NCBI RefSeq assembly: GCF_947648125.1 | Contig: NZ_CANSMR010000028.1 | Span: 1-64,000, forward strand | Direction of reading: 5' to 3' | Length of the DNA: 64,000 bases | Origin: an uncultured Bradyrhizobium sp. | Lineage (GTDB): Bacteria > Pseudomonadota > Alphaproteobacteria > Rhizobiales > Xanthobacteraceae | Shown here: piece after piece, positions 1-64,000 of the stretch | Position numbering within the stretch: position 1 is the stretch's first letter | Layout of the letters: each line of letters opens with the position of its first letter | Made by a program: the position numbers and the translations under genes | Notes under the pieces: model-generated | The model's input: only the letters and a program-made list of their open reading frames with translations | What the model was told of the DNA's origin: nothing | Databases searched by the model: none

Positions 1-806
1 GCCGGCGGCGGGGCCGCTGCGGCCGGCTTTGCCGGTTCGGGCGTCATGATACTGACCGGCGGCGTCGAGGACGCGCTCGGAAACTCCGCATTGGTCGGCT
101 TGCCCGTGGGCATCGACGGTGGCAGCGCCGCGATCAGGCCGTTGGCAGCCGACGCCTGCGCGCCGGCCGGTGCGTTCCATGACGCCGCGTAGCGCGTGAC
201 CAGGTTCTCGTAGGTCCGCTCGTTCATGTTGTTGATGATCTGATGGTTGTCGCCGAGCGAGCGGAACGCGGGACACGCGGTCGGCGTGCAGTGGTCGCGG
301 GCCATCAGCGCGTAGGCCACGAGGCCGTAGCGGTCGTGCTCGATGGCGCGGCGCAGCGCTTGCAGTTCGGTGGTCGAATTGCGCTCCGCGGTTGCGATGT
401 CGCCCAGCGCGGTCAGGCGCGAGATCTGCGCCGCCGCATAGCTGACCGCCGCCGCGGCGGTATCAGACGAACCGAACAGCACCTTCTCGCAGGCATTGAG
501 AACGGCGTCTCCGGCGAGGTCATCGATGCAGGCCAGCGCCGGCGCGGTCTGGCTGCTGAATTGCGCCGTCCGTGTATCGGTCGGCGTCGCCTGCCCGCCC
601 GGCCCGAAGCCGCGGATCGTCGCGGCGACCGCAACCGCGATCGACAACAGCGTGATGACGGTCAGCGCGCCGTTGGCGACGGACTTTTCCGCGCGCAGCA
701 GCGTGACCAGAACGACAATCCCAAAAAAGCCCGCAGCGGCCAGCGTCAGCCACATCGGGAAGGTCGGTGAGCGCCAGATCTGATCCAGCGAGGAAGCCCA
801 ATTCAT
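1..806 (-). CDS. Partial hypothetical two-helix membrane protein
   Basis: The frame reads from an ATG at 806 leftwards to the window edge without a stop, so the C-terminus is missing. The first 268 residues show two hydrophobic segments (about 17-38 and 46-62). A periplasmic-looking, Ala/Thr-rich region follows, with regularly placed cysteines in its first half, and the visible end is rich in Pro and Ala. I do not recognise a named family. The two-helix anchor plus soluble domain suggests an inner-membrane-anchored exported protein. Long competing frames on both strands here are shadows of this one. Confidence 0.75.
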   Translation of the reverse strand, partial: MNWASSLDQIWRSPTFPMWLTLAAAGFFGIVVLVTLLRAEKSVANGALTVITLLSIAVAVAATIRGFGPGGQATPTDTRTAQFSSQTAPALACIDDLAGDAVLNACEKVLFGSSDTAAAAVSYAAAQISRLTALGDIATAERNSTTELQALRRAIEHDRYGLVAYALMARDHCTPTACPAFRSLGDNHQIINNMNERTYENLVTRYAASWNAPAGAQASAANGLIAALPPSMPTGKPTNAEFPSASSTPPVSIMTPEPAKPAAAAPPP

Positions 807-959
807 GCGCGATGTCCCTCAACGCAGCGTAAGCACAACCGGCGACGGCGGACGCCGCCATCCCGACGTCCAACCTTCAGCACAATGGGTCTGCGAACAG
901 GGCCTTTTGACGGCGACGGCGCGAAACCCGCTCCAGCCACCGGCTTGCGCACAACGCGT

Positions 960-1163
960 TCAGGACAGCGCCAGCTGACTCTCCTTGGCCACCCGTTCGA
1001 AAGCTTCAGTCGAGCTCTTGATACGATACTGGCAATCGTCACCATCGGTCGGCAGCAGGCGGATCACCTCATAGGTGCCGCTCGCAGCGGGGCGCGCCAC
1101 GTTGCTGGCCGTGAAATAGACGATCTCGCCAATCGAGTACTTATGCTTCAACGCCCTCTCCAT
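960..1163 (-). CDS. Small conserved hypothetical protein (67 aa)
   Basis: This 67-residue soluble protein begins MERALKHKYSIGEIVYF and ends with an acidic/basic helix. The pattern (short basic start, then a beta-rich segment with IGEIVYFTASN and GTYEVIRLLP) resembles small SH3-like proteins annotated as hypothetical in Bradyrhizobium. No catalytic motif is visible. It lies alone between the partial membrane protein and the YidB-like gene, all on the same strand. Confidence 0.65.
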   Translation of the reverse strand: MERALKHKYSIGEIVYFTASNVARPAASGTYEVIRLLPTDGDDCQYRIKSSTEAFERVAKESQLALS

Positions 1164-1399
1164 TTTCTTAGAGATTGCTGGCTGAGCTGACAGTCCCGAT
1201 AGCTCAAGCCGGCATTTTGAGAACCCTGCGGCAAGCTAGCACATCGCACCGCCCCAAATCCAGCAAGATTGGGGCATGGCGAAGGTGCGATTTTGCAGGT
1301 TTTTCAGGGCGATAGGCAGCAATTTACGTGCCAGTCAGAAATTGCCCGCTGCCACCGGCTGGAACCCGGAACCCGGTTCCACCGGCACGCGGCACGGCC

Positions 1400-1768
1400 T
1401 CAGGCGGTATGCGGCAGCTTGCCGTTGGGGCTCGCGCCGTCGACCGCAGCCGGAAGTTGCTGGGCCAGCACCTTGGACAGCTGGTCGACCGGAATGTTGA
1501 ACTTGGCGGCGAGCTGCTTGACGGTGTCGCTGCCCAGCACCTGCTGGAGCTGCTCGGCGGTGATCGGCAGATTCTGGCCGGTGCCGATCCAGGATTTGAC
1601 CTGGTCGCCGAGGCCAGCCTGCTCGAGCTTGGCGACGATCGCCGACAAGCCGCCCTGCCCGCCATTGCCCATCACCTGGCCCAGCACGACGGGGATCACG
1701 GCCGCCCCGAGCTGGCCAAGCAAGCCTTTCAGCTCCGGTGAATTCTCCAGGGAATCGAGAATGCCCAT
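1400..1768 (-). CDS. YidB-like DUF937 protein
   Basis: The 122-residue protein begins MGILDSLENSPELKGLLGQL. It continues with a Gly-rich segment (about residues 24-42) and a helical half containing GQNLPITAEQLQQVLG. That order is typical of the YidB/DUF937 family, whose function is poorly known. There is no signal peptide. The length fits the family (about 120-135 residues). It is transcribed alone. The family call is from motif resemblance only. Confidence 0.8.
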   Translation of the reverse strand: MGILDSLENSPELKGLLGQLGAAVIPVVLGQVMGNGGQGGLSAIVAKLEQAGLGDQVKSWIGTGQNLPITAEQLQQVLGSDTVKQLAAKFNIPVDQLSKVLAQQLPAAVDGASPNGKLPHTA

Positions 1769-1885
1769 GGTCTAAGTCCTTTCACGACTTGCAAAACTGG
1801 TCTTTCGGATTCGACGCCTTCGGCCCCGCGGCGTCAAGCCGCGATCTTTGCCGCCGCTGTCACAATTCGGCAGCGCAGGGACCGG

Positions 1886-2539
1886 TCAGGCGTCCTCGAA
1901 TCGCTCGATCCGCAGCGTCTCGGCCAGGCCGTCGCGGGTCCATTGCTGGAACGCCGGCAGCTGCATCATGGCATCGACATAATGCTGCGCCGCGGGCTTC
2001 ACCGGGATCGCGTAGGTGCGAAAACGATGCACCACGGGCGCGTACATCGCGTCCGCCCCGGAGAATGCGCCGAACAGGAACGGACCCTGCTTGCCGTAGC
2101 GCGCGTGGCAATCGGCCCAGATCTCCTCGATCCGCGCCACATTGGCCCGCGCATCGTCCGACAGCGCGACCGCGCGGATCGGCCGGTGCAGGTTCATGCC
2201 GCATTCGCTGCGCAGCGGCACGAAGCCGGAGTGCATCTCCGCCGAGATCGCGCGGGCATGCGCGCGCGCGGCGCGATCCGACGGCCACAGCTTCGCTTCG
2301 GGAAACTTCTCGGCGAGATACTCGATGATCGCCAGCGAATCCCACACCGTGACGTCGCCGTCGATCAGCGTCGGTACCTTGCCGGCCTTGCTGAAAGAGA
2401 GGATGCGGTCCTTGTCGGCCTGGTCGGTGTAGAGCGGAACGAAGATTTCCTCGAACGGGATGTCGTTGGCGCGCAGCGCCAGCCAGGGCCGCATCGACCA
2501 TGACGAATAGTTCTTGTTGCCGATGACGAGCTTGAGCAT
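1886..2539 (-). CDS. Glutathione S-transferase family protein
   Basis: The 217-residue protein starts MLKLVIGNKNYSSWSMRPWL. The SSWS motif at residues 12-15 is the expected active-site Ser region of YfcF/zeta-like GSTs. The N-terminal thioredoxin fold shows the conserved cis-Pro stretch GKVPTLIDGD and the DSLAIIEYLAEKFP motif. The rest is the all-helical GST C-domain. I chose the ATG at 2539 over an upstream one (2602) because the added 21 residues do not look like GST and the family starts at this MLKLVIG. It probably conjugates or reduces electrophiles with glutathione; the substrate is unknown. Confidence 0.88.
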   Translation of the reverse strand: MLKLVIGNKNYSSWSMRPWLALRANDIPFEEIFVPLYTDQADKDRILSFSKAGKVPTLIDGDVTVWDSLAIIEYLAEKFPEAKLWPSDRAARAHARAISAEMHSGFVPLRSECGMNLHRPIRAVALSDDARANVARIEEIWADCHARYGKQGPFLFGAFSGADAMYAPVVHRFRTYAIPVKPAAQHYVDAMMQLPAFQQWTRDGLAETLRIERFEDA

Positions 2540-2657
2540 GCCTGTGAATCCTGTTGCCACGCCAGTTTGCCATAGTGCATTGCACGCGTTCAACCTGTAC
2601 ATGACGCGGGATGCAGCGCGGCGCGGACCGGCCGCACGTTGACGAAGGAAGGCACCA

Positions 2658-3335
2658 ATGACCGGCTATTGGGTCGACATCCTGGCCGTCGGCTTCTTTG
2701 CGCTGGAATGGCTGGTCTACGCCATCACGCTGGAGCACACCGCCTACGGACGCGACAGCCTGTCGGCGCGGATGCATGTCTATCGCGAGATCTGGGTGCG
2801 CAATCTGCTCAACCGCGACGCGCGGATGGTCGACATGCAGATCATGGCGAGCCTGCAGAACGGCACCGCGTTCTTCGCCTCGACCAGCCTGATCGCGATC
2901 GGCGGGGCGCTGGCGCTGCTGCGCGCGACCAGCGACGCTCTCGCGGTGCTCGGTGCGCTGCCGGTCAACCTGACGCCCTCGCCCGCGCTGTGGGAGATCA
3001 AGTGCATCGGGCTGATCCTGATCTTCATCTACACGTTTTTCAAATTCGCCTGGGCCTATCGCCTGTTCAACTATGTCGCGATCCTGTTCGGTGCGATGCC
3101 GCCGGCCAGCCAGCGCGATACGCCGGAGGCCGAGGCGCATGTGATCCGCACCACGCGGCTGTTCGAGACCGCGGGCCGCCACTTCAACCGCGGCCAGCGC
3201 GCATTCTTCTTCGCGCTCGCCTATCTCGGCTGGTTCGTCAGCCCCTGGGTGCTGATCGCCACGACAGCCGCGGTCGTCATCGTGATCTGGCGCCGGCAGT
3301 TCGCCTCGAATGCCTGGCAGGCGATGGGAAGCTGA
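2658..3335 (+). CDS. DUF599 family inner-membrane protein
   Basis: The 225-residue polytopic protein has hydrophobic segments at about 5-22, 68-90, 112-140 and 195-215. It shows the DUF599 hallmarks near the start (ALEWLVYAITLEHT) and in the middle (RMHVYREIWVRNLLNRDARMVDMQ, split here only as a description of residues 38-61). The function of the family is unknown. The gene converges on the TolA-like gene, leaving only 13 bases between the two stop codons, so any terminator must lie inside coding sequence. Confidence 0.85.
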   Translation: MTGYWVDILAVGFFALEWLVYAITLEHTAYGRDSLSARMHVYREIWVRNLLNRDARMVDMQIMASLQNGTAFFASTSLIAIGGALALLRATSDALAVLGALPVNLTPSPALWEIKCIGLILIFIYTFFKFAWAYRLFNYVAILFGAMPPASQRDTPEAEAHVIRTTRLFETAGRHFNRGQRAFFFALAYLGWFVSPWVLIATTAAVVIVIWRRQFASNAWQAMGS

Positions 3336-3348
3336 GACTTGCCTCGCC

Positions 3349-4248
3349 CTACGATGCGAAATCGCGCGGCGTGAAGTCGAGGTCGAGCACCTTCCATTCG
3401 CCGTAGCGATCCCGCGGCAGCATCGCATAAGGCTGGCAGGCTTGCAGCGCCTCGGTCGCGCTCTTGAGCAGCAGCGGCCCCTTTTCCGATGCGGTGGCTT
3501 CGATCAGCAACGGCGATGCGCCGAGCTTGCCGTCGGGCTTCATGAACACCCTGAGCTTGATCCTGACGTCATCGCCGGTGCTCAGCGTCGCCGGGAGCTT
3601 CATGCAGCTCTTCAGATGACGGCGGAATTCGGCCACCACGCTGGAGCCGACGTCGGCCTGCTCGGTGGCGGCGGCGTCGAAATTGTCCTTGCCGGGACCG
3701 GGGCCGTGCGGCGCATCGGCCGGCAGCTTCACGGGGATGTCGGGCGGCAAACCGAGCATGACATTGTATTTGACGGAGAGGTCAGGCTCGGGCTGCGCAT
3801 AGGCAGGTTGCGACGGCGGCGCCGCTTGCTGCGCCGTCGGCTGGGGCATCGGCGGCGTCTGGGATGCCGGCGTCTGCGGTGCCGGCGGCTCGACCGCGGC
3901 GTGCTGCGGCGCCGGGCTGGGTTTGGGCTCCGGCGGTGTCGCCTGCTTCTGCTGCTGTGCCTGCTGCGGCTGCGGTGCTGGCGCTTGCGCCGATGGTTCG
4001 GACTTGGCTGTGTCCACCGGTTTGTCGAGCGACGGCAACTGGAACTCGGGCGTCGGCGACGGGCTCGGCACCGGATCGGGCTTGATTTCGCTCTTGGCGA
4101 CCTCCTGCGGCGTCACGATCTCGACCGGCACCGTGTCAGCGGCGACGGGATCGAACTGATGCACCTCCGAATACAGGAAAATCAGCGCGAGCAGCATCAG
4201 GTGCACGAACACCGACGCCATCAGATCCGCGTTTGGCCGAAACTTCAT
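3349..4248 (-). CDS. TolA/TonB-like envelope protein with Pro/Gln-rich linker
   Basis: The 299-residue protein has a short cytoplasmic start, one hydrophobic segment (about 11-29) and an acidic patch. A long Pro/Ala/Gln/Lys linker follows (about 50-155), and the end is a compact globular domain with conserved cysteines (about 195-290). This layout matches TolA/TonB energy-transducing proteins, which span the periplasm and are driven by an ExbB/ExbD or TolQ/TolR motor. No motor genes are nearby. Annotation as a cell-envelope integrity protein is reasonable, but the exact role is inferred from architecture. Confidence 0.75.
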   Translation of the reverse strand: MKFRPNADLMASVFVHLMLLALIFLYSEVHQFDPVAADTVPVEIVTPQEVAKSEIKPDPVPSPSPTPEFQLPSLDKPVDTAKSEPSAQAPAPQPQQAQQQKQATPPEPKPSPAPQHAAVEPPAPQTPASQTPPMPQPTAQQAAPPSQPAYAQPEPDLSVKYNVMLGLPPDIPVKLPADAPHGPGPGKDNFDAAATEQADVGSSVVAEFRRHLKSCMKLPATLSTGDDVRIKLRVFMKPDGKLGASPLLIEATASEKGPLLLKSATEALQACQPYAMLPRDRYGEWKVLDLDFTPRDFAS

Positions 4249-4456
4249 CCCGCTCGATCACATCAGTGTCGTCTCCCCGCCGGTCACAATACCGGGTGGA
4301 ACCCGCCTGCCTCAATCCCCATTCGATGCAAAACCGCAATCGGCCAGCGCGCAATAGCATGATCCGGACCGCTGCCCAGCCCTTTTCCGCGCGGCGATTC
4401 ACAGGCAAGGACCCAATGCGCCATGGGGCCATCAGATGGGACCGTCAGATCGGCCG

Positions 4457-5242
4457 TCAGCGCGCGGCCGCGCTCCCGATTGCCGAAATCTCGCCCATGT
4501 CCTCATCCGACAACTCGAAGTCGAAGATGTCCATATTTTCCTGGAGCCGCTCGAGCTTCGAGGTGCGCGGGATCGCGGAAACATTCTGCTGCACCAGCCA
4601 GCGCAGGCAGACCTGGGCGGCCGTCTTGCGATAACGGTCGCCGATCCGCGCCAACGCGCGGTCGCCCTTGACGCGTCCCTTCGCGATCGGGCTGTAGGCG
4701 ACGAATGCCATGCCATGGCGTGCGCAGGCCTCGATCACATCGGTCTGGCCCAGATAAGGATGGTACTCGACCTGATCGCAGGCGAGCGGCTCGGGGCACG
4801 CCGCCACCGCCTCCTCGATCAGCGCCACGTTGAAGTTCGAGACCCCGATATGCCGCGCCAGTCCCGCCTGCTTGACCCGCGCCAGCGCGCCGAGCGTCTC
4901 GGCAAGCGGCACGTGCGAATGCGGCCAATGCAGCAGCAACAGATCCACCTCGGTCAGGCGCAGCCGCGCCAGACTCTCTTTGGCGGAACGTTCGAGATCC
5001 TTCGCCATGAAATGCGTGGTCCAGATCTTGGTGGTCAGGAACACATCGTCGCGCTTGATGCCGGAGGCGCGCAGCCCCTCGCCGACCTCGCGCTCGTTGT
5101 CATAGATCTGGGCGGTGTCGATGTGCCGGTAACCGAGCCGCAGCGCCTGCTCGACGATGCGGGCGCAGGTCCGCCCGCGCAGCTCCCAGGTGCCGAGCCC
5201 GATCGCGGGAATTCTGGCACCGTTGCCTTCGACGACATTCAT
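4457..5242 (-). CDS. Aldo/keto reductase
   Basis: The 261-residue protein is an NADPH-dependent aldo/keto reductase with the full catalytic tetrad: D42 and Y47 (in DTAQIYDNE), K72 (TTKIW) and H105 (LLLLHWPH). The family fingerprint around GVSNFN and the NADPH-binding IPRTSKLERLQEN stretch near the C-terminus are present. The length is slightly shorter than the usual 270-280 because of a trimmed C-terminal loop. It resembles 2,5-diketo-gluconate/methylglyoxal reductases (DkgB-like). It is monocistronic by appearance. Confidence 0.92.
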   Translation of the reverse strand: MNVVEGNGARIPAIGLGTWELRGRTCARIVEQALRLGYRHIDTAQIYDNEREVGEGLRASGIKRDDVFLTTKIWTTHFMAKDLERSAKESLARLRLTEVDLLLLHWPHSHVPLAETLGALARVKQAGLARHIGVSNFNVALIEEAVAACPEPLACDQVEYHPYLGQTDVIEACARHGMAFVAYSPIAKGRVKGDRALARIGDRYRKTAAQVCLRWLVQQNVSAIPRTSKLERLQENMDIFDFELSDEDMGEISAIGSAAAR

Positions 5243-5314
5243 GCGCCCATTATGCGCGCCTGACGAAGGCCTGCCAACTCACGTATGGGTTCCGCGGCGA
5301 GCCGTCGCGACCGC

Positions 5315-6646
5315 TCACCGCTCCGGCTGATAACCGTCGGTCAGCGTCTTCAGGAAGGCGATGATGTCGGCTTCATCCTGCGCGGTCATCGCAGGGGTGT
5401 CGCCGAGATGACGCTCGAACGGCGGATCGCTGACGTCGACATTGCCGTGATGCTTCTCCGGCAGGTCGTCGTATTTGCGCACGGTACCGTCGGCTGCACG
5501 CGGGTAGACCTTCTCCGGATTGGTATCGCGGAAGTTATAGAAATCGAGCACCTGCTCGAGGCTCGTGAAGACGCCGTTGTGGAAGAACACGCGCCGGGTC
5601 GCGGTGTTGCGCAAGGTCGGCGTCAGAAACATCCCGCAATATTGCGTCTGCTCGACAATGTCGGTGCGATACGGGCCGCAGACCCCAAGATCGAAACGAT
5701 TGGGATCACGGTTGCTGGCGAGCGCGGCGTTGCGCGGCGCGCCAAGCGCCTCGTACTGGTGGTCGGTGAACAGCGGCGGCAGGCCGTCGCGGGTCGGCGC
5801 CGAGGTATGGCAGCCGCCGCAATTGGCCTTGTCCGGATCGTTGAACAATTGCAGGCCGCGCAGCTCGCTCTCGCTCAACCGCGTCTTGCCTTCCAGCCAG
5901 TAGTCGAACTTGCTGGTGTAGGGATGGAAGCTCGGCTCCTCGACCTGAAAGCGCGCGACCGCGAACATCGCCTCCGCGACAAGCAACCGCGTATTGTCGA
6001 ACACCTGAGCGCCGAACAGTTCGGCAAAGCGCGGAGCGTAGCTCGCCTGGCGCAGCTTCTGCGCCACCACGTCGATACTGCCGCCGTCCATCTCATTGGG
6101 ATCAAGCAGCGGGAAGATCGCCTGGTCCTGCAACGTATCGGCGCGGCCGTCCCAGAACAGTCCGCCCTGCGGCACGATGTTGACCGCCGACGCCGCGGTC
6201 CCGGTCGCGACCTTTTTCGCACGCGCAGCCTGCTGGCCCGCCGCGGCCAGTTGCGCGAAGTCGACGAGATTGTCGTCCTCGTCCTTCTCGGGTCCGATGC
6301 TGAAATTCGGCTGGCGTTCCAGATAGGTCAGGCCGGGAACGGCGCGCGTTCCCTGCCGCGATTGCGCAGGCCCGCCGAACATGACCGCCGCATCGTTGGG
6401 CGGACCGTAAGCGTGGTCCGGACTGTGGCAGGACGCGCATGACAATGCGCCCGACGAGGACAGCGACGCGTCAAAGAAGATCTTCTGGCCGAGCTGCGCC
6501 ATGCCGGACAGCGGGGCGACCGGCGGACGCCTGAGCTGCACCGGATGCGGATTCGTCCCCGGAAGTCCTTGGGTCTCGACTGCCGCAACGGCGCCGGCCA
6601 TGCAGAGCAGGCCGGCGCCGAGAAGCCACAACATGCGGCCGTTCAT
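5315..6646 (-). CDS. Di-haem cytochrome c peroxidase/MauG-family protein
   Basis: The 443-residue exported protein has an N-terminal signal sequence (about 1-23) and two c-type haem-binding motifs, C70-x-x-C73-H74 and C276-x-x-C279-H280. The spacing and the family motifs (LFWDGRADTLQDQA, FLTPTLRNTA) place it in the bacterial di-haem peroxidase/MauG superfamily. It acts in the periplasm, either reducing peroxide or oxidising a protein or organic partner. It follows the phosphoesterase gene with a 24-base gap, so the two are probably co-transcribed, which hints at a shared physiological setting such as phosphate or calcium stress. Confidence 0.9.
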   Translation of the reverse strand: MNGRMLWLLGAGLLCMAGAVAAVETQGLPGTNPHPVQLRRPPVAPLSGMAQLGQKIFFDASLSSSGALSCASCHSPDHAYGPPNDAAVMFGGPAQSRQGTRAVPGLTYLERQPNFSIGPEKDEDDNLVDFAQLAAAGQQAARAKKVATGTAASAVNIVPQGGLFWDGRADTLQDQAIFPLLDPNEMDGGSIDVVAQKLRQASYAPRFAELFGAQVFDNTRLLVAEAMFAVARFQVEEPSFHPYTSKFDYWLEGKTRLSESELRGLQLFNDPDKANCGGCHTSAPTRDGLPPLFTDHQYEALGAPRNAALASNRDPNRFDLGVCGPYRTDIVEQTQYCGMFLTPTLRNTATRRVFFHNGVFTSLEQVLDFYNFRDTNPEKVYPRAADGTVRKYDDLPEKHHGNVDVSDPPFERHLGDTPAMTAQDEADIIAFLKTLTDGYQPER

Positions 6647-6670
6647 ATGACGTCCAGTGATCCCAGATCG

Positions 6671-8365
6671 TTAGTGGTGATGATCATCAGACGGGCTGAC
6701 GATGACCGTGCCGGCCGTCGGATCGAGGAACAGCTTGTTCTGCCGATCGTCATCGTCGCGATCGTGGCCATGATCGAAGTCGAACATGTCCGTGATCGAT
6801 TCGACGCTGTCGTCGAACGAGCCGCCGCCGAGACGCTGGCCGTGCAGCCAGTTGTCCTCGATGAAGCGCACCACGGACGCCTGCGAGATGCGCGTATGGC
6901 TGACGAAGTTCTTCTTGGCGAAGGGCGAGATCACCAGGAACGGGGTCCGCGTACCGGGACCGCAGCGGCCGTTCACCGGCTGGCCGTTGAGGCCGTTCGG
7001 CTGCGTCTGCTTGCCGATGCCGCGGCCGCACTGGCCGGGACCGTTGACCTGATCGGCGGTCGGATCATACGAAGCGCTGGTCGGCGCAATGTACTGGTGG
7101 TCGTACCAGCCGTCGGAGTCGTCATAGGTGATGATGACTGCGGTCTCGCGCCACTCCTTCTGCTTCTGCAGGAAGTTGATCAGCTCGACATTGCCGGCCT
7201 GCTCGTCGAGTGGATCGGAGTTGCCGGGATGACCGTCCTGATAGGCAGGCATCTTGATGTAGGAGACGGCCGGGAAGTTGCCGGCTTTCACGGAGGCGTA
7301 GAAGTCCTCGAGATCGTAGGCATGATTGGCCGGATCGAGCGTCTTGCTGCCGGGAACGTAGGTGTGGCCCACAGCGTTCACCGAGCTCGGCCGCGCATGG
7401 GTCGGGTTGGCGGTCGACTTGTAGTACTGGAACCAGGCGTGGTGCGGGATGTAGTCCACGATGGTGCCGTTGACGTTGCTCGAGAACGTGCTGCGGCCGC
7501 AGTTGGTGGTGCCGTTGCTGTTCTTGAGCGTCAGGTCGAAGCCGCCCATGAAGCTGCCCCAGCTGATGTGCTCGGCGTTGAGCAGGTCGCCGATGTTCTT
7601 GCTGGTCATCAAGACCTGGCTCGTCGTGCTCGAGCAGGAGTCGTAAGCAGGGTCGGTATCACCGATCAGCGTCAGGCCGCCCTGGCCGTCCGCAATCGAC
7701 GATGACGTGCCGACAATGTTCTGCGCACCGTTGGTCTGGCCGGACACCACCTCGAGCGCGCCGGGCGTCGACGGACCGAAGGTGTCGGTCCAGTTGTTGT
7801 CGCTCATCGCGAAGTTCTGTGCGTAATTCCAGAACGCGGTGACGGTGTTGCCGTCGAAATAACCCATCACCTGGCCGTTGGTGCCGAAGGCGCCGACGCC
7901 GCCGGCGGTGCCGCGACCGGTGAATTCCGGAAACAGGTCTTCCTTGCCGTTGTCGACCGCCTGCTGCTCAGGCGTATAGGCGTGGTTCTGCGAGCGCGTG
8001 TTGGCCTGCGTGCGATCGAGGCGGAACGGATTCGTCGCGCCGGCGCCGTTGGCCGGATTGGTGTTCGGGTTGTTGGTCAGCAGATTGGCGGTGGCGAGGT
8101 TGTTGACCTTCGGCGTATGCGGCTTCGCAGTGAACGGAATCGAGCCGGTCGGGTTGGCCGCATTCGGGTAGGTCGCGAAATAATGATCGAACGAGCGGTT
8201 CTCGTTGAAGATGACGACGAGATGCTTGATCGGAGTTGCGGTGTGAATGTCGCGCGGATGACGATGATCGTGGTCTCTATCATCGTCGTGAGCGGCGGCG
8301 CTGCACACAACTGCAGCAGCAGCGACCAGACAGACTCCGACCGTCGAAAGAAATTTGGCTTTCAC
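6671..8365 (-). CDS. Secreted phosphoesterase (phospholipase C/acid phosphatase family)
   Basis: The 564-residue protein has a signal peptide (1-25) followed by an Asp/His-rich stretch. The phosphoesterase-family fingerprint NENRSFDHYF (residues 54-63), a central ITYDDSDGWYDH motif and a late TPFLVISPFAK motif identify the PF04185-type fold (non-specific phospholipase C and acid phosphatases). It is probably periplasmic or extracellular and metal-dependent. The mature N-terminus and the C-terminus are both unusually His/Asp-rich and could bind extra metal. It is the first gene of an apparent two-gene operon with the di-haem peroxidase. Confidence 0.88.
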   Translation of the reverse strand: MKAKFLSTVGVCLVAAAAVVCSAAAHDDDRDHDHRHPRDIHTATPIKHLVVIFNENRSFDHYFATYPNAANPTGSIPFTAKPHTPKVNNLATANLLTNNPNTNPANGAGATNPFRLDRTQANTRSQNHAYTPEQQAVDNGKEDLFPEFTGRGTAGGVGAFGTNGQVMGYFDGNTVTAFWNYAQNFAMSDNNWTDTFGPSTPGALEVVSGQTNGAQNIVGTSSSIADGQGGLTLIGDTDPAYDSCSSTTSQVLMTSKNIGDLLNAEHISWGSFMGGFDLTLKNSNGTTNCGRSTFSSNVNGTIVDYIPHHAWFQYYKSTANPTHARPSSVNAVGHTYVPGSKTLDPANHAYDLEDFYASVKAGNFPAVSYIKMPAYQDGHPGNSDPLDEQAGNVELINFLQKQKEWRETAVIITYDDSDGWYDHQYIAPTSASYDPTADQVNGPGQCGRGIGKQTQPNGLNGQPVNGRCGPGTRTPFLVISPFAKKNFVSHTRISQASVVRFIEDNWLHGQRLGGGSFDDSVESITDMFDFDHGHDRDDDDRQNKLFLDPTAGTVIVSPSDDHHH

Positions 8366-8732
8366 CGTAGTGCCCCTTGATTTTACAGATTTGTGACGTC
8401 GACCTGCGACAAGTTAGCCATCACGGGTGACAGGTCTGTGTCAGTCTTGTGCAATCACCAATCAATGCGATGCGAACAGCGTGCGCGCATTTCGCATCGG
8501 TTGCAGCAAGCATCGGCGCAGCAATCTGCGCGCGTACCATGCTTCTCCCTGTCGACCCTAATGCGGCGCGGCCATGTGCCGACGCTGCATCGGACGAAAG
8601 GTGCGCGGGCACGGCGCGCGAGCATTGCAATGGACGCGCAAGACACCGGCGGCTGAGCGGCGACGGGGCGGCTCGGTCGACTCGGTAGAGTCGTAGGATG
8701 AGCCCGCTCATGCGCGGTGACTCTCACCTGAG
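8366..8732. other. Intergenic stretch, no gene seen
   Basis: About 367 bases lie between the phosphoesterase start and the WYL regulator stop. They must hold the phosphoesterase promoter near 8366-8450. Short open frames here on both strands have no recognisable protein character. I see no clear terminator hairpin or repeat. Confidence 0.5.
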
Positions 8733-9431
8733 CTATTCGGTCGATGGACGACGTTCGGCGCCAACTTGGATTCGCCATTGCTTGACGAGATCGCGGCGAC
8801 GACCCGGATAGCGCTCCGGCTTCACCCGGACCTTTTCGATTCGATCCGCTCGAAACGAACGGAAGTCGTTTCTCATTTCACACCAGCCCGCGATGATTCG
8901 CCGGGAATCGAAAAACGCCACGGCGATCGGCCAAATGACTCGGGTGGTTTTCTCACCTTTGGGGTCGCGGTACACGATCGAAAGCTTGTGTTGATCCTGC
9001 ATCGCTCTGCGCACAGTCCCAAGGTCGACGGCTTCCGCTCGCTTCGGCCTGCGGGCCACGTGAAATGCGTTGTCGTGCAGCTTGTGTTGCAGTTCCGCGG
9101 GAAGGACAGCCCCGATCTTCACGAGCGCTTCACGCGCCGCGAACGCGAACTCCTCGTCGGTCTGACGAGATACCCACTGCGCCCCGAGCGCCAGGGCCTG
9201 GATTTCCTGCTCGGAGAACATCAACGGCGGCAGCAGAAAGCCCGGCTGCAGCACATAGCCGAGCCCCCGCTCCCCGTCGATTCGAGCCCCCAGCGCCTGC
9301 AACTCGGCGATGTCGCGATAGAGCGTTCGCAGCGACACACCCGCTTCTTCCGCAAGCTTGCTGCCGGCCACCGGATAGCGGTGTCGCCGCAGGATTTGCA
9401 TGAGATCGAATAGCCGCTGGCTCTTGGACAT
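8733..9431 (-). CDS. YafY-type HTH/WYL transcriptional regulator
   Basis: The 232-residue protein has an N-terminal winged helix (about 1-60) with the typical start MSKSQRLFDLMQILRRHRYP and the recognition region SLRTLYRDIAELQALGA. A WYL sensor domain follows (about 140-215; the region around VIWPIAVAFFDSRRIIAGW). These regulators bind small ligands or nucleic acids through WYL and usually repress neighbouring genes. It is last in a same-strand run with the oxidoreductase, NTF2-like and GST genes, so it may control that detoxification group. Confidence 0.9.
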   Translation of the reverse strand: MSKSQRLFDLMQILRRHRYPVAGSKLAEEAGVSLRTLYRDIAELQALGARIDGERGLGYVLQPGFLLPPLMFSEQEIQALALGAQWVSRQTDEEFAFAAREALVKIGAVLPAELQHKLHDNAFHVARRPKRAEAVDLGTVRRAMQDQHKLSIVYRDPKGEKTTRVIWPIAVAFFDSRRIIAGWCEMRNDFRSFRADRIEKVRVKPERYPGRRRDLVKQWRIQVGAERRPSTE

Positions 9432-9514
9432 GTTGCCAATCTAGCACAGGTCCTGCCAGAATGTGGCAGTAGCGCTGCGCAATCGGGCGTACCAGCACCC
9501 ACGGCCAGAACCTG

Positions 9515-10450
9515 CTACATCGCCACGAGCGCTTTACCGCCCAGCTTGCGCCCGCCTTCGATGGCCGCAATAAGCCGGACTGCATCTCCAAGGCCCACCG
9601 TCTCTGCGATCGTGAGGCGCAGCTGTCCTTGCGCCGCCGCGCCGGCTAGGCCATCGAGAATATCCGCCCGTGCCGTGCAAATGACGGGCTTCAGTTTGCG
9701 GTTGATCAAGGCGCGGATGAACTTGATCGGTGCCGGGGCGATATCGAGATAGACACCCCCCTTGCGAAGAAGACCGAGCCCCGTCGCAACCGTCATTGTC
9801 GCTGAAGTATCGTACACAATGTCGAAGCGCTCACCGACGGCGGACAAATCGGTCGTTTGATAGTCAAACAGCGGCTGAACGCCCAGATCGCGGGCTCGCT
9901 GCATCGACGCGTGGCCGCACGTACCGGCTACGGTCGCACCGAACATCCTTGCAAGCCGCACCGCAGCTTCACCAACGGCGCCGGTACACCCGTTGACGAA
10001 CACATCCACATGCTTGCCAGGTTTCAGACCCGCCTTGTCGACGAGTCCATTCCAGGCGGTAACGCCCGGCGTAGGCAGGCAAGCGGCGTCCTCGTACGAG
10101 ACCGTTTCCGGCTTCTTGGCGACGAAGGTCTCGCGCGCGACCACGGCTTCGGCGAGAGCGCCACCATCCTTGATGTGCGCCATGCCAAAGACAGCGTCTC
10201 CGAGCTTGAAGCGCGTGACGCCTTCGCCCACCGCCGTCACGATGCCGGAGAAGTCGCTACCCATCGCACGGGGGAATTGCTTCCCCGTCATCATCTTGAG
10301 ATAGCCGCTGCGCACCTTCCAATCGATGGGATTGATCGCGGCGAACTTGACCTTCACGCCGACTTCACTGCGCCCCGGCGGCTTGAGCTCGAAGTCTTCG
10401 AGCTTCATCGTCTCCGGACCGCCATAGCTGTGGTATTGAATCCGCTTCAT
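9515..10450 (-). CDS. NAD(P)-dependent quinone reductase-like alcohol dehydrogenase
   Basis: The 311-residue medium-chain dehydrogenase/reductase lacks the zinc-binding cysteines. It has the quinone-oxidoreductase signatures: an N-terminal GroES-like domain with FAAINPIDWKVRSG and GSDFSGIVTAVGEGV, then a Rossmann domain with the nucleotide loop NGCTGAVGEAAVRLA (about residues 153-167). It should use NADPH to reduce quinones or enals. The NTF2-like gene ends 17 bases upstream, so the two are probably one operon. Confidence 0.88.
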   Translation of the reverse strand: MKRIQYHSYGGPETMKLEDFELKPPGRSEVGVKVKFAAINPIDWKVRSGYLKMMTGKQFPRAMGSDFSGIVTAVGEGVTRFKLGDAVFGMAHIKDGGALAEAVVARETFVAKKPETVSYEDAACLPTPGVTAWNGLVDKAGLKPGKHVDVFVNGCTGAVGEAAVRLARMFGATVAGTCGHASMQRARDLGVQPLFDYQTTDLSAVGERFDIVYDTSATMTVATGLGLLRKGGVYLDIAPAPIKFIRALINRKLKPVICTARADILDGLAGAAAQGQLRLTIAETVGLGDAVRLIAAIEGGRKLGGKALVAM

Positions 10451-10467
10451 GACTAACCAACCGTGCT

Positions 10468-10854
10468 TTAATGAGGTCTGATGGTCGTCATGTAAGCGGC
10501 GAACGGAGCCGCGTCGTAAATCACGTCGGTCGATATGATTTTCCCGTTCTTTACCTTGATGAGTTCTGCGACCGGTGCGTTCGCGACTGGATGGGTCTCA
10601 GCGTTGTAGACGACGACGGCCTGCTCATCGTCTCCCAATATCGCCAGGACGGTGATCCCTTTGGTCATGCGGGCAAACCCATCGTGGAATTGGCGAAACT
10701 TGTCGATTCCGGCAATCCGACCGCGCGGCGAGGTGCAGATCACGTCGTCCGACGAGAGCGACACGATCGTGTCTACGTTCTTGTCACCGATGGCCTCGAC
10801 GTAGATTTTGGCGATATGCGCTGCCTTGCCCTGAAACTGAATGCTCGTGTTCAT
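10468..10854 (-). CDS. NTF2-like (SnoaL-type) protein
   Basis: The 128-residue protein begins MNTSIQFQGKAAHIAKIYVE and has the cone-shaped NTF2-like pattern: an initial helix pair, then strands with ICTSPRGRIAGIDKFRQF and a C-terminal strand VKNGKIISTDVIYD. Such proteins act as small isomerases, hydrolases or ligand binders. I chose the ATG at 10854, preceded by AAAGGAAAGACG, over 10896 because of this ribosome site and because the upstream 14 residues look unstructured. It lies directly ahead of the oxidoreductase gene. Confidence 0.82.
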   Translation of the reverse strand: MNTSIQFQGKAAHIAKIYVEAIGDKNVDTIVSLSSDDVICTSPRGRIAGIDKFRQFHDGFARMTKGITVLAILGDDEQAVVVYNAETHPVANAPVAELIKVKNGKIISTDVIYDAAPFAAYMTTIRPH

Positions 10855-10975
10855 CGTCTTTCCTTTCATTGATCGGAAGACGCTGTAGCGCGGCATAGTG
10901 ACAGATTCTGGCAGTTGAGATTCAAGCCGGTCCCTGCTTCGGCGGCGCTCGCCAACCCGGCGCTCCAGTCAAAGG

Positions 10976-11599
10976 CTATGGATCAGGACCGGGAATGGGG
11001 CCGTCGGCTGCCATCGCAGCTTGAACGGCCGGACGGCAACCGATCCGCGCATGGTGCGCGAGCACATTCGGGTACGGCGAAAGATCAAAGTCGACGCGAG
11101 GTGCCCAGTTCGTGATCGCGAAAGCGTTCGCGTCCGCGACCGTGAAGTCCTCCCCCATCAGGTACTCATGATCCGCAAGATGCCGATCGAGATGGGCGTA
11201 GCGCGCGCGGAGACGATCACGAAACACCTCCTTGGATTGCTCCGATATTCCCTTGTGGAAGATCGGTCCAAAGCCGCCCTTGTGCATCTCGCTCGAAAGG
11301 AAGTTGAGCCACGCCTGCAACTTGGCGCGCTCGATCGTGCCGTTGGGTGGCGCCAGCTTTTTGTCAGGGACCTGATCGGCAATGTATTGAACGATGGCGG
11401 CGCCTTCGGTGAGCACCGTTCCGTCGTCGAGCAGCAGCGCCGGCACGTAGCCCAGCGGATTCACTGTTCGATAGTCGCCGCCGCCTTCGATGGCCTTGGT
11501 GTGCTCGTCGATCCTGACGACCGTGAACGCCAGCCCGGCCTCAAGAAACACGATGTGCGGCAGCAGAGACAATGTCCCGGGCGCGCAGAACAGCTTCAT
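10976..11599 (-). CDS. Beta-class-like glutathione S-transferase (GstA type)
   Basis: The 207-residue protein begins MKLFCAPGTLSLLPHIVFLE, the layout of bacterial beta-class GSTs. It shows NPLGYVPALLLDDG and DFTVADANAF motifs and the normal length. In characterised beta-class enzymes a Cys at about residue 10 (PGACS) binds glutathione. Here that position is in PGTLS, so the Cys is absent, although C5 lies nearby. Either the reaction differs or C5 substitutes. I chose the start at 11599, not 11611, because the family begins at this MKLF. Confidence 0.88.
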   Translation of the reverse strand: MKLFCAPGTLSLLPHIVFLEAGLAFTVVRIDEHTKAIEGGGDYRTVNPLGYVPALLLDDGTVLTEGAAIVQYIADQVPDKKLAPPNGTIERAKLQAWLNFLSSEMHKGGFGPIFHKGISEQSKEVFRDRLRARYAHLDRHLADHEYLMGEDFTVADANAFAITNWAPRVDFDLSPYPNVLAHHARIGCRPAVQAAMAADGPIPGPDP

Positions 11600-11678
11600 G
11601 GCGAGCCTCAATCAGGGGGGATTCTGGATGCAGCCGTGAGCGTAGCACGGTCGGCCAACGCCTCAAGGAGTATGCAGC

Positions 11679-12563
11679 TTAATCCTTCATCCCCGTGATC
11701 GAGGCGCTGACCGCCCGCGGATCGCGCTGCGGCCAGCGGCCGCTTTCGACTTGCGACAAGAACTCGCCGACGATCCGGTTGTACTCGTCGGGCTCCTCGA
11801 TGTTGATGGCGTGGCCGCAGTTCGGCATGACGGCGAGCGCGGCGGACGGAATGCTCTGCTTCATCAGAATGCCCGGCAGCAGGCACGGCCAATCCTCGTC
11901 GCCGGTGATGATCAGCGTCGGCACATTGATGCGCTTCATCTCGTCGACCAGCGTGTAGAGCGAGGGACGCTCCTTCTGGACGCCCTGCTGGGTGTTGGCC
12001 GATCCCACCGCCGAGTGCTCGGCCAGCATGGCCTTGAACTCGGCGTGACCGCGCGGGTCCTTGTTCTCGTACTGCACGCGCGTCGGCCCGTAGGCATAGC
12101 GCTCGGCGAAGGCCGGCATGCCCTCCTTGCGGATCATGCCCGCGATCACGTCGGCCTCGGCGCGAAACGTCTCGCGCTTGTCGAGCTCGGCACCATAACC
12201 GCAGCCGCCGATGCACAGCGACAATGCGCGCGCCGGATGCCGGATGCCGAAATGCAGCGTTGCAAAACCGCCCATCGAGAGGCCGATGATATGCGCCTTC
12301 GGCGCGCCGACGTGATCGAGCACCGCCAGGATGTCGTCGGCAGCGCGCGCCTGCGAGTAGGACGCGACCTGCTCGGGCACGTCAGACGGCGGAAAGCCGC
12401 GCGAATTGTAGGCGATGGTCCGGAAACGCTTGCCGAAATGCCGCATCTGCGGCTCGTAGCTGCGCAGGTCGCCGGCGAATTCATGGACCAGGATCACCGG
12501 ATGGCCGGATCCGGTTTCCTCGAAATAGAGCCGCACGCCGTCATCTGTTGTCGCGTAGGGCAT
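11679..12563 (-). CDS. Alpha/beta hydrolase, last gene of the hydantoinase operon
   Basis: The 294-residue alpha/beta-hydrolase fold enzyme has nucleophile S96 in GLSMGG, an acid residue in ITGDEDWP and the catalytic His in MPNCGHAINIE. The oxyanion region is LVHEFAGDLRSY. A good ribosome site (GCAGGAGACC) precedes the ATG at 12563. It follows the hydantoinase gene by 42 bases on the same strand. In this context it could hydrolyse an ester, lactone or carbamoyl derivative in the same pathway; that substrate idea is inference. Confidence 0.88.
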   Translation of the reverse strand: MPYATTDDGVRLYFEETGSGHPVILVHEFAGDLRSYEPQMRHFGKRFRTIAYNSRGFPPSDVPEQVASYSQARAADDILAVLDHVGAPKAHIIGLSMGGFATLHFGIRHPARALSLCIGGCGYGAELDKRETFRAEADVIAGMIRKEGMPAFAERYAYGPTRVQYENKDPRGHAEFKAMLAEHSAVGSANTQQGVQKERPSLYTLVDEMKRINVPTLIITGDEDWPCLLPGILMKQSIPSAALAVMPNCGHAINIEEPDEYNRIVGEFLSQVESGRWPQRDPRAVSASITGMKD

Positions 12564-12605
12564 GGTGGTCTCCTGCCTTCTTGCTTTGCAAGCAATTCCT
12601 TCGCG

Positions 12606-14018
12606 TTACGGGATGGTCGCCCCCGCCTGAGGTTTGGCACGCGGCAAGTATGTGCCGTGCTGCTTGCTGCCGACAAGCGTGCCGTCGTCGACGACCACCT
12701 TGCCGCGCACCATGGTCAGCACCGGCCAGCCCGTGACTTCGAGCCCTTCATAGGGCGTGTAGTCCGAGCCGTCATGGATCAGCTCATGGCGGATCGTCAC
12801 CTTGCGCTTCGGGTCCCACAGCGCGATGTCGGCATCCGAGCCGACGGCGATCGTGCCCTTGCGCGGATAGAGGCCGTAGATCTTGGCGTGATTGGTGGCG
12901 CTGAAGGCAACGAAGCTGTTGAGATCGATGCGGCCCTTCACCACGCCCTCGGAGAACAGGATCGGTAGCCGCGTCGCCACACCGGGGATGCCGTTCGGCA
13001 CCCAGCGGAAGCTGGTGCGCCCCTTGGGGGCGAGCTTGCCTTGCGGGTCGTCGTAGCGGAACGGACAATGGTCCGACGAGAACACCGAGAACACTTTTTG
13101 CTGCAAGCCCTCCCAGCATGCCTTCTGGCTGGCGACGTCGCGCGGCGGCGGCGAGCAGACGTACTTTGCACCTTCCATGTTGAGCTGATCGAGATCCTTC
13201 TCGGTCAGCATGAGATATTGCGGACAGGTTTCGCCCATCACCCGCAAGCCCCGCTGCTGGGCGCGGCGGATCTCGTCCATCGCTTCGCGATTCGAGACAT
13301 GGACGATCATGATCGGCACGTCGACAAGCTCCGACAGCGAGATCGCGCGATGGGTGGCCTCGCGCTCGACCGGGATCGGCCGCGAGGTCGCGTGGAAGCG
13401 CGGCGCAGTGTTGCCGGCGCGTTCCAGCCGGTCGGTGAGAAAGCGGATCGCGTCGAAGTTTTCCGCATGCACCATCAGCATCGCGCCGGTCTCGCGCGCG
13501 ACCGACATGGTCTCGAGCAGCTCGCGATCCGACAGCGCCAGCCCCTCATAGGTCATGAAGACCTTGAGCGAGGTGTAGCCGTCCTCGACCAGCGCCGGCA
13601 GCTCCTGGCCCAGCACATGCTCGGTCGGATCGGTGACGATCAGATGGAAGGCCACGTCGACATGGCATTCGCCTTCGGCCAGCGAATGATAGTGCTTCAG
13701 CGCCTCGCGCAACGTCTGGCCCTTCTCCTGCAGGCAGAACGGCAGCACGGTGGTGTTGCCACCGAACGCCGCCGAGCGCGTGCCACTGGCAAAGCCGTCG
13801 GCCATCACGATGCCGTCGCCCGACGGCTGGGCGAAATGGACGTGGCTGTCGATGCCGCCGGGCAGCACGAGGCGGTCGGTGGCGTCGATGATCGTAGTTG
13901 CTTCGCCGAGATCATGACCGAGCGCCGTGATCTTGCCGTCGCGGATTCCGACGTCGCAGGCGAAGGTGTCGGCAGCGGTGACGACGGTGCCGCCGCGGAT
14001 GATGGTGTCGAAGGACAT
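12606..14018 (-). CDS. Dihydropyrimidinase/hydantoinase-family amidohydrolase
   Basis: The 470-residue enzyme has a complete cyclic-amidohydrolase metal centre: H59 and H61 (DSHVHF), the lysine expected to be carboxylated K152 (TSLKVFMTYEG), H184 (LMVHAEN), H240 (MIVHVSN) and D316 (SSDHCPF). It probably opens a hydantoin, dihydropyrimidine or related cyclic imide ring. Its ATG overlaps the stop of the racemase-fold gene by one base (TGATG at 14016-14020), indicating translational coupling. Whether the natural substrate is a dihydropyrimidine, hydantoin or allantoin analogue cannot be told from sequence. Confidence 0.92.
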   Translation of the reverse strand: MSFDTIIRGGTVVTAADTFACDVGIRDGKITALGHDLGEATTIIDATDRLVLPGGIDSHVHFAQPSGDGIVMADGFASGTRSAAFGGNTTVLPFCLQEKGQTLREALKHYHSLAEGECHVDVAFHLIVTDPTEHVLGQELPALVEDGYTSLKVFMTYEGLALSDRELLETMSVARETGAMLMVHAENFDAIRFLTDRLERAGNTAPRFHATSRPIPVEREATHRAISLSELVDVPIMIVHVSNREAMDEIRRAQQRGLRVMGETCPQYLMLTEKDLDQLNMEGAKYVCSPPPRDVASQKACWEGLQQKVFSVFSSDHCPFRYDDPQGKLAPKGRTSFRWVPNGIPGVATRLPILFSEGVVKGRIDLNSFVAFSATNHAKIYGLYPRKGTIAVGSDADIALWDPKRKVTIRHELIHDGSDYTPYEGLEVTGWPVLTMVRGKVVVDDGTLVGSKQHGTYLPRAKPQAGATIP

Positions 14019-14782
14019 CAGTCCGTCCCCTCTTTCGGTGAGCGATGTTCGATGATTGCAGCAAGCGGCTCGGCCAGCCCGATCGTCGGCTTCGGATCCG
14101 GCCGGCGGAAGGTGCCGGCGACCGCTTTGCGCGGCTTGAGCACGGCAAGCGTCTCCGCCTGGCGCACGGCGGCCGCGACCGGATCGACCACGGGCACCGG
14201 AATGCGGTCGCGGACCTTCGCGGCAAGCCCTGCGAGCGGCGCGCCTGACAGGATGACGACGTCGGCATTGTCCTGCGCGACCGCCTGGTTGGCGAGCGCG
14301 ACCAGCAGCTCTTCCTTCTCGGCCTGCACGTCGGAGATCGACTGGAAGCTACCGTCGAGCGCGCGTATGCCGGCGCAGCGCGTGCTCAGGCCGTGCATGG
14401 CGACGCACTCCTCGTACCACGGCGCCAGCGCGCCGGCGAAGGTCACGATCGAGAACCGCCGGCCGAGCATGCAGGCGGTGAGCATCGCGGCCTCGGCCAG
14501 TCCGACGACGGGAAAGGCAAATAGCTCCCGCGCGCCGAACAGGCCGGGATCGCCGAACGCGGCGATGATGGCGGCATCGATGCCGGGGCCGGCCTCGGCC
14601 AGCATCTCCAGCGCGATTGCACCGCCGATCTGCGCCTCGGCGCGGGTCGCAATATAAGGCACGCCGCGCGTTGCAGTGGCAGGCATAAGCTCCGTGCTGC
14701 CTGATGCGGCCTTGCTGCCGGCGGCGTGGAGCAAATCCGTTACTGCCGCCGTCGTGTTGGGATTGAGCAGCAGGATCTTCAT
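14018..14782 (-). CDS. Asp/Glu/hydantoin racemase-fold protein lacking both catalytic cysteines
   Basis: The 254-residue protein clearly has the hydantoin-racemase fold: MKILLLNPNTT at the start, AIIAAFGDPGL at about 71-81 and VVILSGAPLAGLA at about 175-187. In active hydantoin racemases both of these loops carry a cysteine (consensus A-C-F/Y-G-D-P-G and L-G-C-A-G). Here the positions read A75 and G180, so the two-base racemisation chemistry should be impossible. It may be a binding protein, lyase or hydrolase derivative. It overlaps the GntR gene by 4 bases and the hydantoinase by one. Confidence 0.85.
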   Translation of the reverse strand: MKILLLNPNTTAAVTDLLHAAGSKAASGSTELMPATATRGVPYIATRAEAQIGGAIALEMLAEAGPGIDAAIIAAFGDPGLFGARELFAFPVVGLAEAAMLTACMLGRRFSIVTFAGALAPWYEECVAMHGLSTRCAGIRALDGSFQSISDVQAEKEELLVALANQAVAQDNADVVILSGAPLAGLAAKVRDRIPVPVVDPVAAAVRQAETLAVLKPRKAVAGTFRRPDPKPTIGLAEPLAAIIEHRSPKEGTD

Positions 14783-15609
14783 GGCGCAATGGTCCTCGTC
14801 TTGCGGCCGCGCGGTTTTGCGGGAGCGTCCGGCGCCACGACATCATCTCCCTTGTCGTTCAGCGCCTCGCCATCCAGCGTCTCGGCGACGATCTCGCCGG
14901 TGCGGCGCACGTGCTGGGCCAGGATCTGCCCGGCCTGTGCCGCATCGCGGCGCCTCAGCGCGGCCAAGATATCCTGGTGCTCGCGCACCGATTCATCCCA
15001 GCGCCCGAGCACCGAAAGCGCGAAGAAACGCGCCCGCTCGGCCCGCGCCAGCAACGCCTCGTGCGTCGCCTTCAGCACCGCGTTGCGCGCGAAGCCGACG
15101 ATCGCCGAATGGATCTGCTGGTTGGCCTGAAAATAGTCGCGCAGCTCGTCGCGGCCATGATGCCACTCGATCTTGTCCTGCAGCGCGTCGAGCCGTTCGA
15201 AGTCGGCATCCTCCATGCGCAGCGCGGCGAGCTCGGCCGCGCAGCGCTCGATGCCGCTGACGGCCTCGAACAATTCGGTCAATTCGGCGCGGCGGAACGG
15301 CGCCACCACGGCGCTGTGGTTGAGCCTGAGTTCAACCAGGCCTTCGTTCGCCAATTGCTTCAGCGCCTCGCGCAGCGGGGTCCGCGAAATGCCGAGGGCA
15401 TCCGACAGGTCGGCCTCCCCCAGCGACTGTCCCGGCGCGAGCTCGCCGCGCACGATCATGGTGCGCAGCCGCGCCGCCGCCTGCTCGTGCAGTCCGACCC
15501 GCGGCACGCGCAGGCGCCGCCGTTGCTGCGCCGTGATCGCGCGCTTGGGTTCCTTGCTACGTCTGGTCGGCTTTGTTTTGGTCTTGGCTTCAGTCTTGGC
15601 TTCAGTCAC
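14779..15609 (-). CDS. GntR/FCD-family transcriptional regulator
   Basis: The 276-residue protein has a Lys/Arg-rich leader (1-38) and a GntR winged helix (about 40-105: LHEQAAARLRTMIVRGELAPGQ continuing into LGISRTPLREALKQLANEG). A C-terminal FCD ligand-binding helical domain follows (about 110-250). A basic tail continues from about 255. It is embedded in the operon, overlapping both neighbours by 4 bases. It most likely senses a pathway intermediate and represses the operon through the palindrome near 17860-17876. Confidence 0.92.
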   Translation of the reverse strand: MTEAKTEAKTKTKPTRRSKEPKRAITAQQRRRLRVPRVGLHEQAAARLRTMIVRGELAPGQSLGEADLSDALGISRTPLREALKQLANEGLVELRLNHSAVVAPFRRAELTELFEAVSGIERCAAELAALRMEDADFERLDALQDKIEWHHGRDELRDYFQANQQIHSAIVGFARNAVLKATHEALLARAERARFFALSVLGRWDESVREHQDILAALRRRDAAQAGQILAQHVRRTGEIVAETLDGEALNDKGDDVVAPDAPAKPRGRKTRTIAP

Positions 15610-16379
15610 CGCACGCCTTCATCATCATGATCGGGGATCGCGGTCGCCGCGCGCAGATCGGGGTTGGTGAACAGGCTGCCCCAGCCGTGTACGCGCGACG
15701 GGTCGCAGCCCACAGCTGTGAGACACGCCCACAGCGTCACTGCGATGGAATCCAGCACCGGCACGCCAAATCCGCGCTCCAGCCGTTCGGCAGCGCCCGC
15801 GCCGCGCATGTTGGTGCATAGCACGACGGCGACATCGCAGCCCTCGCGCACCACCTGCTCGATCATCCCCGCGACCATGGCCTCGCTGACCTCGGCAAAG
15901 GAGAAATTATCCTGCAGCGACAGATGCCGCTCGGCGAAGCAGCGCAGCCCGGCCGAATTCCAGTTGGCGATGATCCGCTCCTGCACATCCCTGCGATACG
16001 GCGTCACCAGACCGATGCGTTTGGCGCCGATCCGCCGCAGCAGGTCGCGATAGGCCAGCACCGTGGTGCAGGCCTTGATTCCGGTTGCCGCCGTGATCTG
16101 TTCGCACAGGCTCTCGTCGCGGTCGAAGCCGAGCCAGCTTGCCGAGGTGCCATTCCAGGCGATGACGTCGACCTTGGCATGCGCCAGCAATTCTGCCGCG
16201 CGAAGGATCTCGCTGGCGTCGAACTGGCGCAGCGCCTGTTCCGACAGCGCGATCTCCATCACCTTGAAGCGCGAGAAATGCGCCGAGACATCGACGCCTG
16301 CCAGCATCGCGCAGGTGATCGGCTCGAGTGCGGTATTCGACGACGGCGTCAGCATGCCGAGCCGGACGGGACGTGTCAT
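15606..16379 (-). CDS. Arylmalonate decarboxylase/maleate isomerase-like enzyme
   Basis: The 257-residue protein belongs to the maleate cis-trans isomerase/arylmalonate decarboxylase branch of the Asp/Glu racemase superfamily, shown by TPSSNTALEP (11-20). Isomerases and racemases carry two cysteines. This protein has glycine in the first loop (N76-G77-T78-S79) and cysteine in the second (C188-T189-N190). That is the arrangement known from arylmalonate decarboxylase (Gly74/Cys188 in the Bordetella enzyme). A decarboxylase or one-cysteine isomerase activity is therefore more likely than racemisation. It overlaps the GntR gene by 4 bases. Confidence 0.85.
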   Translation of the reverse strand: MTRPVRLGMLTPSSNTALEPITCAMLAGVDVSAHFSRFKVMEIALSEQALRQFDASEILRAAELLAHAKVDVIAWNGTSASWLGFDRDESLCEQITAATGIKACTTVLAYRDLLRRIGAKRIGLVTPYRRDVQERIIANWNSAGLRCFAERHLSLQDNFSFAEVSEAMVAGMIEQVVREGCDVAVVLCTNMRGAGAAERLERGFGVPVLDSIAVTLWACLTAVGCDPSRVHGWGSLFTNPDLRAATAIPDHDDEGVR

Positions 16380-16432
16380 TGACGGACCTCATCAAGCGGC
16401 CGAACCCTCGTAAGGATTCGGCCGTATCAGTT

Positions 16433-17737
16433 CTAGACCGGAAGCTTGCGGCTGTAGTCGATCAGGGTCGAGCAGATCAACAGCGCAATGCCCGCGGCAG
16501 CAAAATACATCAGGGCCAGGAAGTAGGAGCCGGTGGCCTGCACGATGAAGCCGACGATCAAGGGCGTCGTGATGCCGGCGATGTTGCCGCCGAGATTCAT
16601 GCAGCCGCCGAGGAAGCCGGACTTGCCACGGCCCGCCAGCGCCGACGGGATCGCCCAGTACATGCCGCACCAGCGCAGGAAGAACAGCGTCGTCGACAGC
16701 AGCACCACGACCGCGACCGCATTGGTGACGTAAGCGACAAGGAAGATCGAGACCGTCGCCATGATCGCCGCGATGCCGAACAGGGTGCGGAACACGGTGT
16801 TGGGTGCCCCGCCCCGCGCGCGCCAGCCGTCGCCGATCCAGCCGCCGACCAGTTCGCCGACGAAGCCCGCGAAGAAGATGATGAAGGACGCGCCGCCGAG
16901 CGCCTTGATATCGAAGCCGTGCACCTTGAACAGGTAGGTCGGCATCCAGGTCAGGAGGCCATAGAATGTGGTGTTGAAGAACATCCAGCCCAGGCACATG
17001 CACCAAACCGAGCGGAAGCGGAAATAGGCCATCCCGCTTGCGCCGGACGACGGCGGCGTCGCCGCGTCCTCGATCGCATGGGACTCCTCGAGATAGCGCG
17101 CCTCGGCTTCATTAACCGACGGATGCTCGCGCGGCACGTTACGGATGTAGTACCAGGCCAACAGCCCGCACAGCATGGTGCCGACACCCGCGACGACGAA
17201 GGCGACGCGCCAGGAGCTGAACGCCGCCATCAGCCAGGCGATCACGATTGAGCCGAGCGCAGCGCCAAGCGGTGCGCCGCCGTCCAGCAGTGTGGCGCCG
17301 CGGCCGCGCTCGGTCTGCGTCATCCAGATCGCGTTGAGCTTGCCGCCGGCCGGATAGATCGGCGCTTCCGACGCACCGAGCCCGAGCCGGGTCAACAGCA
17401 GCAGCATCCAGCTGGTCGACAGCGCCGCCAGCGCCTGGAAGAAGCCCCAGAACAGCGTCGCGAGCGCGATCACGATGCGCGGCTTGAAGCGATCGGCGAG
17501 CATGCCGCCCGGCACCTGCATCAGCGCGTAGGTCCAGAAGAACGAGCTCAGGATCAGGCCCTGCATCGCCGGATCGATGTCGAACTCCTTGGCGATCACA
17601 GGCATCGCGACCGAGAGCGAGGCGCGATCGATATAGTTGATCGAGATCAGGAACAGCATCAGCAGGAAGATCTTCCAGCGCACGCCGGAAGGCTTCGCCG
17701 TATCTGCCATTGCGATGGTGGACACCTGATCGCTCAT
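16433..17737 (-). CDS. MFS transporter (anion:cation symporter type)
   Basis: The 434-residue 12-helix permease carries the ACS-family motifs: NYIDRASLSVAMPVIAKEF in the first helix region and DRFKPRIVIALATLFWGF in the loop 2-3 area. Members import organic acids such as tartrate, phthalate or glucarate. I chose the ATG at 17737 because GAGGAG lies just upstream; an in-frame ATG at 17872 adds a polar 45-residue stretch unlike the family. It is the first gene of the operon and would bring in the substrate degraded by the downstream enzymes. Confidence 0.9.
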   Translation of the reverse strand: MSDQVSTIAMADTAKPSGVRWKIFLLMLFLISINYIDRASLSVAMPVIAKEFDIDPAMQGLILSSFFWTYALMQVPGGMLADRFKPRIVIALATLFWGFFQALAALSTSWMLLLLTRLGLGASEAPIYPAGGKLNAIWMTQTERGRGATLLDGGAPLGAALGSIVIAWLMAAFSSWRVAFVVAGVGTMLCGLLAWYYIRNVPREHPSVNEAEARYLEESHAIEDAATPPSSGASGMAYFRFRSVWCMCLGWMFFNTTFYGLLTWMPTYLFKVHGFDIKALGGASFIIFFAGFVGELVGGWIGDGWRARGGAPNTVFRTLFGIAAIMATVSIFLVAYVTNAVAVVVLLSTTLFFLRWCGMYWAIPSALAGRGKSGFLGGCMNLGGNIAGITTPLIVGFIVQATGSYFLALMYFAAAGIALLICSTLIDYSRKLPV

Positions 17738-18080
17738 TGCTCGCTCCTCTGCCGGCAGATTGTTTTTGCCCCTGGCACGACCCTCGTCATCGAAGGTCAC
17801 TGGCCCTCTCCTGCCCCGTGCGAAGTCTGCTTCAAGCCGCGCGAGGCGACAAGCACATTTTGCATTCTGCATGCAATTAATAATAAACTATTGATTTTCC
17901 TATATTTTAATCACATCAAGTATCATTGCTGATCAGCCCATGATGAGGGATTAGGCGTCTGGCCGCCCGCTCGAGCCAGGTGATTTCGGGGAATTGCCCC
18001 GGCGTTGCGGCTCCAGCGATCGCGCGCAGCGGCGTTCTGCCCCAACCTGTGCGCGGTTCGGCGGATGAAAGGTCGTGACG
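17738..18080. other. Promoter region of the catabolic operon and gap to the arsenic operon
   Basis: This 343-base gap contains a markedly AT-rich stretch (about 17876-17930) in an otherwise GC-rich region. It is the likely minus-strand promoter for the MFS-to-hydrolase operon. The end of the arsenic operon lies just to the right, with its stop at 18081. No gene is visible. Confidence 0.55.
17860..17876. promoter_or_regulatory. Candidate GntR operator (perfect inverted repeat)
   Basis: TTGCAT, a 5-base spacer and ATGCAA form a perfect 6+6 inverted repeat beside the AT-rich promoter stretch upstream of the MFS gene. FCD-type GntR regulators bind short palindromes like this. That the operon's own regulator binds here is inference from position. 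Confidence 0.5.
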
Positions 18081-19247
18081 CTACCGCGAGGGGATCTTCG
18101 GCTCGGCCTTGAGTGCAAACAACGCCAGCAGCGCGGCCAGACTGAGCGCCGATGTGACCGCGAACGTATAGCCGCCGAGCGGTGATATCAGGAACCCGAA
18201 CACCACCGGCGCGATGGCTTGCGACAGTCGCGACGGCGCGCCGAGCAGCCCCAGCCGGTAGCCGTAATCCTTTGGACCGAATATCGCGAGCGGCAGCGTG
18301 CCGCGTGCAATCGTCAGGATGCCGTTGCCGGCACCGTGCAGCAGCGCGAAGATCCCGGCGAAGCCTCCGCCAAACAGGCCGATCACGCAGGCTCCCAAGG
18401 GGTGCGTGATGCAGGCCAAACGCGCCGACCACAATGGATGGAAGCGCTTGAGCAGGCTCGCTTCGACAATCCGTGCAGCCACCTGCGCCGGGCCGATCAG
18501 CGCGCCTGCCGCGATCGCCTGGGTTTGCGTCGCGCCCAACGTCTCCAGAATTCGCGGCAAATGCACCGCCATCGCCGACGTGACGCTCCAGGCCGCCGCG
18601 AAGGCAAAGGCAAGCAGCACCATCGCGCGGTCGATCGGAATGTGCGGCTTTGGCGTGTCGGCTGCGATCCGATGCTCGCGCTTCAGCTCGGGGACCACGA
18701 AGGCGTTGAGCGGCAGGCAGATCAGAATGTGCGCCGCCGCCCAGCCGAAGCAGGTCCAGCGCCAGCCGATGGTTGCAAGGCCCCACGCGGTGAGCGGCCA
18801 GCCGATGGTGCTGGCAAACCCGGCGATCAAGGTAATGCCGGTGATGGAACGGCGCGCGGTGTTGCCGTAAATGCGCCCGAGCGCGGCGAAGGCCGCATCA
18901 TACAGGCCAAGGCCCATGCCGACGCCGAGCAACAGCCAGCTTGCGGCCATCAGAACGGCCCCCTGCGAAAGCCCGAGCAGGATCAGACCGGACGCCAGAA
19001 TCAGGTTGGAGGCGCAGAGCACTTCGCGCCCGCCCATGCGGTCGATCTGGCGGCCGACGCGCGGGCCGAGCAGTCCTGATATCACGAGCGCCATCGAGAA
19101 CGCGGCGAACAGCCAGTTCATCGATATGCCGAGGTCGCGCGCAATCGGGTCCGCGAGTATCGCCGGCAGATAATAGCTCGACGCCCAGGCCAGGGTTTGC
19201 GTGGTGCCGAGCGCGACGATCAGAAAATTATCTGCACGGCGGCTCAT
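18081..19247 (-). CDS. MFS transporter, last gene of the arsenic operon
   Basis: The 388-residue permease has about 12 hydrophobic segments. Its MFS motif in loop 2-3 reads GPRVGRQIDRMGGREVL. The ATG overlaps the arsC stop by 4 bases (ATGA at 19244-19247), so it is translated with the arsenate reductase. No ArsB or Acr3 pump is present in this operon, so this permease may export an arsenical alongside AqpS. That role is inference; the sequence itself only says MFS efflux-like. Confidence 0.85.
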   Translation of the reverse strand: MSRRADNFLIVALGTTQTLAWASSYYLPAILADPIARDLGISMNWLFAAFSMALVISGLLGPRVGRQIDRMGGREVLCASNLILASGLILLGLSQGAVLMAASWLLLGVGMGLGLYDAAFAALGRIYGNTARRSITGITLIAGFASTIGWPLTAWGLATIGWRWTCFGWAAAHILICLPLNAFVVPELKREHRIAADTPKPHIPIDRAMVLLAFAFAAAWSVTSAMAVHLPRILETLGATQTQAIAAGALIGPAQVAARIVEASLLKRFHPLWSARLACITHPLGACVIGLFGGGFAGIFALLHGAGNGILTIARGTLPLAIFGPKDYGYRLGLLGAPSRLSQAIAPVVFGFLISPLGGYTFAVTSALSLAALLALFALKAEPKIPSR

Positions 19248-19669
19248 CCAGCGCGCGCACCCGGCGTCCTCGGCGGAACCACTTCTCCATCTTCCTTGAC
19301 GAACCGGCCGATGTCAGCAACGGCGAGGAGATCAAGGACGGCCTCGGACGGCCGGCACAGCTTCACGCCTTTCGGCGAGACGACGATGGGCCGGTTGATC
19401 AGGATCGGATGCGCCATCATGAAATCGATCAATTCGTCGTCGCTCCATTTCGGATTGGCGAGATCTAGCGCGGCATAGGGCGTGCCCTTCTCGCGGAGCA
19501 GCGCGCGCGGCGTCATGCCCAAGGCAGCGATCAGCGCGATCAGCTTGTCGCGCGAGGGAGGAGTCTTGAGATATTCGACGATCTCGGGCTCCTCCCCGCT
19601 TTGGCGGATCATTGCCAGGGTGTTGCGCGACGTCCCGCAAGCGGGGTTGTGGTAGATCGTGATCGTCAT
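19244..19669 (-). CDS. arsC: Arsenate reductase (glutaredoxin-coupled type)
   Basis: The 141-residue ArsC has the catalytic cysteine C12 in YHNPACGTSRNTL and the conserved arginine-containing HPILINRPIVVSPKG segment. It reduces arsenate to arsenite using glutathione and glutaredoxin, as in the R773-type enzyme. I chose the ATG at 19669, preceded by GGAGGTGACCCA and overlapping the aqpS stop by 4 bases. The longer frame reading upstream only overlaps aqpS. It is central in the arsR-aqpS-arsC-MFS operon. Confidence 0.95.
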   Translation of the reverse strand: MTITIYHNPACGTSRNTLAMIRQSGEEPEIVEYLKTPPSRDKLIALIAALGMTPRALLREKGTPYAALDLANPKWSDDELIDFMMAHPILINRPIVVSPKGVKLCRPSEAVLDLLAVADIGRFVKEDGEVVPPRTPGARAG

Positions 19670-20352
19670 TGGGTCACCTCCTTCGTGGTTTCGGCGCCCC
19701 GCAGCAGCCAGCTCATGAATGCCAGCGCGACCATGGCCCCCAGGATCTCGGCGACGATGAATCCCGGCAGATCCTGCGCGCGGATTCCGGAAAACGTGTC
19801 GGTGAACGATCGCGCGATGGCGACGGCCGGATTGGCGAATGACGTGGATGCGGTGAACCAGTATGCGGCCGTGATGTAAAGCCCAACCAGCCATGGAATT
19901 GCAGCCTCACGAAACCGGAGGCCGCCTATGATCGTTGCAAGCAGTCCGAAAGCTGCAATGAATTCGGCTAACCACTGCGGAAATCCCGTCCTTGCCTTTG
20001 CCGAGAACTCCAGCAGCGGCAGGCCGAACATGGCGTGCGCGACCATGGCGCCGAGGATTCCCCCGAGCACCTGCACCGCGACGTACTGCACGGCATGCGG
20101 TGGACGGAGTTCACCCTTGAGCATGAACACCAGCGTGACCGCCGGATTGAAATGCGCGCCGGATATTGGTCCGAGGATCGTGATCAGCACCACCAGGATG
20201 GCGCCGGTCGGAAGGGTGTTGCCGAGCAGCGCCAACGCCACGTCTTTGGTCAAAGTCTCGGCCATGATGCCGGAGCCAACGACGGTTGTGACCAGAAGCA
20301 GCGTACCGAGGCCCTCGGCCACCAGGCGCCGCGGCAGGTCGAAGCTATGCAT
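19666..20352 (-). CDS. aqpS: Aquaglyceroporin AqpS (arsenite channel)
   Basis: The 228-residue MIP-family channel has six hydrophobic segments and two pore-lining Asn-Pro-Ala motifs, GAHFNPAVT and SFANPAVAIA. In Sinorhizobium meliloti the arsR-aqpS-arsC arrangement is known: AqpS lets arsenite formed by ArsC leave the cell down its gradient. The ATG at 20352 shares one base with the arsR stop (TGATG). A longer frame starting at 20442 lies within arsR and is rejected. Confidence 0.93.
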   Translation of the reverse strand: MHSFDLPRRLVAEGLGTLLLVTTVVGSGIMAETLTKDVALALLGNTLPTGAILVVLITILGPISGAHFNPAVTLVFMLKGELRPPHAVQYVAVQVLGGILGAMVAHAMFGLPLLEFSAKARTGFPQWLAEFIAAFGLLATIIGGLRFREAAIPWLVGLYITAAYWFTASTSFANPAVAIARSFTDTFSGIRAQDLPGFIVAEILGAMVALAFMSWLLRGAETTKEVTQ

Positions 20353-20711
20353 CAGGCCCGCACCTTCTTCTTGGCCGTGGAGGGCCTGCACTGGGCATCG
20401 GCGAGCGCCGGCGCGCAGATTTCCGGATGGCCCGCGCAGCAATCCTTCATCAGGAAGGCGATGAGATCGCGGAGGCCGGTGAAATCCGCCGAGTAGATGA
20501 TCGAACGCGCCTCGCGACGCGGCACGATCATGCCGGCATGCTCGAGGTCCTTCAGATGGAAGGACACGTTGGATGGCGATACTGCGACCGCCTCGGCAAT
20601 CGCCCCTGCCGCCATGCCATCCGGACCGGCCTGCACCAGCAGCCGCACGATCCGCAGCCGCGTTTCCTGCGACAGCGCGGCGAAGGCGGTTCGGGCTTGA
20701 CGCTCCTCCAT
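20352..20711 (-). CDS. arsR: ArsR-family repressor
   Basis: The 119-residue winged-helix protein begins MEERQARTAFAALSQETRLR and has the recognition helix in SPSNVSFHLKDLEHAGMI. The C-terminal tail carries a Cys-Cys pair and further cysteines (CCAGHPEIC and a late C), as in rhizobial/Acidithiobacillus-type ArsR proteins that bind arsenite through C-terminal thiols. It should repress its own operon and the divergent DUF6428 gene from the palindrome between them. Confidence 0.93.
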   Translation of the reverse strand: MEERQARTAFAALSQETRLRIVRLLVQAGPDGMAAGAIAEAVAVSPSNVSFHLKDLEHAGMIVPRREARSIIYSADFTGLRDLIAFLMKDCCAGHPEICAPALADAQCRPSTAKKKVRA

Positions 20712-20729
20712 CTTTCGATAATCCTACAA

Positions 20730-20745
20730 TTCAATAACCATTGAA
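20730..20745. promoter_or_regulatory. Candidate ArsR operator
   Basis: TTCAAT-AACC-ATTGAA is a perfect 6+6 inverted repeat in the 49-base gap between arsR (minus) and the DUF6428 gene (plus). ArsR-family operators are AT-rich palindromes of this size. The position allows control of both directions at once. Confidence 0.65.
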
Positions 20746-20760
20746 ATGAGGATAGCAGCC

Positions 20761-21288
20761 ATGACCACGCTTGCCAATACCCGATCGACCGTCGGCGCCC
20801 TGCTCGCGGTCGAAGAGCTCTCGTCCGCAGCGCTGCTTTCCAGCCTCGAGGCGCACAAGGAGAAGCCGCTGATCTTCAGTTACGACGGCCGGGATGTCCG
20901 CCCCAGCTACCACGTGACCGAGGTCAAGACCGGCTCATTCAGAGGGCTCGATTGCGGCGCGAACCCCGAGAGCTGGAGCGAAACCTTCATTCAGCTCTGG
21001 GACATCGAAGAGGAAAACCGGGGCCACATGCCGGCCGGAAAGTTCCTCGCAATCATCCGCAAGGTCGATGAGGCGGTCGGCTTCGATCCGCAAGCCAAGC
21101 TGACCTTTGAAGTCAGCGATGGCGTCCGGCCGATGCAAATCTATCGCGCGGAACGCATGGATACGGGCGACGCTGCCATACGGGTCCATCTTTCGCCGCG
21201 CCCGTCGAGCTGCAAGCCGCGCGACCGATGGCTGCAGGAACAGCAATCCTGCTGCACGCCGAAAGCCAAGCAGCCGTGCTGCGGTTGA
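20761..21288 (+). CDS. DUF6428 family protein, divergent from arsR
   Basis: The 175-residue protein begins MTTLANTRSTVGALLAVEEL. It has an N-terminal globular region with SYDGRDVRPSYHVTEVK and a cysteine-rich tail (QQSCCTPKAKQPCCG) that could bind arsenite or another soft metal. It resembles DUF6428 proteins often found beside arsenic genes. I chose the ATG at 20761, preceded by GAGGATAG; an ATG at 20746 is possible but less well placed. The function is unknown. Confidence 0.8.
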   Translation: MTTLANTRSTVGALLAVEELSSAALLSSLEAHKEKPLIFSYDGRDVRPSYHVTEVKTGSFRGLDCGANPESWSETFIQLWDIEEENRGHMPAGKFLAIIRKVDEAVGFDPQAKLTFEVSDGVRPMQIYRAERMDTGDAAIRVHLSPRPSSCKPRDRWLQEQQSCCTPKAKQPCCG

Positions 21289-21327
21289 TCATCAGATGAC
21301 CAGACGGCATGACGCCCCGATCGCGAG

Positions 21328-21537
21328 CTATCCGTGCTCATCGAAACGAGCCAATGCTCCTTCGATGAGCTCGATCTCCTCGACGAGAGTCTCATTCACG
21401 ACCGATGGCCTGAAACCGGGAACGCTGTGCGTTCGAACATCGTCCAGCAATTGCTGGCGATGGTCTCGGAGCTGTTCCAGCGCTTGACGATTCTTCAGCG
21501 ACACGTAGCCGGCAATGATCTGCTCGATGGCCTTCAT
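21328..21537 (-). CDS. Small conserved hypothetical protein (69 aa)
   Basis: The 69-residue helical protein begins MKAIEQIIAGYVSLKNRQAL and ends in an acidic EEIELIEGALARFDEHG helix. It looks like small rhizobial hypothetical proteins. I chose the ATG at 21537 because upstream residues in the longer frame are basic and low-complexity. No motif gives a function. Confidence 0.65.
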   Translation of the reverse strand: MKAIEQIIAGYVSLKNRQALEQLRDHRQQLLDDVRTHSVPGFRPSVVNETLVEEIELIEGALARFDEHG

Positions 21538-21961
21538 TGGAAATCCACGCTTCAAATAAGAACGTACTGCAATCCTTGGATTAAAGCGGCCAAACCGCCT
21601 TGCTGGCAAGCCCCATGAGCGTTGCGGCCGGCCCGCACCGAAAATCGCAAATCACTGAGTTGCCCGACGGCGCAAGCCCTCGCGGCAAAAATATTTCGCT
21701 TTATCCGAAGTGCAACTCAGTGTATGGTTCGCCCGTCTCGCCCGATCGAGGGGCGCTTCGCGATCGTCACGAACGTGGGTCGAGATGCGGTGGACGCCGG
21801 TTGCGCAACTGACGAGTGCGCAATGTGGCGGACGGCGAAATCGTGCAGGCCTGACGCCCTAGTGGCAGGTGTCCTCTCGCAGAGCGCGCAAGCGCCCTGC
21901 GAAGGCGGTGACAAAAAAGCCCAGTCTCGCCGGGGAGAGCACGTATAAGCCGTAACCCATC

Positions 21962-22069
21962 GCGCAGGGAAAGCCGGATTGCTCCGGTTACACCTGTGGT
22001 CCTACCCCCGAGCTTTCTACCTTTTGCTCGGGGCCCATGGGTGCGATCGGCACCCGGCTTTCCCTGCGC
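21962..22069. repeat. Nested inverted repeat (108 bp)
   Basis: Perfect 16-base arms at 21962-21977 (GCGCAGGGAAAGCCGG) and 22054-22069 enclose a second inverted repeat, CCCCGAGC at 22006-22013 and GCTCGGGG at 22026-22033. The whole unit could fold as a two-level cruciform or RNA. It resembles a palindromic interspersed element, not a terminator. Confidence 0.75.
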
Positions 22070-22167
22070 CCTCTGCGAGAGAGAGGGCGGAACGAACAGC
22101 AGAGCTCGGGCAAATCATGTCGCGAGAACTCAGAAGTTTGACTCGCAGATCGTGCAACACACTCGCT

Positions 22168-22212
22168 GTCGTCCCTGCCTAGTGCGCAATTGCGCACGGG
22201 AGCAGGGACGAC
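22168..22212. repeat. Inverted repeat with perfect inner palindrome
   Basis: Eleven-base arms GTCGTCCCTGC (22168-22178) and GCAGGGACGAC (22202-22212) flank the 16-base perfect palindrome GTGCGCAATTGCGCAC (22182-22197). The arm sequence recurs in the hairpin at 22289-22308, so both belong to one repeat family. Confidence 0.75.
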
Positions 22213-22288
22213 CCATAACCACGAATGGCCATTGTTGCGCGATGGTGGAACGACGAATCCTGTTCACGACACCGGCCGCGGCGTATGG

Positions 22289-22308
22289 GTCCCTGCTTTC
22301 GCAGGGAC
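22289..22308. repeat. Short hairpin of the same repeat family
   Basis: GTCCCTGC-TTTC-GCAGGGAC is a perfect 8-base stem with a 4-base loop and shares its stem sequence with the element at 22168-22212. Two CGACACCGG direct repeats lie around it (about 22267 and 22308). Confidence 0.7.
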
Positions 22309-22377
22309 GACACCGGTGTTGTGGACTGCATGCGCGATCCATTGGACGACAATGAACGTCGCACGCTGCGTATCAGC

Positions 22378-22746
22378 TCAAGCCGCCGTCGGCTCGCTCG
22401 ACAGCGCGGCGAACACCGTTTCTGGCGAATGCGCGATCACGGCGAGCAGCGCGCGGGCCGGTCCCCGCGGGGCGCGCTTGCCCTGCTCCCAGTTGCGGAT
22501 GGTCTCCACCGGCACGCCGAGCTTGGCGGCGAATTCGAGCTGGGTGAGCTGGGCCCGGCGGCGCAGATCGCGCACGGCCGGTTGCGAGGCCGAAGGCTGC
22601 ATCGCCGCCTCGGCAGGATGGGCCGGCACGAGCGGGATTTCCTGCCCGTCGCGCAATTCGACGATCCGTCCGTCCGCCTTGAGCCGCAATCGCTGCATGA
22701 TGGCCCCCGTGATGGCCCCCTTGGAGATAGGACCATCATCCGCCAA
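22378..22746 (-). CDS. XRE-family HTH protein
   Basis: The 122-residue protein has a C-terminal Cro/C1-type helix-turn-helix (about 65-112) with LTQLEFAAKLGVPVETIRNW and EQGKRAPRGPARALLAVIA. The N-terminal half is short and hydrophilic. It resembles HigA2/NadS-type antitoxin regulators, but no toxin gene adjoins. An alternative ATG at 22698 is possible; the stretch between the two carries a repeated GGGGGCCATCA, so the start is uncertain. Confidence 0.82.
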   Translation of the reverse strand: MADDGPISKGAITGAIMQRLRLKADGRIVELRDGQEIPLVPAHPAEAAMQPSASQPAVRDLRRRAQLTQLEFAAKLGVPVETIRNWEQGKRAPRGPARALLAVIAHSPETVFAALSSEPTAA

Positions 22747-22792
22747 CCCCGTTAAGGCGCGATTAACGATAAGCCGGCCGGCGCGCGCCGGG

Positions 22793-24214
22793 CTATTTCA
22801 AGCCGAACCACAGCGTGGCGATGCCGAGAAACGAGAAGAAGCCGACCACGTCGGTGACGGTCGTGACGAAGGTGCCGGAGGCGACCGCGGGATCGGCGCG
22901 CACCCGTTCCAGCACCATCGGAATCAGGATGCCGCCGAGCGCGCCGGCGACCAGGTTGCAGATGATCGCAAGCCCGATCACGATGCCGAGGCCGGGGATC
23001 TTGAACCAGGCCACCGCGGCGATGCCGGTGATGACGGCAAAGGCGAGACCGTTGACGAGCCCGACCATGGTCTCGCGCAGCACCACGCGCGTCGCGTTGA
23101 ACGCGCCGAGCTCGCGGGTGGCGAGCGCGCGCACCGCGACCGTCATGGTCTGGGTCGCGGCATTGCCGCCCTGGCTCGCCACGATCGGCGCCAGCACGGC
23201 GAGCGCCACCATCTTCTCGAGCTGGCCCTCGAACAGGCCGAGCACCGAGGAGGCCAGGAACGCGGTGGCGAGATTGACCAGCAGCCAGTTGAAGCGGCCG
23301 CGGGCGATGGTCCAGACCGTGTCGGACAGCTCTTCGGGATGGGTGACGCCGCCTAGCGCCTTGAGGTCCTCGTCGGCCTCCTCCTCGATCACGTCGACGA
23401 CGTCGTCGATGGTGATCACGCCGACCAGCCGCTCGGTGGTGTCGACCACGGGAGCCGCGACCAGATTGTACTTGCCGAACATCCGCGCGACCTCTTCCTG
23501 GTCCTCCAGCGCGGAGACCCGGCGACGGTCCTCGTCGATCAGGTCCTTGACCGGGACCGGGCGGCGCGTGCGCAGCAGCACGTCGAGCGGCACCGCGCCG
23601 AGCAGATGCTTGTCGGCGTCGACCACATAGATCTCGTAGAAGCGGTCCGGCAGATCGGGCGTGTCGCGCATGTAGTCGATCGCCTGCCCGACTTTCCAGT
23701 CCGGCGGCACCGCGATGAACTCGGTCTGCATCCGCCGGCCGGCGGAATTCTCCGGATACAGCAGGCTGCGCTCGATGTCCTCGCGCTCGGCCGCCGGGAG
23801 CTTCTCCAGGATCTCTTCCTGGTCCTCCTCGTCGAGGCTTTCCAGCAGCTCGACGGCGTCGTCGGATTCGAGCTCGCGGACGCCCTCGGCAACGGTCTCC
23901 GGCTCGAGTTCCTCGAGGATCTCCTCGCGGACCGTCTCGTCGACCTCGTTGAGCGCCGAGAAGTCGAAGTCCGTGCCGGTGATCTCGACCAGGGTGACGC
24001 GGTCGTCGGGCTCCAGCGCCTCGATCAGGTCGCCGAGATCGGCCTCGTGCAGTTCCGCCACCACCTCGCACAGCAGGGGCCGGTCGGCGGCGTGGATGGC
24101 CCGGGTGATCTCCGTGACGAATTCGGGGCGGAGCTGGCCCTCCTCGTCCCGCATCGGCATCCCGGCGAGCGGGGCGGCCTCGGCGGGTTCGGCAATGTCG
24201 ATATTCTCGGCCAT
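22793..24214 (-). CDS. mgtE: Magnesium transporter MgtE
   Basis: The 473-residue protein has the full MgtE layout. It shows an acidic N-domain (about 35-160) with ELHEADLGDLIEALEPDDR, two CBS domains (about 160-290), and five hydrophobic segments with ASQGGNAATQTMTVAVRALA and the pore-region ATRELGAFNATRVVLRE. It lets Mg2+ into the cell and is gated by the N/CBS domains sensing cytosolic Mg2+. I chose the ATG at 24214. The same frame extends to 25000, but that part overlaps the divergent deacetylase and is not MgtE-like. Confidence 0.95.
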   Translation of the reverse strand: MAENIDIAEPAEAAPLAGMPMRDEEGQLRPEFVTEITRAIHAADRPLLCEVVAELHEADLGDLIEALEPDDRVTLVEITGTDFDFSALNEVDETVREEILEELEPETVAEGVRELESDDAVELLESLDEEDQEEILEKLPAAEREDIERSLLYPENSAGRRMQTEFIAVPPDWKVGQAIDYMRDTPDLPDRFYEIYVVDADKHLLGAVPLDVLLRTRRPVPVKDLIDEDRRRVSALEDQEEVARMFGKYNLVAAPVVDTTERLVGVITIDDVVDVIEEEADEDLKALGGVTHPEELSDTVWTIARGRFNWLLVNLATAFLASSVLGLFEGQLEKMVALAVLAPIVASQGGNAATQTMTVAVRALATRELGAFNATRVVLRETMVGLVNGLAFAVITGIAAVAWFKIPGLGIVIGLAIICNLVAGALGGILIPMVLERVRADPAVASGTFVTTVTDVVGFFSFLGIATLWFGLK

Positions 24215-24298
24215 GCCGTGTTTCGCCGGTTTGACAGGAAGAGAAAAACTGCTCTGATGAGTGCGGAACGGATTACCTAATCGGTGGGGCCCAGTGCA

Positions 24299-25114
24299 AT
24301 GAGAAAGATGTCGAGCGCACCGCGACCGATCCTGAACACTGTCGCGGCGCTGATCGCGCTTGCGCCATTTGCGCTGATCGGCTCGGCGAAGGCCGCCGAA
24401 TGCCCGCGCAAGGACGCGCTCGGCACCGCGCGTGTGCTCGAGGTCGACCCTGCGACCTATCCGCGCGTCGGGTTGAAGAGCTTTCCGCAGACCCTGCCGC
24501 TGCGCGATGGCGAGGTTGTGCTGACTTTCGACGACGGGCCGACACCTGGTGTCACCGACAAGGTGCTGACGGCGCTGGCAACCGAATGCGTGCAGGCCAC
24601 CTTCTTCATGGTCGGCCGCAATGCGGCCGATCATCCCGATATGGTCCGCAAGATCGCGCGGCTCGGCCACAGCATCGGCTATCACAGCTGGGACCATCCG
24701 CATCTCAACAAAATGCCGACGGATCAGGCCGAGGCGAACATCAACCGGGGGATCGAAGCGATCCAGACGGCCCTGCGCGGCACCGCGAGCACGGTCCCGA
24801 GCACGCCGTTCTTCCGGTTCCCCTATTTCGAGTCGACGCCCGCCCTGCTCGGGCGCATGGAAAAGCGCGGTATCGCGGTGTTCGGCGCCGATTTCTGGGC
24901 CAGCGACTGGAACAAGATGACCCCCGAGGAGGAACTCAAGCTGCTCACCGGGCGGCTCGAGGGCCATCGCAAGGGAATTATCCTGCTGCATGACCCGCAA
25001 ATGCGAACAGCGCAGATGCTGCCCGCCTTCCTAAGGTACCTGCAGGAGCATAATTATCACGTCGTCCACATCGTCCCGGCGGCGTTGAAAACCGTGTCCG
25101 ACCGGACACATTGA
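24299..25114 (+). CDS. Polysaccharide deacetylase (NodB-type), first of a tandem pair
   Basis: The 271-residue exported protein has a signal peptide (about 1-33) and a NodB homology domain: metal-binding D78-D79 in LTFDDGP, H129/H133 in GYHSWDHPH, an RFPYFE motif and ILLHDPQMRT near the end. It probably removes acetyl groups from a cell-surface or peptidoglycan sugar in the periplasm. I chose the ATG at 24299; a GTG at 24284 is also in frame. It is divergent from mgtE by 84 bases and is followed by a second, related deacetylase. Confidence 0.9.
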   Translation: MRKMSSAPRPILNTVAALIALAPFALIGSAKAAECPRKDALGTARVLEVDPATYPRVGLKSFPQTLPLRDGEVVLTFDDGPTPGVTDKVLTALATECVQATFFMVGRNAADHPDMVRKIARLGHSIGYHSWDHPHLNKMPTDQAEANINRGIEAIQTALRGTASTVPSTPFFRFPYFESTPALLGRMEKRGIAVFGADFWASDWNKMTPEEELKLLTGRLEGHRKGIILLHDPQMRTAQMLPAFLRYLQEHNYHVVHIVPAALKTVSDRTH

Positions 25115-25194
25115 ACCCGGGACCCAAGGTGGATTACAGACCGTTAAGGCGGCATTCATGGGGCCGCACCTAAGGATTCGTCAGTGCGTTTGGA

Positions 25195-26586
25195 ATGCGG
25201 CCGAGATTGATGATTGCAGACGTCCTGGTGATGATCCGGAAGCGGTCGCGGACCGTGATCGGCGCGGCGCTGCTGGGCTGCTGCTTCATGACGCCGCAGG
25301 CCGGCCTCGCCGCGGATTGCCCGGGTAACCCCAACGCACTCGGCACCTCGCGGACCATCGTCGTCGATCCCACGGAGCATCCGCGGATCGGCACCATGCA
25401 GTATCCGGAGACGCTGCCGCTCGCCGATCACGAGGTGGTGCTGACCTTCGACGACGGACCGCTGCCGAAATACAGCAACCAGGTGCTGGCCATTCTCGCC
25501 AGCCAGTGCGTCAAGGCAACCTTCTTCACCATCGGCTCCCAGGCCCGGTTCAATCCGGAGGGCGTGCGCAGGCTGATCGCTGCGGGGCATACCGTCGGCA
25601 CGCACAGCCAGAATCATCCGTTGACGATGAACAAGATGCCGCTCGAGCGGGTGCGGCAGGAGGTCGACGACGGCATCGCCTCGACGCTCGCCGCCCTCAA
25701 CGGCGACAAGAGCAAGCTGGCGCCGTTCTTCCGGATCCCCGGCCTGATGCGCGCCGAGATCCCCGAAGCCTATCTGGCGTCGCAGGGCATCCAGGTCTGG
25801 AGCGCCGACTTCCCGGCTGACGACTGGCGTCACATCTCGCCGCAGCGGGTTTACGACCTCGCGATCCAGCGGATCGAGGCCAAGCACAAGGGCATCCTGC
25901 TGCTGCACGACATCCAGCCGCGCACGGTTGCGGCGCTGCCGCGCATCCTCAACACGCTGAAGGAGCGCGGCTACCGCATCGTCCATGTCGTGCCCGCGAC
26001 ACCGGACCGCCCGGCGACGCCGACCGAGCCGCAGCAATGGTTCATGCGTCCGCCGACCGAGACGGTCGCGATCACGCGCTGGCCCAAAATACCGAACTTC
26101 GTCTTCACCGCAACGCGGACGCTGCCGGCGCCGGTGTTTGCCGACATGGATTGGCGCGATGGCGACGTCCTAGATCACGCGCAGCGCGCGCGCGTCGGCG
26201 CATCCGTCCGCACGCTGTGGCCGCAGGCGCAGCTCGCCCAGCCGGCGTCGCCCTCGACATTGCCGATCCCGGCGGCTGACGTGTTTCGCATTCCCGAAGC
26301 GCTGGACGTGACCCTGCTTGCGGCCCGCTCGGCGGCCGAACGTCGTCTGGCACAGCGCGCGGCAGCTGTCCCCGGAGCTGGCGCACCGCGCGCGCAGGCG
26401 ATCTCCGCGCGTCAGGCCAGGCATCCGAAACAGGCCGCGCATCAGATTCCCGCTGCGGCCCACGGCCGGCTTCACGGCGCGCCGCTGCATATCGCCCCGC
26501 CTGCCGCGAGCAATGCGTCGGTCCATGTCGCCAGGCGCACCCCGCGCGCCGAGGCCTCGGCGGCAAGCAAGCGCGAGCCTGAATAG
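25195..26586 (+). CDS. Polysaccharide deacetylase with Ala/Pro/His-rich C-terminal extension
   Basis: The 463-residue paralogue of the preceding gene shares the order of motifs: cleavable signal (about 1-39), D86-D87 in LTFDDGP, H137/H141 in GTHSQNHP, FFRIPG, and ILLLHDIQPRT. The catalytic part ends near residue 290. The remaining ~170 residues are unique: low complexity, basic, rich in Ala, Arg, Pro and His, possibly binding the cell wall or anionic polymer. The gap to the first deacetylase is 80 bases, so both probably come from one promoter. Confidence 0.9.
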   Translation: MRPRLMIADVLVMIRKRSRTVIGAALLGCCFMTPQAGLAADCPGNPNALGTSRTIVVDPTEHPRIGTMQYPETLPLADHEVVLTFDDGPLPKYSNQVLAILASQCVKATFFTIGSQARFNPEGVRRLIAAGHTVGTHSQNHPLTMNKMPLERVRQEVDDGIASTLAALNGDKSKLAPFFRIPGLMRAEIPEAYLASQGIQVWSADFPADDWRHISPQRVYDLAIQRIEAKHKGILLLHDIQPRTVAALPRILNTLKERGYRIVHVVPATPDRPATPTEPQQWFMRPPTETVAITRWPKIPNFVFTATRTLPAPVFADMDWRDGDVLDHAQRARVGASVRTLWPQAQLAQPASPSTLPIPAADVFRIPEALDVTLLAARSAAERRLAQRAAAVPGAGAPRAQAISARQARHPKQAAHQIPAAAHGRLHGAPLHIAPPAASNASVHVARRTPRAEASAASKREPE

Positions 26587-26629
26587 GGCGCGATCTAGCT
26601 GACCACGATCTTAGCGACGCAAAGCAGGA

Positions 26630-26968
26630 TCACCGCCGCCAGGAGAAGATGTCGATATAGGATTTGATCTCGCCGGCATGCCTGAGCTCGGTGACATCGG
26701 CGACGATCTGCTTGCGCGAGGCGACAGCGTTGGGCCCCTCGCCGGCTGCAGCCGCCAGCCGCCGCGTTTCGCCTTCGAGGCGCTCGATCCGTTGGAAGAA
26801 ATAGAACGAGCGCAGGCCCGAGAGGGCATGCATCGTTGCATAGACCAGGACCAGGATCGCGACCGTCGCGCGCTGCTCGTATTTCTCCAGCAGGTTCAGC
26901 GTGAAATAGACCAGCCCCAGGAACACGAAGTTGGAGAGGATACGGTAGGCGTAGCTGGCAAAGATCAT
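26630..26968 (-). CDS. Small hypothetical membrane protein
   Basis: The 112-residue protein begins MIFASYAYRILSNFVFLGLV. Two hydrophobic segments (about 7-25 and 38-55) are followed by a charged helix with RIERLEGETRRLAAAAGEG, probably coiled coil. I chose the ATG at 26968, with GGAGCGCC just upstream, over 27058. It converges on the deacetylase. The function is unknown. Confidence 0.7.
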   Translation of the reverse strand: MIFASYAYRILSNFVFLGLVYFTLNLLEKYEQRATVAILVLVYATMHALSGLRSFYFFQRIERLEGETRRLAAAAGEGPNAVASRKQIVADVTELRHAGEIKSYIDIFSWRR

Positions 26969-27112
26969 CAGGCGCTCCGGGTGGGGCAGGCTTGGCCGCG
27001 CGATCGCAAGAGGCAGCCTTTGGTCGGCAGCGACATACCAACAGGGCCATGCACCCACTACTCTACCCGACCGGTGTTACAGGACCGCATCGACCACAGC
27101 TTCTCGTCACCA

Positions 27113-27128
27113 GCCGGCTCGAGCCGGC
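27113..27128. repeat. 16-bp perfect palindrome ahead of the retron operon
   Basis: GCCGGCTCGAGCCGGC lies 85 bases before the first retron-associated gene. A related hairpin, GCCGG-CTTGAA-CCGGC at 32059-32074, lies just ahead of the retron ncRNA. Either is a possible operator or attenuator. The pairing of the two sites is an observation, not proof of shared control. Confidence 0.5.
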
Positions 27129-27212
27129 ATGGCTGGCGCGCGGGTAGTCGCCCCATTGACGCGGCGCGGCCGGCTTGCGATGTAAGCCGCCCCGGACATC
27201 CCAGGGTGGTCA

Positions 27213-30200
27213 ATGCAAATCGTTCGTTCCGTTCGCCTCTGGATGAAGGAAGGCAGATCCGACAAGCTCTATGAAGTCGATCTGGTCGATCTGGAACGCG
27301 CCGCCGACGCACGATATCTCGTCAACTTCAGATATGGCCGTCGCGGCACCTCGTTGAGGGATGGAACCAAGACTCCGTCGCCGGTCACTCGCTCGAACGC
27401 CGAGAAGCTGTTCGATAGTGTCGTAGTATCCAAGATCAACGATGGCTATCGCCGCATCGACGGCGACGCACCACCGCTGGCCGTTCGCGACGCCGGCGAT
27501 GCCCACGGACGCGACACGGAATTGCTCAAGAAGCTCGCGCTCTGTGCACGAAGTGCGTGGCCCGAGAAGGAGCGCGACCGCCTGTTCTGGCGCCTTGGTG
27601 TGATCCGGCTGGCCGCCGCCTATCCCCAACTCGCCGCCTTCGCCGAGAAGGTCGGCGCGGCAAACGCGAGCTACAGCCTGGTATATGCGCTGGCGCGCTG
27701 TGGCGGTGCGGACGCCGCCCATCTGTTGCGCAGCTGCGCCGACCTCAATGTCAGCCTGGTGACGCGCGACTACGCCGCCTATGCCCTCGCAAGCGAACTG
27801 ATGGGCGCTCGGCAATTGTCGCCACGGCTGTCGCTGCCGCGAACCACGGATGCTGCGGCGACACGCGACATCGAGATGGCGCTGACGAACGGCAATGGCG
27901 CGGGCCTGACGCAGGCCCTGCTCGCGGCGAACTCGGCGCAACCGGGCTTCGCCAATCAGTTCCTCATTGCTCTTGCCCACCACGCGCTCGCAGACGACGC
28001 CGCGCGCAAGACGCTGCTCGCGGCTGTGCATGCGATGAGCCCACGACCGCCCTACGTGCAGGTGCTGCGACGCCTGTTCAAATATGCCGATCTCATCGAC
28101 GACGGCCCGCTGTTCGCCGCGACTGCACGACAGTTCGAGCTGGCTACGCCGATGTATTATCGCGGCCGGGTCTACAACGACCGAGTCTGGGTGCCCGGTT
28201 CGCGCCAGGCGCTGAAGCTCAGCGAGGAACAGCACAGCGCGGCTCCGCGCATCGCGCTGTCCGACCAGACCCTGTTCTACTTCAAGCGACGCGCCTGGCG
28301 CATGCTGCGCAAGCGTGCCGAACTCGGACAGGACGCCTTCACGGCGATGGCGGGTGAGCTCCTCCTCGCCTTCACCGACGCCGACGGCATCAAGCCGGCG
28401 ACATGGACCGAGCATGTCCGTATCGACGGCAGCTTTCGTCCCGTTCCCCATTCCGCCGAGGCGCTGAGCCGCGTGTGGAGCGTCAGCCACCTGCTGCATG
28501 CCGGGGGCCAGACCAGCCGCTTCAATGACAAGGCTCTCACCCATCGCCATGTCGGCACGCGCACGCCCGCGCAGCGCGAGGAAGCCTTTCCCGCGCTATG
28601 GGATGCGCAGCCGCAGCGGCTGCTGCGCATCGCGACGCTGGCGCGCAATCATGCGGCGGCGCGCTTCGCGGCAGAGGCGCTGCGGCAGGGCCCGCCGCGG
28701 CCCGATGCGATGGACGTGGCTGCGATCGGCGGCCTGCTGGCCTCGCCCTATCCCGAGGTCACCGCGCTCGCGGCCACGATCGCGCGGCGCCTGATCGATG
28801 CCGACAAGGCCGATGCGGCATTGATCGCCGCGCTGCTCGAGGCGTCGGCGCCCGACATGCGCGACCTGGCCATCCGTGCCATTGACGACCGCACCGACTG
28901 GCCGTGGGCCGACGCCGCCCTTGCACGCGCCGCGCTGACGAGCCCGCACGATCACGTGCAAGGCCGCATGCGCGGCTGGCTACGCGACCGAGCGCCTTCA
29001 CGGGACCAACGCGCCCACGCGACGGAGGCGTTCGCAGCCTGGCTCGCGCAGTTGCCGCCAGAACTTGACGATCTGCAGCGCGCCGGCCTCACTGCCGCTC
29101 TCGCGCTGCTGCCGCAACTATGGCCGGATCGCGACTGCCCGCTGCAGCCGGAGGTGATCGAAAGCCTGACCGGTCACGCCAGCCCCGACGTGCAGGCAGC
29201 CAGCATCCAGCTCATCGCCGTCACCCCGACGCGGCCTGACGACCTGCCGACAGCGTTTTGGCAGGCGATCCTGCAGGCCGACGCGCCGGAAATCCGTATT
29301 GCCTCGATGAGCCTGCTGGCACGGCTCGACGACGCCGCGCTCGCGCAACATCGCGATGGCATCGCTTTGGCGGCCACCGGCGCTCATGCAGGGCTGCGAG
29401 CGGCTGCGCGGCCACTCGTTGCACGCCTCGCGGCAGCCGACGAGGCTTTCGCCGTTCGGTTGCGCGACGCGCTGATGACTGGCCTCTTTCGCGCCGAGCC
29501 GGTCGAAGGCCATGCCGCCGACATGGTCGCACTCTTCGTCGAGGCCTTGCCGCAGGCAGCGGCTGCCATCGACGATGGCACCCTATGGCGCCTGCTGCAA
29601 GCGCGCGCGGCCGGCGCCCGCATGCTGGGCGCAAAGCTGCTGGAGAGCAGCGACCCGTCGCGCTTCTCGGTCCGTCAACTCGCCCGCCTCGGCAACCATT
29701 CGTTTGCCGCCGTGCGCCGCTTCGCGCTGCATGCGTTTGCGACCGACGAGCCGCGCTTCCGCGCCGACCCGCAGAATGCCGTGCTGCTGGTCGAGAGCGA
29801 ATGGGACGATGTACGAACAGTCGCGGTGAACCGCCTCACGGCATGGCCCAGCGAAGCGCTGCCGGCGGCGGCGCTGGCAGTGATGGCGGACTCGACCGTG
29901 CCCGCGGTGCAGGACGGCGCCCGCCTGCTGCTGCGGCGCAGCCTCGCTGACGGCGATGTCGCCGAGGTGCTGGGCCGCGTATTGGAGCACCCCTCCGGCA
30001 GCTTCCATCTCTTCGTCACCGAGCTGATCACCGGCGATTCGCTGGCGGATGCGGCGATCTTCGCCAAATTCCTCACCCAGGCCCGCATCATCCTGATGCA
30101 GATCAACCGCGGGCGCATCGCCAAGGACCGGATCTTCACGTCACTACGCAACGAGGCGCTGGCGCACCGGGATCGCGCAGCGGCGATCGCACAGCTGCTG

Positions 30201-30365
30201 CACGACTTCACGCTCAGCGTGACCCTGCGTGACAAGGCGCCCGCACTGATCATCCTGCGCGACATCGCTCATGCCTGGCCGGATCTCAGCCTGCCCGTCA
30301 CCGTGGCCCGCGCCGGCCGCACGCCGCCGGGCGGCGGCTCGCAAACCAGCGGAACCGCCGCATGA
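27213..30365 (+). CDS. WGR-domain/HEAT(ARM)-repeat protein, retron-associated
   Basis: The 1050-residue protein has an N-terminal WGR-type domain (about 1-85; the signature reads YGRRGTS in place of WGR-x-G). The rest is an alpha-helical solenoid in which short Ala/Leu/Asp-rich helix pairs recur from about residue 100 to 1030, consistent with HEAT/ARM repeats. WGR domains bind DNA ends or nucleic acid in PARPs and MolR proteins. It has no enzyme motif that I can see. The ATGA overlap (30362-30365) couples it to the SWIM protein. It is a plausible effector or scaffold of the retron at 32.1-34.2 kb, and matches the ARM component I recall for type XIII retrons. Confidence 0.85.
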   Translation: MQIVRSVRLWMKEGRSDKLYEVDLVDLERAADARYLVNFRYGRRGTSLRDGTKTPSPVTRSNAEKLFDSVVVSKINDGYRRIDGDAPPLAVRDAGDAHGRDTELLKKLALCARSAWPEKERDRLFWRLGVIRLAAAYPQLAAFAEKVGAANASYSLVYALARCGGADAAHLLRSCADLNVSLVTRDYAAYALASELMGARQLSPRLSLPRTTDAAATRDIEMALTNGNGAGLTQALLAANSAQPGFANQFLIALAHHALADDAARKTLLAAVHAMSPRPPYVQVLRRLFKYADLIDDGPLFAATARQFELATPMYYRGRVYNDRVWVPGSRQALKLSEEQHSAAPRIALSDQTLFYFKRRAWRMLRKRAELGQDAFTAMAGELLLAFTDADGIKPATWTEHVRIDGSFRPVPHSAEALSRVWSVSHLLHAGGQTSRFNDKALTHRHVGTRTPAQREEAFPALWDAQPQRLLRIATLARNHAAARFAAEALRQGPPRPDAMDVAAIGGLLASPYPEVTALAATIARRLIDADKADAALIAALLEASAPDMRDLAIRAIDDRTDWPWADAALARAALTSPHDHVQGRMRGWLRDRAPSRDQRAHATEAFAAWLAQLPPELDDLQRAGLTAALALLPQLWPDRDCPLQPEVIESLTGHASPDVQAASIQLIAVTPTRPDDLPTAFWQAILQADAPEIRIASMSLLARLDDAALAQHRDGIALAATGAHAGLRAAARPLVARLAAADEAFAVRLRDALMTGLFRAEPVEGHAADMVALFVEALPQAAAAIDDGTLWRLLQARAAGARMLGAKLLESSDPSRFSVRQLARLGNHSFAAVRRFALHAFATDEPRFRADPQNAVLLVESEWDDVRTVAVNRLTAWPSEALPAAALAVMADSTVPAVQDGARLLLRRSLADGDVAEVLGRVLEHPSGSFHLFVTELITGDSLADAAIFAKFLTQARIILMQINRGRIAKDRIFTSLRNEALAHRDRAAAIAQLLHDFTLSVTLRDKAPALIILRDIAHAWPDLSLPVTVARAGRTPPGGGSQTSGTAA

Positions 30366-32032
30366 ATTTCGCGTATCGATTTCTCGGCAGCAGCAGCGCG
30401 TCGTCCGACGCCGCCTCGTCGTCGTTCGCCTTCGCGCCGGACACGCTGCGCCAGCCGACTTTCTTCACCGGCAAGGTCGCGCGTCACCTCGCGTTTCGTG
30501 AGGCGATCTCCGCGCTGCATCACGTCGTCGTCTCGGACCTGCGCTTCAAGCCGCGCGATCGCACCGCCTATTTCGAGTGGCTGAAGCAGAACGAGGCCAA
30601 CTTCCTCGCCGAGGCGACAGCGCAATCCGCGGCGCTCAAGCCGCGCATCGCGGAATTGCAGGACCGCATCCGCGGCTTCGACCGCGAGCGCGATCGGCTG
30701 ATGAAGCCGTTCTGGGCGGCGCGGCAATCTTATTTCAACTACCTCTACAAGCAGAACCGCGACGCCTGGATCGTGCTCGATCCGGTAATCACAGTGCATC
30801 CGGACGAGATTTTCTTCGAGTGCTTCAGCCTCGACGAATCGAGCTACGGGCGGCTGTCGTGCGACCACGACGTGTTCGAGAGCCTCGGCGAGATGGCGTT
30901 CGGCACCACCAATATCGACTACAGCCACGCCCTCTACGACGAATTCCAGAAGATCCGCTCCTACCGCGACACCACGCTCACCATCGATCCGTCCGGATTC
31001 GAGGTGCAGACCGGCGACGACCTCGACTTCCGCGAGGAGAAGATCGACCTGCCGGATAGCTGGGTGCGCGGCTTCCTGCAGGTGTCGAGTGCCATGACCC
31101 TGCCGGCGCATGTGTTCGACCTGCACCCCGTGGACATGGCCAATATCCTCACCCGCCTCGCGCAGAGGAAGGAGCAAGCCGGCCCGCGCTCTCTGCGATT
31201 CGTGCTGAAGCCGGACGCGCCGGTGGAGGTCGTCATCGAGCCATGGCACGACCGGCTCACCTTCCGCCGCTCGATCTATCGCGGCCCGGCGCCCGCCGAG
31301 ATCCGCATCTGGGGCCGGCGGCGGCTTGCCATTCTCGGGCGGGCGCTGCCGCTGGCGCGGTCGGTGCGGGTGCATTTGAGCGGGACCGGCCTGCCGTCGT
31401 TCTTCGTCGTCGATTTTGGCGGTCTGCGCTTCACGCTCGGCCTGTCCGGCTGGACCGCGAACGACTGGTCGTCCGCCGGGCAATTCGACCTGCTCGCGCC
31501 GCGCCACAAGGTCGACAACGACACGGCCCAACGCGTTTTCGCAGCGCTCAGCAAATCCCACGCGGCGAGCGCCGCCGAGCTGGCGCGACAGACCGGTGTC
31601 GACCAGGCGCTGGTGCATGCGGCGCTCACCGCCTACACTCAGGCCGGACGCGTCATGTTCGACCTCGACAAGTCGCTGTACCGCCTGCGCGAGCTGACGC
31701 GCGAGCCGCTGTCCCCCGCCCGGCTGCGCTTCGCCAGCGCGCAGGAGGAGAAAGCCAATCGCCTGATCAACGCCAACCTCGTGACGATCGGCAACATAGA
31801 TCGCAACCAGGGCGTTCGCGCGATCAACGGCAGCGTGCTCGACAACGCCCGCACCGAGCAGGTGAATCTCGTCATCGACGATGACGACCGTCTCGTCGAG
31901 GCGCGGTGCAGCTGTCATTTCTACGGCCACAACAAGATGATGCGCGGCCCTTGCGAACACATGCTCGCATTGCGCCGGATCTTCCATTCACAAATCGAGG
32001 GCGTCGCCCAGGATGGACCCGCCATCGCATGA
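30362..32032 (+). CDS. Winged-helix/SWIM zinc-finger protein, retron-associated
   Basis: The 556-residue protein has an N-terminal region rich in Ser (1-25) and a helical segment (70-130). A mixed alpha/beta middle part follows, then a winged-helix-like segment (about 388-445: AQRVFAALSKSH, AAELARQTGVDQALVHAALT, GRVMFDLDKSLYRLREL). It ends in a C-terminal SWIM zinc finger with ligands C516, C518, C531 and H533. SWIM domains bind DNA or proteins. The architecture fits the 'WHSWIM' partner of type XIII retrons as I recall that classification. It overlaps the WGR/HEAT gene by 4 bases and ends 68 bases before the predicted retron RNA. Confidence 0.87.
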   Translation: MNFAYRFLGSSSASSDAASSSFAFAPDTLRQPTFFTGKVARHLAFREAISALHHVVVSDLRFKPRDRTAYFEWLKQNEANFLAEATAQSAALKPRIAELQDRIRGFDRERDRLMKPFWAARQSYFNYLYKQNRDAWIVLDPVITVHPDEIFFECFSLDESSYGRLSCDHDVFESLGEMAFGTTNIDYSHALYDEFQKIRSYRDTTLTIDPSGFEVQTGDDLDFREEKIDLPDSWVRGFLQVSSAMTLPAHVFDLHPVDMANILTRLAQRKEQAGPRSLRFVLKPDAPVEVVIEPWHDRLTFRRSIYRGPAPAEIRIWGRRRLAILGRALPLARSVRVHLSGTGLPSFFVVDFGGLRFTLGLSGWTANDWSSAGQFDLLAPRHKVDNDTAQRVFAALSKSHAASAAELARQTGVDQALVHAALTAYTQAGRVMFDLDKSLYRLRELTREPLSPARLRFASAQEEKANRLINANLVTIGNIDRNQGVRAINGSVLDNARTEQVNLVIDDDDRLVEARCSCHFYGHNKMMRGPCEHMLALRRIFHSQIEGVAQDGPAIA

Positions 32033-32064
32033 GTGACATGAGAGCTGCCATCTGCAGAGCCGGC

Positions 32065-32094
32065 TTGAACCGGCCACGACAATTCGCGTATCAC
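32065..32094 (+). promoter_or_regulatory. Candidate promoter of the retron ncRNA
   Basis: TTGAAC (32065-32070) and TATCAC (32089-32094) are separated by 18 bases, a workable sigma-70-type spacing. Transcription would begin about 7 bases downstream, at about 32101, which is exactly where the a1 arm of the predicted ncRNA starts. The -10 box is weak, and transcription may instead come through from the upstream genes. Confidence 0.45.
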
Positions 32095-32099
32095 TGCAT

Positions 32100-32335
32100 T
32101 CGGAAGGGCGCAGGCCGGTCAGGACCTTGCAATCCGGGCGGCGTATCGCCGTCCTTGCACTATGACCACGCATGCGTCACTGGCCCGATCTTCACTGGGC
32201 CGGGGCAGTCCACCCGTACGCAATCGCAGAATGGGTTCCTTGAACCCAATTGCGTACGGGTGGACGCCCCGGCGTCGAGTGGATCGATCCAGTTCTTAGA
32301 AGAGACGAAGGCAACCCGGCCTGCGCCCTTTCCGA
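32100..32335 (+). ncRNA. Predicted retron ncRNA (msr-msd)
   Basis: The 352-base gap before the reverse transcriptase folds as retron RNAs do. The outer a1/a2 stem pairs 32100-32118 with 32316-32335 (19 base pairs, one bulged base at 32329). Just inside lies an msr-type hairpin, 32136-32143 with 32147-32154 (loop TAT, one G-T pair). Then comes a very long msd hairpin: 32208-32224 pairs with 32249-32265 (17 bp) and 32199-32206 with 32266-32273 (8 bp), with a single bulged A at 32207. Its tip forms a second hairpin, TGGGTTC-CTT-GAACCCA (32232-32248). A 12-base palindrome, TGGATCGATCCA (32280-32291), sits before a2. The branching guanosine is probably G122 or G123 of 32122-32123, just after a1. 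No protein-coding sense is expected here. Confidence 0.88.
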
Positions 32336-32384
32336 TCCCCCTCCACAAGACTGCCGCGCCCCTCCTGAACGGAGGGCTGGCCGC

Positions 32385-34196
32385 GTGAACGAGACCATTG
32401 CTCCCGGCACGCTGACGCGTCAGGAACTCTACGACCGCATCCGCCAGTCGTCGAAGGACGAGGTCATCCTCGAAGAGATGATCCGGCTCGGTTTCTGGCC
32501 CGACGGCGAAGACGCACCGGCGCCGGCCGCGGACGTGATCCGCGCCCGCGCAGACGCGATGCGCGAACTCACCGAACTGCAGCGTCAGAACGCCACGCTC
32601 GGCGATCCCGAGCGGGCGCTGAAGGAAATGCACAAGCGCCGCAAGGCCGAAGCGATGGCGCGGCGGCAGGAGACCAAGCGTCGCAACGCGGAGGCATGCC
32701 AAAGCCGGGCCTTTGCCTGGTACGATCGGCGCAAGCGCGACGTGCTCTATCTCGGCGAGGACGTCTCGCGGGGCCTTCACACCCGTACGGCCACCACGCC
32801 CTTGCACGACGGCCTGCCCCCGCTCGCCGATGCCAAGGCGCTGGCTGACGCGATGGGCATAGCACTGGGCGAGCTGCGCTTCCTCGCCTTCAACAGAAAA
32901 GTGGCGTTGGTCAACCACTATCAGCGCTTCACGATCCCCAAGAAGAGCGGCGGCGAGCGATTGATCTCGGCGCCGATGCCGCGTCTCAAGCGCACGCAAT
33001 ATTGGGTGCTGGACAACGTTCTCGCACGGGTGCCACTCCATGATGCCGCGCACGGCTTTGCAGCGCAGCGCTCCATCCTGACCAATGCGCGCAACCATGT
33101 CGGCCGCGACGTGGTGATCAATCTCGATCTCAAGGATTTCTTCCCGACCTTGACCTACGCTCGCGTCAAGGGCCTGTTCGAGGCGCTGGGCTATGCCGAA
33201 GCGGTCGCGATTCCGCTCGCGCTGTTGTGCACCGAGCCGATGGTCGACGAAGTGGCGCTCGACGGCGAACGCCACTTCGTTGCCGACGGTCCGCGGCTGC
33301 TGCCGCAGGGCGCGCCGACCAGCCCGGCGATCACCAACCTGATCTGCCGCAAGCTCGACCGACGTCTTGTGGGGCTCGCGCGCACACTTGGTTTCGTCTA
33401 CAGCCGCTACGCCGACGATCTGACCTTCTCCGGCTCGGGCGAAGCCTTGAAGAAGATCGGCACCTTGCTCAAGGCCGTGCACGGCATCGTCGAGGCCGAA
33501 GGATTCAGGGTCCATCCGGACAAGACGCGCGTGATGCGCCGCTCGACGCGCCAGGAGGTCACCGGCCTCACCGTCAACGAGGCGGTAGCCGTGCCGCGCG
33601 ACCTGCTGCGCCGTTACCGCGCCGTGCTGCAACAGGTCGAGCGCCACGGGCCGGCTGGCAAGCATTTCGGCCCCGGCAAGGACGTGATCCGGTCGCTGCT
33701 CGGCTTCGGCCATTTCGCCGCGATGGTGGATCCGGAAAGCGGCACGCCGTTGTTGCAGCGAGCGCAGCGCCTCGCCGCACAGTATGGACCCGTCCCTTCC
33801 GCGCGGCGTCCGACTCGCGCCGCATTCCGCAAGGCCGCGGCCGCCGGCCAGACGCCGCCCGGCCGGCAATGGAATCCCGCCGAGCGGCCGCCGCCACCGC
33901 CGGATCCGGTGTTGGTCGCGCTGGCACGACAGGACGAAAAGAAGCGGACGGCGCAGGCGCGCGCCGCAGCGCCGGGCCCCTCGCGCATGCCCAACGTTCC
34001 GCCACCGCCGGTGAGCGTCACGCGCGTGGTCGGCCCGCAGGCTGCTCCCCCGTCGGCACCGAGCGGGACAAGGCAGCCGTGGTTCGTCACGGCACTGGTG
34101 ATCGTCGCGGCACTCGCCGTGCTGCTGCTCCCTGGCGGCCCCGCAATCGCCGGCGCGATGCTGTTTCTTTACTTCAGCCGTTGGTGGAAATGGTGA
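32385..34196 (+). CDS. Retron reverse transcriptase with C-terminal membrane anchor
   Basis: The 603-residue protein contains a group of retron RT hallmarks: NAxxH (N234-H238 in ILTNARNHVG), the first catalytic Asp (D248 in LDLKDFFPT), LPQGAPTSP (306-314), YADD (342-345) and VTG (392-394). It would copy the adjacent msd RNA into msDNA. The GTG at 32385 is the likely start: GGAGGG ends 8 bases upstream, and the start falls after a2. An in-frame ATG at 32250 would run through the msd hairpin and is rejected. Unusual parts are a charged helical N-terminal extension (about 1-130), a Pro-rich linker (about 490-565) and a C-terminal hydrophobic segment (about 566-596), suggesting anchoring in the membrane. 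Retron RTs are normally 300-400 residues. Confidence 0.93.
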   Translation: MNETIAPGTLTRQELYDRIRQSSKDEVILEEMIRLGFWPDGEDAPAPAADVIRARADAMRELTELQRQNATLGDPERALKEMHKRRKAEAMARRQETKRRNAEACQSRAFAWYDRRKRDVLYLGEDVSRGLHTRTATTPLHDGLPPLADAKALADAMGIALGELRFLAFNRKVALVNHYQRFTIPKKSGGERLISAPMPRLKRTQYWVLDNVLARVPLHDAAHGFAAQRSILTNARNHVGRDVVINLDLKDFFPTLTYARVKGLFEALGYAEAVAIPLALLCTEPMVDEVALDGERHFVADGPRLLPQGAPTSPAITNLICRKLDRRLVGLARTLGFVYSRYADDLTFSGSGEALKKIGTLLKAVHGIVEAEGFRVHPDKTRVMRRSTRQEVTGLTVNEAVAVPRDLLRRYRAVLQQVERHGPAGKHFGPGKDVIRSLLGFGHFAAMVDPESGTPLLQRAQRLAAQYGPVPSARRPTRAAFRKAAAAGQTPPGRQWNPAERPPPPPDPVLVALARQDEKKRTAQARAAAPGPSRMPNVPPPPVSVTRVVGPQAAPPSAPSGTRQPWFVTALVIVAALAVLLLPGGPAIAGAMLFLYFSRWWKW

Positions 34197-34420
34197 ACGA
34201 CCGCCCCGTCGCGCCGGTCTTCGACCAGCCGACGAAAGACGGAAGATAGAGAGTCCAGGAGGGAGAATCGCCGGGGGTGATTCAGCCGGGCGGCGGCGTC
34301 ATGGTGGCCTCCGCGCACGGCGGAAGCGGACCTGAACTCCACCGTTCAACGTTGCACCACGTCCCATACCGGGAGCATGGGAGCTAAAACCGCAACAATT
34401 TCAATCGGAAATTCCAAGTG

Positions 34421-34607
34421 TGGTGCGCTCGGAGGGCGGGCGCATTTATTGCGATATCAACGAGTTGCCCAGATTCGTCAAACAAAAAGGTGCATTTCGC
34501 GCGCAGAAGTGCTTTTCGGCCCTGCCTCACCCGACAGCCATCAAGCGCCGGCCCAGCCCCGTGCTTGATCGCCGAGAGCACCTAAACTCTCGCGCAGAGG
34601 AAAGATA
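34421..34607 (+). repeat. 187-bp dispersed repeat, copy 1
   Basis: Aligned by eye with 59594-59780, this copy differs at only four of 187 positions and shows no gaps. Both copies keep a short frame on each strand (plus: begins VRSEGGRIYCDINELP; minus: begins MLSAIKHGAGPALDG). A small conserved gene fragment inside the repeat is possible, but neither frame is recognisable. Confidence 0.9.
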
Positions 34608-35010
34608 TGCCCCACTTCGGGGAAGAACTAAGCCCTAAAGGAAAACGGCCCTAGCACCCTTGGAGGTTAATGCTGAGGCAGTTTCACCATGCCGCTGAAT
34701 CGAAAGGGGCCGCTGGCAATGCGGCCCCCAGCCGAGAAAATTTTCAAAAAGCGCGTTACCGATTGAAATACCCTGCCATCGGCAAGGATTAATTTACTCT
34801 TATCCACAGGATTTGAGGATTCCGGAAGAACACGGTGGTCCTGAGTCGGATCACACGAAAAGGCCTCAGCTCTCTGGGGGACAGATGGAGCTGAGGCCAA
34901 ATACGGCCAGACCAAACGTGTACATCCGTCGTCGGCCTAGTGTGAGCCCATCATGGCACCGCGACGGGCCAGCGCCAACTTGGCAAGCGGCGCACCTCGA
35001 ATTTCCCCCG

Positions 35011-35056
35011 CTAAAGTGCGAGCCTCTGGTGGTGCCGTTTCCTATTTTCGCAAACC
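35011..35056 (+). repeat. Short dispersed repeat, copy 1
   Basis: The segment beginning CTAAAGTGCGAGCCTCTGGT recurs at 59829-59875 with a few changes. It lies 403 bases after the 187-bp repeat here but only 48 bases after it at the second site, so the intervening DNA differs by an insertion or deletion. Confidence 0.75.
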
Positions 35057-35263
35057 GGGAAGGTGTGGGGTCATGTTGTTGCTCCTCTGATGTGACCCTG
35101 GGGGCGGACTTTACCTGCCATTTGATGTCCGGTCTGCTCCCGGGAGCGACGCGGTTGCTGCGTGGCAACGAAATGACGCGATGGGCCGACTCCGGACTCA
35201 TGCACCGCAACATGATCGGCACAAAAGGAAGGACAGCCTCGAGCGCAGGGGCGCTATTTTTCG

Positions 35264-35572
35264 TTACGCGGGGGCGGTCTCGGCGACGGTCTCAAGTGGC
35301 AGCACCTCGACCGAGCCACCTGCGGCCGCGCGGGTCTGCTCGTTATAGCGCTTGAACCAGTCGCGGCTTTGCAGCGCCTTGACTGCGGCGTCGTCCGTTG
35401 GCGTCGCAAGGTGCATATATTCGTCGCTGTCGCGCACCTTCATGCACCGGTAGGAGATCCGTCCGCGCAATTCCGGATCGGCCTCGATCTGCGCGATGAA
35501 GCGCTTGATGTCCTCGTGCCAGGCTTCGGCGGTAGCGGTCGTGCGGCGATAACGGATCAGGAACTGCTTCAT
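35264..35572 (-). CDS. Small dimeric alpha/beta-barrel-like protein
   Basis: The 102-residue protein begins MKQFLIRYRRTTATAEAWHE and continues with alternating strands and helices (ELRGRISYRCMKVRDSDEYM, then DAAVKALQSRDWFKRYNEQ). This is the ferredoxin-like pattern of antibiotic-biosynthesis-monooxygenase/Dabb proteins. I chose the ATG at 35572 with AAAGG upstream. It sits 10 bases after the broken NmrA-like remnant, so it was probably the last gene of that operon. Confidence 0.72.
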   Translation of the reverse strand: MKQFLIRYRRTTATAEAWHEDIKRFIAQIEADPELRGRISYRCMKVRDSDEYMHLATPTDDAAVKALQSRDWFKRYNEQTRAAAGGSVEVLPLETVAETAPA

Positions 35573-35582
35573 CTGATACCTT

Positions 35583-35859
35583 TCACAATCTCGGCGCCGG
35601 CTGCTCGCCGCGAAAGATCGCCCCATGCTTCGCTACGAATTGGTCGAACGACGTCGGCTTCATCTTAAACACTGCGGCGATCGTCGGCCAGACGTGTGAC
35701 TCGCTGCCCTTGCCGCCGCGCGGCGAACAGTTCGCCCAGCGCGTCAACAAGGTAGGGCGGCACGCCGGTGGCTATGCCCGGCACCATCTGGTCCAGCACC
35801 GCCTTCATCTGACCCACATACGGACCGTGCAACCCGAAGTCCGTGAACTGCACAATCAA
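35583..35859 (-). pseudogene. Chimeric remnant: SAM hydroxide adenosyltransferase start joined to NmrA-like end
   Basis: Reading from a TTG at 35859, the first ~29 residues (IVQFTDFGLHGPYVGQMKAV, then LDQMVPGI) match the N-terminus of SAM hydroxide adenosyltransferases. The frame then passes directly into PPYLVDALGELFAARRQG, which looks like the C-terminal part of an NmrA/NAD(P)H-binding protein. One extra C in the CCC run at 35707-35709 shifts the frame. Correcting it restores SHVWPTIAAVFKMKPTSFDQ and an ending FRGEQPAPRL before the stop at 35583. An internal deletion fused two genes and a later indel broke the product. Confidence 0.7.
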
Positions 35860-36159
35860 AGTTGCCAGCTAACCTCTGTACGTCCTGCTGCAATGGGGGC
35901 GAGCATCATACGCGCCAATGATATCAGTGGGTTAGTGAAAATTTCCGATTTCATTGTGTTGCGCTTGTTATGTCGGATTTCCACCTATTCTCAAGCATGC
36001 CCCTGCACCCTCGGCGGACGCAACCCTCCGTCGATGTGAATGGCAAGTGCGGCCCCCTTGGCGGCCTGAGGCCGGCATGCGCGGGCGAACCGCATCACCC
36101 GGAGGCTGCCCGCTGAAAAGTGACCTGTAGCCTGGCCGGCCGAACATGAGGAGAGGTCG

Positions 36160-36483
36160 GTGGTCAAGAAGACGAAGAAGGCAGCCAAGTCCGCGAAGAA
36201 GCGCAAGCCGGCCCCGAAGAAGGCAGCACCGAAGACGACCCAACGCGACCGGTCGATCTCGGGGCGATTGCATGCCCTCGGCAAGGTGCGGAAGGCGGCC
36301 GAGGAACTTCTCAAGATCCAACTCGAGATCGATCACGCATGCGGCAAAGGCGGCCAGCTCGCGTTCGGCGAGTTCGGAGGGCGGTTGGCGGCCGCCAAGA
36401 GTGCTTGGGAAGATGCGATCTTGAAATCGGACAACGTCACGGACTGGGTTGCAGCTGCGCGCAAAGCCGCGCATCTGCCATAG
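36160..36483 (+). CDS. Small basic protein with Lys/Pro/Ala-rich N-terminus
   Basis: The 107-residue frame starts with GTG preceded by GAGGAGAGG. Residues 2-28 are Lys/Ala/Pro-rich (KKTKKAAKSAKKRKPAPKK), like histone H1-type tails in bacteria. The rest is helical with an LLKIQLEIDHACGKGGQLAF segment and ends WVAAARKAAHLP. It may bind nucleic acid. No family was recognised. It lies in a gene-poor region, so reality of expression is uncertain. Confidence 0.6.
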   Translation: MVKKTKKAAKSAKKRKPAPKKAAPKTTQRDRSISGRLHALGKVRKAAEELLKIQLEIDHACGKGGQLAFGEFGGRLAAAKSAWEDAILKSDNVTDWVAAARKAAHLP

Positions 36484-36838
36484 GATTAGCGCGGGCGATC
36501 GGGATCGAACCGCCGAGGCGGCCGCATGGGCGTGGCAATCCGAAGCCGTCTCCTTCAACCGCCGTGCAAGTCTGATAATCGACCCTGACGGCGGAGATGG
36601 CGTTCTCCAGGAGATGCCGAAGGAATTCACGTCCTGGGAAGCCATCCATGCAGCGCTGTGCGCCGCTGTCCCGGATGAATTTTATCGGTCCGGCTCCGAG
36701 GTGGTGACGGTGTCCCAGACCCGGTTGCCCCCTCGCACCGGCGCCCGACGCTGATTCCCCGCGGCACCGTTTAGGGACTTCTATTAGAGCGCCCCACGCG
36801 TTGAGGCCCCATCGAGGGGCTGAACCCGGAGGTGGGTT
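36484..36838. other. Intergenic stretch with unassignable frames
   Basis: About 355 bases. A plus-strand frame (36449-36754) ends with a plausible-looking segment (LIIDPDGGDGVLQEMPKEF) that could be a gene remnant, but there is no good start and no recognised family, so it is not called. Confidence 0.4.
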
Positions 36839-37042
36839 ATGTGCGACGTTCCTCGGGACTTGCAAAGGAAGTTCGAACAGCGGTGGGCCGCCAGATTTGC
36901 GCCGCGAGCTCCGACGGGAGCGCCTGAAAAGCATCAGCCCGAAAGGCAGGCCGCACCACCGGCGCCAGCGCTTGACCAAGCCAAAGAAAAAACCCGCCAG
37001 ATTGAAGCGGCGTGTTTGAAGCAGCCTGCATCGGCGGCGTGA
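36839..37042 (+). CDS. Small hypothetical protein (67 aa)
   Basis: The 67-residue frame begins MCDVPRDLQRKFEQRWAARF. The ATG is preceded by CGGAGGTGGGTT. The start resembles small Bradyrhizobium hypothetical proteins with a DLQRKFEQRWAARF segment. The rest is Pro/Ala/Lys-rich and probably disordered. Confidence 0.5.
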   Translation: MCDVPRDLQRKFEQRWAARFAPRAPTGAPEKHQPERQAAPPAPALDQAKEKTRQIEAACLKQPASAA

Positions 37043-37106
37043 GCGCTGGACCGCAACCCGCCCCGCTTCCTTCTATCGTCCAAGCCGCCGGCGCAGGCGC
37101 GCTGTG

Positions 37107-37292
37107 TCAGCTCCGCATGCCTGCCGAGTGGCTAACGGGTTCTGCAACGATCTCAGGAGCTATAAGCGGACTTTCAGCCCATTTCACCGCGGGGTCGTCA
37201 CAGCTTATGCATTGAAGGTCGGTGCGGCCGGACAAGGTGACAACCGGCACCCGTTGTTTTCCGCATTTGGGGCAGTGCGTTATCGGATCCAT
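37107..37292 (-). CDS. Small zinc-ribbon-like protein
   Basis: The 61-residue protein has two CxxC knuckles, HCPKCGK (C7, C10) and LQCISCDD (C28, C31), in the spacing of a small zinc ribbon. The end (AVKWAESPLIAPE) is hydrophilic. Such miniature zinc ribbons are common, uncharacterised rhizobial proteins. Confidence 0.58.
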   Translation of the reverse strand: MDPITHCPKCGKQRVPVVTLSGRTDLQCISCDDPAVKWAESPLIAPEIVAEPVSHSAGMRS

Positions 37293-37395
37293 GAGACCCT
37301 CCCGATTTTTTCACCCCCCTAACTCGGAACTGTGATTTTTGCTCCATGCTGCGTTTAGGGCGCATGACCGAAGTGTCCGCGCTCGGCATTCGTCC

Positions 37396-37593
37396 TTATC
37401 GCACATCCTCCTTCAGCACCCAGCGCCGGTTCCGTGCGTCATAGCTGTAGATTGCCGGGTCTGGCTTGCGCGTGCTCCCGCTTGCCTGCCATTCCTCCAG
37501 CGTGATGACGCGCTTCCGTCCGGGATGCAACGGATCGATGCGGCGATAAGGCGAGATATGCGCGATCGGCTCGATAGTCGGGGGAATCTTCAT
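37396..37593 (-). CDS. Small hypothetical protein (65 aa)
   Basis: The 65-residue frame begins MKIPPTIEPIAHISPYRRID and contains PGRKRVITLEEWQASG and DPAIYSYDARNRRWVLKED. The alternating pattern looks protein-like, but no family is recognised. It lies among gene-poor sequence. Confidence 0.5.
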   Translation of the reverse strand: MKIPPTIEPIAHISPYRRIDPLHPGRKRVITLEEWQASGSTRKPDPAIYSYDARNRRWVLKEDVR

Positions 37594-38004
37594 CTGCGAC
37601 CCCCATCGTTTGCGTGGTCGGACTTTAGCATATTCCCTGTATGAAAATCAGTGCGGCAGTGATTGCGCTGCCAAAAAATCGCGCCCCTCGCCCAGGCATT
37701 TGGCGGCGCCGGGGCGACATAAGACGCCAGCGCCGCCGAGGTTGTGGAAAAGCTACCGTCTCAGTCGCCTGGCGTGCGCCGCCAGCTCTGCCGGTTGCGC
37801 CTACCGGGCCTGCATGCACACTGAGAAGAGGCAGGCCTACTGCTCGGACGAAGCCAAATAACCTTTGCCCACTGCGGGACCGCTTCGCGCTTTTTCAGGC
37901 GCTGAAGGCTTAGGCAGGTCGCGGTAGGGACGAGGATTGCTCCTCGCCCCCCGCAGAGATTCCGGCGAGCGCTGCTAACGCACCGGGCTCCTCCCTTGGG
38001 TCAG
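37594..38004. other. Intergenic stretch, nothing assignable
   Basis: About 410 bases with overlapping short frames (for example a plus-strand frame from 37641) that are basic and of low complexity. I see no motif, repeat or RNA. Confidence 0.4.
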
Positions 38005-38581
38005 ACGTCGTGCGATGAGCAATTTAGTCAGGCTCATCGCCCCGCCGCACAGCCATCATTCGGATCGACGTGGCATTTCGGCTCAGTGTCCGAACCGCGG
38101 CCGCCTAACGGCTGTTGCCCTTGGGTGAGGCCCTTCCCTCCACGACTTCCGCCGAGAGCTGCCTCCCGTTGTTCATCGCTTCTCAGGTAGTATGGCCTCA
38201 TCCGACTTCTCATCCACGTACATGCTCGGCGTGCGGCTGTCGCCTTCCCGAGCCGGCCCGGCACACGAGTCCGGGCATGGATGAGACCTCCCAGGTTCCG
38301 CGCAAAAAACGTCTCCACGTGCACAAGGTCTCCGACTGTGCGAGGTTCGGCCCATGCAAGCCATTTCGTCATGGGAGATGTCGCCTTCTCTTCAGCAGAA
38401 CGAGATCGGCACCTCGGAAGCAGCCCCGTTTCGCAGCTCAATACTCGGCCCGTGGTCTCCCCTGTGAACGCTTCACGTCGGCCCTCGCGGGACGCCGCGC
38501 ATCACTCGGGGTCGGGGTGGTTGCTAGACCTTCCCCGGGGGGACCTGCACCTCCTATTCTTTGCCAGCTTGCCTGGCGCAC
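38005..38581 (-). mobile_element. 5' fragment of a group II intron with truncated maturase start
   Basis: On the minus strand the fragment begins at 38581 with GTGCGCC, the 5' consensus (GUGYG) of group II introns. It continues through about 400 bases of structured leader without a long frame. At 38177 a short frame starts MNNGRQLSAEVVEGRASPKG, typical of the N-terminus of intron-encoded reverse transcriptase/maturases, then meets a TAG. Readthrough keeps family-like sequence (VRTLSRNATSIRM) until homology stops near 38010. Everything downstream in the intron (RT domains, domains V and VI) is missing here. Confidence 0.65.
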
Positions 38582-38786
38582 TCCGCTTTGGGTCCATTTT
38601 CGACCGACTTAGCCGGTTATCTCACCGGTTGATGTCCGTGTTGCCCCGGAAGCAGACCTGAAGCAGACGGGACGAATGCGACGCCGGCAGCCGCCGCTGG
38701 GCCCTCGTGATGCCGCTAGTCAAATCGCACATGTGCAGCAAAGGCGGCTGCACGCGGCGGTCTCAGATACGAAACGGGGCTCGGCT

Positions 38787-39341
38787 TTACTCGTCCTTCC
38801 ATTTGATCGAGCAGCCAATCGACGCCTTTTGGTCAGCCGGCGCCAGGCCGGTCGTCGCAATCGCGCGCATGGCCTCGACAAGCTCTCGGGGCGCCCCCGC
38901 GCGACGCGGAGTTGTGCGGCCTTCGTCGAGCCGGCCGCGATACTTGAGCTTGCGGTCGGCATTGTAACCGAAGAAGTCCGGCGTACAGACTGCCCCATAT
39001 GCCCGAGCGACTGTCTGGGTCTCGTCGTGGAGATATGGAAACGGGAAATCATGAGCCTTCGCGAAACGCTTCATATTCTCAAATGAGTCTTCGGGGTAGC
39101 TCGCCGCATCGTTCGAGCAAATCGCCGCAAAGCCTATGCTCTCCGACATCAGCACGCAGGCGTCCGAAACCATGCGGTCGATCACCGCTTTAACAAAGGG
39201 ACAATGGTTGCAGATGAAGACGACGACCGTGCCTTTTTCGCCCGCAAGGTCGTCCAGTGCGTAAGTCTTGCCGTCGGTGGCAGGAAGCCGGAACTCCGCC
39301 GCCGGCGTATCAAGAACGACTTGGGTAGCTGTTGTCGCCAT
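38787..39341 (-). CDS. Thioredoxin-fold protein (AhpC/TSA-like)
   Basis: The 184-residue protein has the redoxin fold, with AAEFRLPATDGKTYALDDLA and VVVFICNHCPFVKAVIDRM. The active-site region is NHCPFVK, so a single resolving-type Cys replaces CxxC, as in many DUF-type thioredoxin-family proteins. A further C is in YGAVCTPDFFGY. I chose the ATG at 39341, preceded by AAGGAGGTGCGAT; the longer frame to 39617 adds sequence unlike the family. It may act as a peroxidase or disulfide reductase. Confidence 0.88.
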   Translation of the reverse strand: MATTATQVVLDTPAAEFRLPATDGKTYALDDLAGEKGTVVVFICNHCPFVKAVIDRMVSDACVLMSESIGFAAICSNDAASYPEDSFENMKRFAKAHDFPFPYLHDETQTVARAYGAVCTPDFFGYNADRKLKYRGRLDEGRTTPRRAGAPRELVEAMRAIATTGLAPADQKASIGCSIKWKDE

Positions 39342-39617
39342 ATCGCACCTCCTTGTGCCCAAATATATGCTGACGACGGCCTGCCGGGGCACGGTTTCCA
39401 AAGCCTGCTCGCCAGTCGCGTCGTTTTGGCCATACGTCAGCCATCTCCGGTCGACTCTTAACAGCCGGCATTTGAACGAGCGCGAGATTTCGTCGGTGTG
39501 GGCCACGAACGGACGATAGCACCTCCAATGCCCCGGCGCGTGGGCGCTGGCTGCGACCATAATAAACTTCTGTCTAAAGTTTGTTTGTCCGGCGGCTCTG
39601 AATGATTGTCTCGACAC

Positions 39618-40460
39618 TCACCGCCGCCCGCGCTCCTGCCATTTTTCTTCGCCGATTAGACAAGACACCCGGGGTTCCTTCTCGGCGGCTGGGACGATCG
39701 CCCTCTCCGACGTGAGGCCCGCAACTTCGAGAGCAAGCTTGGTCCGGATCGCTTCCTGGAATTGTCCGCGATCGTTGATTGTCATGATGAAGGCGCCCGG
39801 ACCTCCGATCACGCAGTCCTCGTAATAAAGATCGAGATTCTCGATATCGGTCGTCGAATAGGACGGCTCCTTCACCATGATCGGCAGACCGTTGATGATG
39901 ATTCCATTCTCAAGGGCAGCGTCGCGCGCGACGGTTACCGGGACTCCGTCGTTGTTCGGCCCATCGCCGGAAATATCGATGACGCGCCGCAACCCGTGAT
40001 AGGGATTCTCTTCGAACAGTTGAAGTGCGAAATTAATCGCGCCGGAAATCGAGGTACTCGAACCTCGGCGAACCGGCGTTTTCATGATCTCGGCGGCCAC
40101 GGCATCCGCCGATTCCGGGCCGTCGATCACGCGCCAGGGAATGATGATCTTCTCGTCTCCCGACATCGACCACTCGAAATAGGTCACGGCCATCTTGCTG
40201 CCCGGAACGGCCCTCAGCGCCTGAAGGAAGTCTTTCGAGACGATGGCCTGTGCATAGCCCTCGCGCTGAATGGCAAGCTCGTCCATATCCATCGAATAGG
40301 AGACGTCGACGGCGATAACGAGCTCGACATTGACGGACGGTACATTGCGTTTGGTGTCGGCGAATCGAGATTTCGGGCTCGGCGCGGCAATGCCAGCAAT
40401 GTCACCTCCGACTATCGCCCCCGCAACAAGCACCGCCCCGACCGAGACACACCAGCGCAT
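39618..40460 (-). CDS. DUF1194 secreted von Willebrand A-like protein, copy 1
   Basis: The 280-residue protein has a signal peptide (about 1-26). A vWA-type domain begins VELVIAVDVSYSMDMDE, with the metal-adhesion DxSxS motif. A DISGDGPNN segment and an IINGLPIMVKEPSYST segment are typical of DUF1194. It probably binds a partner through a metal ion in the periplasm. A close paralogue lies at 60369-61211, and the upstream DNA is also similar, so the whole unit was duplicated. Confidence 0.85.
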   Translation of the reverse strand: MRWCVSVGAVLVAGAIVGGDIAGIAAPSPKSRFADTKRNVPSVNVELVIAVDVSYSMDMDELAIQREGYAQAIVSKDFLQALRAVPGSKMAVTYFEWSMSGDEKIIIPWRVIDGPESADAVAAEIMKTPVRRGSSTSISGAINFALQLFEENPYHGLRRVIDISGDGPNNDGVPVTVARDAALENGIIINGLPIMVKEPSYSTTDIENLDLYYEDCVIGGPGAFIMTINDRGQFQEAIRTKLALEVAGLTSERAIVPAAEKEPRVSCLIGEEKWQERGRR

Positions 40461-40706
40461 GGCCGCCCTCCCATCCTTTCACAAGCATGGTGACACCCAA
40501 AATGCGCATCGAAAAGCGGAAACATGCAATTGTCGTCCACGTTCGCAGCAATCGAGGCGGCAGAGTGGAGCGGGCGCAAACGCCGCAAGCCGTTTGAAGC
40601 GCCTCGCCTTTACGTTTTCGGTACACAGGCTTGACCTTGACGCCCGCGCGTCGCAGGTTTCGGGCGCCGCGGGGCTCGCGCGCCCAACGGGTAGGATCGA
40701 TCTTTC

Positions 40707-40889
40707 ATGGCATTCGTGCAGTTCACGCAACCGGACGATCAGCCTATCATCATCAACACGGATAGGATCGTGACCGCCACACCACTGCCCGACGGACAAG
40801 GCACACGCATCACCTTCAACAACGGTGGCCATCAGGACGTGAAGCAACTCATCGCTGACGTGCTGCGGCAGTTGAACATAAGCGCGTAG
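40707..40889 (+). CDS. Small conserved hypothetical protein (60 aa)
   Basis: The 60-residue protein begins MAFVQFTQPDDQPIIINTDR and shows strands around RIVTATPLPDGQGTRITF and NNGGHQDVKQL. The pattern resembles FlbD-like or small beta-rich rhizobial proteins. The function is unknown. It stands alone and is divergent from the DUF1194 gene. Confidence 0.65.
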   Translation: MAFVQFTQPDDQPIIINTDRIVTATPLPDGQGTRITFNNGGHQDVKQLIADVLRQLNISA

Positions 40890-41311
40890 GCTCAGGACAT
40901 CGCCGCCTGGGCGAACCATTCCGCCGATCAAGTGGGATCGTGCCCTTTCTTGAGTGCTGCCCAATGTCGCAGATGGGTCACGGGCGTCGCCCTCTGCACC
41001 ACTCGGCTTTCGTCAACTTCCGCTATGCGCCGTTCGCGACCGAGGTCTTGTGGCGGTGCATTATGTCGCGAAGGGCCACAAACGGACTCGTGCACTGCAG
41101 GGATTGCCCGCGTCGCGCGCCGCGTTCAGTCGCGCTTTTATTCGTCCCCACAGCCGCGTTTCTGCGGAGTGACTGCTTTTACCAGCCCCGCCGCCTGGTC
41201 TCGTGGTGTTTGGCGTGCATGTGATGCCCAATGCCCACCGACGTGCTTTCGGGCGATCGGTTCAGATCATTTTCCAGACGATTGAGCGCTCTCTTGATGC
41301 GGAGGACGTTC
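40890..41311. other. Intergenic stretch with degenerate repeat
   Basis: About 420 bases without a gene. Around 40975 the sequence GATGGGTCACGGGCGTCG resembles the repeat found near 63080 and 63945, and may be a decayed member of that family. Confidence 0.4.
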
Positions 41312-41660
41312 TCACTTTGGTGGGGAAGCAACGACGAACTCCGGGGTCAGCGTTACCTTGGCCTTAACGGAATTTGCGATGAAGCATTGGGCTTTGACGC
41401 CTTCCATGGTTTTGCGAGCAGGCTCGAGTTTGGCTTCGCTTTCGTATCCGACCGAGTCAGGCCTCGGGCGTGAGCGAGCGCGAGGAATGTCAGCATCATG
41501 TACGTATTGAGCGAGCCGACGGGCATCTCTTTCGGCGCCCAGATTCCGGCCCGCCTCTGAACTCCGGCGGGCCGCCAACGATGATGTTCGGTCTTCCCAT
41601 TGCCGAGAGCATTCCGCACCGCGCGTCAGCGCAAGCATCTGCTTGGGGTCGGAATCGTTG
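41312..41660 (-). pseudogene. Frameshifted OsmC-family remnant
   Basis: Two minus-strand frames together recall an OsmC/Ohr-type protein. One reads WAPKEMPVGSLNTYMMLTFL followed by ALAHARGL. The second, shifted near 41455-41470, reads YESEAKLEPARKTMEGVKAQ followed by CFIANSVKAKVTLTPEFVV to a stop at 41312. These match the central helix and the conserved C-terminal cysteine region of the family. No good start is left, so it is judged a decayed gene. Confidence 0.62.
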
Positions 41661-41905
41661 ATCCGTGGAGCATGTGCCTGGGAGCCGCGGCGGGATCGCC
41701 GTGCCAAGCTCTCAGGGGATCATCGCATGCGACAATAAGTTTGGCAGGCGACAGAACGATCAGCGGATGTTTGTGTTGATTATGCAAAACCCTCATGACG
41801 CTGCTCTCCAAAGCTATGGCGCGATGGCGCAGGGCCGTTGGCAACGCTGGTTTTGGAGCAATCGAGGCAACCATGGGGGTGGGTGAGGAACATAGGGAGA
41901 TGGCT

Positions 41906-43636
41906 ATGACCAGAAAGCAATGGCTTCTATCGAGCGCTGTCGCGTTCACAACCCTTGTTTCAACCGCCGCCGGCGCAGGATCGATCGAGAAATACAGCCC
42001 GGTGACCGCAGCCCGGCTGGAAAATCCGGAGCCGGGCAACTGGCTGATGATACGCGGCAACTACAAGGGATGGAGCTACAGCTCGCTCGATCAGATCAAC
42101 ACCAGCAACGTGAAGTCGCTGGTGCCGGTGTGGAGTTTCTCCACCGGTGTGGATTCGGGCCACGAAGCGCCGCCGATCGTGAACAACGGAGTGATGTTCG
42201 TCACGACGCCGTACAGCCAGGTGATCGCGCTGGACGCGGCCACGGGCGAACTGCTCTGGCGCTATAAGCCCAAGCTTCCCGAAGGGTTCAGCGCCCTGCA
42301 CAACACCAACCGTGGCGTGGCGCTTTACGGCGACAAGGTCTATGCGGCCGGGCTCGATGCCGTGCTGGTCGCGCTCGACGCCAAGTCTGGCAAGGTCGCC
42401 TGGAACGCAAAGGTCGAGGATTGGAAGACCGGCTACTACATGACCATGGCGCCCCTGGTCGTGAAGGGCAATATCCTGGTCGGCGTGGCGGGCGGCGAGT
42501 TCGGCGTGCGCGGCTTCGTCCAGGCATTCGACGCCGAGACCGGCAAGCCGGTGTGGAAGACTTACACGATTCCGGCACCCGGCGAGCCGGGAAGCGATAC
42601 CTGGCAGAAGCCCGACACCTGGAAGACCGGCGGTGCCTCCACCTGGATGACCGGCAACTATGACGCCGAGTCCAACACGGTCTATTGGGGGACCGGCAAC
42701 GCTTCGCCATGGTTCGGCGATCAGCGGCCGGGCGACAACCTGTACACCGCCTCCACGGTCGCGCTCGATGGCGATACCGGCAAGATCAAGGGCTATTTCC
42801 AGTACCATCAGAACGAGTCATGGGACTGGGACGAGATGAGCGCCCCGATGCTGGTGGACTTCCAGAAGGACGGCGCCAGCACCAAGGGCCTGCTGAAACC
42901 GGCGCGCAACGGCTACCTGTACTGGCTCAAGCGCAATCCGGACGGCGGGATCTCCTACATCAACGCCCAGGCCTACGTGCCGCAGAACGTCTTCAAGAGC
43001 ATCGATCCGAAGACCGGGCGGCCTGAGGTCGACGTGGCCCACAAGCCGGCCACCGGCAAGGCGGCCCAGTTCTGCCCTGGCCTGTGGGGCGGCAAGGACT
43101 GGCCGTACGAGGCCTATAACCCGAAGACCGGAATGGTCTACATTCCGTCCAACGAGAACCACTGCAACAACCTGGAAGGCAAGGTCGAGGAGCGCATTCC
43201 CGGACAGTGGTGGACGGGCGTTGCCATCCCGGATTTTCACTTCTCGGTCGACACCAAGGCGGGCTTCTACGGCGAGCTCCAGGCGTACGACGTCGACAGC
43301 GGCAAGCGGGTTTGGCGCAACCTGTATTCGAGCTCGATGATGTGGGGCTCGATACTCACCACCGGCGGCGGCCTGGTCTTCACGGGCGGCACCAACGACC
43401 GTGAGTTCCGCGCCTACGATGCCAGGACCGGCGAGCAGCTTTGGCACTTCAAGACCAACTCCGGTATCATGGCCCCGCCTTCGACCTACGAGGTCAACGG
43501 CGTGCAGTATGTGGCGGTGGCGTCCGGCTACGGAGTCGACCCGGCCTTCCAGCAGGAGCTGATGAGCCAGCTGGTAGGTTGGCAGAAGGATGTGCCGCAG
43601 GGCGGCGTCGTCTGGGTCTTCGCGGTCTCCAAGTGA
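41906..43636 (+). CDS. PQQ-dependent alcohol dehydrogenase (lanthanide-type active site)
   Basis: The 576-residue exported quinoprotein has a signal peptide (1-23). Its eight-bladed propeller repeats carry typical W-motif ends (ALDAATGELLWRY, AFDAETGKPVWKT, AYDARTGEQLWHF). The active site reads SWDWD (D307 and D309). The second Asp two residues after the catalytic one is the established signature of lanthanide-dependent XoxF/ExaF-type enzymes. There is no CxxCH, so electrons must leave through a separate carrier. The vicinal Cys pair of methanol dehydrogenases is absent. I chose the ATG at 41906, with GGGAG 7 bases upstream. Confidence 0.9.
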   Translation: MTRKQWLLSSAVAFTTLVSTAAGAGSIEKYSPVTAARLENPEPGNWLMIRGNYKGWSYSSLDQINTSNVKSLVPVWSFSTGVDSGHEAPPIVNNGVMFVTTPYSQVIALDAATGELLWRYKPKLPEGFSALHNTNRGVALYGDKVYAAGLDAVLVALDAKSGKVAWNAKVEDWKTGYYMTMAPLVVKGNILVGVAGGEFGVRGFVQAFDAETGKPVWKTYTIPAPGEPGSDTWQKPDTWKTGGASTWMTGNYDAESNTVYWGTGNASPWFGDQRPGDNLYTASTVALDGDTGKIKGYFQYHQNESWDWDEMSAPMLVDFQKDGASTKGLLKPARNGYLYWLKRNPDGGISYINAQAYVPQNVFKSIDPKTGRPEVDVAHKPATGKAAQFCPGLWGGKDWPYEAYNPKTGMVYIPSNENHCNNLEGKVEERIPGQWWTGVAIPDFHFSVDTKAGFYGELQAYDVDSGKRVWRNLYSSSMMWGSILTTGGGLVFTGGTNDREFRAYDARTGEQLWHFKTNSGIMAPPSTYEVNGVQYVAVASGYGVDPAFQQELMSQLVGWQKDVPQGGVVWVFAVSK

Positions 43637-43748
43637 GTCCATCTTTGTTCGCGACCGGCCGCCAGCAATGGCGGCCGGTTTCTCGGCCGGGGGGTTCGTT
43701 GTCTTGTCAAGCAACCTGGTCGGGTCTCACCCGTTAGGGATTCTGACG

Positions 43749-44177
43749 ATGATCCGCTTCACTGCCTTTGCACTGTTCGGCGCGCTGGCGACCTCTCCAG
43801 CCTCGCTGGGGTTCGAACAGGCGCGAGCCGATGAATCGCCCGCCTACGTGGTCGAGGTGACCGACGTGTCCGCCAAGGTCGGCGAGCCGGCCGTGCTGCA
43901 CGCCACGTTGCGCATTCGCGACGGCCACCGCGTTCTCGAGGGCTACAACAATCGCGTGATCGAGCTGTCGTCGTTTGACGATGGGGTAGTGTTCGAGCGT
44001 CGCGTGGTCCGGGGCACCATTCAGGAGGGCGGGCTCGACTTCGCAATCGGCGTACGGGCCACAAAGCCGGGCAGACACCCGATCAACGGCTACTTCAGGG
44101 TCGGTTACATCCACGGCCCCGACGAGCTGGCAATGGTGTCGCTGCGCCTGATCGCGAACGTCAATGGCACCGAATAA
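43749..44177 (+). CDS. Secreted small beta-rich protein between PQQ dehydrogenase and Rieske genes
   Basis: The 142-residue protein has a signal peptide (about 1-27) and a beta-sandwich-like domain (VVEVTDVSAKVGEPAVLHAT, then HPINGYFRVGYIHGPDELAM). No metal motif is obvious. Its stop shares one base with the ATG of the Rieske gene (TAATG at 44175-44179). It may help assembly or docking of the dehydrogenase electron-transfer chain; that is inference from position. Confidence 0.72.
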   Translation: MIRFTAFALFGALATSPASLGFEQARADESPAYVVEVTDVSAKVGEPAVLHATLRIRDGHRVLEGYNNRVIELSSFDDGVVFERRVVRGTIQEGGLDFAIGVRATKPGRHPINGYFRVGYIHGPDELAMVSLRLIANVNGTE

Positions 44178-44770
44178 TGAAGGGAGTGGGCCACATGCCG
44201 TGCGATGATTGGCTGCACTGTCGCTGCTACACGCGTCGAACGATCCTCGGGCTGGCGCTTGTACCGCTGTTAGCCGGTCCCGCGCGCGCGGCGGAGGAGG
44301 ACGAGGCTGCCAAGCCGCCAGCGCCGGACGATCGCTTCGTGTTTCTGACCGGTCCGAAGAAGGGACAGGTGGTTCGGGCCGAGGACCTTGCGCTCGGCGG
44401 CCCGCAGGTGCAGGCCTATCCGATGGCTCCGGACGGCACGGTGCGCAGCGACAACCGCCTCAATCTGGTGATCCTGGCGAGGTTCGACCCCGCCGCATTA
44501 ACCGACGAGACGCGGGCGCGCGCCGCAGACGGCGTCGTTGCCTATTCGGCGATCTGCACGCACCAGGGCTGCCCGGTGAACATGTGGTCGAAGGAGCGCG
44601 ACGGGTTCGTCTGCTCCTGCCACGCCTCCATCTTCGACCCCAGAAACGCCGCCGAGGTGATTGGTGGGCCGGCTCCGCGTCCGCTTGCGGCGCTCGGGCT
44701 GAAGCTCAAGGACGGCGTGGTGACGGTTGCTTCGGCCTTTTCGGGTCGCGTCGGTGCCACGCAGGGCTGA
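44177..44770 (+). CDS. Tat-exported Rieske [2Fe-2S] protein
   Basis: The 197-residue protein has a twin-Arg signal (TRRTILGLALVPLLAG, with R20 and R21) and a Rieske cluster: C127, H129 and C132 in CTHQGC, then C146, C148 and H149 in CSCHAS. It should carry electrons in the periplasm. Translational coupling to the preceding gene, and position after the PQQ dehydrogenase, suggest it takes part in the same oxidation chain in place of a cytochrome c, an unusual pairing. Confidence 0.88.
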   Translation: MKGVGHMPCDDWLHCRCYTRRTILGLALVPLLAGPARAAEEDEAAKPPAPDDRFVFLTGPKKGQVVRAEDLALGGPQVQAYPMAPDGTVRSDNRLNLVILARFDPAALTDETRARAADGVVAYSAICTHQGCPVNMWSKERDGFVCSCHASIFDPRNAAEVIGGPAPRPLAALGLKLKDGVVTVASAFSGRVGATQG

Positions 44771-44909
44771 TCTGCGCCTCACATTGCGACCGTCCGAGCG
44801 CCGATAGCCCGCCAACGACAACTGCTGCAGAGGTTTCAGCGGCGCGAAGGTACCGCTGAATCCCGGTAAGCTCTAGGCCTCAAGGTGGGCTCGGGGCGCC
44901 GATCATTAT

Positions 44910-45172
44910 GGTGAAGTGCAAGCGTGGGATCCCACCCGGGAACGAAGACCTGGTCGTACAATTTCCCAAAATCGCAGTTGTTTGGTTCGGTCACGGCGAC
45001 TGCAGGCGAGCTCTTCTTCGCCGGCGGGACCAACGACCGCAACTTCCGGGCCTTCGACGCCAAGACGGGCGAACTGCTCTAGGAGCAGAAGACCAACTCC
45101 GACCAACAACATCGGTCTCGAAACAACGTGCTCCAAGGCGGCGTGGTCTGGGTGTTCGCCGTCAAGAAGTAG
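44910..45172 (+). pseudogene. C-terminal remnant of a second PQQ dehydrogenase
   Basis: Frames here preserve ELFFAGGTNDRNFRAFDAKT followed by GELL and then a TAG, and near the end VLQGGVVWVFAVKK before the stop at 45172. Both pieces closely match the last propeller blade and C-terminus of the intact dehydrogenase at 41906-43636. Frameshifts and an in-frame TAG (about 45081) show it is broken. It is probably the relic of a tandem copy. Confidence 0.75.
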
Positions 45173-45301
45173 CCCAGCACCAACCGCCGAGCGCGGTATT
45201 CGAGAACAAGAAAATGCGGCCGAACATATCCGCCGCATTCCTTTTGTTTGAGCGACCGTTTCGCCGTCGGATCGATGAAACGGTCTCTGCGAGCAATGCC
45301 T

Positions 45302-47632
45302 CTACGTCTCCAGTTGCTTGCCGATTGGCAGCACCCGAATACGCTTGCCGGTCGCGGCAAAGATGGCGTTGGCCAATGCCGGGGCGAAGGGCGGCACGCC
45401 CGGCTCGCCGACGCCGCTCGGCGGCGTGTCGGGGCCAGGAGGCACGATGTAGACGTTGGTCACGCGGGGAGCCTCGTCAATCCGGATCACCTGGAAGTCG
45501 TCATAGTTGCGCTGCTGTACCTTGCCGTCCTTGAACGTGATCTCGCCATATTTGGCAAGGCTCATTCCCATGATCGCGGCGCCCTCGATCTGGGACTGGA
45601 TTCGCTCCGGGTTCACATATGTGCCGCAGTCGATCGCGGTGTCGACCCGAGGCACCGTGAACTTGCCCTTGTCGTCCACGGCCACCTCGACAATGGTCGC
45701 GATATAGCTGACAAAACTACGGTGGACAGCAATCCCGAGCCCATGGCCTTTGGGCACCGACCGCCCCCATTCGCCCTTCTCAGCGACCAGCTCGACGACA
45801 CGCCGCAGCCGCGCCGCGTCGATGGGATAGCTGGAGTACGGCTCGCCATAGTTCCAGAGATCCTTCACGGAAGACAGGTCAACGATTCGCGGAGAGCCGA
45901 TGAGGTCCAACAACATTTCCTTCTGATCGCGGTTGGTGGCCTGCGCGAGCTCGCCAACCATGGACTGCACGGCGAAGGCGCGCGGGATATTCGACACCGA
46001 GCGGAACCAGCCAATGCGGGTGTGTGCGGCCACTTCCGGGTTCTCGCACTGGATATTGGCGATCTCGAAGGGCATGTCGACAAGTCCCATGCCGAGTTCG
46101 AAAGGTGCCTGATGCACCGTACCCGCCGCAAATGTCGATGCGATGCTCGGTGCGACACTGCGGTGCCGCCAGGCGATCACCTTGCCCTTCTTATCAAGGC
46201 CGGCCTCAATGCGTTCCACCGAAACGGTGTGAAGGAAGCCGTGACGAATATCGTCGTCCCGCGTCCATTGCACCTTGACCGGCGCACCGAGTTCCTTCGA
46301 AAGCAGGGCCGCTTCCAGCGCGAAATCGCACTTCGACTTTCGTCCGAATCCACCGCCAAGCAGCGTGACGTTGACGGTCACGTTCTCCTCGGGAATGCCG
46401 AGCGTCTTCGCGACGTCTTCGCGGGTTCCACCCGCACTTTGCACCGGCGCCCAGATATCGGCCTTGTCGCCTTTGACGTCGGCGACCGCGACGGGCGTCT
46501 CCATGGCGACATGGGCAAGGTGCGGCAGGTAATATTCACCCACGATCACCTTGTCGGCCCCCTTCAAGGCGGCATCGACGTCGCCCTCCTTGCGCACGAT
46601 CAGCCCTGGCTTGCGCGCGGCCTCCTCAAGTTCGGCCCGATAGGCGACCGAGTCGTATTTGCCATTAGGTCCGTCGTCCCAGACAACCTTTAGCGCATCG
46701 CGGCCCTTGATCGCAGCACCGGTGTTGCGAGCAATCACGGCGACCCCGCCGAGCGGCTGGAACTTGGAGGGCCACGGCCATCCTTTCACTTCCATGACCT
46801 TTTCGACGCCGGAAACCTTCATGGCCTCTGCTGCGTCGAACGACGCGAGCTTGCCGCCGGTGACCGGAGGCCGCGCGATGACGGCGTACTTCATGCCGGG
46901 CAGGCGCGTGTCGGAGCCGTAATGCGCCGCGCCGGTGGTGATGTCGCGCAGGTCGACGATGCCGATCTCGCCTTTGCCGAGATAGCGAAAATCCTTCGGG
47001 TCCTTCAGCTTCAGGCCTTCGATACTCGGCACCGGCTCCTTCGCTGCATCGCCAGCCAGATCGCCGAATCCGATGCGGCGTCCACTCGCATTGTGGACCA
47101 CTTCGTGATTGGCGGCCTTCACTTCGGTGGCCGGTACGCCCCAGCGTTTCGCCGCAGCGGCTTCAAGCATCGTGCGAGCCGAGGCGCCGATCTGGCGCAT
47201 CGGGATCAGATAGTGGCGTGTGCTGCGCGATCCGTCAGTATCCTGGTTGCCGTATCTGACTTCGTCGCCATGGGCCTGCTGGACGCGGACGCGCGACCAG
47301 TCGGCTCCCATCTCTTCGGCTACGATCAACGGCAGGCTGGTTCTGACGCCCGTTCCCATCTCGGCACGGTGTGCGAGGATCGTAACCAAGCCATCCGGTG
47401 CGATCGACACGAAGACACGAGGGTCGACCACGGTGCCGTGCGGCATCTTGCTCGCGCCGGTCTCGTACGCGGCGAAAGCGGGGCGTGACATCACGGGAGC
47501 GGCGAGCACGAAGCCTCCGGCGATGCCGAGGCCCTTCAGGATGCTGCGACGCGAAACGTTCTCAACCTTGGCCTTGATGAACTGTTCAAAGCCGCGGAGT
47601 TTTTTGGGGTTCGTATTGATGGTCATGGTCAC
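45302..47632 (-). CDS. Molybdenum hydroxylase large subunit (IorB/xanthine dehydrogenase-like)
   Basis: The 776-residue protein has a Tat signal with [14 protein letters not shown] (R28-R29). It carries molybdopterin-cytosine-binding motifs of the xanthine-dehydrogenase/isoquinoline-1-oxidoreductase beta family ([20 protein letters not shown] and [13 protein letters not shown]). The catalytic Glu lies in [10 protein letters not shown] at about residue 743. It hydroxylates N-heterocycles or oxidises aldehydes with water as oxygen donor, and is exported folded with its small subunit. Its ATG overlaps the stop of the small-subunit gene by 4 bases. Confidence 0.92.
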
Positions 47633-48081
47633 ACCCCCGTCGATGCGAGATGCACTGCGTTTTCGATGCGCTGGTAACAGCCGCAGCGGCAGATGTTGCC
47701 GGACATCGCTTCAACTATCTGATCGTGGGACGGTTTTGGATTTTGTATCAGCAACGCGGCCGCCTGCATGATTTGGCCGACCTGGCAATAACCGCATTGC
47801 GGGACGTTGAGTTGTCGCCAAGCCTTCTGAACCCGATGGTCGCCGGTCGGGTGAAGGCCTTCGATGGTGGTGACCTCGCGGCCGACCACGTCGGAAACGG
47901 AGGTGATGCAGGCGCGTACCGCTTCCTTGTCAACGATGACGGTACACGCACCGCACAGCGCCACGCCGCAGCCATACTTGGTCCCGGTCAGGCCCACCTC
48001 ATCACGGAGAAACCAAAGCAGCGAAAGATCTGGGTCGCCATCCCAGTTTTGTTCTTGGCCATTAATCTTCAACTTGATCAT
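47629..48081 (-). CDS. Molybdenum hydroxylase [2Fe-2S] subunit (IorA-like)
   Basis: The 150-residue protein has the two Fe-S domains of the small subunit: a plant-type ferredoxin site with CGVALCGACTV and a helical C-terminal site with QCGYCQVGQI and CRCGCY. It passes electrons from the molybdenum centre of IorB to an acceptor. I chose the ATG at 48081 because the family begins MIKLKINGQE; the longer frame to 48177 adds unrelated sequence. It is the first gene of the two-gene operon and has no signal, so it is presumably exported as a complex. Confidence 0.92.
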   Translation of the reverse strand: MIKLKINGQEQNWDGDPDLSLLWFLRDEVGLTGTKYGCGVALCGACTVIVDKEAVRACITSVSDVVGREVTTIEGLHPTGDHRVQKAWRQLNVPQCGYCQVGQIMQAAALLIQNPKPSHDQIVEAMSGNICRCGCYQRIENAVHLASTGV

Positions 48082-48678
48082 GATCGTTTCTCGCTCTTCT
48101 TGAGCTACTGACGTCTGGTTCGGTGCAAGCGGAACAGGCATCCATTCGCCTGCATCAACCGCTTCGACTTCCCGCACGAGCTCATCGTGTCAGGAAGGCT
48201 GACAGACTTCATTGCACGATCTGTTCGACAGTTCTGTTTTGCTCACGGCTCCTGCTTCTCTTGATTGTTGGTTGTTGTGCAGGCGCGCCTTTATCGCCAA
48301 CGATGTTATCAGAAATTGACATGGAGCTGACTTCACAGACAGTTGTTTTGGCATTTTTCGTTTGTCAAAAGCGGGGCGCCAATTGCCGGAGCTTTTCAAT
48401 TTTCCAACAAGCATGGTTTGAGAGACCGCAGCAGCGACGAGAAAAAATGCCTCGCTCGGCGACTGCGGAGCGAGGCAAGAGTTAAGTCATGGGGGGAACA
48501 TGACGCACCTGATCAGACCTGCAACGCGACGCGATCTAAGCAAATCGTATGCTCGAAAGTGGCCAAGTTCACCTTGATCACGGGAAGCCGCTCTGGCCGG
48601 AGCCAATGTCCGAGTCGGGTCAACAGGAGACTCGCGCAACGCAGCAATTACCACCTGAATGAAATTTCGCCTTGAGCG
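48082..48678. other. Intergenic region upstream of the hydroxylase genes
   Basis: About 600 bases. It should contain the minus-strand hydroxylase promoter near 48090-48250. There are AT-richer stretches around 48280-48420. No gene is supportable. Confidence 0.45.
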
Positions 48679-48840
48679 CACAATCATCCGTCCGGCGATC
48701 CTTCGCCCTCACAGGCGGATATCCAGATGACCAGGGCGATCATCGACATCGCCGGCCCGCTCGGAATGTCGGTGTATGACCACATCATCGTTGGCAAGAA
48801 CGGGCATGCGAGCTTTCGAACGCTGAAGCTGATCCAGTGA
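48679..48840 (+). pseudogene. C-terminal remnant of radC
   Basis: The frame from 48679 reads [20 protein letters not shown] and continues [20 protein letters not shown] to a normal-looking stop at 48840. It is the C-terminal third of a RadC/JAMM-like protein including the metal-binding HxHPSGD motif. No N-terminal part is present upstream, so this is a truncated relic, often a footprint of a mobile or recombining region. Confidence 0.8.
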
Positions 48841-49061
48841 GCGAGTGGCGAGCAGTGAGGGAGACTGCACCCCTCTTGTCACCCGCAATTCGCCATTCGC
48901 TTCAGTTGAGCGCCATCACCAAGCGTGACCATATCATCGTCCGCCCGGGACGCGACCATTTGGCTGTTCTAAGTTGGTAAGAACTGCGGTAAGATTGCAA
49001 CATTCGCGGATCGCCAGGGAGACGATCTGCCTTTGGTCTTCCTTCAGAGGGAGGAACCATC

Positions 49062-50453
49062 ATGGAGAAGACAACACCTTCAGTAAATCGTCGCGCCTTC
49101 CTCAATACGTTGGGCGTGACTATAGGCGGGACAGGCCTCATCAGCGCTGGCGTAGTCGGCGGCTCACAGATGCTCAAGGCCGCGCAAGATCCTGCCAAGG
49201 GGCGGATCCCCGACACGCCCTTCAGAACCGGCCACATGACGTTCCTGACCGGCGCCGGCGCGGTGCTGGGCGAGCCGTCGATCAAGGGCCACACCATGGC
49301 GGCGGAAGAAATCAACGCGCAGGGCGGGCTGCTGGGCAAGCGCAAGATCGAGACCATTACCGCCGATGAAGCCGCCGGCACAGACGCCTGTGTGAAAGAG
49401 GTGCGGCGGATGAAGCTCGACGCCAAGATCGACATGTTCACCGGCGTCATATCCAGCGGGACCAGCCCGGCGGTCGGTCCGGTTGCCGAGGAACTCGGGC
49501 TGCTGACGATCCTGACGGACGGGTGCACCGACTTTCTGTTCGACAGGGCTATACCCAATCCCAAATACGTCTTCCGGATCACCAACATCCAGTCGTCGGA
49601 CGGGATCACGGCTGCCATCGGGGTGGCGCAGGCTTGGCCGAATGTCCGCAGGATCGCCCATATCCATCCGGACTACGCCTACGGCCGCAACGCATCCGAG
49701 CATTTTACCCTCGCGCTCGAACGGCTGCTGCCCGGAACCGAGATCGTCTCGGAAAGCTGGCCGAAGCTCTTCACCACCGACTTCACTGCCCACATCACCA
49801 AGATCATGTCGGCGCAGCCCGACCTTTTGGTGGCTTCGGTGTGGGGCGGCGACTATGTGGCCTTCTACAAGCAGGCGCTGCGCTACGGCCTGTTTGACAA
49901 GATGAAGGTCGCGAGCACGATCGCCTTTGGCGTTGCCCCGCATGCGATCGGCAAGGATCACCCCGAGGGTGTGCTCGCCGGGGTCCACTCCAACTATTAC
50001 TTCACCTATCCGGGCGGCGACCGCTGGCCGCTGAACAAGAGCTTCGTCCAGCGCTACTTCAAGCGCTGGAACGAGTACCCCAACTTCCAGTCGGAGGGCG
50101 CGTATATGGCGCTCTACCTACTGAAATCCGCCATCGAGCGGGCCAACAAGCTGACCGGCGGCTGGCCCGAGGACGAAGCGATCATTAGCCAGCTCGAGGG
50201 CCTCGGCATAGATGCGCCATCGGGCTATCTCTACATGCGGCCCGACCACCAGGCCTACAAGGACGCGGTCACCGGATTCAGCAAGAACCTTACCGATTTT
50301 GAGTTCGCGAGCTGGGATCCGGCCCGGATCATCACCATTCCGATCCGGAACATCACCGCACCGCTCGGCTGGCCGAAGCCCGGCACGACCCACAACGAGT
50401 CGACCGCAGCGGCGAACTGGATCAAGACCACCTGGCCGAAGGTGGTCGGGTGA
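49062..50453 (+). CDS. ABC transporter substrate-binding protein (branched-chain amino acid/urea type)
   Basis: The 463-residue protein has a Tat signal (NRRAFLNTLGVTIGG) and a type-I periplasmic binding fold (GAGAVLGEPSIKGHTMAAEE, then AHIHPDYAYGRNASEH). Such proteins capture amides, short amino acids, urea or aromatic acids. The GAGGGAGGAACC before the ATG is a strong ribosome site. It heads a row of two permease and two ATPase genes, so the whole importer is encoded here. Confidence 0.9.
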   Translation: MEKTTPSVNRRAFLNTLGVTIGGTGLISAGVVGGSQMLKAAQDPAKGRIPDTPFRTGHMTFLTGAGAVLGEPSIKGHTMAAEEINAQGGLLGKRKIETITADEAAGTDACVKEVRRMKLDAKIDMFTGVISSGTSPAVGPVAEELGLLTILTDGCTDFLFDRAIPNPKYVFRITNIQSSDGITAAIGVAQAWPNVRRIAHIHPDYAYGRNASEHFTLALERLLPGTEIVSESWPKLFTTDFTAHITKIMSAQPDLLVASVWGGDYVAFYKQALRYGLFDKMKVASTIAFGVAPHAIGKDHPEGVLAGVHSNYYFTYPGGDRWPLNKSFVQRYFKRWNEYPNFQSEGAYMALYLLKSAIERANKLTGGWPEDEAIISQLEGLGIDAPSGYLYMRPDHQAYKDAVTGFSKNLTDFEFASWDPARIITIPIRNITAPLGWPKPGTTHNESTAAANWIKTTWPKVVG

Positions 50454-50656
50454 GCTCGGCGAAGTGACTTCAGTGAGATCCCCTCGCGCCCTTGCAAACG
50501 GGCGCGGGGGGCTCTTGTCGGCGATAATTGCACGAAGCTGTGTCACGTGACCCGTGAACCAGCGGTTTGCGGAAGCTTGGGCGTCCCGGACCTTCGCGGC
50601 GACCTCGCGTCAGGATCCAGGGTTGCGTCATAAGCGCCAAGGCGGAGGAGCACCGG

Positions 50657-51535
50657 GTGGCCTTCCTGACGATTCAAATCCTGAACTCGTTGCTCTATGC
50701 CTCGGTGCTCTTCCTCATTGCCGCTGGTCTCAGCCTGATCTTCGGGGTCATGCGGATCATCAATCTGGCGCATGGCAGCCTCTATGCTGTTGGCGCCTAC
50801 GTCACCGCGTGGCTGGTCGGCCGGGGGATTGCGCTGGGCCTGCCGCCGGGCTGGCTGTTCCTCCTGCTGCCCTTGGGGGCGCTGTCGGTGGCGCTCATCG
50901 GCATCGTCATAGAACCTTTGTTGCTTCGACCCTTCTATCGCCGAGCCGAGGAATACCAGTTGCTCGTCACCTTCGGCCTCATTCAGATCCTCGAAGATTC
51001 GATCCGTTTCATCTGGGGCGGGACGCCCCTTTCCGCGGACGCGCTGATGGACGCGCTGCCGATCATCCATATCGGCGGCCTGCTCTATCCTGCCTACAAT
51101 CTGGTGGTGATCGGGATCGGCGTGGTGGCGGCCTTGGCCCTCTGGGTGGCAATCTATCACACCAAGTTCGGCGTCATGTTGCGAGCGACGTCCCAAGATC
51201 GGCGCATGGCTTCGGCGCTCGGCCTCAATGTGGGCCTCGTCTATGTGATGGCGTTCGGGATCGGCTGCTTCATGGCGGGTCTCGGCGGAGCCATCGTGGT
51301 GCCGACCCAGGCGGCCGTGCTTGGCATGGGGATCGATGCGCTGGTCATCGCCTTCGTGGTGGTGGTGATCGGCGGGCTAGGCAGCCTCAAGGGGGCTCTG
51401 GTCGGGGCCCTGGTCGTGAGCTTCGTGCGGACCGCAGGAATTCAGTTCTTCCCGGAGCTCGAGTTGGCGGTGCTGTACCTCATCGCCGCCCTGGTGCTGC
51501 TGGTGCGGCCGACCGGGCTGTTTGGAACCGCGTGA
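50657..51535 (+). CDS. Branched-chain amino acid-type ABC permease (LivH-like)
   Basis: The 292-residue hydrophobic permease has the LivH signature GVMRIINLAHGSLYAVGAYV and a GGLGSLKGALVGALVVSF segment. The GTG at 50657 is preferred because GCGGAGGAG lies just upstream; the longer frame from 50567 begins with a basic stretch. Its stop shares one base with the ATG of the next permease (TGATG at 51533-51537). Confidence 0.9.
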   Translation: MAFLTIQILNSLLYASVLFLIAAGLSLIFGVMRIINLAHGSLYAVGAYVTAWLVGRGIALGLPPGWLFLLLPLGALSVALIGIVIEPLLLRPFYRRAEEYQLLVTFGLIQILEDSIRFIWGGTPLSADALMDALPIIHIGGLLYPAYNLVVIGIGVVAALALWVAIYHTKFGVMLRATSQDRRMASALGLNVGLVYVMAFGIGCFMAGLGGAIVVPTQAAVLGMGIDALVIAFVVVVIGGLGSLKGALVGALVVSFVRTAGIQFFPELELAVLYLIAALVLLVRPTGLFGTA

Positions 51536-52539
51536 TGAAACCCGATCCAAGCGCGCCGCGCGATCATTCGTTGGCACGACTCGCAGCCGCGATGGCGCCG
51601 GTCCTGCTCCTGTTGATCTTGCTGCCGACCTTCGTCGACACGTATCAGATCCAGCTCGTGACCTACGGGCTGATCGCGGCGATCGCCGCGCTCGGGTTCA
51701 ATCTGCTGCTCGGCTACACAGGCCTGTTGTCGTTCGGTCATTCCGCCTATTTCGGCCTCGGCGCCTACACCGTCGCCTTCGTGGTGCAGCGTCTCGGACC
51801 GCATTCCATGGAGTTCTATATCCTGATCGGGATTCCGGCCGTCGCGATTGCGTCGGCGCTGTTCGGTTATGTCTGCGTCCGGCATACCCGAATCTTCTTC
51901 GGCATTCTTACGCTGGCGATTTCGCAGGTGGTCTACAGCCTGGCGCTAAAGTTGTATTGGGTGACCGGCGGCAGCGACGGTCTGCGGGTACCCCGTCCGG
52001 CCTTGTTGCTGGGCTTGCTCAATTTCTCCGGCCCCCGCGGCTTCCAGCAATTCATCACGTCCTATTACTACTACGTGCTGGCCATCTTCGTCGTATGCGT
52101 CGTCCTGATGTGGGTGGTCGTGCACTCGCCGTTCGGCAAAGCGCTTCAGGCCATACGAGATAACGAGGTCCGCGCGCGCTTTCTCGGCTTGAGGATCCGC
52201 CGGTTCCGCTGGATATCCTTTCTCGTTTCCGGAACTTTCACCGGGCTCGCGGGCATTCTCTGGGTGCCGCTCAACGGCTTAACGACACCCGACGTCCTCT
52301 ACTGGACCTTCTCGGGCGAGATCGTATTCTCTGCGCTGCTCGGCGGCTTCCGCAACTTTACCGGCCCGATCGTCGGCGGCATCGTGTTCACTTATTTGAA
52401 GACCTACGCGGTGGCCACGACCGAATATTGGCAACTTCTGCTTGGCGTGGTTCTGGTCACTCTCGTGCTGGTGCTGCCAACAGGCATCGTCGGGGGGCTG
52501 TCGACGCTCGGGCTGAGACTGAGGAAGGGGAGATCCTGA
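51535..52539 (+). CDS. Branched-chain amino acid-type ABC permease (LivM-like)
   Basis: The 334-residue permease has the LivM fingerprint GFNLLLGYTGLLSFGHSAYF followed by GLGAYTVA, and the loop ALQAIRDNEVRARFLGL that contacts the ATPases. It pairs with the preceding permease to form the transmembrane channel. The frame could be read further upstream within livH, but that is overlap only. Confidence 0.92.
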   Translation: MKPDPSAPRDHSLARLAAAMAPVLLLLILLPTFVDTYQIQLVTYGLIAAIAALGFNLLLGYTGLLSFGHSAYFGLGAYTVAFVVQRLGPHSMEFYILIGIPAVAIASALFGYVCVRHTRIFFGILTLAISQVVYSLALKLYWVTGGSDGLRVPRPALLLGLLNFSGPRGFQQFITSYYYYVLAIFVVCVVLMWVVVHSPFGKALQAIRDNEVRARFLGLRIRRFRWISFLVSGTFTGLAGILWVPLNGLTTPDVLYWTFSGEIVFSALLGGFRNFTGPIVGGIVFTYLKTYAVATTEYWQLLLGVVLVTLVLVLPTGIVGGLSTLGLRLRKGRS

Positions 52540-52540
52540 C

Positions 52541-53296
52541 ATGCCCCTTCTCAAGACAGTTAACCTGAGGAAGCAGTTTGGCGAGACCCGCGCCTGCGAC
52601 GGCGTCAATTTCGTGGTGAACAAGGGTGAATTCCTGTCCCTGGTGGGATCGAACGGCGCGGGCAAGACCACGCTCGTCAACCTGATCAGCGCACATCTGC
52701 AGCCGGACAGCGGTCAAATCCTGTTCGAGGATCGCGACATCACCTTTACTACGGTGACCGACCGCATCAAGGCGGGAATTGTCCGCAGCTTCCAGATCGT
52801 CAACCTGTTCGACGGACTTTCGGTTTTCGACAACGTCGCACTGTCGATCTTCTCGCGTGACGGCAAGGCCGTGCAGATGGCGGCCTTGGCCGACCACGAC
52901 TATGATGTGCGCCGCGAGACGATCGAAGTGCTGGGCGAGTTCGGCTTGACGAACAAGATCGAGGTTCCGGCGGGGGGCCTCGCGCAGGGCGATCGCAAGC
53001 TGCTCGACGTGGCGGTCGCCTACGCGCTGCGTCCCCGGCTGCTGTTTCTCGACGAGCCGACCAGCGGCGTGAGCACCCACGAGAAGGCGCAGATCATGGA
53101 TACCGTATCGTCGGTGGTGCGCAGAGGAATGGTGACCGCGGTCGTCATCGAGCACGACATGGACGTGGTGTTTCGCTACTCGGATCGCATCGTGATGATG
53201 CATGAGGGCTCCTTCCTCGCCGATGGCACGCCCGACGAGATCCGCGCGAACAAGGACGTCGCCAGCATTCTGCTTGGCGCGCCGCTGGCGAGTTGA
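52541..53296 (+). CDS. ABC transporter ATPase (LivG-like)
   Basis: The 251-residue ATPase has an intact Walker A (GSNGAGKT, K42), Walker B (LLFLDEPTSG) and His switch (VIEHDMDVV). Its signature loop reads LAQGDRKLLDVAVAY in place of LSGGQ, close to variants common in LivG/UrtD proteins. It starts one base after the livM stop. Confidence 0.92.
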   Translation: MPLLKTVNLRKQFGETRACDGVNFVVNKGEFLSLVGSNGAGKTTLVNLISAHLQPDSGQILFEDRDITFTTVTDRIKAGIVRSFQIVNLFDGLSVFDNVALSIFSRDGKAVQMAALADHDYDVRRETIEVLGEFGLTNKIEVPAGGLAQGDRKLLDVAVAYALRPRLLFLDEPTSGVSTHEKAQIMDTVSSVVRRGMVTAVVIEHDMDVVFRYSDRIVMMHEGSFLADGTPDEIRANKDVASILLGAPLAS

Positions 53297-54027
53297 GGCG
53301 AGAAAAGCTGGTGCTGCTCGAGGTCAAGGACATCAACACCTATCGAGGCCCCGCCCATATCCTGCGCGGCGTGTCGATCAGCGTCGATACGGACGAGGTC
53401 GTGGCCCTGGTCGGACGCAACGGAGCCGGACGCACGACCATCATCGAGAGCGTCACCGGCCTGCTCCCCGTCCGTTCAGGCCAGATCCGCTTTCGCGATG
53501 AGGAGATCACCTCGTTGCCACCGCATCGGCGCGCCAAACGCGGCATCGGCTACGCGCCGGAGAACTCCGGCATTTTTCCCGAGCTGACGGTCGCCGAGAA
53601 TCTGATGATCAGCCGCTGGCTCGCGCAAAAAACGGAGCGCGGCGCCGCAGGCGATGGCAATACCGAAGCGCGGGCGTTCACCGTATTTCCTGAAGTGCGC
53701 CAACTTGTCGACCGACAGGGGCAGAATTTGAGTGGCGGCCAGAAGAAAATGGTGGCGATCGCCAGGGCCATGGCGCTCGCCCCCTATCTCTTGATCCTAG
53801 ACGAGGCTTTCGAAGGGCTCGCACCCGCCGTCGTGAAACGTTTCCGCGAGGCGGTCATGACTATCAAGGCCATGGGCATCTCGCTGCTGATCGCCGAATC
53901 GAATCTCGTGAGTGCGGCGACGATGGCCGATCGGCTCTACGTGGTCGATCGCGGCGAGATCGTCTTCCATGGCAAGCCGCAGCAGGCGCTCGCCGATGAC
54001 CAGGTGATGCGCACGCTGCGCGGGTGA
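53293..54027 (+). CDS. ABC transporter ATPase (LivF-like) with altered nucleotide-binding residues
   Basis: The 244-residue LivF-type protein starts at TTG 53293, overlapping the livG stop by 4 bases; a GTG at 53311 is possible. Walker A reads GRNGAGRTT, so the phosphate-binding lysine is Arg (R47). The switch position reads IAESNLV (S203) where LivF usually has EQN or His. Walker B (ILDEAFEG, E171) and the signature (LSGGQKKM) are intact. If real, ATP hydrolysis at one of the two sites may be impaired, so the transporter could rely on LivG. Confidence 0.9.
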   Translation: MRREKLVLLEVKDINTYRGPAHILRGVSISVDTDEVVALVGRNGAGRTTIIESVTGLLPVRSGQIRFRDEEITSLPPHRRAKRGIGYAPENSGIFPELTVAENLMISRWLAQKTERGAAGDGNTEARAFTVFPEVRQLVDRQGQNLSGGQKKMVAIARAMALAPYLLILDEAFEGLAPAVVKRFREAVMTIKAMGISLLIAESNLVSAATMADRLYVVDRGEIVFHGKPQQALADDQVMRTLRG

Positions 54028-54032
54028 TTGCC

Positions 54033-55184
54033 ATGTCCGGTTCTTCCAGGCCGCGTCCCATGGTGAAGCCGCTGAGCCTGCTTGCTGCGCTAGCGGCGAC
54101 ATTGGCGATCGCAACCGTGGGGAGGGGCGGCCACGAGCTGCCAATGTACCCGTCCTATTATCCGCACGAGATCGCCATCGAGACCATACCGCCTGAGCAC
54201 GCCGCTCCGTTGCTGCTCGAAAACAAGATTCAGGCCTATCTCGGTCCGCAGCCGCGCTTTTCCGGCGACGTGCCGGTCTCGATCCGTGCGGTGGAGTCGC
54301 TCGGCAGTTTCGTCATCGTGCTGCGCAATCCCGCCGCGTCCGCGTGTGCCGCCGTCGAGACGGTCGTCGGCGACATCGCCGGAAAGCAAGGCTTTATATT
54401 TCATCCCTATCCGATCACGCCTTTTCACGGCGATTATCTCTATTACGCTGATCTCGCCGAGGCCGCGAAGGCGCGCTTTCTGCGTGCGCGCGCCCGGACA
54501 TCGGCGGCGCCCGCAAATCTTAGAGTCAAGGCCGACGGCGCGTTGCAACACCTCATTCGTCCCGAATGGATTGCACAGGGTCCGGAATGGGATGTCGCGG
54601 TCGAGGAGGTCAGCGCGGCGGACCTCGTCGCCTCATCGATGACCTCGGTCAACGGTTGGCTCGGGCCTCCGTGGGTGAAGGCCGGGTGGTTTCATGCCGA
54701 GCGCATCCTGGCTGATGCGATCGAGGATGGCGATACTAGGGCTCGCGCTGACGCCATGGTGGGGCGGATCGAGGCGAGCGATTATCGCGATGCGGTCGAG
54801 CGGATAAACTTGCAACGCGACCTCGTGACTACGCTCACCAGCAGTTGTCGCAAGCTCGTCGTCGGATACACCGTGAAGCGGCAGTATTTCAGCGTCGAAT
54901 TCAGTGACGGCATCGAGAATATCGGATTCGATTCCATTGAGGGCCTCAATTCACCGATGTTCATACGCACGGTGAAGCTCAAGAACTTTCCGTGGAACGG
55001 TTGGCTCATGCTAGGGATCGACAAAGCGCCGAACGCAGCCTGGAATCCGATCGCGGGATTTAACGACGGCTTCGGACGGCTGCTTTGGTCGGCGGTCGGC
55101 GATCCGGCCCTGGTGCCCGCACCCTATGATTCGGGCTGGATGCTCAATCGCCTCTCGGACGTTCAATCGAATTCCCGTCGGTGA
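54033..55184 (+). CDS. Secreted protein of unknown function in the ABC cluster
   Basis: The 383-residue protein has a hydrophobic leader (about 10-30, KPLSLLAALAATLAIATVG). The soluble periplasmic part includes LPMYPSYYPHEIAIETIPPE, ENKIQAYLGPQPRF, and a late GWLMLGIDKAPNAAWNPIAG. I recognise no family. It follows the ATPase gene with almost no gap (a GTG at 54024 would overlap) and precedes a cupredoxin-like gene, so it belongs to the cluster. The start could also be 54024 or 54060. Confidence 0.78.
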   Translation: MSGSSRPRPMVKPLSLLAALAATLAIATVGRGGHELPMYPSYYPHEIAIETIPPEHAAPLLLENKIQAYLGPQPRFSGDVPVSIRAVESLGSFVIVLRNPAASACAAVETVVGDIAGKQGFIFHPYPITPFHGDYLYYADLAEAAKARFLRARARTSAAPANLRVKADGALQHLIRPEWIAQGPEWDVAVEEVSAADLVASSMTSVNGWLGPPWVKAGWFHAERILADAIEDGDTRARADAMVGRIEASDYRDAVERINLQRDLVTTLTSSCRKLVVGYTVKRQYFSVEFSDGIENIGFDSIEGLNSPMFIRTVKLKNFPWNGWLMLGIDKAPNAAWNPIAGFNDGFGRLLWSAVGDPALVPAPYDSGWMLNRLSDVQSNSRR

Positions 55185-55200
55185 AAAGCGAGGGGAGCCA

Positions 55201-55587
55201 ATGTTTCACGTCCGCTTCGTGCTCGCCACGTTTGTATGGGCGTTCTTGCTGATCGCGGCGGGCAGCGCGTTCTTCGGCGCTCTTGCCGCGGAGCTTACCT
55301 TCGACCTCAAGGTCGCGCATGGTCGCGTTCCGGACTCCATGCAGCTCATCCGCGTCAGGCAGGGCGACGTCGTAAGGCTGCGATGGAGCACGGATCAACC
55401 GTTGACCCTGCATCTGCACGGCTATGATATCGAGAAACACGTCGAACCGGGCACCACCACCGATCTCACATTCGCGGCTTCTGCGACGGGGCGATTTCCG
55501 GTTCACGTCCACGCGCAAGGGGGGCGCGCCGACGGTCACACGCACGAGGAAGAACCGCTGGTGAATATCGAGGTTTATCCGCGCTAG
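55201..55587 (+). CDS. Cupredoxin-like secreted protein
   Basis: The 128-residue protein has a hydrophobic leader (about 4-30) and a cupredoxin-type beta-sandwich: TFDLKVAHGRVPDSMQLIRV, then QGDVVRLRWSTDQPLTLHLH and GRFPVHVHAQGG. Several His residues (LHLHGYD, HVHAQGGRADGHTHEE) could bind copper, but the classical Cys ligand is absent. It likely binds metal or assists the neighbouring membrane protein. Confidence 0.78.
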   Translation: MFHVRFVLATFVWAFLLIAAGSAFFGALAAELTFDLKVAHGRVPDSMQLIRVRQGDVVRLRWSTDQPLTLHLHGYDIEKHVEPGTTTDLTFAASATGRFPVHVHAQGGRADGHTHEEEPLVNIEVYPR

Positions 55588-55630
55588 ACCGTGCGGCAAA
55601 GCTGCGTCCTGCCGGAGAGCATATGTTCGG

Positions 55631-58366
55631 ATGTCTTTGGTGACCCAAGCTCTCATCGCCTCCCCGCTCCATGGCGGGCCTGAAAACAACGAAGCCGTAC
55701 GGTTCGGCCACGCGAAACGGCCGGCTTTCACCTTCGCCGCCGTAGTGGCGGGTGTTTGCTCGCTCGCTTTCCCGGCACATGCCCATGGCTTCGGCCAGCG
55801 TTACGACCTACCCCTGCCGCTGTCGCTCTATCTGTTCGGCACGGCGGCGGCCGTCGTTCTGTCGTTCGTCATCGTCGGGTTATTCGCCCGCCATGCGCCA
55901 GGCGCGAGTGGCTACCCGCGCATCGACCTCCTGGCGCACCGGCTGCGCCGGCAGATCGCACGCGCGCTTGGGACCTTTCTTAAGCTCTTCTCGATCAGCC
56001 TGTTGGTCTTGACCGTGATCGCCGGGTTTTACGGAAGCCAGAACCCGTATCAGAACATCGCGCCGACGCTTGTGTGGGTGATCTGGTGGGTAGGGCTCGC
56101 GGTGTTCTCGGCTTTCTTCGGAGACCTGTGGGTATTGATCAATCCATGGCGTACCCTTTTCGACTGGGCCGATCGGCTCTACCGGACCGGCGGCGGCCGC
56201 GGTTTGGGCTTGCGCTGGCCCTATCCCGAGGCGCTCGCAGTGTGGCCGGCATTCGCATTGCTGCTTGCCGTTTCCTGGACGGAGCTCGTATTTCCGAGCC
56301 CGGCGGTGCCAGCCAACATCGCCTGGTTGGCTCTTTTCTATTCGCTACTCACCTGGGCCGGCATGGCCGCGTTCGGCAGCGAGGCCTGGGTCAAGCATGG
56401 CGAGGTCTTCAGCGTTTTCTTCGGCGTATTTGCTCGCTTTGCGCCGACCGAACCGAGCATCCGCGATCGTTCCGGCGAACATGGATTGGCGCTAAGGCCC
56501 TTCGGAGCGGGTCTGCTCGCCAACGAGCCGGCCTCCACCTCGATGGTCGCCTTCGTCCTGCTCGTGTTGTCGAGTGTTCTCTATGACGGGTTGCTGAGCA
56601 CGCCGGAATGGGCGGAGGTCGAGCGCCAACTCCTCGGTGTGCTGCCCAGTCTTGGGGAAGCTGATTCCATCATCGTCAGGACTATCGGTCTCGTTGCGTT
56701 CTGGGCTTTGTTCTTCGGCGCATATGTGGCCGTAAGCGCCGTCATGAGCATGGTGGCAGCCTTCCACTCGCCCTGGGAAATAGCGCGGAACTTTGCCTTC
56801 ACTCTGGTCCCGATCGCCATCGCCTATCACCTCGCGCATTACCTCGTGTACCTGCTGACCCAGGGACAATACATCGTGCCGCTCGCATCCGATCCATTCG
56901 GATATGGCTGGAATCTCTTTGACACCGCGGGATACCGCGTCGACATCGCCGTCGTCGGCGCGCGGTTTGCATGGTATGCCGCAGTGACGTCGATCGTGCT
57001 TGGCCACATCGCCGCCGTCTATCTCGCCGATGTGAGGGCACACCAGATCCTCGAAACGCGTGGCGCCGCGCTGCGCTCGCAGGTGCCGTTGACCGCACTG
57101 ATGGTGGTCTACACGTTTGTAAGCTTGTCGATTCTCGCCGAGCCGATCGTTGAGCGCCGCGTGCCTGCGCAACCGACCGCAACGGTACCGGAGGCCCTGG
57201 CCGTTCCCGAAGACGCGCTTATTCCCGAGCCTGGGACCGGCCGGTTGCAGCCGGTTGGGGCGGGCCGATTCGCCACTTTGAAATTGACCTACCGCGTGCT
57301 CGGCTCGGCATTTCATGACGGGACGCGCGCGACCTTCGCGGACCTGCTCTATGCCTACATGTTCGCCTATCGCTGGGCCGTCCCCGGCGAAGCGGATTCA
57401 CATTACGACCCCGTAGTCGCCGCGGCGACCGCCCCGCTGCGGCGGCGACTCGCGGGCGTGCGGGTCGCGGGTGTCGATACGGCGTCGAAGTCGTTCCGGG
57501 TGGGTGACGTCAATTTCGTCCGCGAGTTGGTCGTGGTCGACGTCTACGCCAATATTCCGCCGGAGGATGCCGAGCAGGACGCGGTCTTCGCACCGCCGTG
57601 GAGTACGCTACCTTGGCATTTGCTCGTGCTGATGGAAGAGGCAGTCAGCCGCGACTGGGCCGCGTTCTCGCAAGCCGAGGCTGCCCGCCGCGGCATCGAT
57701 TGGCTCGATCTCGTGCGCTCCGATACATTGAAAGCGCGGCTCGCGGCGCTCACCGATCAATTCGAACAGGAGGGGTTTCGTCCCGAAATCCTGCGATCGC
57801 AGGTAAGCGCCGAGGAGGCGCGGAAGCGCTGGGCAGCGATGGCGGCGTTCTACCGAGACCACGGGCATTTTCTGGTGACCAACGGTCCCTATCAGCTCAA
57901 GAGCTGGGCGGGCGACAGCGCAACGCTCCAGGCGTTCCGGGATCTCAGCTACCCCTTGGGAGTGGGTTCCTACGACGCCTACGCCATTCCGCGCCGAGGC
58001 TACGTCACCAAAGTCGAGAGCGATGGCGGCGGACTGCGCCTCTCCGCCGATATTGAAATTCTCGAGAGGTTCATGCGCGACTACCGCGTCCTGCGCCGAC
58101 CGATGCAGTCGGTTGACGCCGTCCTCCTCAAGCGTGCTGCCCCCGAATGCCGCTACGTGGTGCTGAACGCTGACGGTCGGGTCGTGCTGACGGGCGCCGC
58201 TCGTCTACGGGAGGACCTGACGTTCCAGATCGAGTTTGACGGCAAGCTGCCGCCCAGCCAGTACGACGTCATGGTCGAGATCGTTGTCAACGGCGACGCG
58301 ATGCTTGCGCAGATCGAGCGAATCCCGGTCGTGATCGGCGCCAGCCCTGCTTCGCCCTCCCATTGA
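55631..58366 (+). CDS. 911-aa polytopic membrane protein fused to a periplasmic solute-binding-like domain
   Basis: The protein has a signal-like start ending PAHAHGFGQRYDL (about 48-60), then 10 or more hydrophobic segments (about 60-515). A large soluble part follows (about 515-911). Its stretch YRVLGSAFHDGTRATFADLL (near 555) and HGHFLVTNGPYQLKSW (near 741-756) resemble parts of peptide/nickel-type solute-binding proteins (SBP family 5). A short beta domain ends the protein (about 837-905). I recall HGFGQRYDLPLPL-type N-termini in proteins labelled fenitrothion hydrolase, but cannot verify this. It is the last gene of the ABC-transporter cluster. Confidence 0.82.
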   Translation: MSLVTQALIASPLHGGPENNEAVRFGHAKRPAFTFAAVVAGVCSLAFPAHAHGFGQRYDLPLPLSLYLFGTAAAVVLSFVIVGLFARHAPGASGYPRIDLLAHRLRRQIARALGTFLKLFSISLLVLTVIAGFYGSQNPYQNIAPTLVWVIWWVGLAVFSAFFGDLWVLINPWRTLFDWADRLYRTGGGRGLGLRWPYPEALAVWPAFALLLAVSWTELVFPSPAVPANIAWLALFYSLLTWAGMAAFGSEAWVKHGEVFSVFFGVFARFAPTEPSIRDRSGEHGLALRPFGAGLLANEPASTSMVAFVLLVLSSVLYDGLLSTPEWAEVERQLLGVLPSLGEADSIIVRTIGLVAFWALFFGAYVAVSAVMSMVAAFHSPWEIARNFAFTLVPIAIAYHLAHYLVYLLTQGQYIVPLASDPFGYGWNLFDTAGYRVDIAVVGARFAWYAAVTSIVLGHIAAVYLADVRAHQILETRGAALRSQVPLTALMVVYTFVSLSILAEPIVERRVPAQPTATVPEALAVPEDALIPEPGTGRLQPVGAGRFATLKLTYRVLGSAFHDGTRATFADLLYAYMFAYRWAVPGEADSHYDPVVAAATAPLRRRLAGVRVAGVDTASKSFRVGDVNFVRELVVVDVYANIPPEDAEQDAVFAPPWSTLPWHLLVLMEEAVSRDWAAFSQAEAARRGIDWLDLVRSDTLKARLAALTDQFEQEGFRPEILRSQVSAEEARKRWAAMAAFYRDHGHFLVTNGPYQLKSWAGDSATLQAFRDLSYPLGVGSYDAYAIPRRGYVTKVESDGGGLRLSADIEILERFMRDYRVLRRPMQSVDAVLLKRAAPECRYVVLNADGRVVLTGAARLREDLTFQIEFDGKLPPSQYDVMVEIVVNGDAMLAQIERIPVVIGASPASPSH

Positions 58367-58399
58367 CTGCTACGGTATCGTCCGGCCCAAGTCAGCTCA

Positions 58400-58501
58400 G
58401 GTAGAGTCGAGGATGGGCGCGGTAGCTTGGGCCATTCGGCAACGCTCCGTTTCCCATCCCGCTCATCGAACCGGACGTGCCCGATTAAGGCCATCCGGCT
58501 C
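58400..58501 (-). mobile_element. 3' end of a group II intron (domains V and VI)
   Basis: On the minus strand, 58501-58468 is a 34-base domain V: it begins GAGCCGGAT, ends GTCCGGTTC and carries the AGC triad and an AC bulge. One pair in its upper helix is mismatched. Domain VI follows, with GGATGGG pairing to CCCATCC, and the element ends near 58400 with CTCTACC. No complete maturase lies upstream. The DNA at about 58502-58963 encodes only short fragments (for example GDEPANTINDRRRRRLLCRG), so this is an intron relic. Confidence 0.68.
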
Positions 58502-59593
58502 TCCGACTGGTTTCACCGTTGAGGCACACGGAGAGCAAACTAACCGCACGCGGCTTCGGCACGGTGAGTAACTCTCCTTCGCCCCTCGACACAGCAATCT
58601 CCGGCGGCGCCTGTCATTGATGGTGTTTGCAGGCTCATCGCCAATCACCACGACTTCGCCATCTTCGAAAGCGCACCAGAAGTCAGGGCCCTTTCCTCAG
58701 CCAGCATTACCCGGCTTCAACGGTCATACGGCCCTGTCCGACTCCCGCCATGGCCGCCGCCTTCGCGACGTTGAGGCCGCTACCCTCGCCCGTGACGGGT
58801 CTCCCCCGATTACCCGAAACCACCATTCCGACGTGCCGTGCCCACTACCCCGGCGGATCGAGCGGGTGCGCTTGTCGATTGCTTCCCCGCTCATGCTGCC
58901 TACCCCTTTTGACCGGAGGGTCGGCATCCGCATTAGGACTTTCGAGGCCTGCTCAGGCTTCACTCACGTTACGGCCCGCCGCATTGCTCAACCGCCTAAA
59001 GCGGCCTTTGTCACGAGGCTCCAGCCCTGCCGGTTACCCGACCGAACCGCTCGTCAGCTACCAGATCAATCGACAACTCTCTGGGTGGAATCTTCCTCCA
59101 CTAGTGATCCGCGCCTTCAGGGCGCACGGTCAAAAAGCGCCGTTTTGACGGTCCGCCGGTCGCGTCCGGTTTGCCACTGTCATCGGACGTCTTCGGTACC
59201 TTCTGGCACTTCGCATTCGGGCCAATAGCAGCTATTCAGGAAGACCCGCGAGGCGGATATGAGGCGGTGGGCGAGCTCAAGGATGTGGACGCCCTGCCCG
59301 CACGTCTTTTGATGGACATGCGGTTCGGGATACCGCGCGTAGCGCTCACGGATAAGAGTACGAACCCACCGATTTCTGCGCTGGGCTACGCCACTGCCCT
59401 CTCGTGAGCAAACAGCGGTTTTCCTTCGCGGATCGGTGGTTCAAAGAATGCTGCGACGACCACAAGAGCAAACGCTCGACCACGCGATCAAACATGGAGG
59501 ATTAGCGGAAGAGCAATCTAGAATTCGCAGCGGGTAACAACGTGGGAGTAAAAGGATCGCGAAAACATTTTTCGCATCAATGACTTATTCTCT

Positions 59594-59780
59594 TGGTGCG
59601 CTCGGACGGCGGGCGCATCTATTGCGATATCAACGAGTTGCCCAGATTCGTCAAACAAAAAGGTGCGTTTCGCGCGCAGAAGTGCTTTTCGGCCCTGCCT
59701 CACCCGACAGCCATCAAGCGCCGGCCCAGCCCCGTGCTTGATCGCCGAGAGCACCTAAACTCTCGCGCGGAGGAAAGATA
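59594..59780 (+). repeat. 187-bp dispersed repeat, copy 2
   Basis: This copy matches 34421-34607 at all but four positions over 187 bases. The surroundings are different except for the short repeat that follows, so the repeat moved or was duplicated as part of a larger unit later rearranged. Confidence 0.9.
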
Positions 59781-59828
59781 CCGACGTTGCGCTCGACCGC
59801 TTTCCGCTGAATTTTTGGTATCCGTGGC

Positions 59829-59875
59829 CTAAAGTGCGAGCCCCTGGTGGTGCGTTGCCTATTTTCGCAAAACCA
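59829..59875 (+). repeat. Short dispersed repeat, copy 2
   Basis: Begins CTAAAGTGCGAGCCCCTGGT and continues CCTATTTTCGCAAAA, closely matching 35011-35056. It lies 48 bases after the 187-bp repeat. Confidence 0.75.
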
Positions 59876-60008
59876 GACCGGAGAGCCCTCGCTATGAGGT
59901 GAGGCCCCGCATTTAAATAAAATTTGATTGGATAAGTCTAATAGACGACTTGATCTTTCAGACTTCTTGATAACGCGACTCTCCCGCCATTCAAATGGGT
60001 AAGAAGCG

Positions 60009-60185
60009 ATGACCGATCAACAGCTGACTCTTCAGGCCGTCAGCGAAGCCCTGTGCATCTTGGACGAATACCTTCAGCCCCGCCCCCACGACAGTGAAAG
60101 CATTCTCGACAAGATGGTTGAGGTTCTCGAGCGGCCCGATTTGGTCGGTGCCGTAAGCCGATTGCGGCAACGAAGTAGTCTCTGA
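60009..60185 (+). CDS. Small conserved hypothetical protein (58 aa)
   Basis: The frame begins MTDQQLTLQAVSEALCILDE and ends LVGAVSRLRQRSSL. It is an acidic, helical 58-residue protein that resembles small Bradyrhizobium proteins with an AVSEALCIL start. The ATG is preceded by AAGAAGCG. The function is unknown. Confidence 0.6.
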   Translation: MTDQQLTLQAVSEALCILDEYLQPRPHDSESILDKMVEVLERPDLVGAVSRLRQRSSL

Positions 60186-60368
60186 GTACTCCGATGACGA
60201 AACTCCATTTATCCCTTTGGCCGCTTGCATCGCTACGGCCGGTCACTTTCGGCCTCCCCGATAATCGGACGTCTTCGGTGCCAGCCGCTACCTCGAAAAG
60301 GGCCATGACCGGACACGGTAGTCCGAACCGCGAAGTGATCGACTTTGTTAAATATCTGCTCTTGACGC

Positions 60369-61211
60369 TCACCGGCCCCAGCGGTCCTGCCACAACTTTT
60401 CACCGATCAAACAGGGCACCCGCGGCTGTTTCTCAGCTGCCGTGACGATCCGGCGCTCCGGCGTACGGCCCGCGACCTCAAGCAGGAGTTTTGCGCGGAT
60501 CGCCTCCTTGAATTTTTCCCGATCCTTGATCGGCACCACGAATGAGCCAGGGCCGCCGATCACGCAGTCCTCATAATACCAATCGAGATTGTCGATATCC
60601 ATGGTCGAATAGGACGGCTCTTTCACCATGATTGGCAAACCGTTGATGACGATGCCCTTCGACAGCGCCTCGTCGCGCGCGCCGGTCACGGGCGCGCCGT
60701 TGTTGTTGGGGCCGTCGCCGGAAATGTCCATGACGCGGCGCAAGCCGCGATAGGGATCCTCATCGAACAGCGGCATCGCGAAATAGATCGCACCTGAGAT
60801 CGAGGTGCGCGAGCCCCGGCGAACCGGCGCACTCATGATTTCGTTGGCTACTGCATCAGCCGATTCCGGACCATCAATCAACCGCCACGGAATGATGATC
60901 TTCTGGTCGCTCGAAGCCGACCACTCGAAATAGGTCACAGCCACGTTGCTGTGGGGACCGGCCTTCAACGCCTGAAGGAAATCTTTCGAGACGAAAGCTA
61001 GCGCGTAGCCCTCGCGCTGAACAGCAAGCTCGTCCAAGTCCATCGAATAGGAAACATCGACGGCGATCACAAGCTCGAGGTCAACGGACGGCACACCGCC
61101 GTTGGGGTCGGCCTGTTGAGAGTTGGGCCCCGGGGCTGCAGCGCCCGTTAGGTCGCTCCCCGCCATCGCTCCGGCCACAAGCGCTGCTCCGATCGAGACA
61201 CTCCAGCGCAT
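60369..61211 (-). CDS. DUF1194 secreted von Willebrand A-like protein, copy 2
   Basis: The 280-residue paralogue of 39618-40460 has the same motifs: a signal peptide, LELVIAVDVSYSMDLDE with the DxSxS metal motif, DISGDGPNN, and a YYEDCVIGGPGSFVV segment. I chose the ATG at 61211 because it aligns with the start of copy 1; an ATG at 61247 adds 12 residues. Most of the protein aligns without gaps, with scattered substitutions. The sequence upstream of the ATG is also similar in both copies. Confidence 0.85.
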   Translation of the reverse strand: MRWSVSIGAALVAGAMAGSDLTGAAAPGPNSQQADPNGGVPSVDLELVIAVDVSYSMDLDELAVQREGYALAFVSKDFLQALKAGPHSNVAVTYFEWSASSDQKIIIPWRLIDGPESADAVANEIMSAPVRRGSRTSISGAIYFAMPLFDEDPYRGLRRVMDISGDGPNNNGAPVTGARDEALSKGIVINGLPIMVKEPSYSTMDIDNLDWYYEDCVIGGPGSFVVPIKDREKFKEAIRAKLLLEVAGRTPERRIVTAAEKQPRVPCLIGEKLWQDRWGR

Positions 61212-61913
61212 GGCAACCCTCCCGTCGTTGCAAAGGGATGGTGACACGCAAAACGCGCCGCGAAAAGCGGCAACATATTCTGCTTTTCACATTTCGGTTA
61301 GTCACGTGGGCGAGTTGGCTCGGCCCACTGCCGCTGTGGGTCAATCGCTCCACTTTGACAGTCGGTGAGCCGCTTCCGGTTTTCCACTAACTCCGGACAT
61401 GACACCGCACTGCGCCAACTACCGCTGAGGGCCAACATCGGACATCCAGTCCCACCAAAGAATCCGCGCTCAATCAAGGAAGGTCAGCATAGTCTTGTCA
61501 TCATCCCGTCGCGAAAGCGTCCGGAATCATGTCCCATTTAGAGTCGGTCGTGTTCCAGTCGATTTAGAAACTAAAATGCTTGTCATTTGAGCGGTTACGA
61601 ATTCCCGCGTTTAATCGCGAGAGTGCTGTGCGGCCTTCATCGCCTCATGCGGTGTGGAGACTCAGCAAGTATGCCGGCATTCCGCACAAGTCATAAAGAA
61701 TGGACGGAATGTGAGGCGGCTATGCCCTCGGGCTGCGCAGAGCAAGCGGCGTGCCGTGGCGGTCGAATAGAAACGATCGAGTGGGTGTTCCCGAGCAACA
61801 CGTAAATCGCGTGAGCGTCTTCCCACTGCGGGATTGAGCGTCTTCCCACCGCGGGATTTTGTCACTGCGTGGCTTTGCTCATTCGGCACGTCATCTCACC
61901 AAGGGAGCAGAGC
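61212..61913. other. Intergenic region
   Basis: About 700 bases without a gene. It includes the 23-bp tandem repeat at 61813-61858 and the probable promoter of the HAF-repeat gene. Short frames here lack protein character. Confidence 0.5.
61813..61858 (+). repeat. 23-bp tandem direct repeat, two copies
   Basis: Two adjacent 23-base units beginning GAGCGTCTTCCCAC (61813-61835 and 61836-61858) differ at one base. They lie 55 bases before the start of the HAF-repeat gene and may be a tandem regulator site or slippage product. Confidence 0.75.
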
Positions 61914-62849
61914 ATGCGAGAGCATATGACGTACGACTTCCATACGTTCGACAATCCGGCCGACCCCACTTTCAATAATTTGCTGGGGATCAACAACAGG
62001 GGTTTGATCGCTGGATTTTACGGCAGCGGAGACGCAGGGCATCCCAACCAGGGATACCTGCTGACGACATCCGGCACGTTTAATGCCGTGGACTTTCCTG
62101 GTGTGCCTCAAACTCAGCTGACCGGGCTCAATGACAAGGGCATCGCGGTCGGATACTTCTACCCGACGAACAATGGGGTCCCCGTCGACAATCAGTTTGG
62201 CTTCTACGAGAAGCACGGCGTTTTTACAGCTGTCAACAACCCGAACACGCCAACCCACCCGAACGCCGGGGTCCTAATCGAAAACCAGCTGCTGGGGGTA
62301 AACGACCACAATATTGCGGTCGGATTCTATAACGACGCGTTCGGGAATAGCCACGGCTACACATACAACATCAACAGCGGCAAGTTTTCGGCTGATATCA
62401 ATGATCCGCTTGCAGTCAGCACGGTTGCAGCAGCGATCAACAACAAGGGCACGATCGCCGGGTTCTATACGGATAGTGCGGGCGTCACTCACGGTTTCTT
62501 GGAGGACCATTTCGTCTTCAAGACCGTGGACGCGCCCGGCGCGACCACGACGGAGCTCCTTGGAGTGAACGATCACGGCATCGCGGTCGGCGAAGACATC
62601 GTCAATGGCGTCACGCATGGCATCATCTACGATGCCAATACGGGCACATTCACCACGCTTGACGATCCGAACGCGGCCGGCTCGACGGTGTTCAACGGGA
62701 TCAATGACAAGGGAGAGATCGTCGGCTTCTACGCGGACGCCGCCGGCAATACCAATGGCCTTCTGGCCGTGCCAAACGACGATGACAAATCGGTTGACGA
62801 CTTCCACCACCATGCCACGCACTTTTCTGGCTGGGCGCTGGACGTTTAA
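61914..62849 (+). CDS. HAF-repeat-like beta-propeller protein
   Basis: The 311-residue protein is built of about seven repeats with the core G(I/V)N(N/D)xGxIxGFY, for example LLGINNRGLIAGFYGSGDAG, LTGLNDKGIAVGYF, ITNN-type variants and FNGINDKGEIVGFYADAAG. Such repeats form an extracellular or cell-surface beta-propeller. I see no signal peptide at the chosen ATG (61914, with AAGGGAGCAGAGC upstream), so export, if any, uses another route. The C-terminus (DDDKSVDDFHHHATHF) is Asp/His-rich. Confidence 0.82.
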   Translation: MREHMTYDFHTFDNPADPTFNNLLGINNRGLIAGFYGSGDAGHPNQGYLLTTSGTFNAVDFPGVPQTQLTGLNDKGIAVGYFYPTNNGVPVDNQFGFYEKHGVFTAVNNPNTPTHPNAGVLIENQLLGVNDHNIAVGFYNDAFGNSHGYTYNINSGKFSADINDPLAVSTVAAAINNKGTIAGFYTDSAGVTHGFLEDHFVFKTVDAPGATTTELLGVNDHGIAVGEDIVNGVTHGIIYDANTGTFTTLDDPNAAGSTVFNGINDKGEIVGFYADAAGNTNGLLAVPNDDDKSVDDFHHHATHFSGWALDV

Positions 62850-63458
62850 CCGCCATATGTGACCTGGCAGCACCGAGCCCGGCGGGCCCAGCGAAGGCAG
62901 AGGGCCACGCCCGCGTTGCGCTGCTTGACGGCGTTTGGACTACCCGACCTCCAGCCCTTGCGCGCGCGGGCATCTCTCGCGCGCGACAACCTCGTCCCGG
63001 CGTCCGCTTGCAGCCGCGGATTTCGGACTCGGGATACCGCATGGCAAGCGGCGGCTCGATCCGCAAGCGGATGTCTCAGTTGGGTCATTCGCGTCGTCTT
63101 GATCGTCCGCCGAAGACTTCCGGTTTACCCCGGCGAACAGACATTCTGAGGCCTCGTCCCCGTGTCTCAAACGGGCCAACTCCGGACATTCCCAGGAGCC
63201 GCAGTCGCAGCCTCCGGGCGGTATGCCGATCGGGCCTTCGGGCGAAGCCACCCGTTTCTCAGGCGCGTCAGGTGGCGTAGAATGCAGTTGCCCTTGAAGC
63301 GGGACGTGCCGAAATCGCCGTTCGGGGCGAGCGAGCAGCACTGGTGCCATCGGCAGTGCTCTTAGAGACCGCCCCTTTTTTGGTTTTGCACCAGCATTCA
63401 CCACGAAGCGCACACGCCGCTTCTGCGACGGCTCGTTGCTTAACCTCGGAGAAAAGCG
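62850..63458. other. Intergenic region with degenerate repeat
   Basis: About 600 bases without a supportable gene. It carries a repeat core listed separately (63074-63126). Confidence 0.5.
63074..63126 (+). repeat. Degenerate intergenic repeat, copy near 63.1 kb
   Basis: Contains TTGGGTCATTCGCGTCGT and, 25-30 bases later, ACTTCCGGT. The same two blocks with similar spacing occur at about 63940-63990. Confidence 0.6.
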
Positions 63459-63866
63459 ATGAACAAGATCGATCGAAGGTCAGCACTGGGAATCGGGTTG
63501 GCAGCGGCTTCGGCGGCTATGATGAAGCCCGCCGCCGCTCAAACCACCAGCTACAAGGATACGACGCCGTGGCCAGGTGTCGTCGTGCGTGCTTATGATG
63601 GCGAGACACCATCCCTCATCCCCGGTTTTAGGACCGTCTCAATGCGCGATGTCATCATGCAGCCGGGATCGAAGACTATGGGTCCCCCGATGATGAATGC
63701 CATGATCTGCCATATCCCCGAGGGGGAGCTTCGGATCGAGCAGGAGCGAAAGACCTTTACGGCCAAGAAGAACTTTGTCTGGACCTGCAACAAGGACACA
63801 AAGGAGCAGGCGCACAACGATGGGAACGTGGTCGCAATCATGCGGATCACGGATCTGAAGGCTTAA
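63459..63866 (+). CDS. Small Tat-exported cupin-like protein
   Basis: The 135-residue protein has a twin-Arg signal (KIDRRSALGIGLAAASAAMM, cleaved near AAAQ). A small beta-barrel domain follows (VIMQPGSKTMGPPMMNAMIC, then HIPEGELRIEQERKTFTA), resembling cupin-fold proteins. The last part reads KDTKEQAHNDGNVVAIMRI. It lies after a good ribosome site (CGGAGAAAAGCG). The function is unknown. Confidence 0.82.
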   Translation: MNKIDRRSALGIGLAAASAAMMKPAAAQTTSYKDTTPWPGVVVRAYDGETPSLIPGFRTVSMRDVIMQPGSKTMGPPMMNAMICHIPEGELRIEQERKTFTAKKNFVWTCNKDTKEQAHNDGNVVAIMRITDLKA

Positions 63867-64000
63867 GGCCCGTTTCTTCGCAAGAGACCGATTGCAGGCG
63901 CGGATGGCGTACTCGACGAGGATGCCGCCGCCGAGAGTTTCTTTGGGTCATTCGCGTCGTGTTGAACGCTGGCTGATTACTTCCGGTCCACTTCCAACTG
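63867..64000. repeat. Degenerate intergenic repeat at window end
   Basis: The last 134 bases hold no gene. TTTGGGTCATTCGCGTCGTG followed by ATTACTTCCGGTCC recalls the element at 63074-63126. Confidence 0.55.

What the first reader, a model, noticed from the sequence alone, without database searches (positions are those of the whole stretch)
27213..34196. Complete retron locus: WGR/HEAT protein, winged-helix SWIM protein, ncRNA and reverse transcriptase
Seen: two overlapping plus-strand genes, then a highly structured non-coding gap, then an RT with NAxxH, YADD and VTG motifs. Known: those motifs define retron RTs, and I recall published type XIII retrons pairing an RT with ARM-repeat and winged-helix-SWIM proteins. 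Inference: the two proteins are effector parts of an anti-phage retron controlled by msDNA. A WGR domain on the ARM protein and a membrane-anchored RT are features I do not recall described. This is the best candidate system in the window.
Basis: partly seen in the sequence, partly recalled or inferred. Interest (0 to 1): 0.95.

Follow-up and report, generated by a model that had tools for sequence, protein, structure and literature searches.

The report
Retron with a PCNA-like clamp protein
This Bradyrhizobium locus has all the parts of a type XIII retron, a reverse-transcriptase system likely used against phages; one of its two partner proteins is predicted to fold like the DNA sliding clamp PCNA, and pieces of its template hairpin, likely captured copies of the DNA it makes, sit elsewhere in its own genome and in those of its relatives.

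Summary
27213-34196 carries WGR-HEAT and SWIM genes, a structured RNA and a retron RT; all three proteins match PADLOC type XIII models (E 8e-252, 2e-225, 5e-179). So it is a new member of a published class, not a new class. The RT starts at GTG 32385, not 32250. Four additions, not found in the held papers:
(1) The ncRNA is a classical msr-msd (a1/a2 32102-32118/32316-32332, predicted branch G 32129) with strong covariation across phyla; it is found in the 48 of 55 loci that show both partner genes and in none of the other 7.
(3) Twelve fragment sites in 242 Bradyrhizobium genomes all lie inside 32165-32307; two end exactly at the predicted cDNA start, four match their own host's msd perfectly: likely captured msDNA, so the system probably works in vivo.
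(4) Hydrophobic RT tails recur in alpha- and gammaproteobacteria; two Bacteroidota relatives carry four tandem, different ncRNAs.
Defence and the killing step are inferred, untested.

The parts
27213..30365 (+). WGR-HEAT protein, 1050 aa: N-terminal WGR beta domain (about residues 1-80) and long alpha solenoid
   Evidence: PADLOC WGR_XIII 7.9e-252; AlphaFold2 model mean pLDDT 86, pTM 0.61; PDB matches are helical solenoids
30362..32032 (+). SWIM_XIII protein, 556 aa
   Evidence: PADLOC SWIM_XIII 1.7e-225
30461..31459 (+). predicted PCNA-fold region of the SWIM protein (residues 34-366, with a helical insertion at about 59-141)
31514..31690 (+). winged-helix region of the SWIM protein (about residues 385-443)
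   Evidence: helices and strands in the model; weak Pfam DprA_WH/HTH_65 matches below cutoff
31874..31972 (+). SWIM zinc finger (residues 505-537, CxC...CxH)
   Evidence: Pfam PF04434 E 1.3e-4, above cutoff; 21 of 24 aligned members at E<=0.1
32102..32332 (+). retron ncRNA (a1-msr-msd-a2)
   Evidence: covariation; profile hits in 48 of 55 loci, 32 of which helped to build the profile
32102..32118 (+). arm a1
   Evidence: pairs with 32316-32332
32316..32332 (+). arm a2
32125..32129 (+). CCTT inner a1 helix and predicted branch G (32129)
   Evidence: CCTT pairs with AAGG 32308-32311; two of its four pairs have double changes in far relatives
32165..32307 (-). predicted extent of the reverse-transcribed DNA (msd copy)
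   Evidence: 12 captured fragment sites all lie inside; two end at 32307
32198..32276 (+). long msd hairpin
   Evidence: helices 6 and 7; coordinates
32385..34196 (+). retron reverse transcriptase, 603 aa (GTG start)
   Evidence: PADLOC RT_XIII 4.4e-179; Pfam RVT_1 5.2e-21 on the longer ORF
34080..34178 (+). predicted C-terminal membrane hairpin of the RT (about residues 566-598)
   Evidence: sequence; a 19-residue stretch of mean hydropathy 1.6 or more in the last 70 residues of 30 of 31 alphaproteobacterial RTs with a 3' end

Best explanation
The locus is a type XIII retron with all its parts, whose reverse transcriptase, carrying a predicted membrane tail, likely copies the msd hairpin of the ncRNA at 32102-32332 into a branched msDNA, and this complex likely holds a predicted PCNA-fold/winged-helix/SWIM protein and a WGR-HEAT protein inactive until a phage disturbs it. 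Shown: gene content, order and conservation, ncRNA covariation, RT motifs, dispersed msd fragments. Predicted: clamp fold, WGR-HEAT architecture, membrane hairpin. Inferred: priming from the 2'-OH of G32129 and copying from 32307 to about 32165 (about 143 nt); complex formation at the membrane; release on phage attack. Untested: that the released pair then seizes DNA, the WGR-HEAT solenoid loading or steering the clamp-fold protein, and blocks replication without a classical nuclease. I commit to this non-enzymatic, DNA-clamping mode of action, because no catalytic family was recognised in either protein while three DNA-associated modules (PCNA fold, winged helix, WGR) were.
For: Family. Association: both partner genes in 48 of 55 loci with an RT relative, and the ncRNA profile hits the same 48 (32 of the 48 went into the profile); 7 of 7 genomes in the order sample for SWIM and RT. 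ncRNA: 59 of 77 pairs with double changes, 469 cells against 164 in shuffles, covariation 0.382 against 0.151 (0 of 500) and 0.092-0.158 when slid. msDNA made in vivo: 12 dispersed fragment sites, all within 32165-32307, two ending at 32307, own-host identity 70/70, 81/81, 59/59, 30/30; a same-length stretch of the RT gene gave no non-orthologous hit at E<=1e-6 (in both searches only 3 candidates per genome were scored); occupied against empty sites. Clamp fold. Tail. Coordinated loss: two Bradyrhizobium relatives keep only scars without ncRNA and SWIM gene.
Against: No phage assay, msDNA gel or toxicity test. The SWIM model is of middling confidence (mean pLDDT 72, pTM 0.60) and no sequence method found PCNA, so ring formation is unknown. 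No PIP-box is conserved in the three proteins. In 111 Methylobacterium genomes, 21 with a full ncRNA, no captured fragment was seen. Bacteroidota and Myxococcota/delta RTs lack the hydrophobic tail (0 of 5 and 0 of 6), so a membrane is not needed by the whole class. RT_XIII-type RTs occur without visible partners: L062 (1.7e-159) and its near-twin L065 have no WGR or SWIM hit. In 8 of 10 Bradyrhizobium loci with enough upstream DNA the retron has the same left neighbour, which also fits a housekeeping role.
Confidence: 0.55

Rival explanations
1. Toxin-antitoxin retron in which the WGR-HEAT protein is the toxin and the clamp-fold SWIM protein is only the adaptor that reads the msDNA. Release of the HEAT protein would poison a host process other than DNA replication.
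For: The SWIM protein is far better conserved (50-55% identity to gammaproteobacterial and Bacteroidota relatives) than the WGR-HEAT protein (20-28%), as expected for a core adaptor with a fast-changing partner. PADLOC also holds HEAT-ARM_XIII models without WGR in the name.
Against: No catalytic family was found in the WGR-HEAT protein; fast change is also typical of sensors.
Confidence: 0.25
2. Not a defence system but a resident DNA-maintenance retron: msDNA, clamp-fold and WGR proteins act in repair or genome stability in Bradyrhizobium.
For: Same left neighbour gene in 8 of 10 Bradyrhizobium loci with enough upstream DNA (L018 and L020 lack it); PCNA and WGR folds belong to replication and repair elsewhere (established knowledge); msd pieces land in chromosomes.
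Against: Patchy presence: 14 of 242 Bradyrhizobium genomes have the full ncRNA; two loss scars; relatives in several phyla; characterised retrons are antiphage (recalled).
Confidence: 0.15
3. The dispersed fragments are not msDNA but palindromic DNA copied by replication template switching or spread as an ordinary hairpin repeat.
For: The own-genome fragment replaces 18 nt inside a terminator-like hairpin, with TTCC shared with the G004 site; most fragments centre on the hairpin; the two G001 fragments are at contig ends and could be assembly joins.
Against: None of 12 leaves 32165-32307 although the 233-nt query was longer on both sides (uniform placement probability about 1e-4, interval chosen after seeing the data); two stop exactly at the cDNA start predicted before that search (note), 31 nt beyond the foot of the main hairpin; none in 111 Methylobacterium genomes, 21 of which have a ncRNA with an equally long hairpin.
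Confidence: 0.2

Closest known systems
Retron type XIII (PADLOC RT_XIII, WGR_XIII, SWIM_XIII; class of Mestre et al. 2020, recalled, paper not held)
   Same: All three proteins; this locus is a member.
   Different: Nothing excludes it. Clamp fold, msDNA ends, tail and tandem ncRNAs were not found described for the class in the held papers (searches; listings seen).
Retron Ec86 (Eco1), closest solved RT
   Same: RT core (profile E 1.2e-67); branch-G-after-a1 layout (Eco1 sequence recalled, not fetched).
   Different: Different partner proteins; about 125 residues stand before the stretch that matches Ec86 RT, and a long tail follows it.
PCNA / viral sliding clamps
   Same: Predicted fold of residues 34-366 of the SWIM protein.
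   Different: 8-15% identity in the rows, a helical insertion at about 59-141, fused winged helix and SWIM finger; no conserved PIP-box in the three proteins; ring not tested.
Captured msDNA copies in Nannocystis exedens ('retronphotons', recalled; no held paper has the word)
   Same: Chromosomal copies of an msd region away from the retron.
   Different: Here short, partial, at 12 sites in several strains, some identical to the host's own msd, with empty sites in relatives for two of them.

Membership tests
Retron type XIII | RT of the type XIII family | tested here: met
   RT_XIII 4.4e-179, next 1e-98; 24 of 24 aligned relatives match it at E<=1e-30
Retron type XIII | WGR/HEAT-ARM partner gene | tested here: met
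   WGR_XIII 7.9e-252
Retron type XIII | winged-helix SWIM partner gene | tested here: met
   SWIM_XIII 1.7e-225; Pfam SWIM; the winged helix rests on weak matches and the model
Retron (any type) | RT motifs NAxxH, YADD, VTG (motif list from the finding and recall) | tested here: met
Retron (any type) | structured ncRNA with a1/a2 arms, msr and msd next to the RT | tested here: met
Retron (any type) | msDNA with 2'-5' branch | not testable with these tools
   indirect: captured msd fragments
Retron (any type) | antiphage activity | not testable with these tools
   none
PCNA sliding clamp (SWIM protein residues 34-366) | two-domain clamp fold | tested here: met
PCNA sliding clamp (SWIM protein residues 34-366) | PCNA sequence family | tested here: inconclusive
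   no PCNA match by Pfam or PDB profile
PCNA sliding clamp (SWIM protein residues 34-366) | closed ring around DNA | not tested
   no complex was predicted
Group II intron RT | group II RT/maturase family | tested here: not met
   TIGR04416 54 bits, cutoff 300

The most novel reading that the evidence does not exclude
Type XIII retrons are an immune system built around a sliding clamp: membrane-tethered RT and msDNA guard a PCNA-like ring protein that a WGR-HEAT solenoid loads onto DNA when the msDNA is attacked, choking replication. In Bradyrhizobium the msDNA also keeps being pasted into the chromosome, so retrons edit their hosts in nature, and in some Bacteroidota one RT makes four different msDNAs from a tandem ncRNA array, a small repertoire of tripwires.
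Probability: 0.25. Interest if true: 0.92.

Novelty: new member of a known kind. Interest (0 to 1): 0.7.

Why it matters
As far as my searches of the held papers show (one paper has both 'retron' and 'type XIII'), type XIII has no studied mechanism. A predicted clamp-fold partner gives a concrete hypothesis for what it does to the cell, the covariation-backed ncRNA gives exact msDNA ends to test and a part list for retron engineering in rhizobia, and the captured msd fragments offer natural evidence that msDNA of a retron enters chromosomes. Tandem ncRNAs would mean that one retron can carry several sensors.

Tried and rejected
Rejected: RT start at TTG 32250 (inside the msd; relatives start at 32385). 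Rejected: gap as a known Rfam RNA (only a chance snoRNA match, E 0.5). Phage-borne origin: with an alignment of 24 RTs, 96 viral-contig stretches encode a relative, 80 were kept; none of the 80 matched before residue 108 of the RT and the best identity was 42%, so none looks like type XIII. Phage records: none covers 80% of the RT; plasmid records: one does, Methylobacterium bullatum. PIP-box or beta-clamp motifs conserved in the three proteins: no. WGR domain and SWIM family against PDB sequences: nothing significant. Captured fragments in 111 Methylobacterium genomes: none, two stray weak hits (E 6e-5 and 7e-4); in phages none; on plasmids 7 Bradyrhizobium records with the same 101-nt match, and one Methylobacterium record. 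Empty site of L165: only the right flank found. Literature: class paper and experimental census not held; ten paper searches, of which I saw listings; passages seen in PMC11953036 (type XIII only in a list of PADLOC calls), PMC12548924, PMC13405049 and PMC11555353, none of the last three naming type XIII.

Rows dropped or limits: the SWIM alignment leaves out L037 (a stop in the stretch I gave); protein alignments use 24 members each, A1 27 ncRNAs, A5 41 of 57 cores (near-identical ones left out, chosen by me). Of the hits I did not count three reverse-strand hits of the hairpin on its own retron (G865, G861, G000) nor two weak msr hits (G924, G815; 25-27 nt, E 5e-4 and 1e-3), as the RT control gives many hits of that strength. 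Searches scored 3 candidates per genome, 7, so counts are lower bounds. In one search 14 hits cover all or nearly all of the query; the fifteenth (G843, 41-233) I take for a remnant of the gene without having examined it. Phylum labels were set by me from record titles.
Full report
What is there. The window lies in a Bradyrhizobium genome: two genomes that the search tool puts in the same genus carry contigs whose retron coordinates coincide, to within a few bases, with B. lablabi CCBAU 23086 and B. jicamae PAC68 records. At 27213-30365 and 30362-32032 two plus-strand genes overlap by 4 nt, followed by a 352-nt non-coding stretch and an RT gene 32385-34196. PADLOC assigns all three proteins to type XIII retrons: WGR_XIII 7.9e-252, SWIM_XIII 1.7e-225, RT_XIII 5.2e-179, with the next RT model at 1.8e-98. 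NCBIfam has no model above cutoff for any of them.

The RT. Profile search against solved structures puts retron Ec86 RT first (1.2e-67), and the first nine rows are named retron RTs. In a tree of 46 RT rows, 21 RTs with WGR and SWIM neighbours form one clade (100/98); L061, which also has both neighbours, falls just outside it, and three Bradyrhizobium RTs whose best PADLOC model is the generic RT family fall far away. The tree has long branches and its deeper joins are weak. All named motif residues are the same in 24 of 24 RTs.

Association. Of 55 loci with an RT relative, tblastn finds both partner genes in 48; a nucleotide profile of the ncRNA finds it in the same 48 and in none of the other 7. 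32 of the 48 supplied rows of that profile, so only 16 are independent finds, and L061 scores weakly (1.8e-11). The 7: L022 and L060 are degraded Bradyrhizobium loci; L045 is cut off upstream by its contig end; L063 has a SWIM_XIII protein (4.5e-171) but no WGR hit; L062 has an RT_XIII-type RT (1.7e-159) and L067 an RT closer to RT_other, and neither they nor L065, which pairs with L062 in the tree, show either partner. So RT_XIII-like RTs without visible partners exist. In one of the 48 (L059, Beggiatoa) the WGR gene lies after the RT. Independent sample: of 297 genomes of the order, 7 have a SWIM hit at E<=1e-20 and the same 7 have RT_XIII at E<=1e-140; six pairs are adjacent, the seventh is split over two contigs of a draft. 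Three further genomes have weaker RT_XIII-like RTs (E 1e-89 to 1e-98) and no SWIM. The WGR protein was not searched in that sample.

The ncRNA. Arms a1 32102-32118 and a2 32316-32332 enclose the RNA; from a1 start to a2 end it measures 218-238 nt in the 20 sequences that I trimmed by their arms, from alphaproteobacteria to Bacteroidota and Myxococcota. On 27 alphaproteobacterial sequences 28 of 82 predicted pairs show double changes. On 41 sequences from all groups, with a structure taken from the alphaproteobacterial consensus, 84.7% of cells pair against 68.9% in shuffles, 59 of 77 pairs have double changes against 47.3, 469 cells against 164, and the covariation score is 0.382 against 0.151, 0 of 500 shuffles reaching any of these; sliding the partners by 1-3 columns gives 0.092-0.158. 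The count of further pair types is less striking (157 against 146.8, 9 of 500). The inner helix CCTT 32125-32128 with AAGG 32308-32311 is the same in all 27 sequences, but two of its four pairs have double changes in far relatives. The G directly after it, 32129, is invariant in both alignments and stands where Eco1 has its branch G (recalled), so I predict priming there and a cDNA that starts opposite 32307. These positions were noted, before the next search.

Captured copies. A search of 242 Bradyrhizobium genomes with the 233-nt ncRNA core found 14 full-length copies and, at E<=1e-6, fragments at 12 other sites (one site is shared by six genomes; three hits of the hairpin on its own opposite strand left out). 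Reading them with flanks: all 12 lie within positions 64-206, that is 32165-32307; none reaches a2 or the msr. Two, L165 and L169, stop exactly at 206, the predicted cDNA start, and six others stop at 169-176, the foot of the long hairpin. If fragments of these lengths fell uniformly on the query, confinement to that interval would have probability about 1e-4, with the interval chosen after seeing the data. A 233-nt stretch of the RT gene in the same 242 genomes gave 15 hits that I take as the gene or its remnant and nothing else below 9e-6. Both searches scored only 3 candidates per genome. Where the host still has a retron, fragments match their own host's msd better than or as well as the window's: G860 70/70, G001 81/81 and 59/59, G000 (this genome) 30/30, G852 72/74, G856 91%. 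Two sites have an empty counterpart: in G000 contig C21 30 nt stand in place of 18 nt of a terminator-like hairpin seen in G004, with TTCC shared at one border, and G010 has a similar unbroken site; in G860 the 70-nt hairpin stands in a site that in G024 is continuous but for two bases, without a target duplication, while the flank a little to the left differs. The two G001 fragments lie at contig ends and could be assembly joins. In 111 Methylobacterium genomes, 21 with a full ncRNA, no fragments were found apart from two weak stray hits. I read the fragments as msDNA caught during DNA repair; palindrome-driven template switching is the rival.

The tail of the RT. A 19-residue window of mean hydropathy 1.6 or more occurs in the last 70 residues in 30 of 31 alphaproteobacterial RTs with a 3' end (the exception, L048, ends early in the frame read), 8 of 9 gammaproteobacterial, 0 of 5 Bacteroidota and 0 of 6 Myxococcota/delta RTs, three of the last six lacking the partner pair. 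Four of the five Bacteroidota and two Myxococcota tails end in a motif with tryptophan instead; the fifth Bacteroidota tail ends in lysines. The sequences of the hydrophobic tails differ, their place is kept. I predict a membrane hairpin here.

Tandem ncRNAs. In L042 and L044 (Bacteroidota MAGs) four copies stand at 221-241 nt spacing between SWIM and RT genes; the copies fold with arms of their own and their msd stems differ. L036 and L059 have two copies each. Five further RT_XIII loci from that phylum, read only 1500 nt upstream, have one hit (L150 weak, L151, L152) or none (L149, L153).

Neighbourhood and loss. The left neighbour gene (26630-27058) is found beside the retron in 8 of 10 Bradyrhizobium loci with enough upstream DNA; L018 and L020 lack it, so the place is not universal. 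L022 (a MAG) keeps these neighbours but has lost both partner genes and the ncRNA; its RT lacks the first residues and reads CADD for YADD. L060 keeps the first third of the WGR gene and the second half of the RT gene side by side. Both losses leave no partner pair, as expected if a partner without its msDNA is harmful, though two cases prove little.

How it likely works. RT and ncRNA make msDNA (supported by covariation and fragments, not seen); the msDNA complex holds the two partner proteins (inferred from other retrons); phage attack on the msDNA frees them (inferred); they act on DNA without a classical nuclease (my choice, from clamp fold, winged helix and WGR; untested). The main rivals are a toxic WGR-HEAT protein and a maintenance role.

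Verdict. The locus belongs to a known class by every defining feature that could be tested. What is new is knowledge about the class: predicted clamp fold, ncRNA anatomy with natural msDNA traces, membrane tail, tandem ncRNAs. None of these was found in the held papers, but the defining class paper and an experimental census were not available.

Noticed in passing
32165-32307 and L154-L170: Short msd fragments at 12 sites in Bradyrhizobium genomes; one site is shared by six genomes, in five of them on a 979-982 kb contig (similar records are listed as plasmids).
   Followed up: yes
L042:6031-7000, L044:5004-6120: Four tandem ncRNAs with different msd stems and own a1/a2 arms; two copies in L036 and L059.
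   Followed up: partly
L022:6917-8479, L060:5955-7879: Degraded type XIII loci: ncRNA and SWIM gene gone, RT truncated; L022 reads CADD for YADD.
   Followed up: partly
38326-38548 (-) and 58964-59103 (-): Two Rfam group II intron matches (143 and 99 bits); the ORF at 38790-39617 beside the first is a redoxin, not an intron RT.
   Followed up: no
22793-27058: MgtE-like gene, two polysaccharide deacetylases and a small ORF form the left neighbourhood of the retron in several Bradyrhizobium loci, but not in L018 and L020.
   Followed up: partly
L062:1330-4635, L067:3211-6510: Archangium and Williamsia RT relatives have about 1100-aa upstream ORFs (possibly not genes) without a PADLOC match at 1e-10: perhaps other, unnamed partners.
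   Followed up: no
32233-32247: The msd tip GGGTTC...GAACCC is the same in the 27 alphaproteobacterial sequences while the stem below changes freely, a candidate protein-binding element of the msDNA (one further alphaproteobacterium, L023, differs).
   Followed up: no
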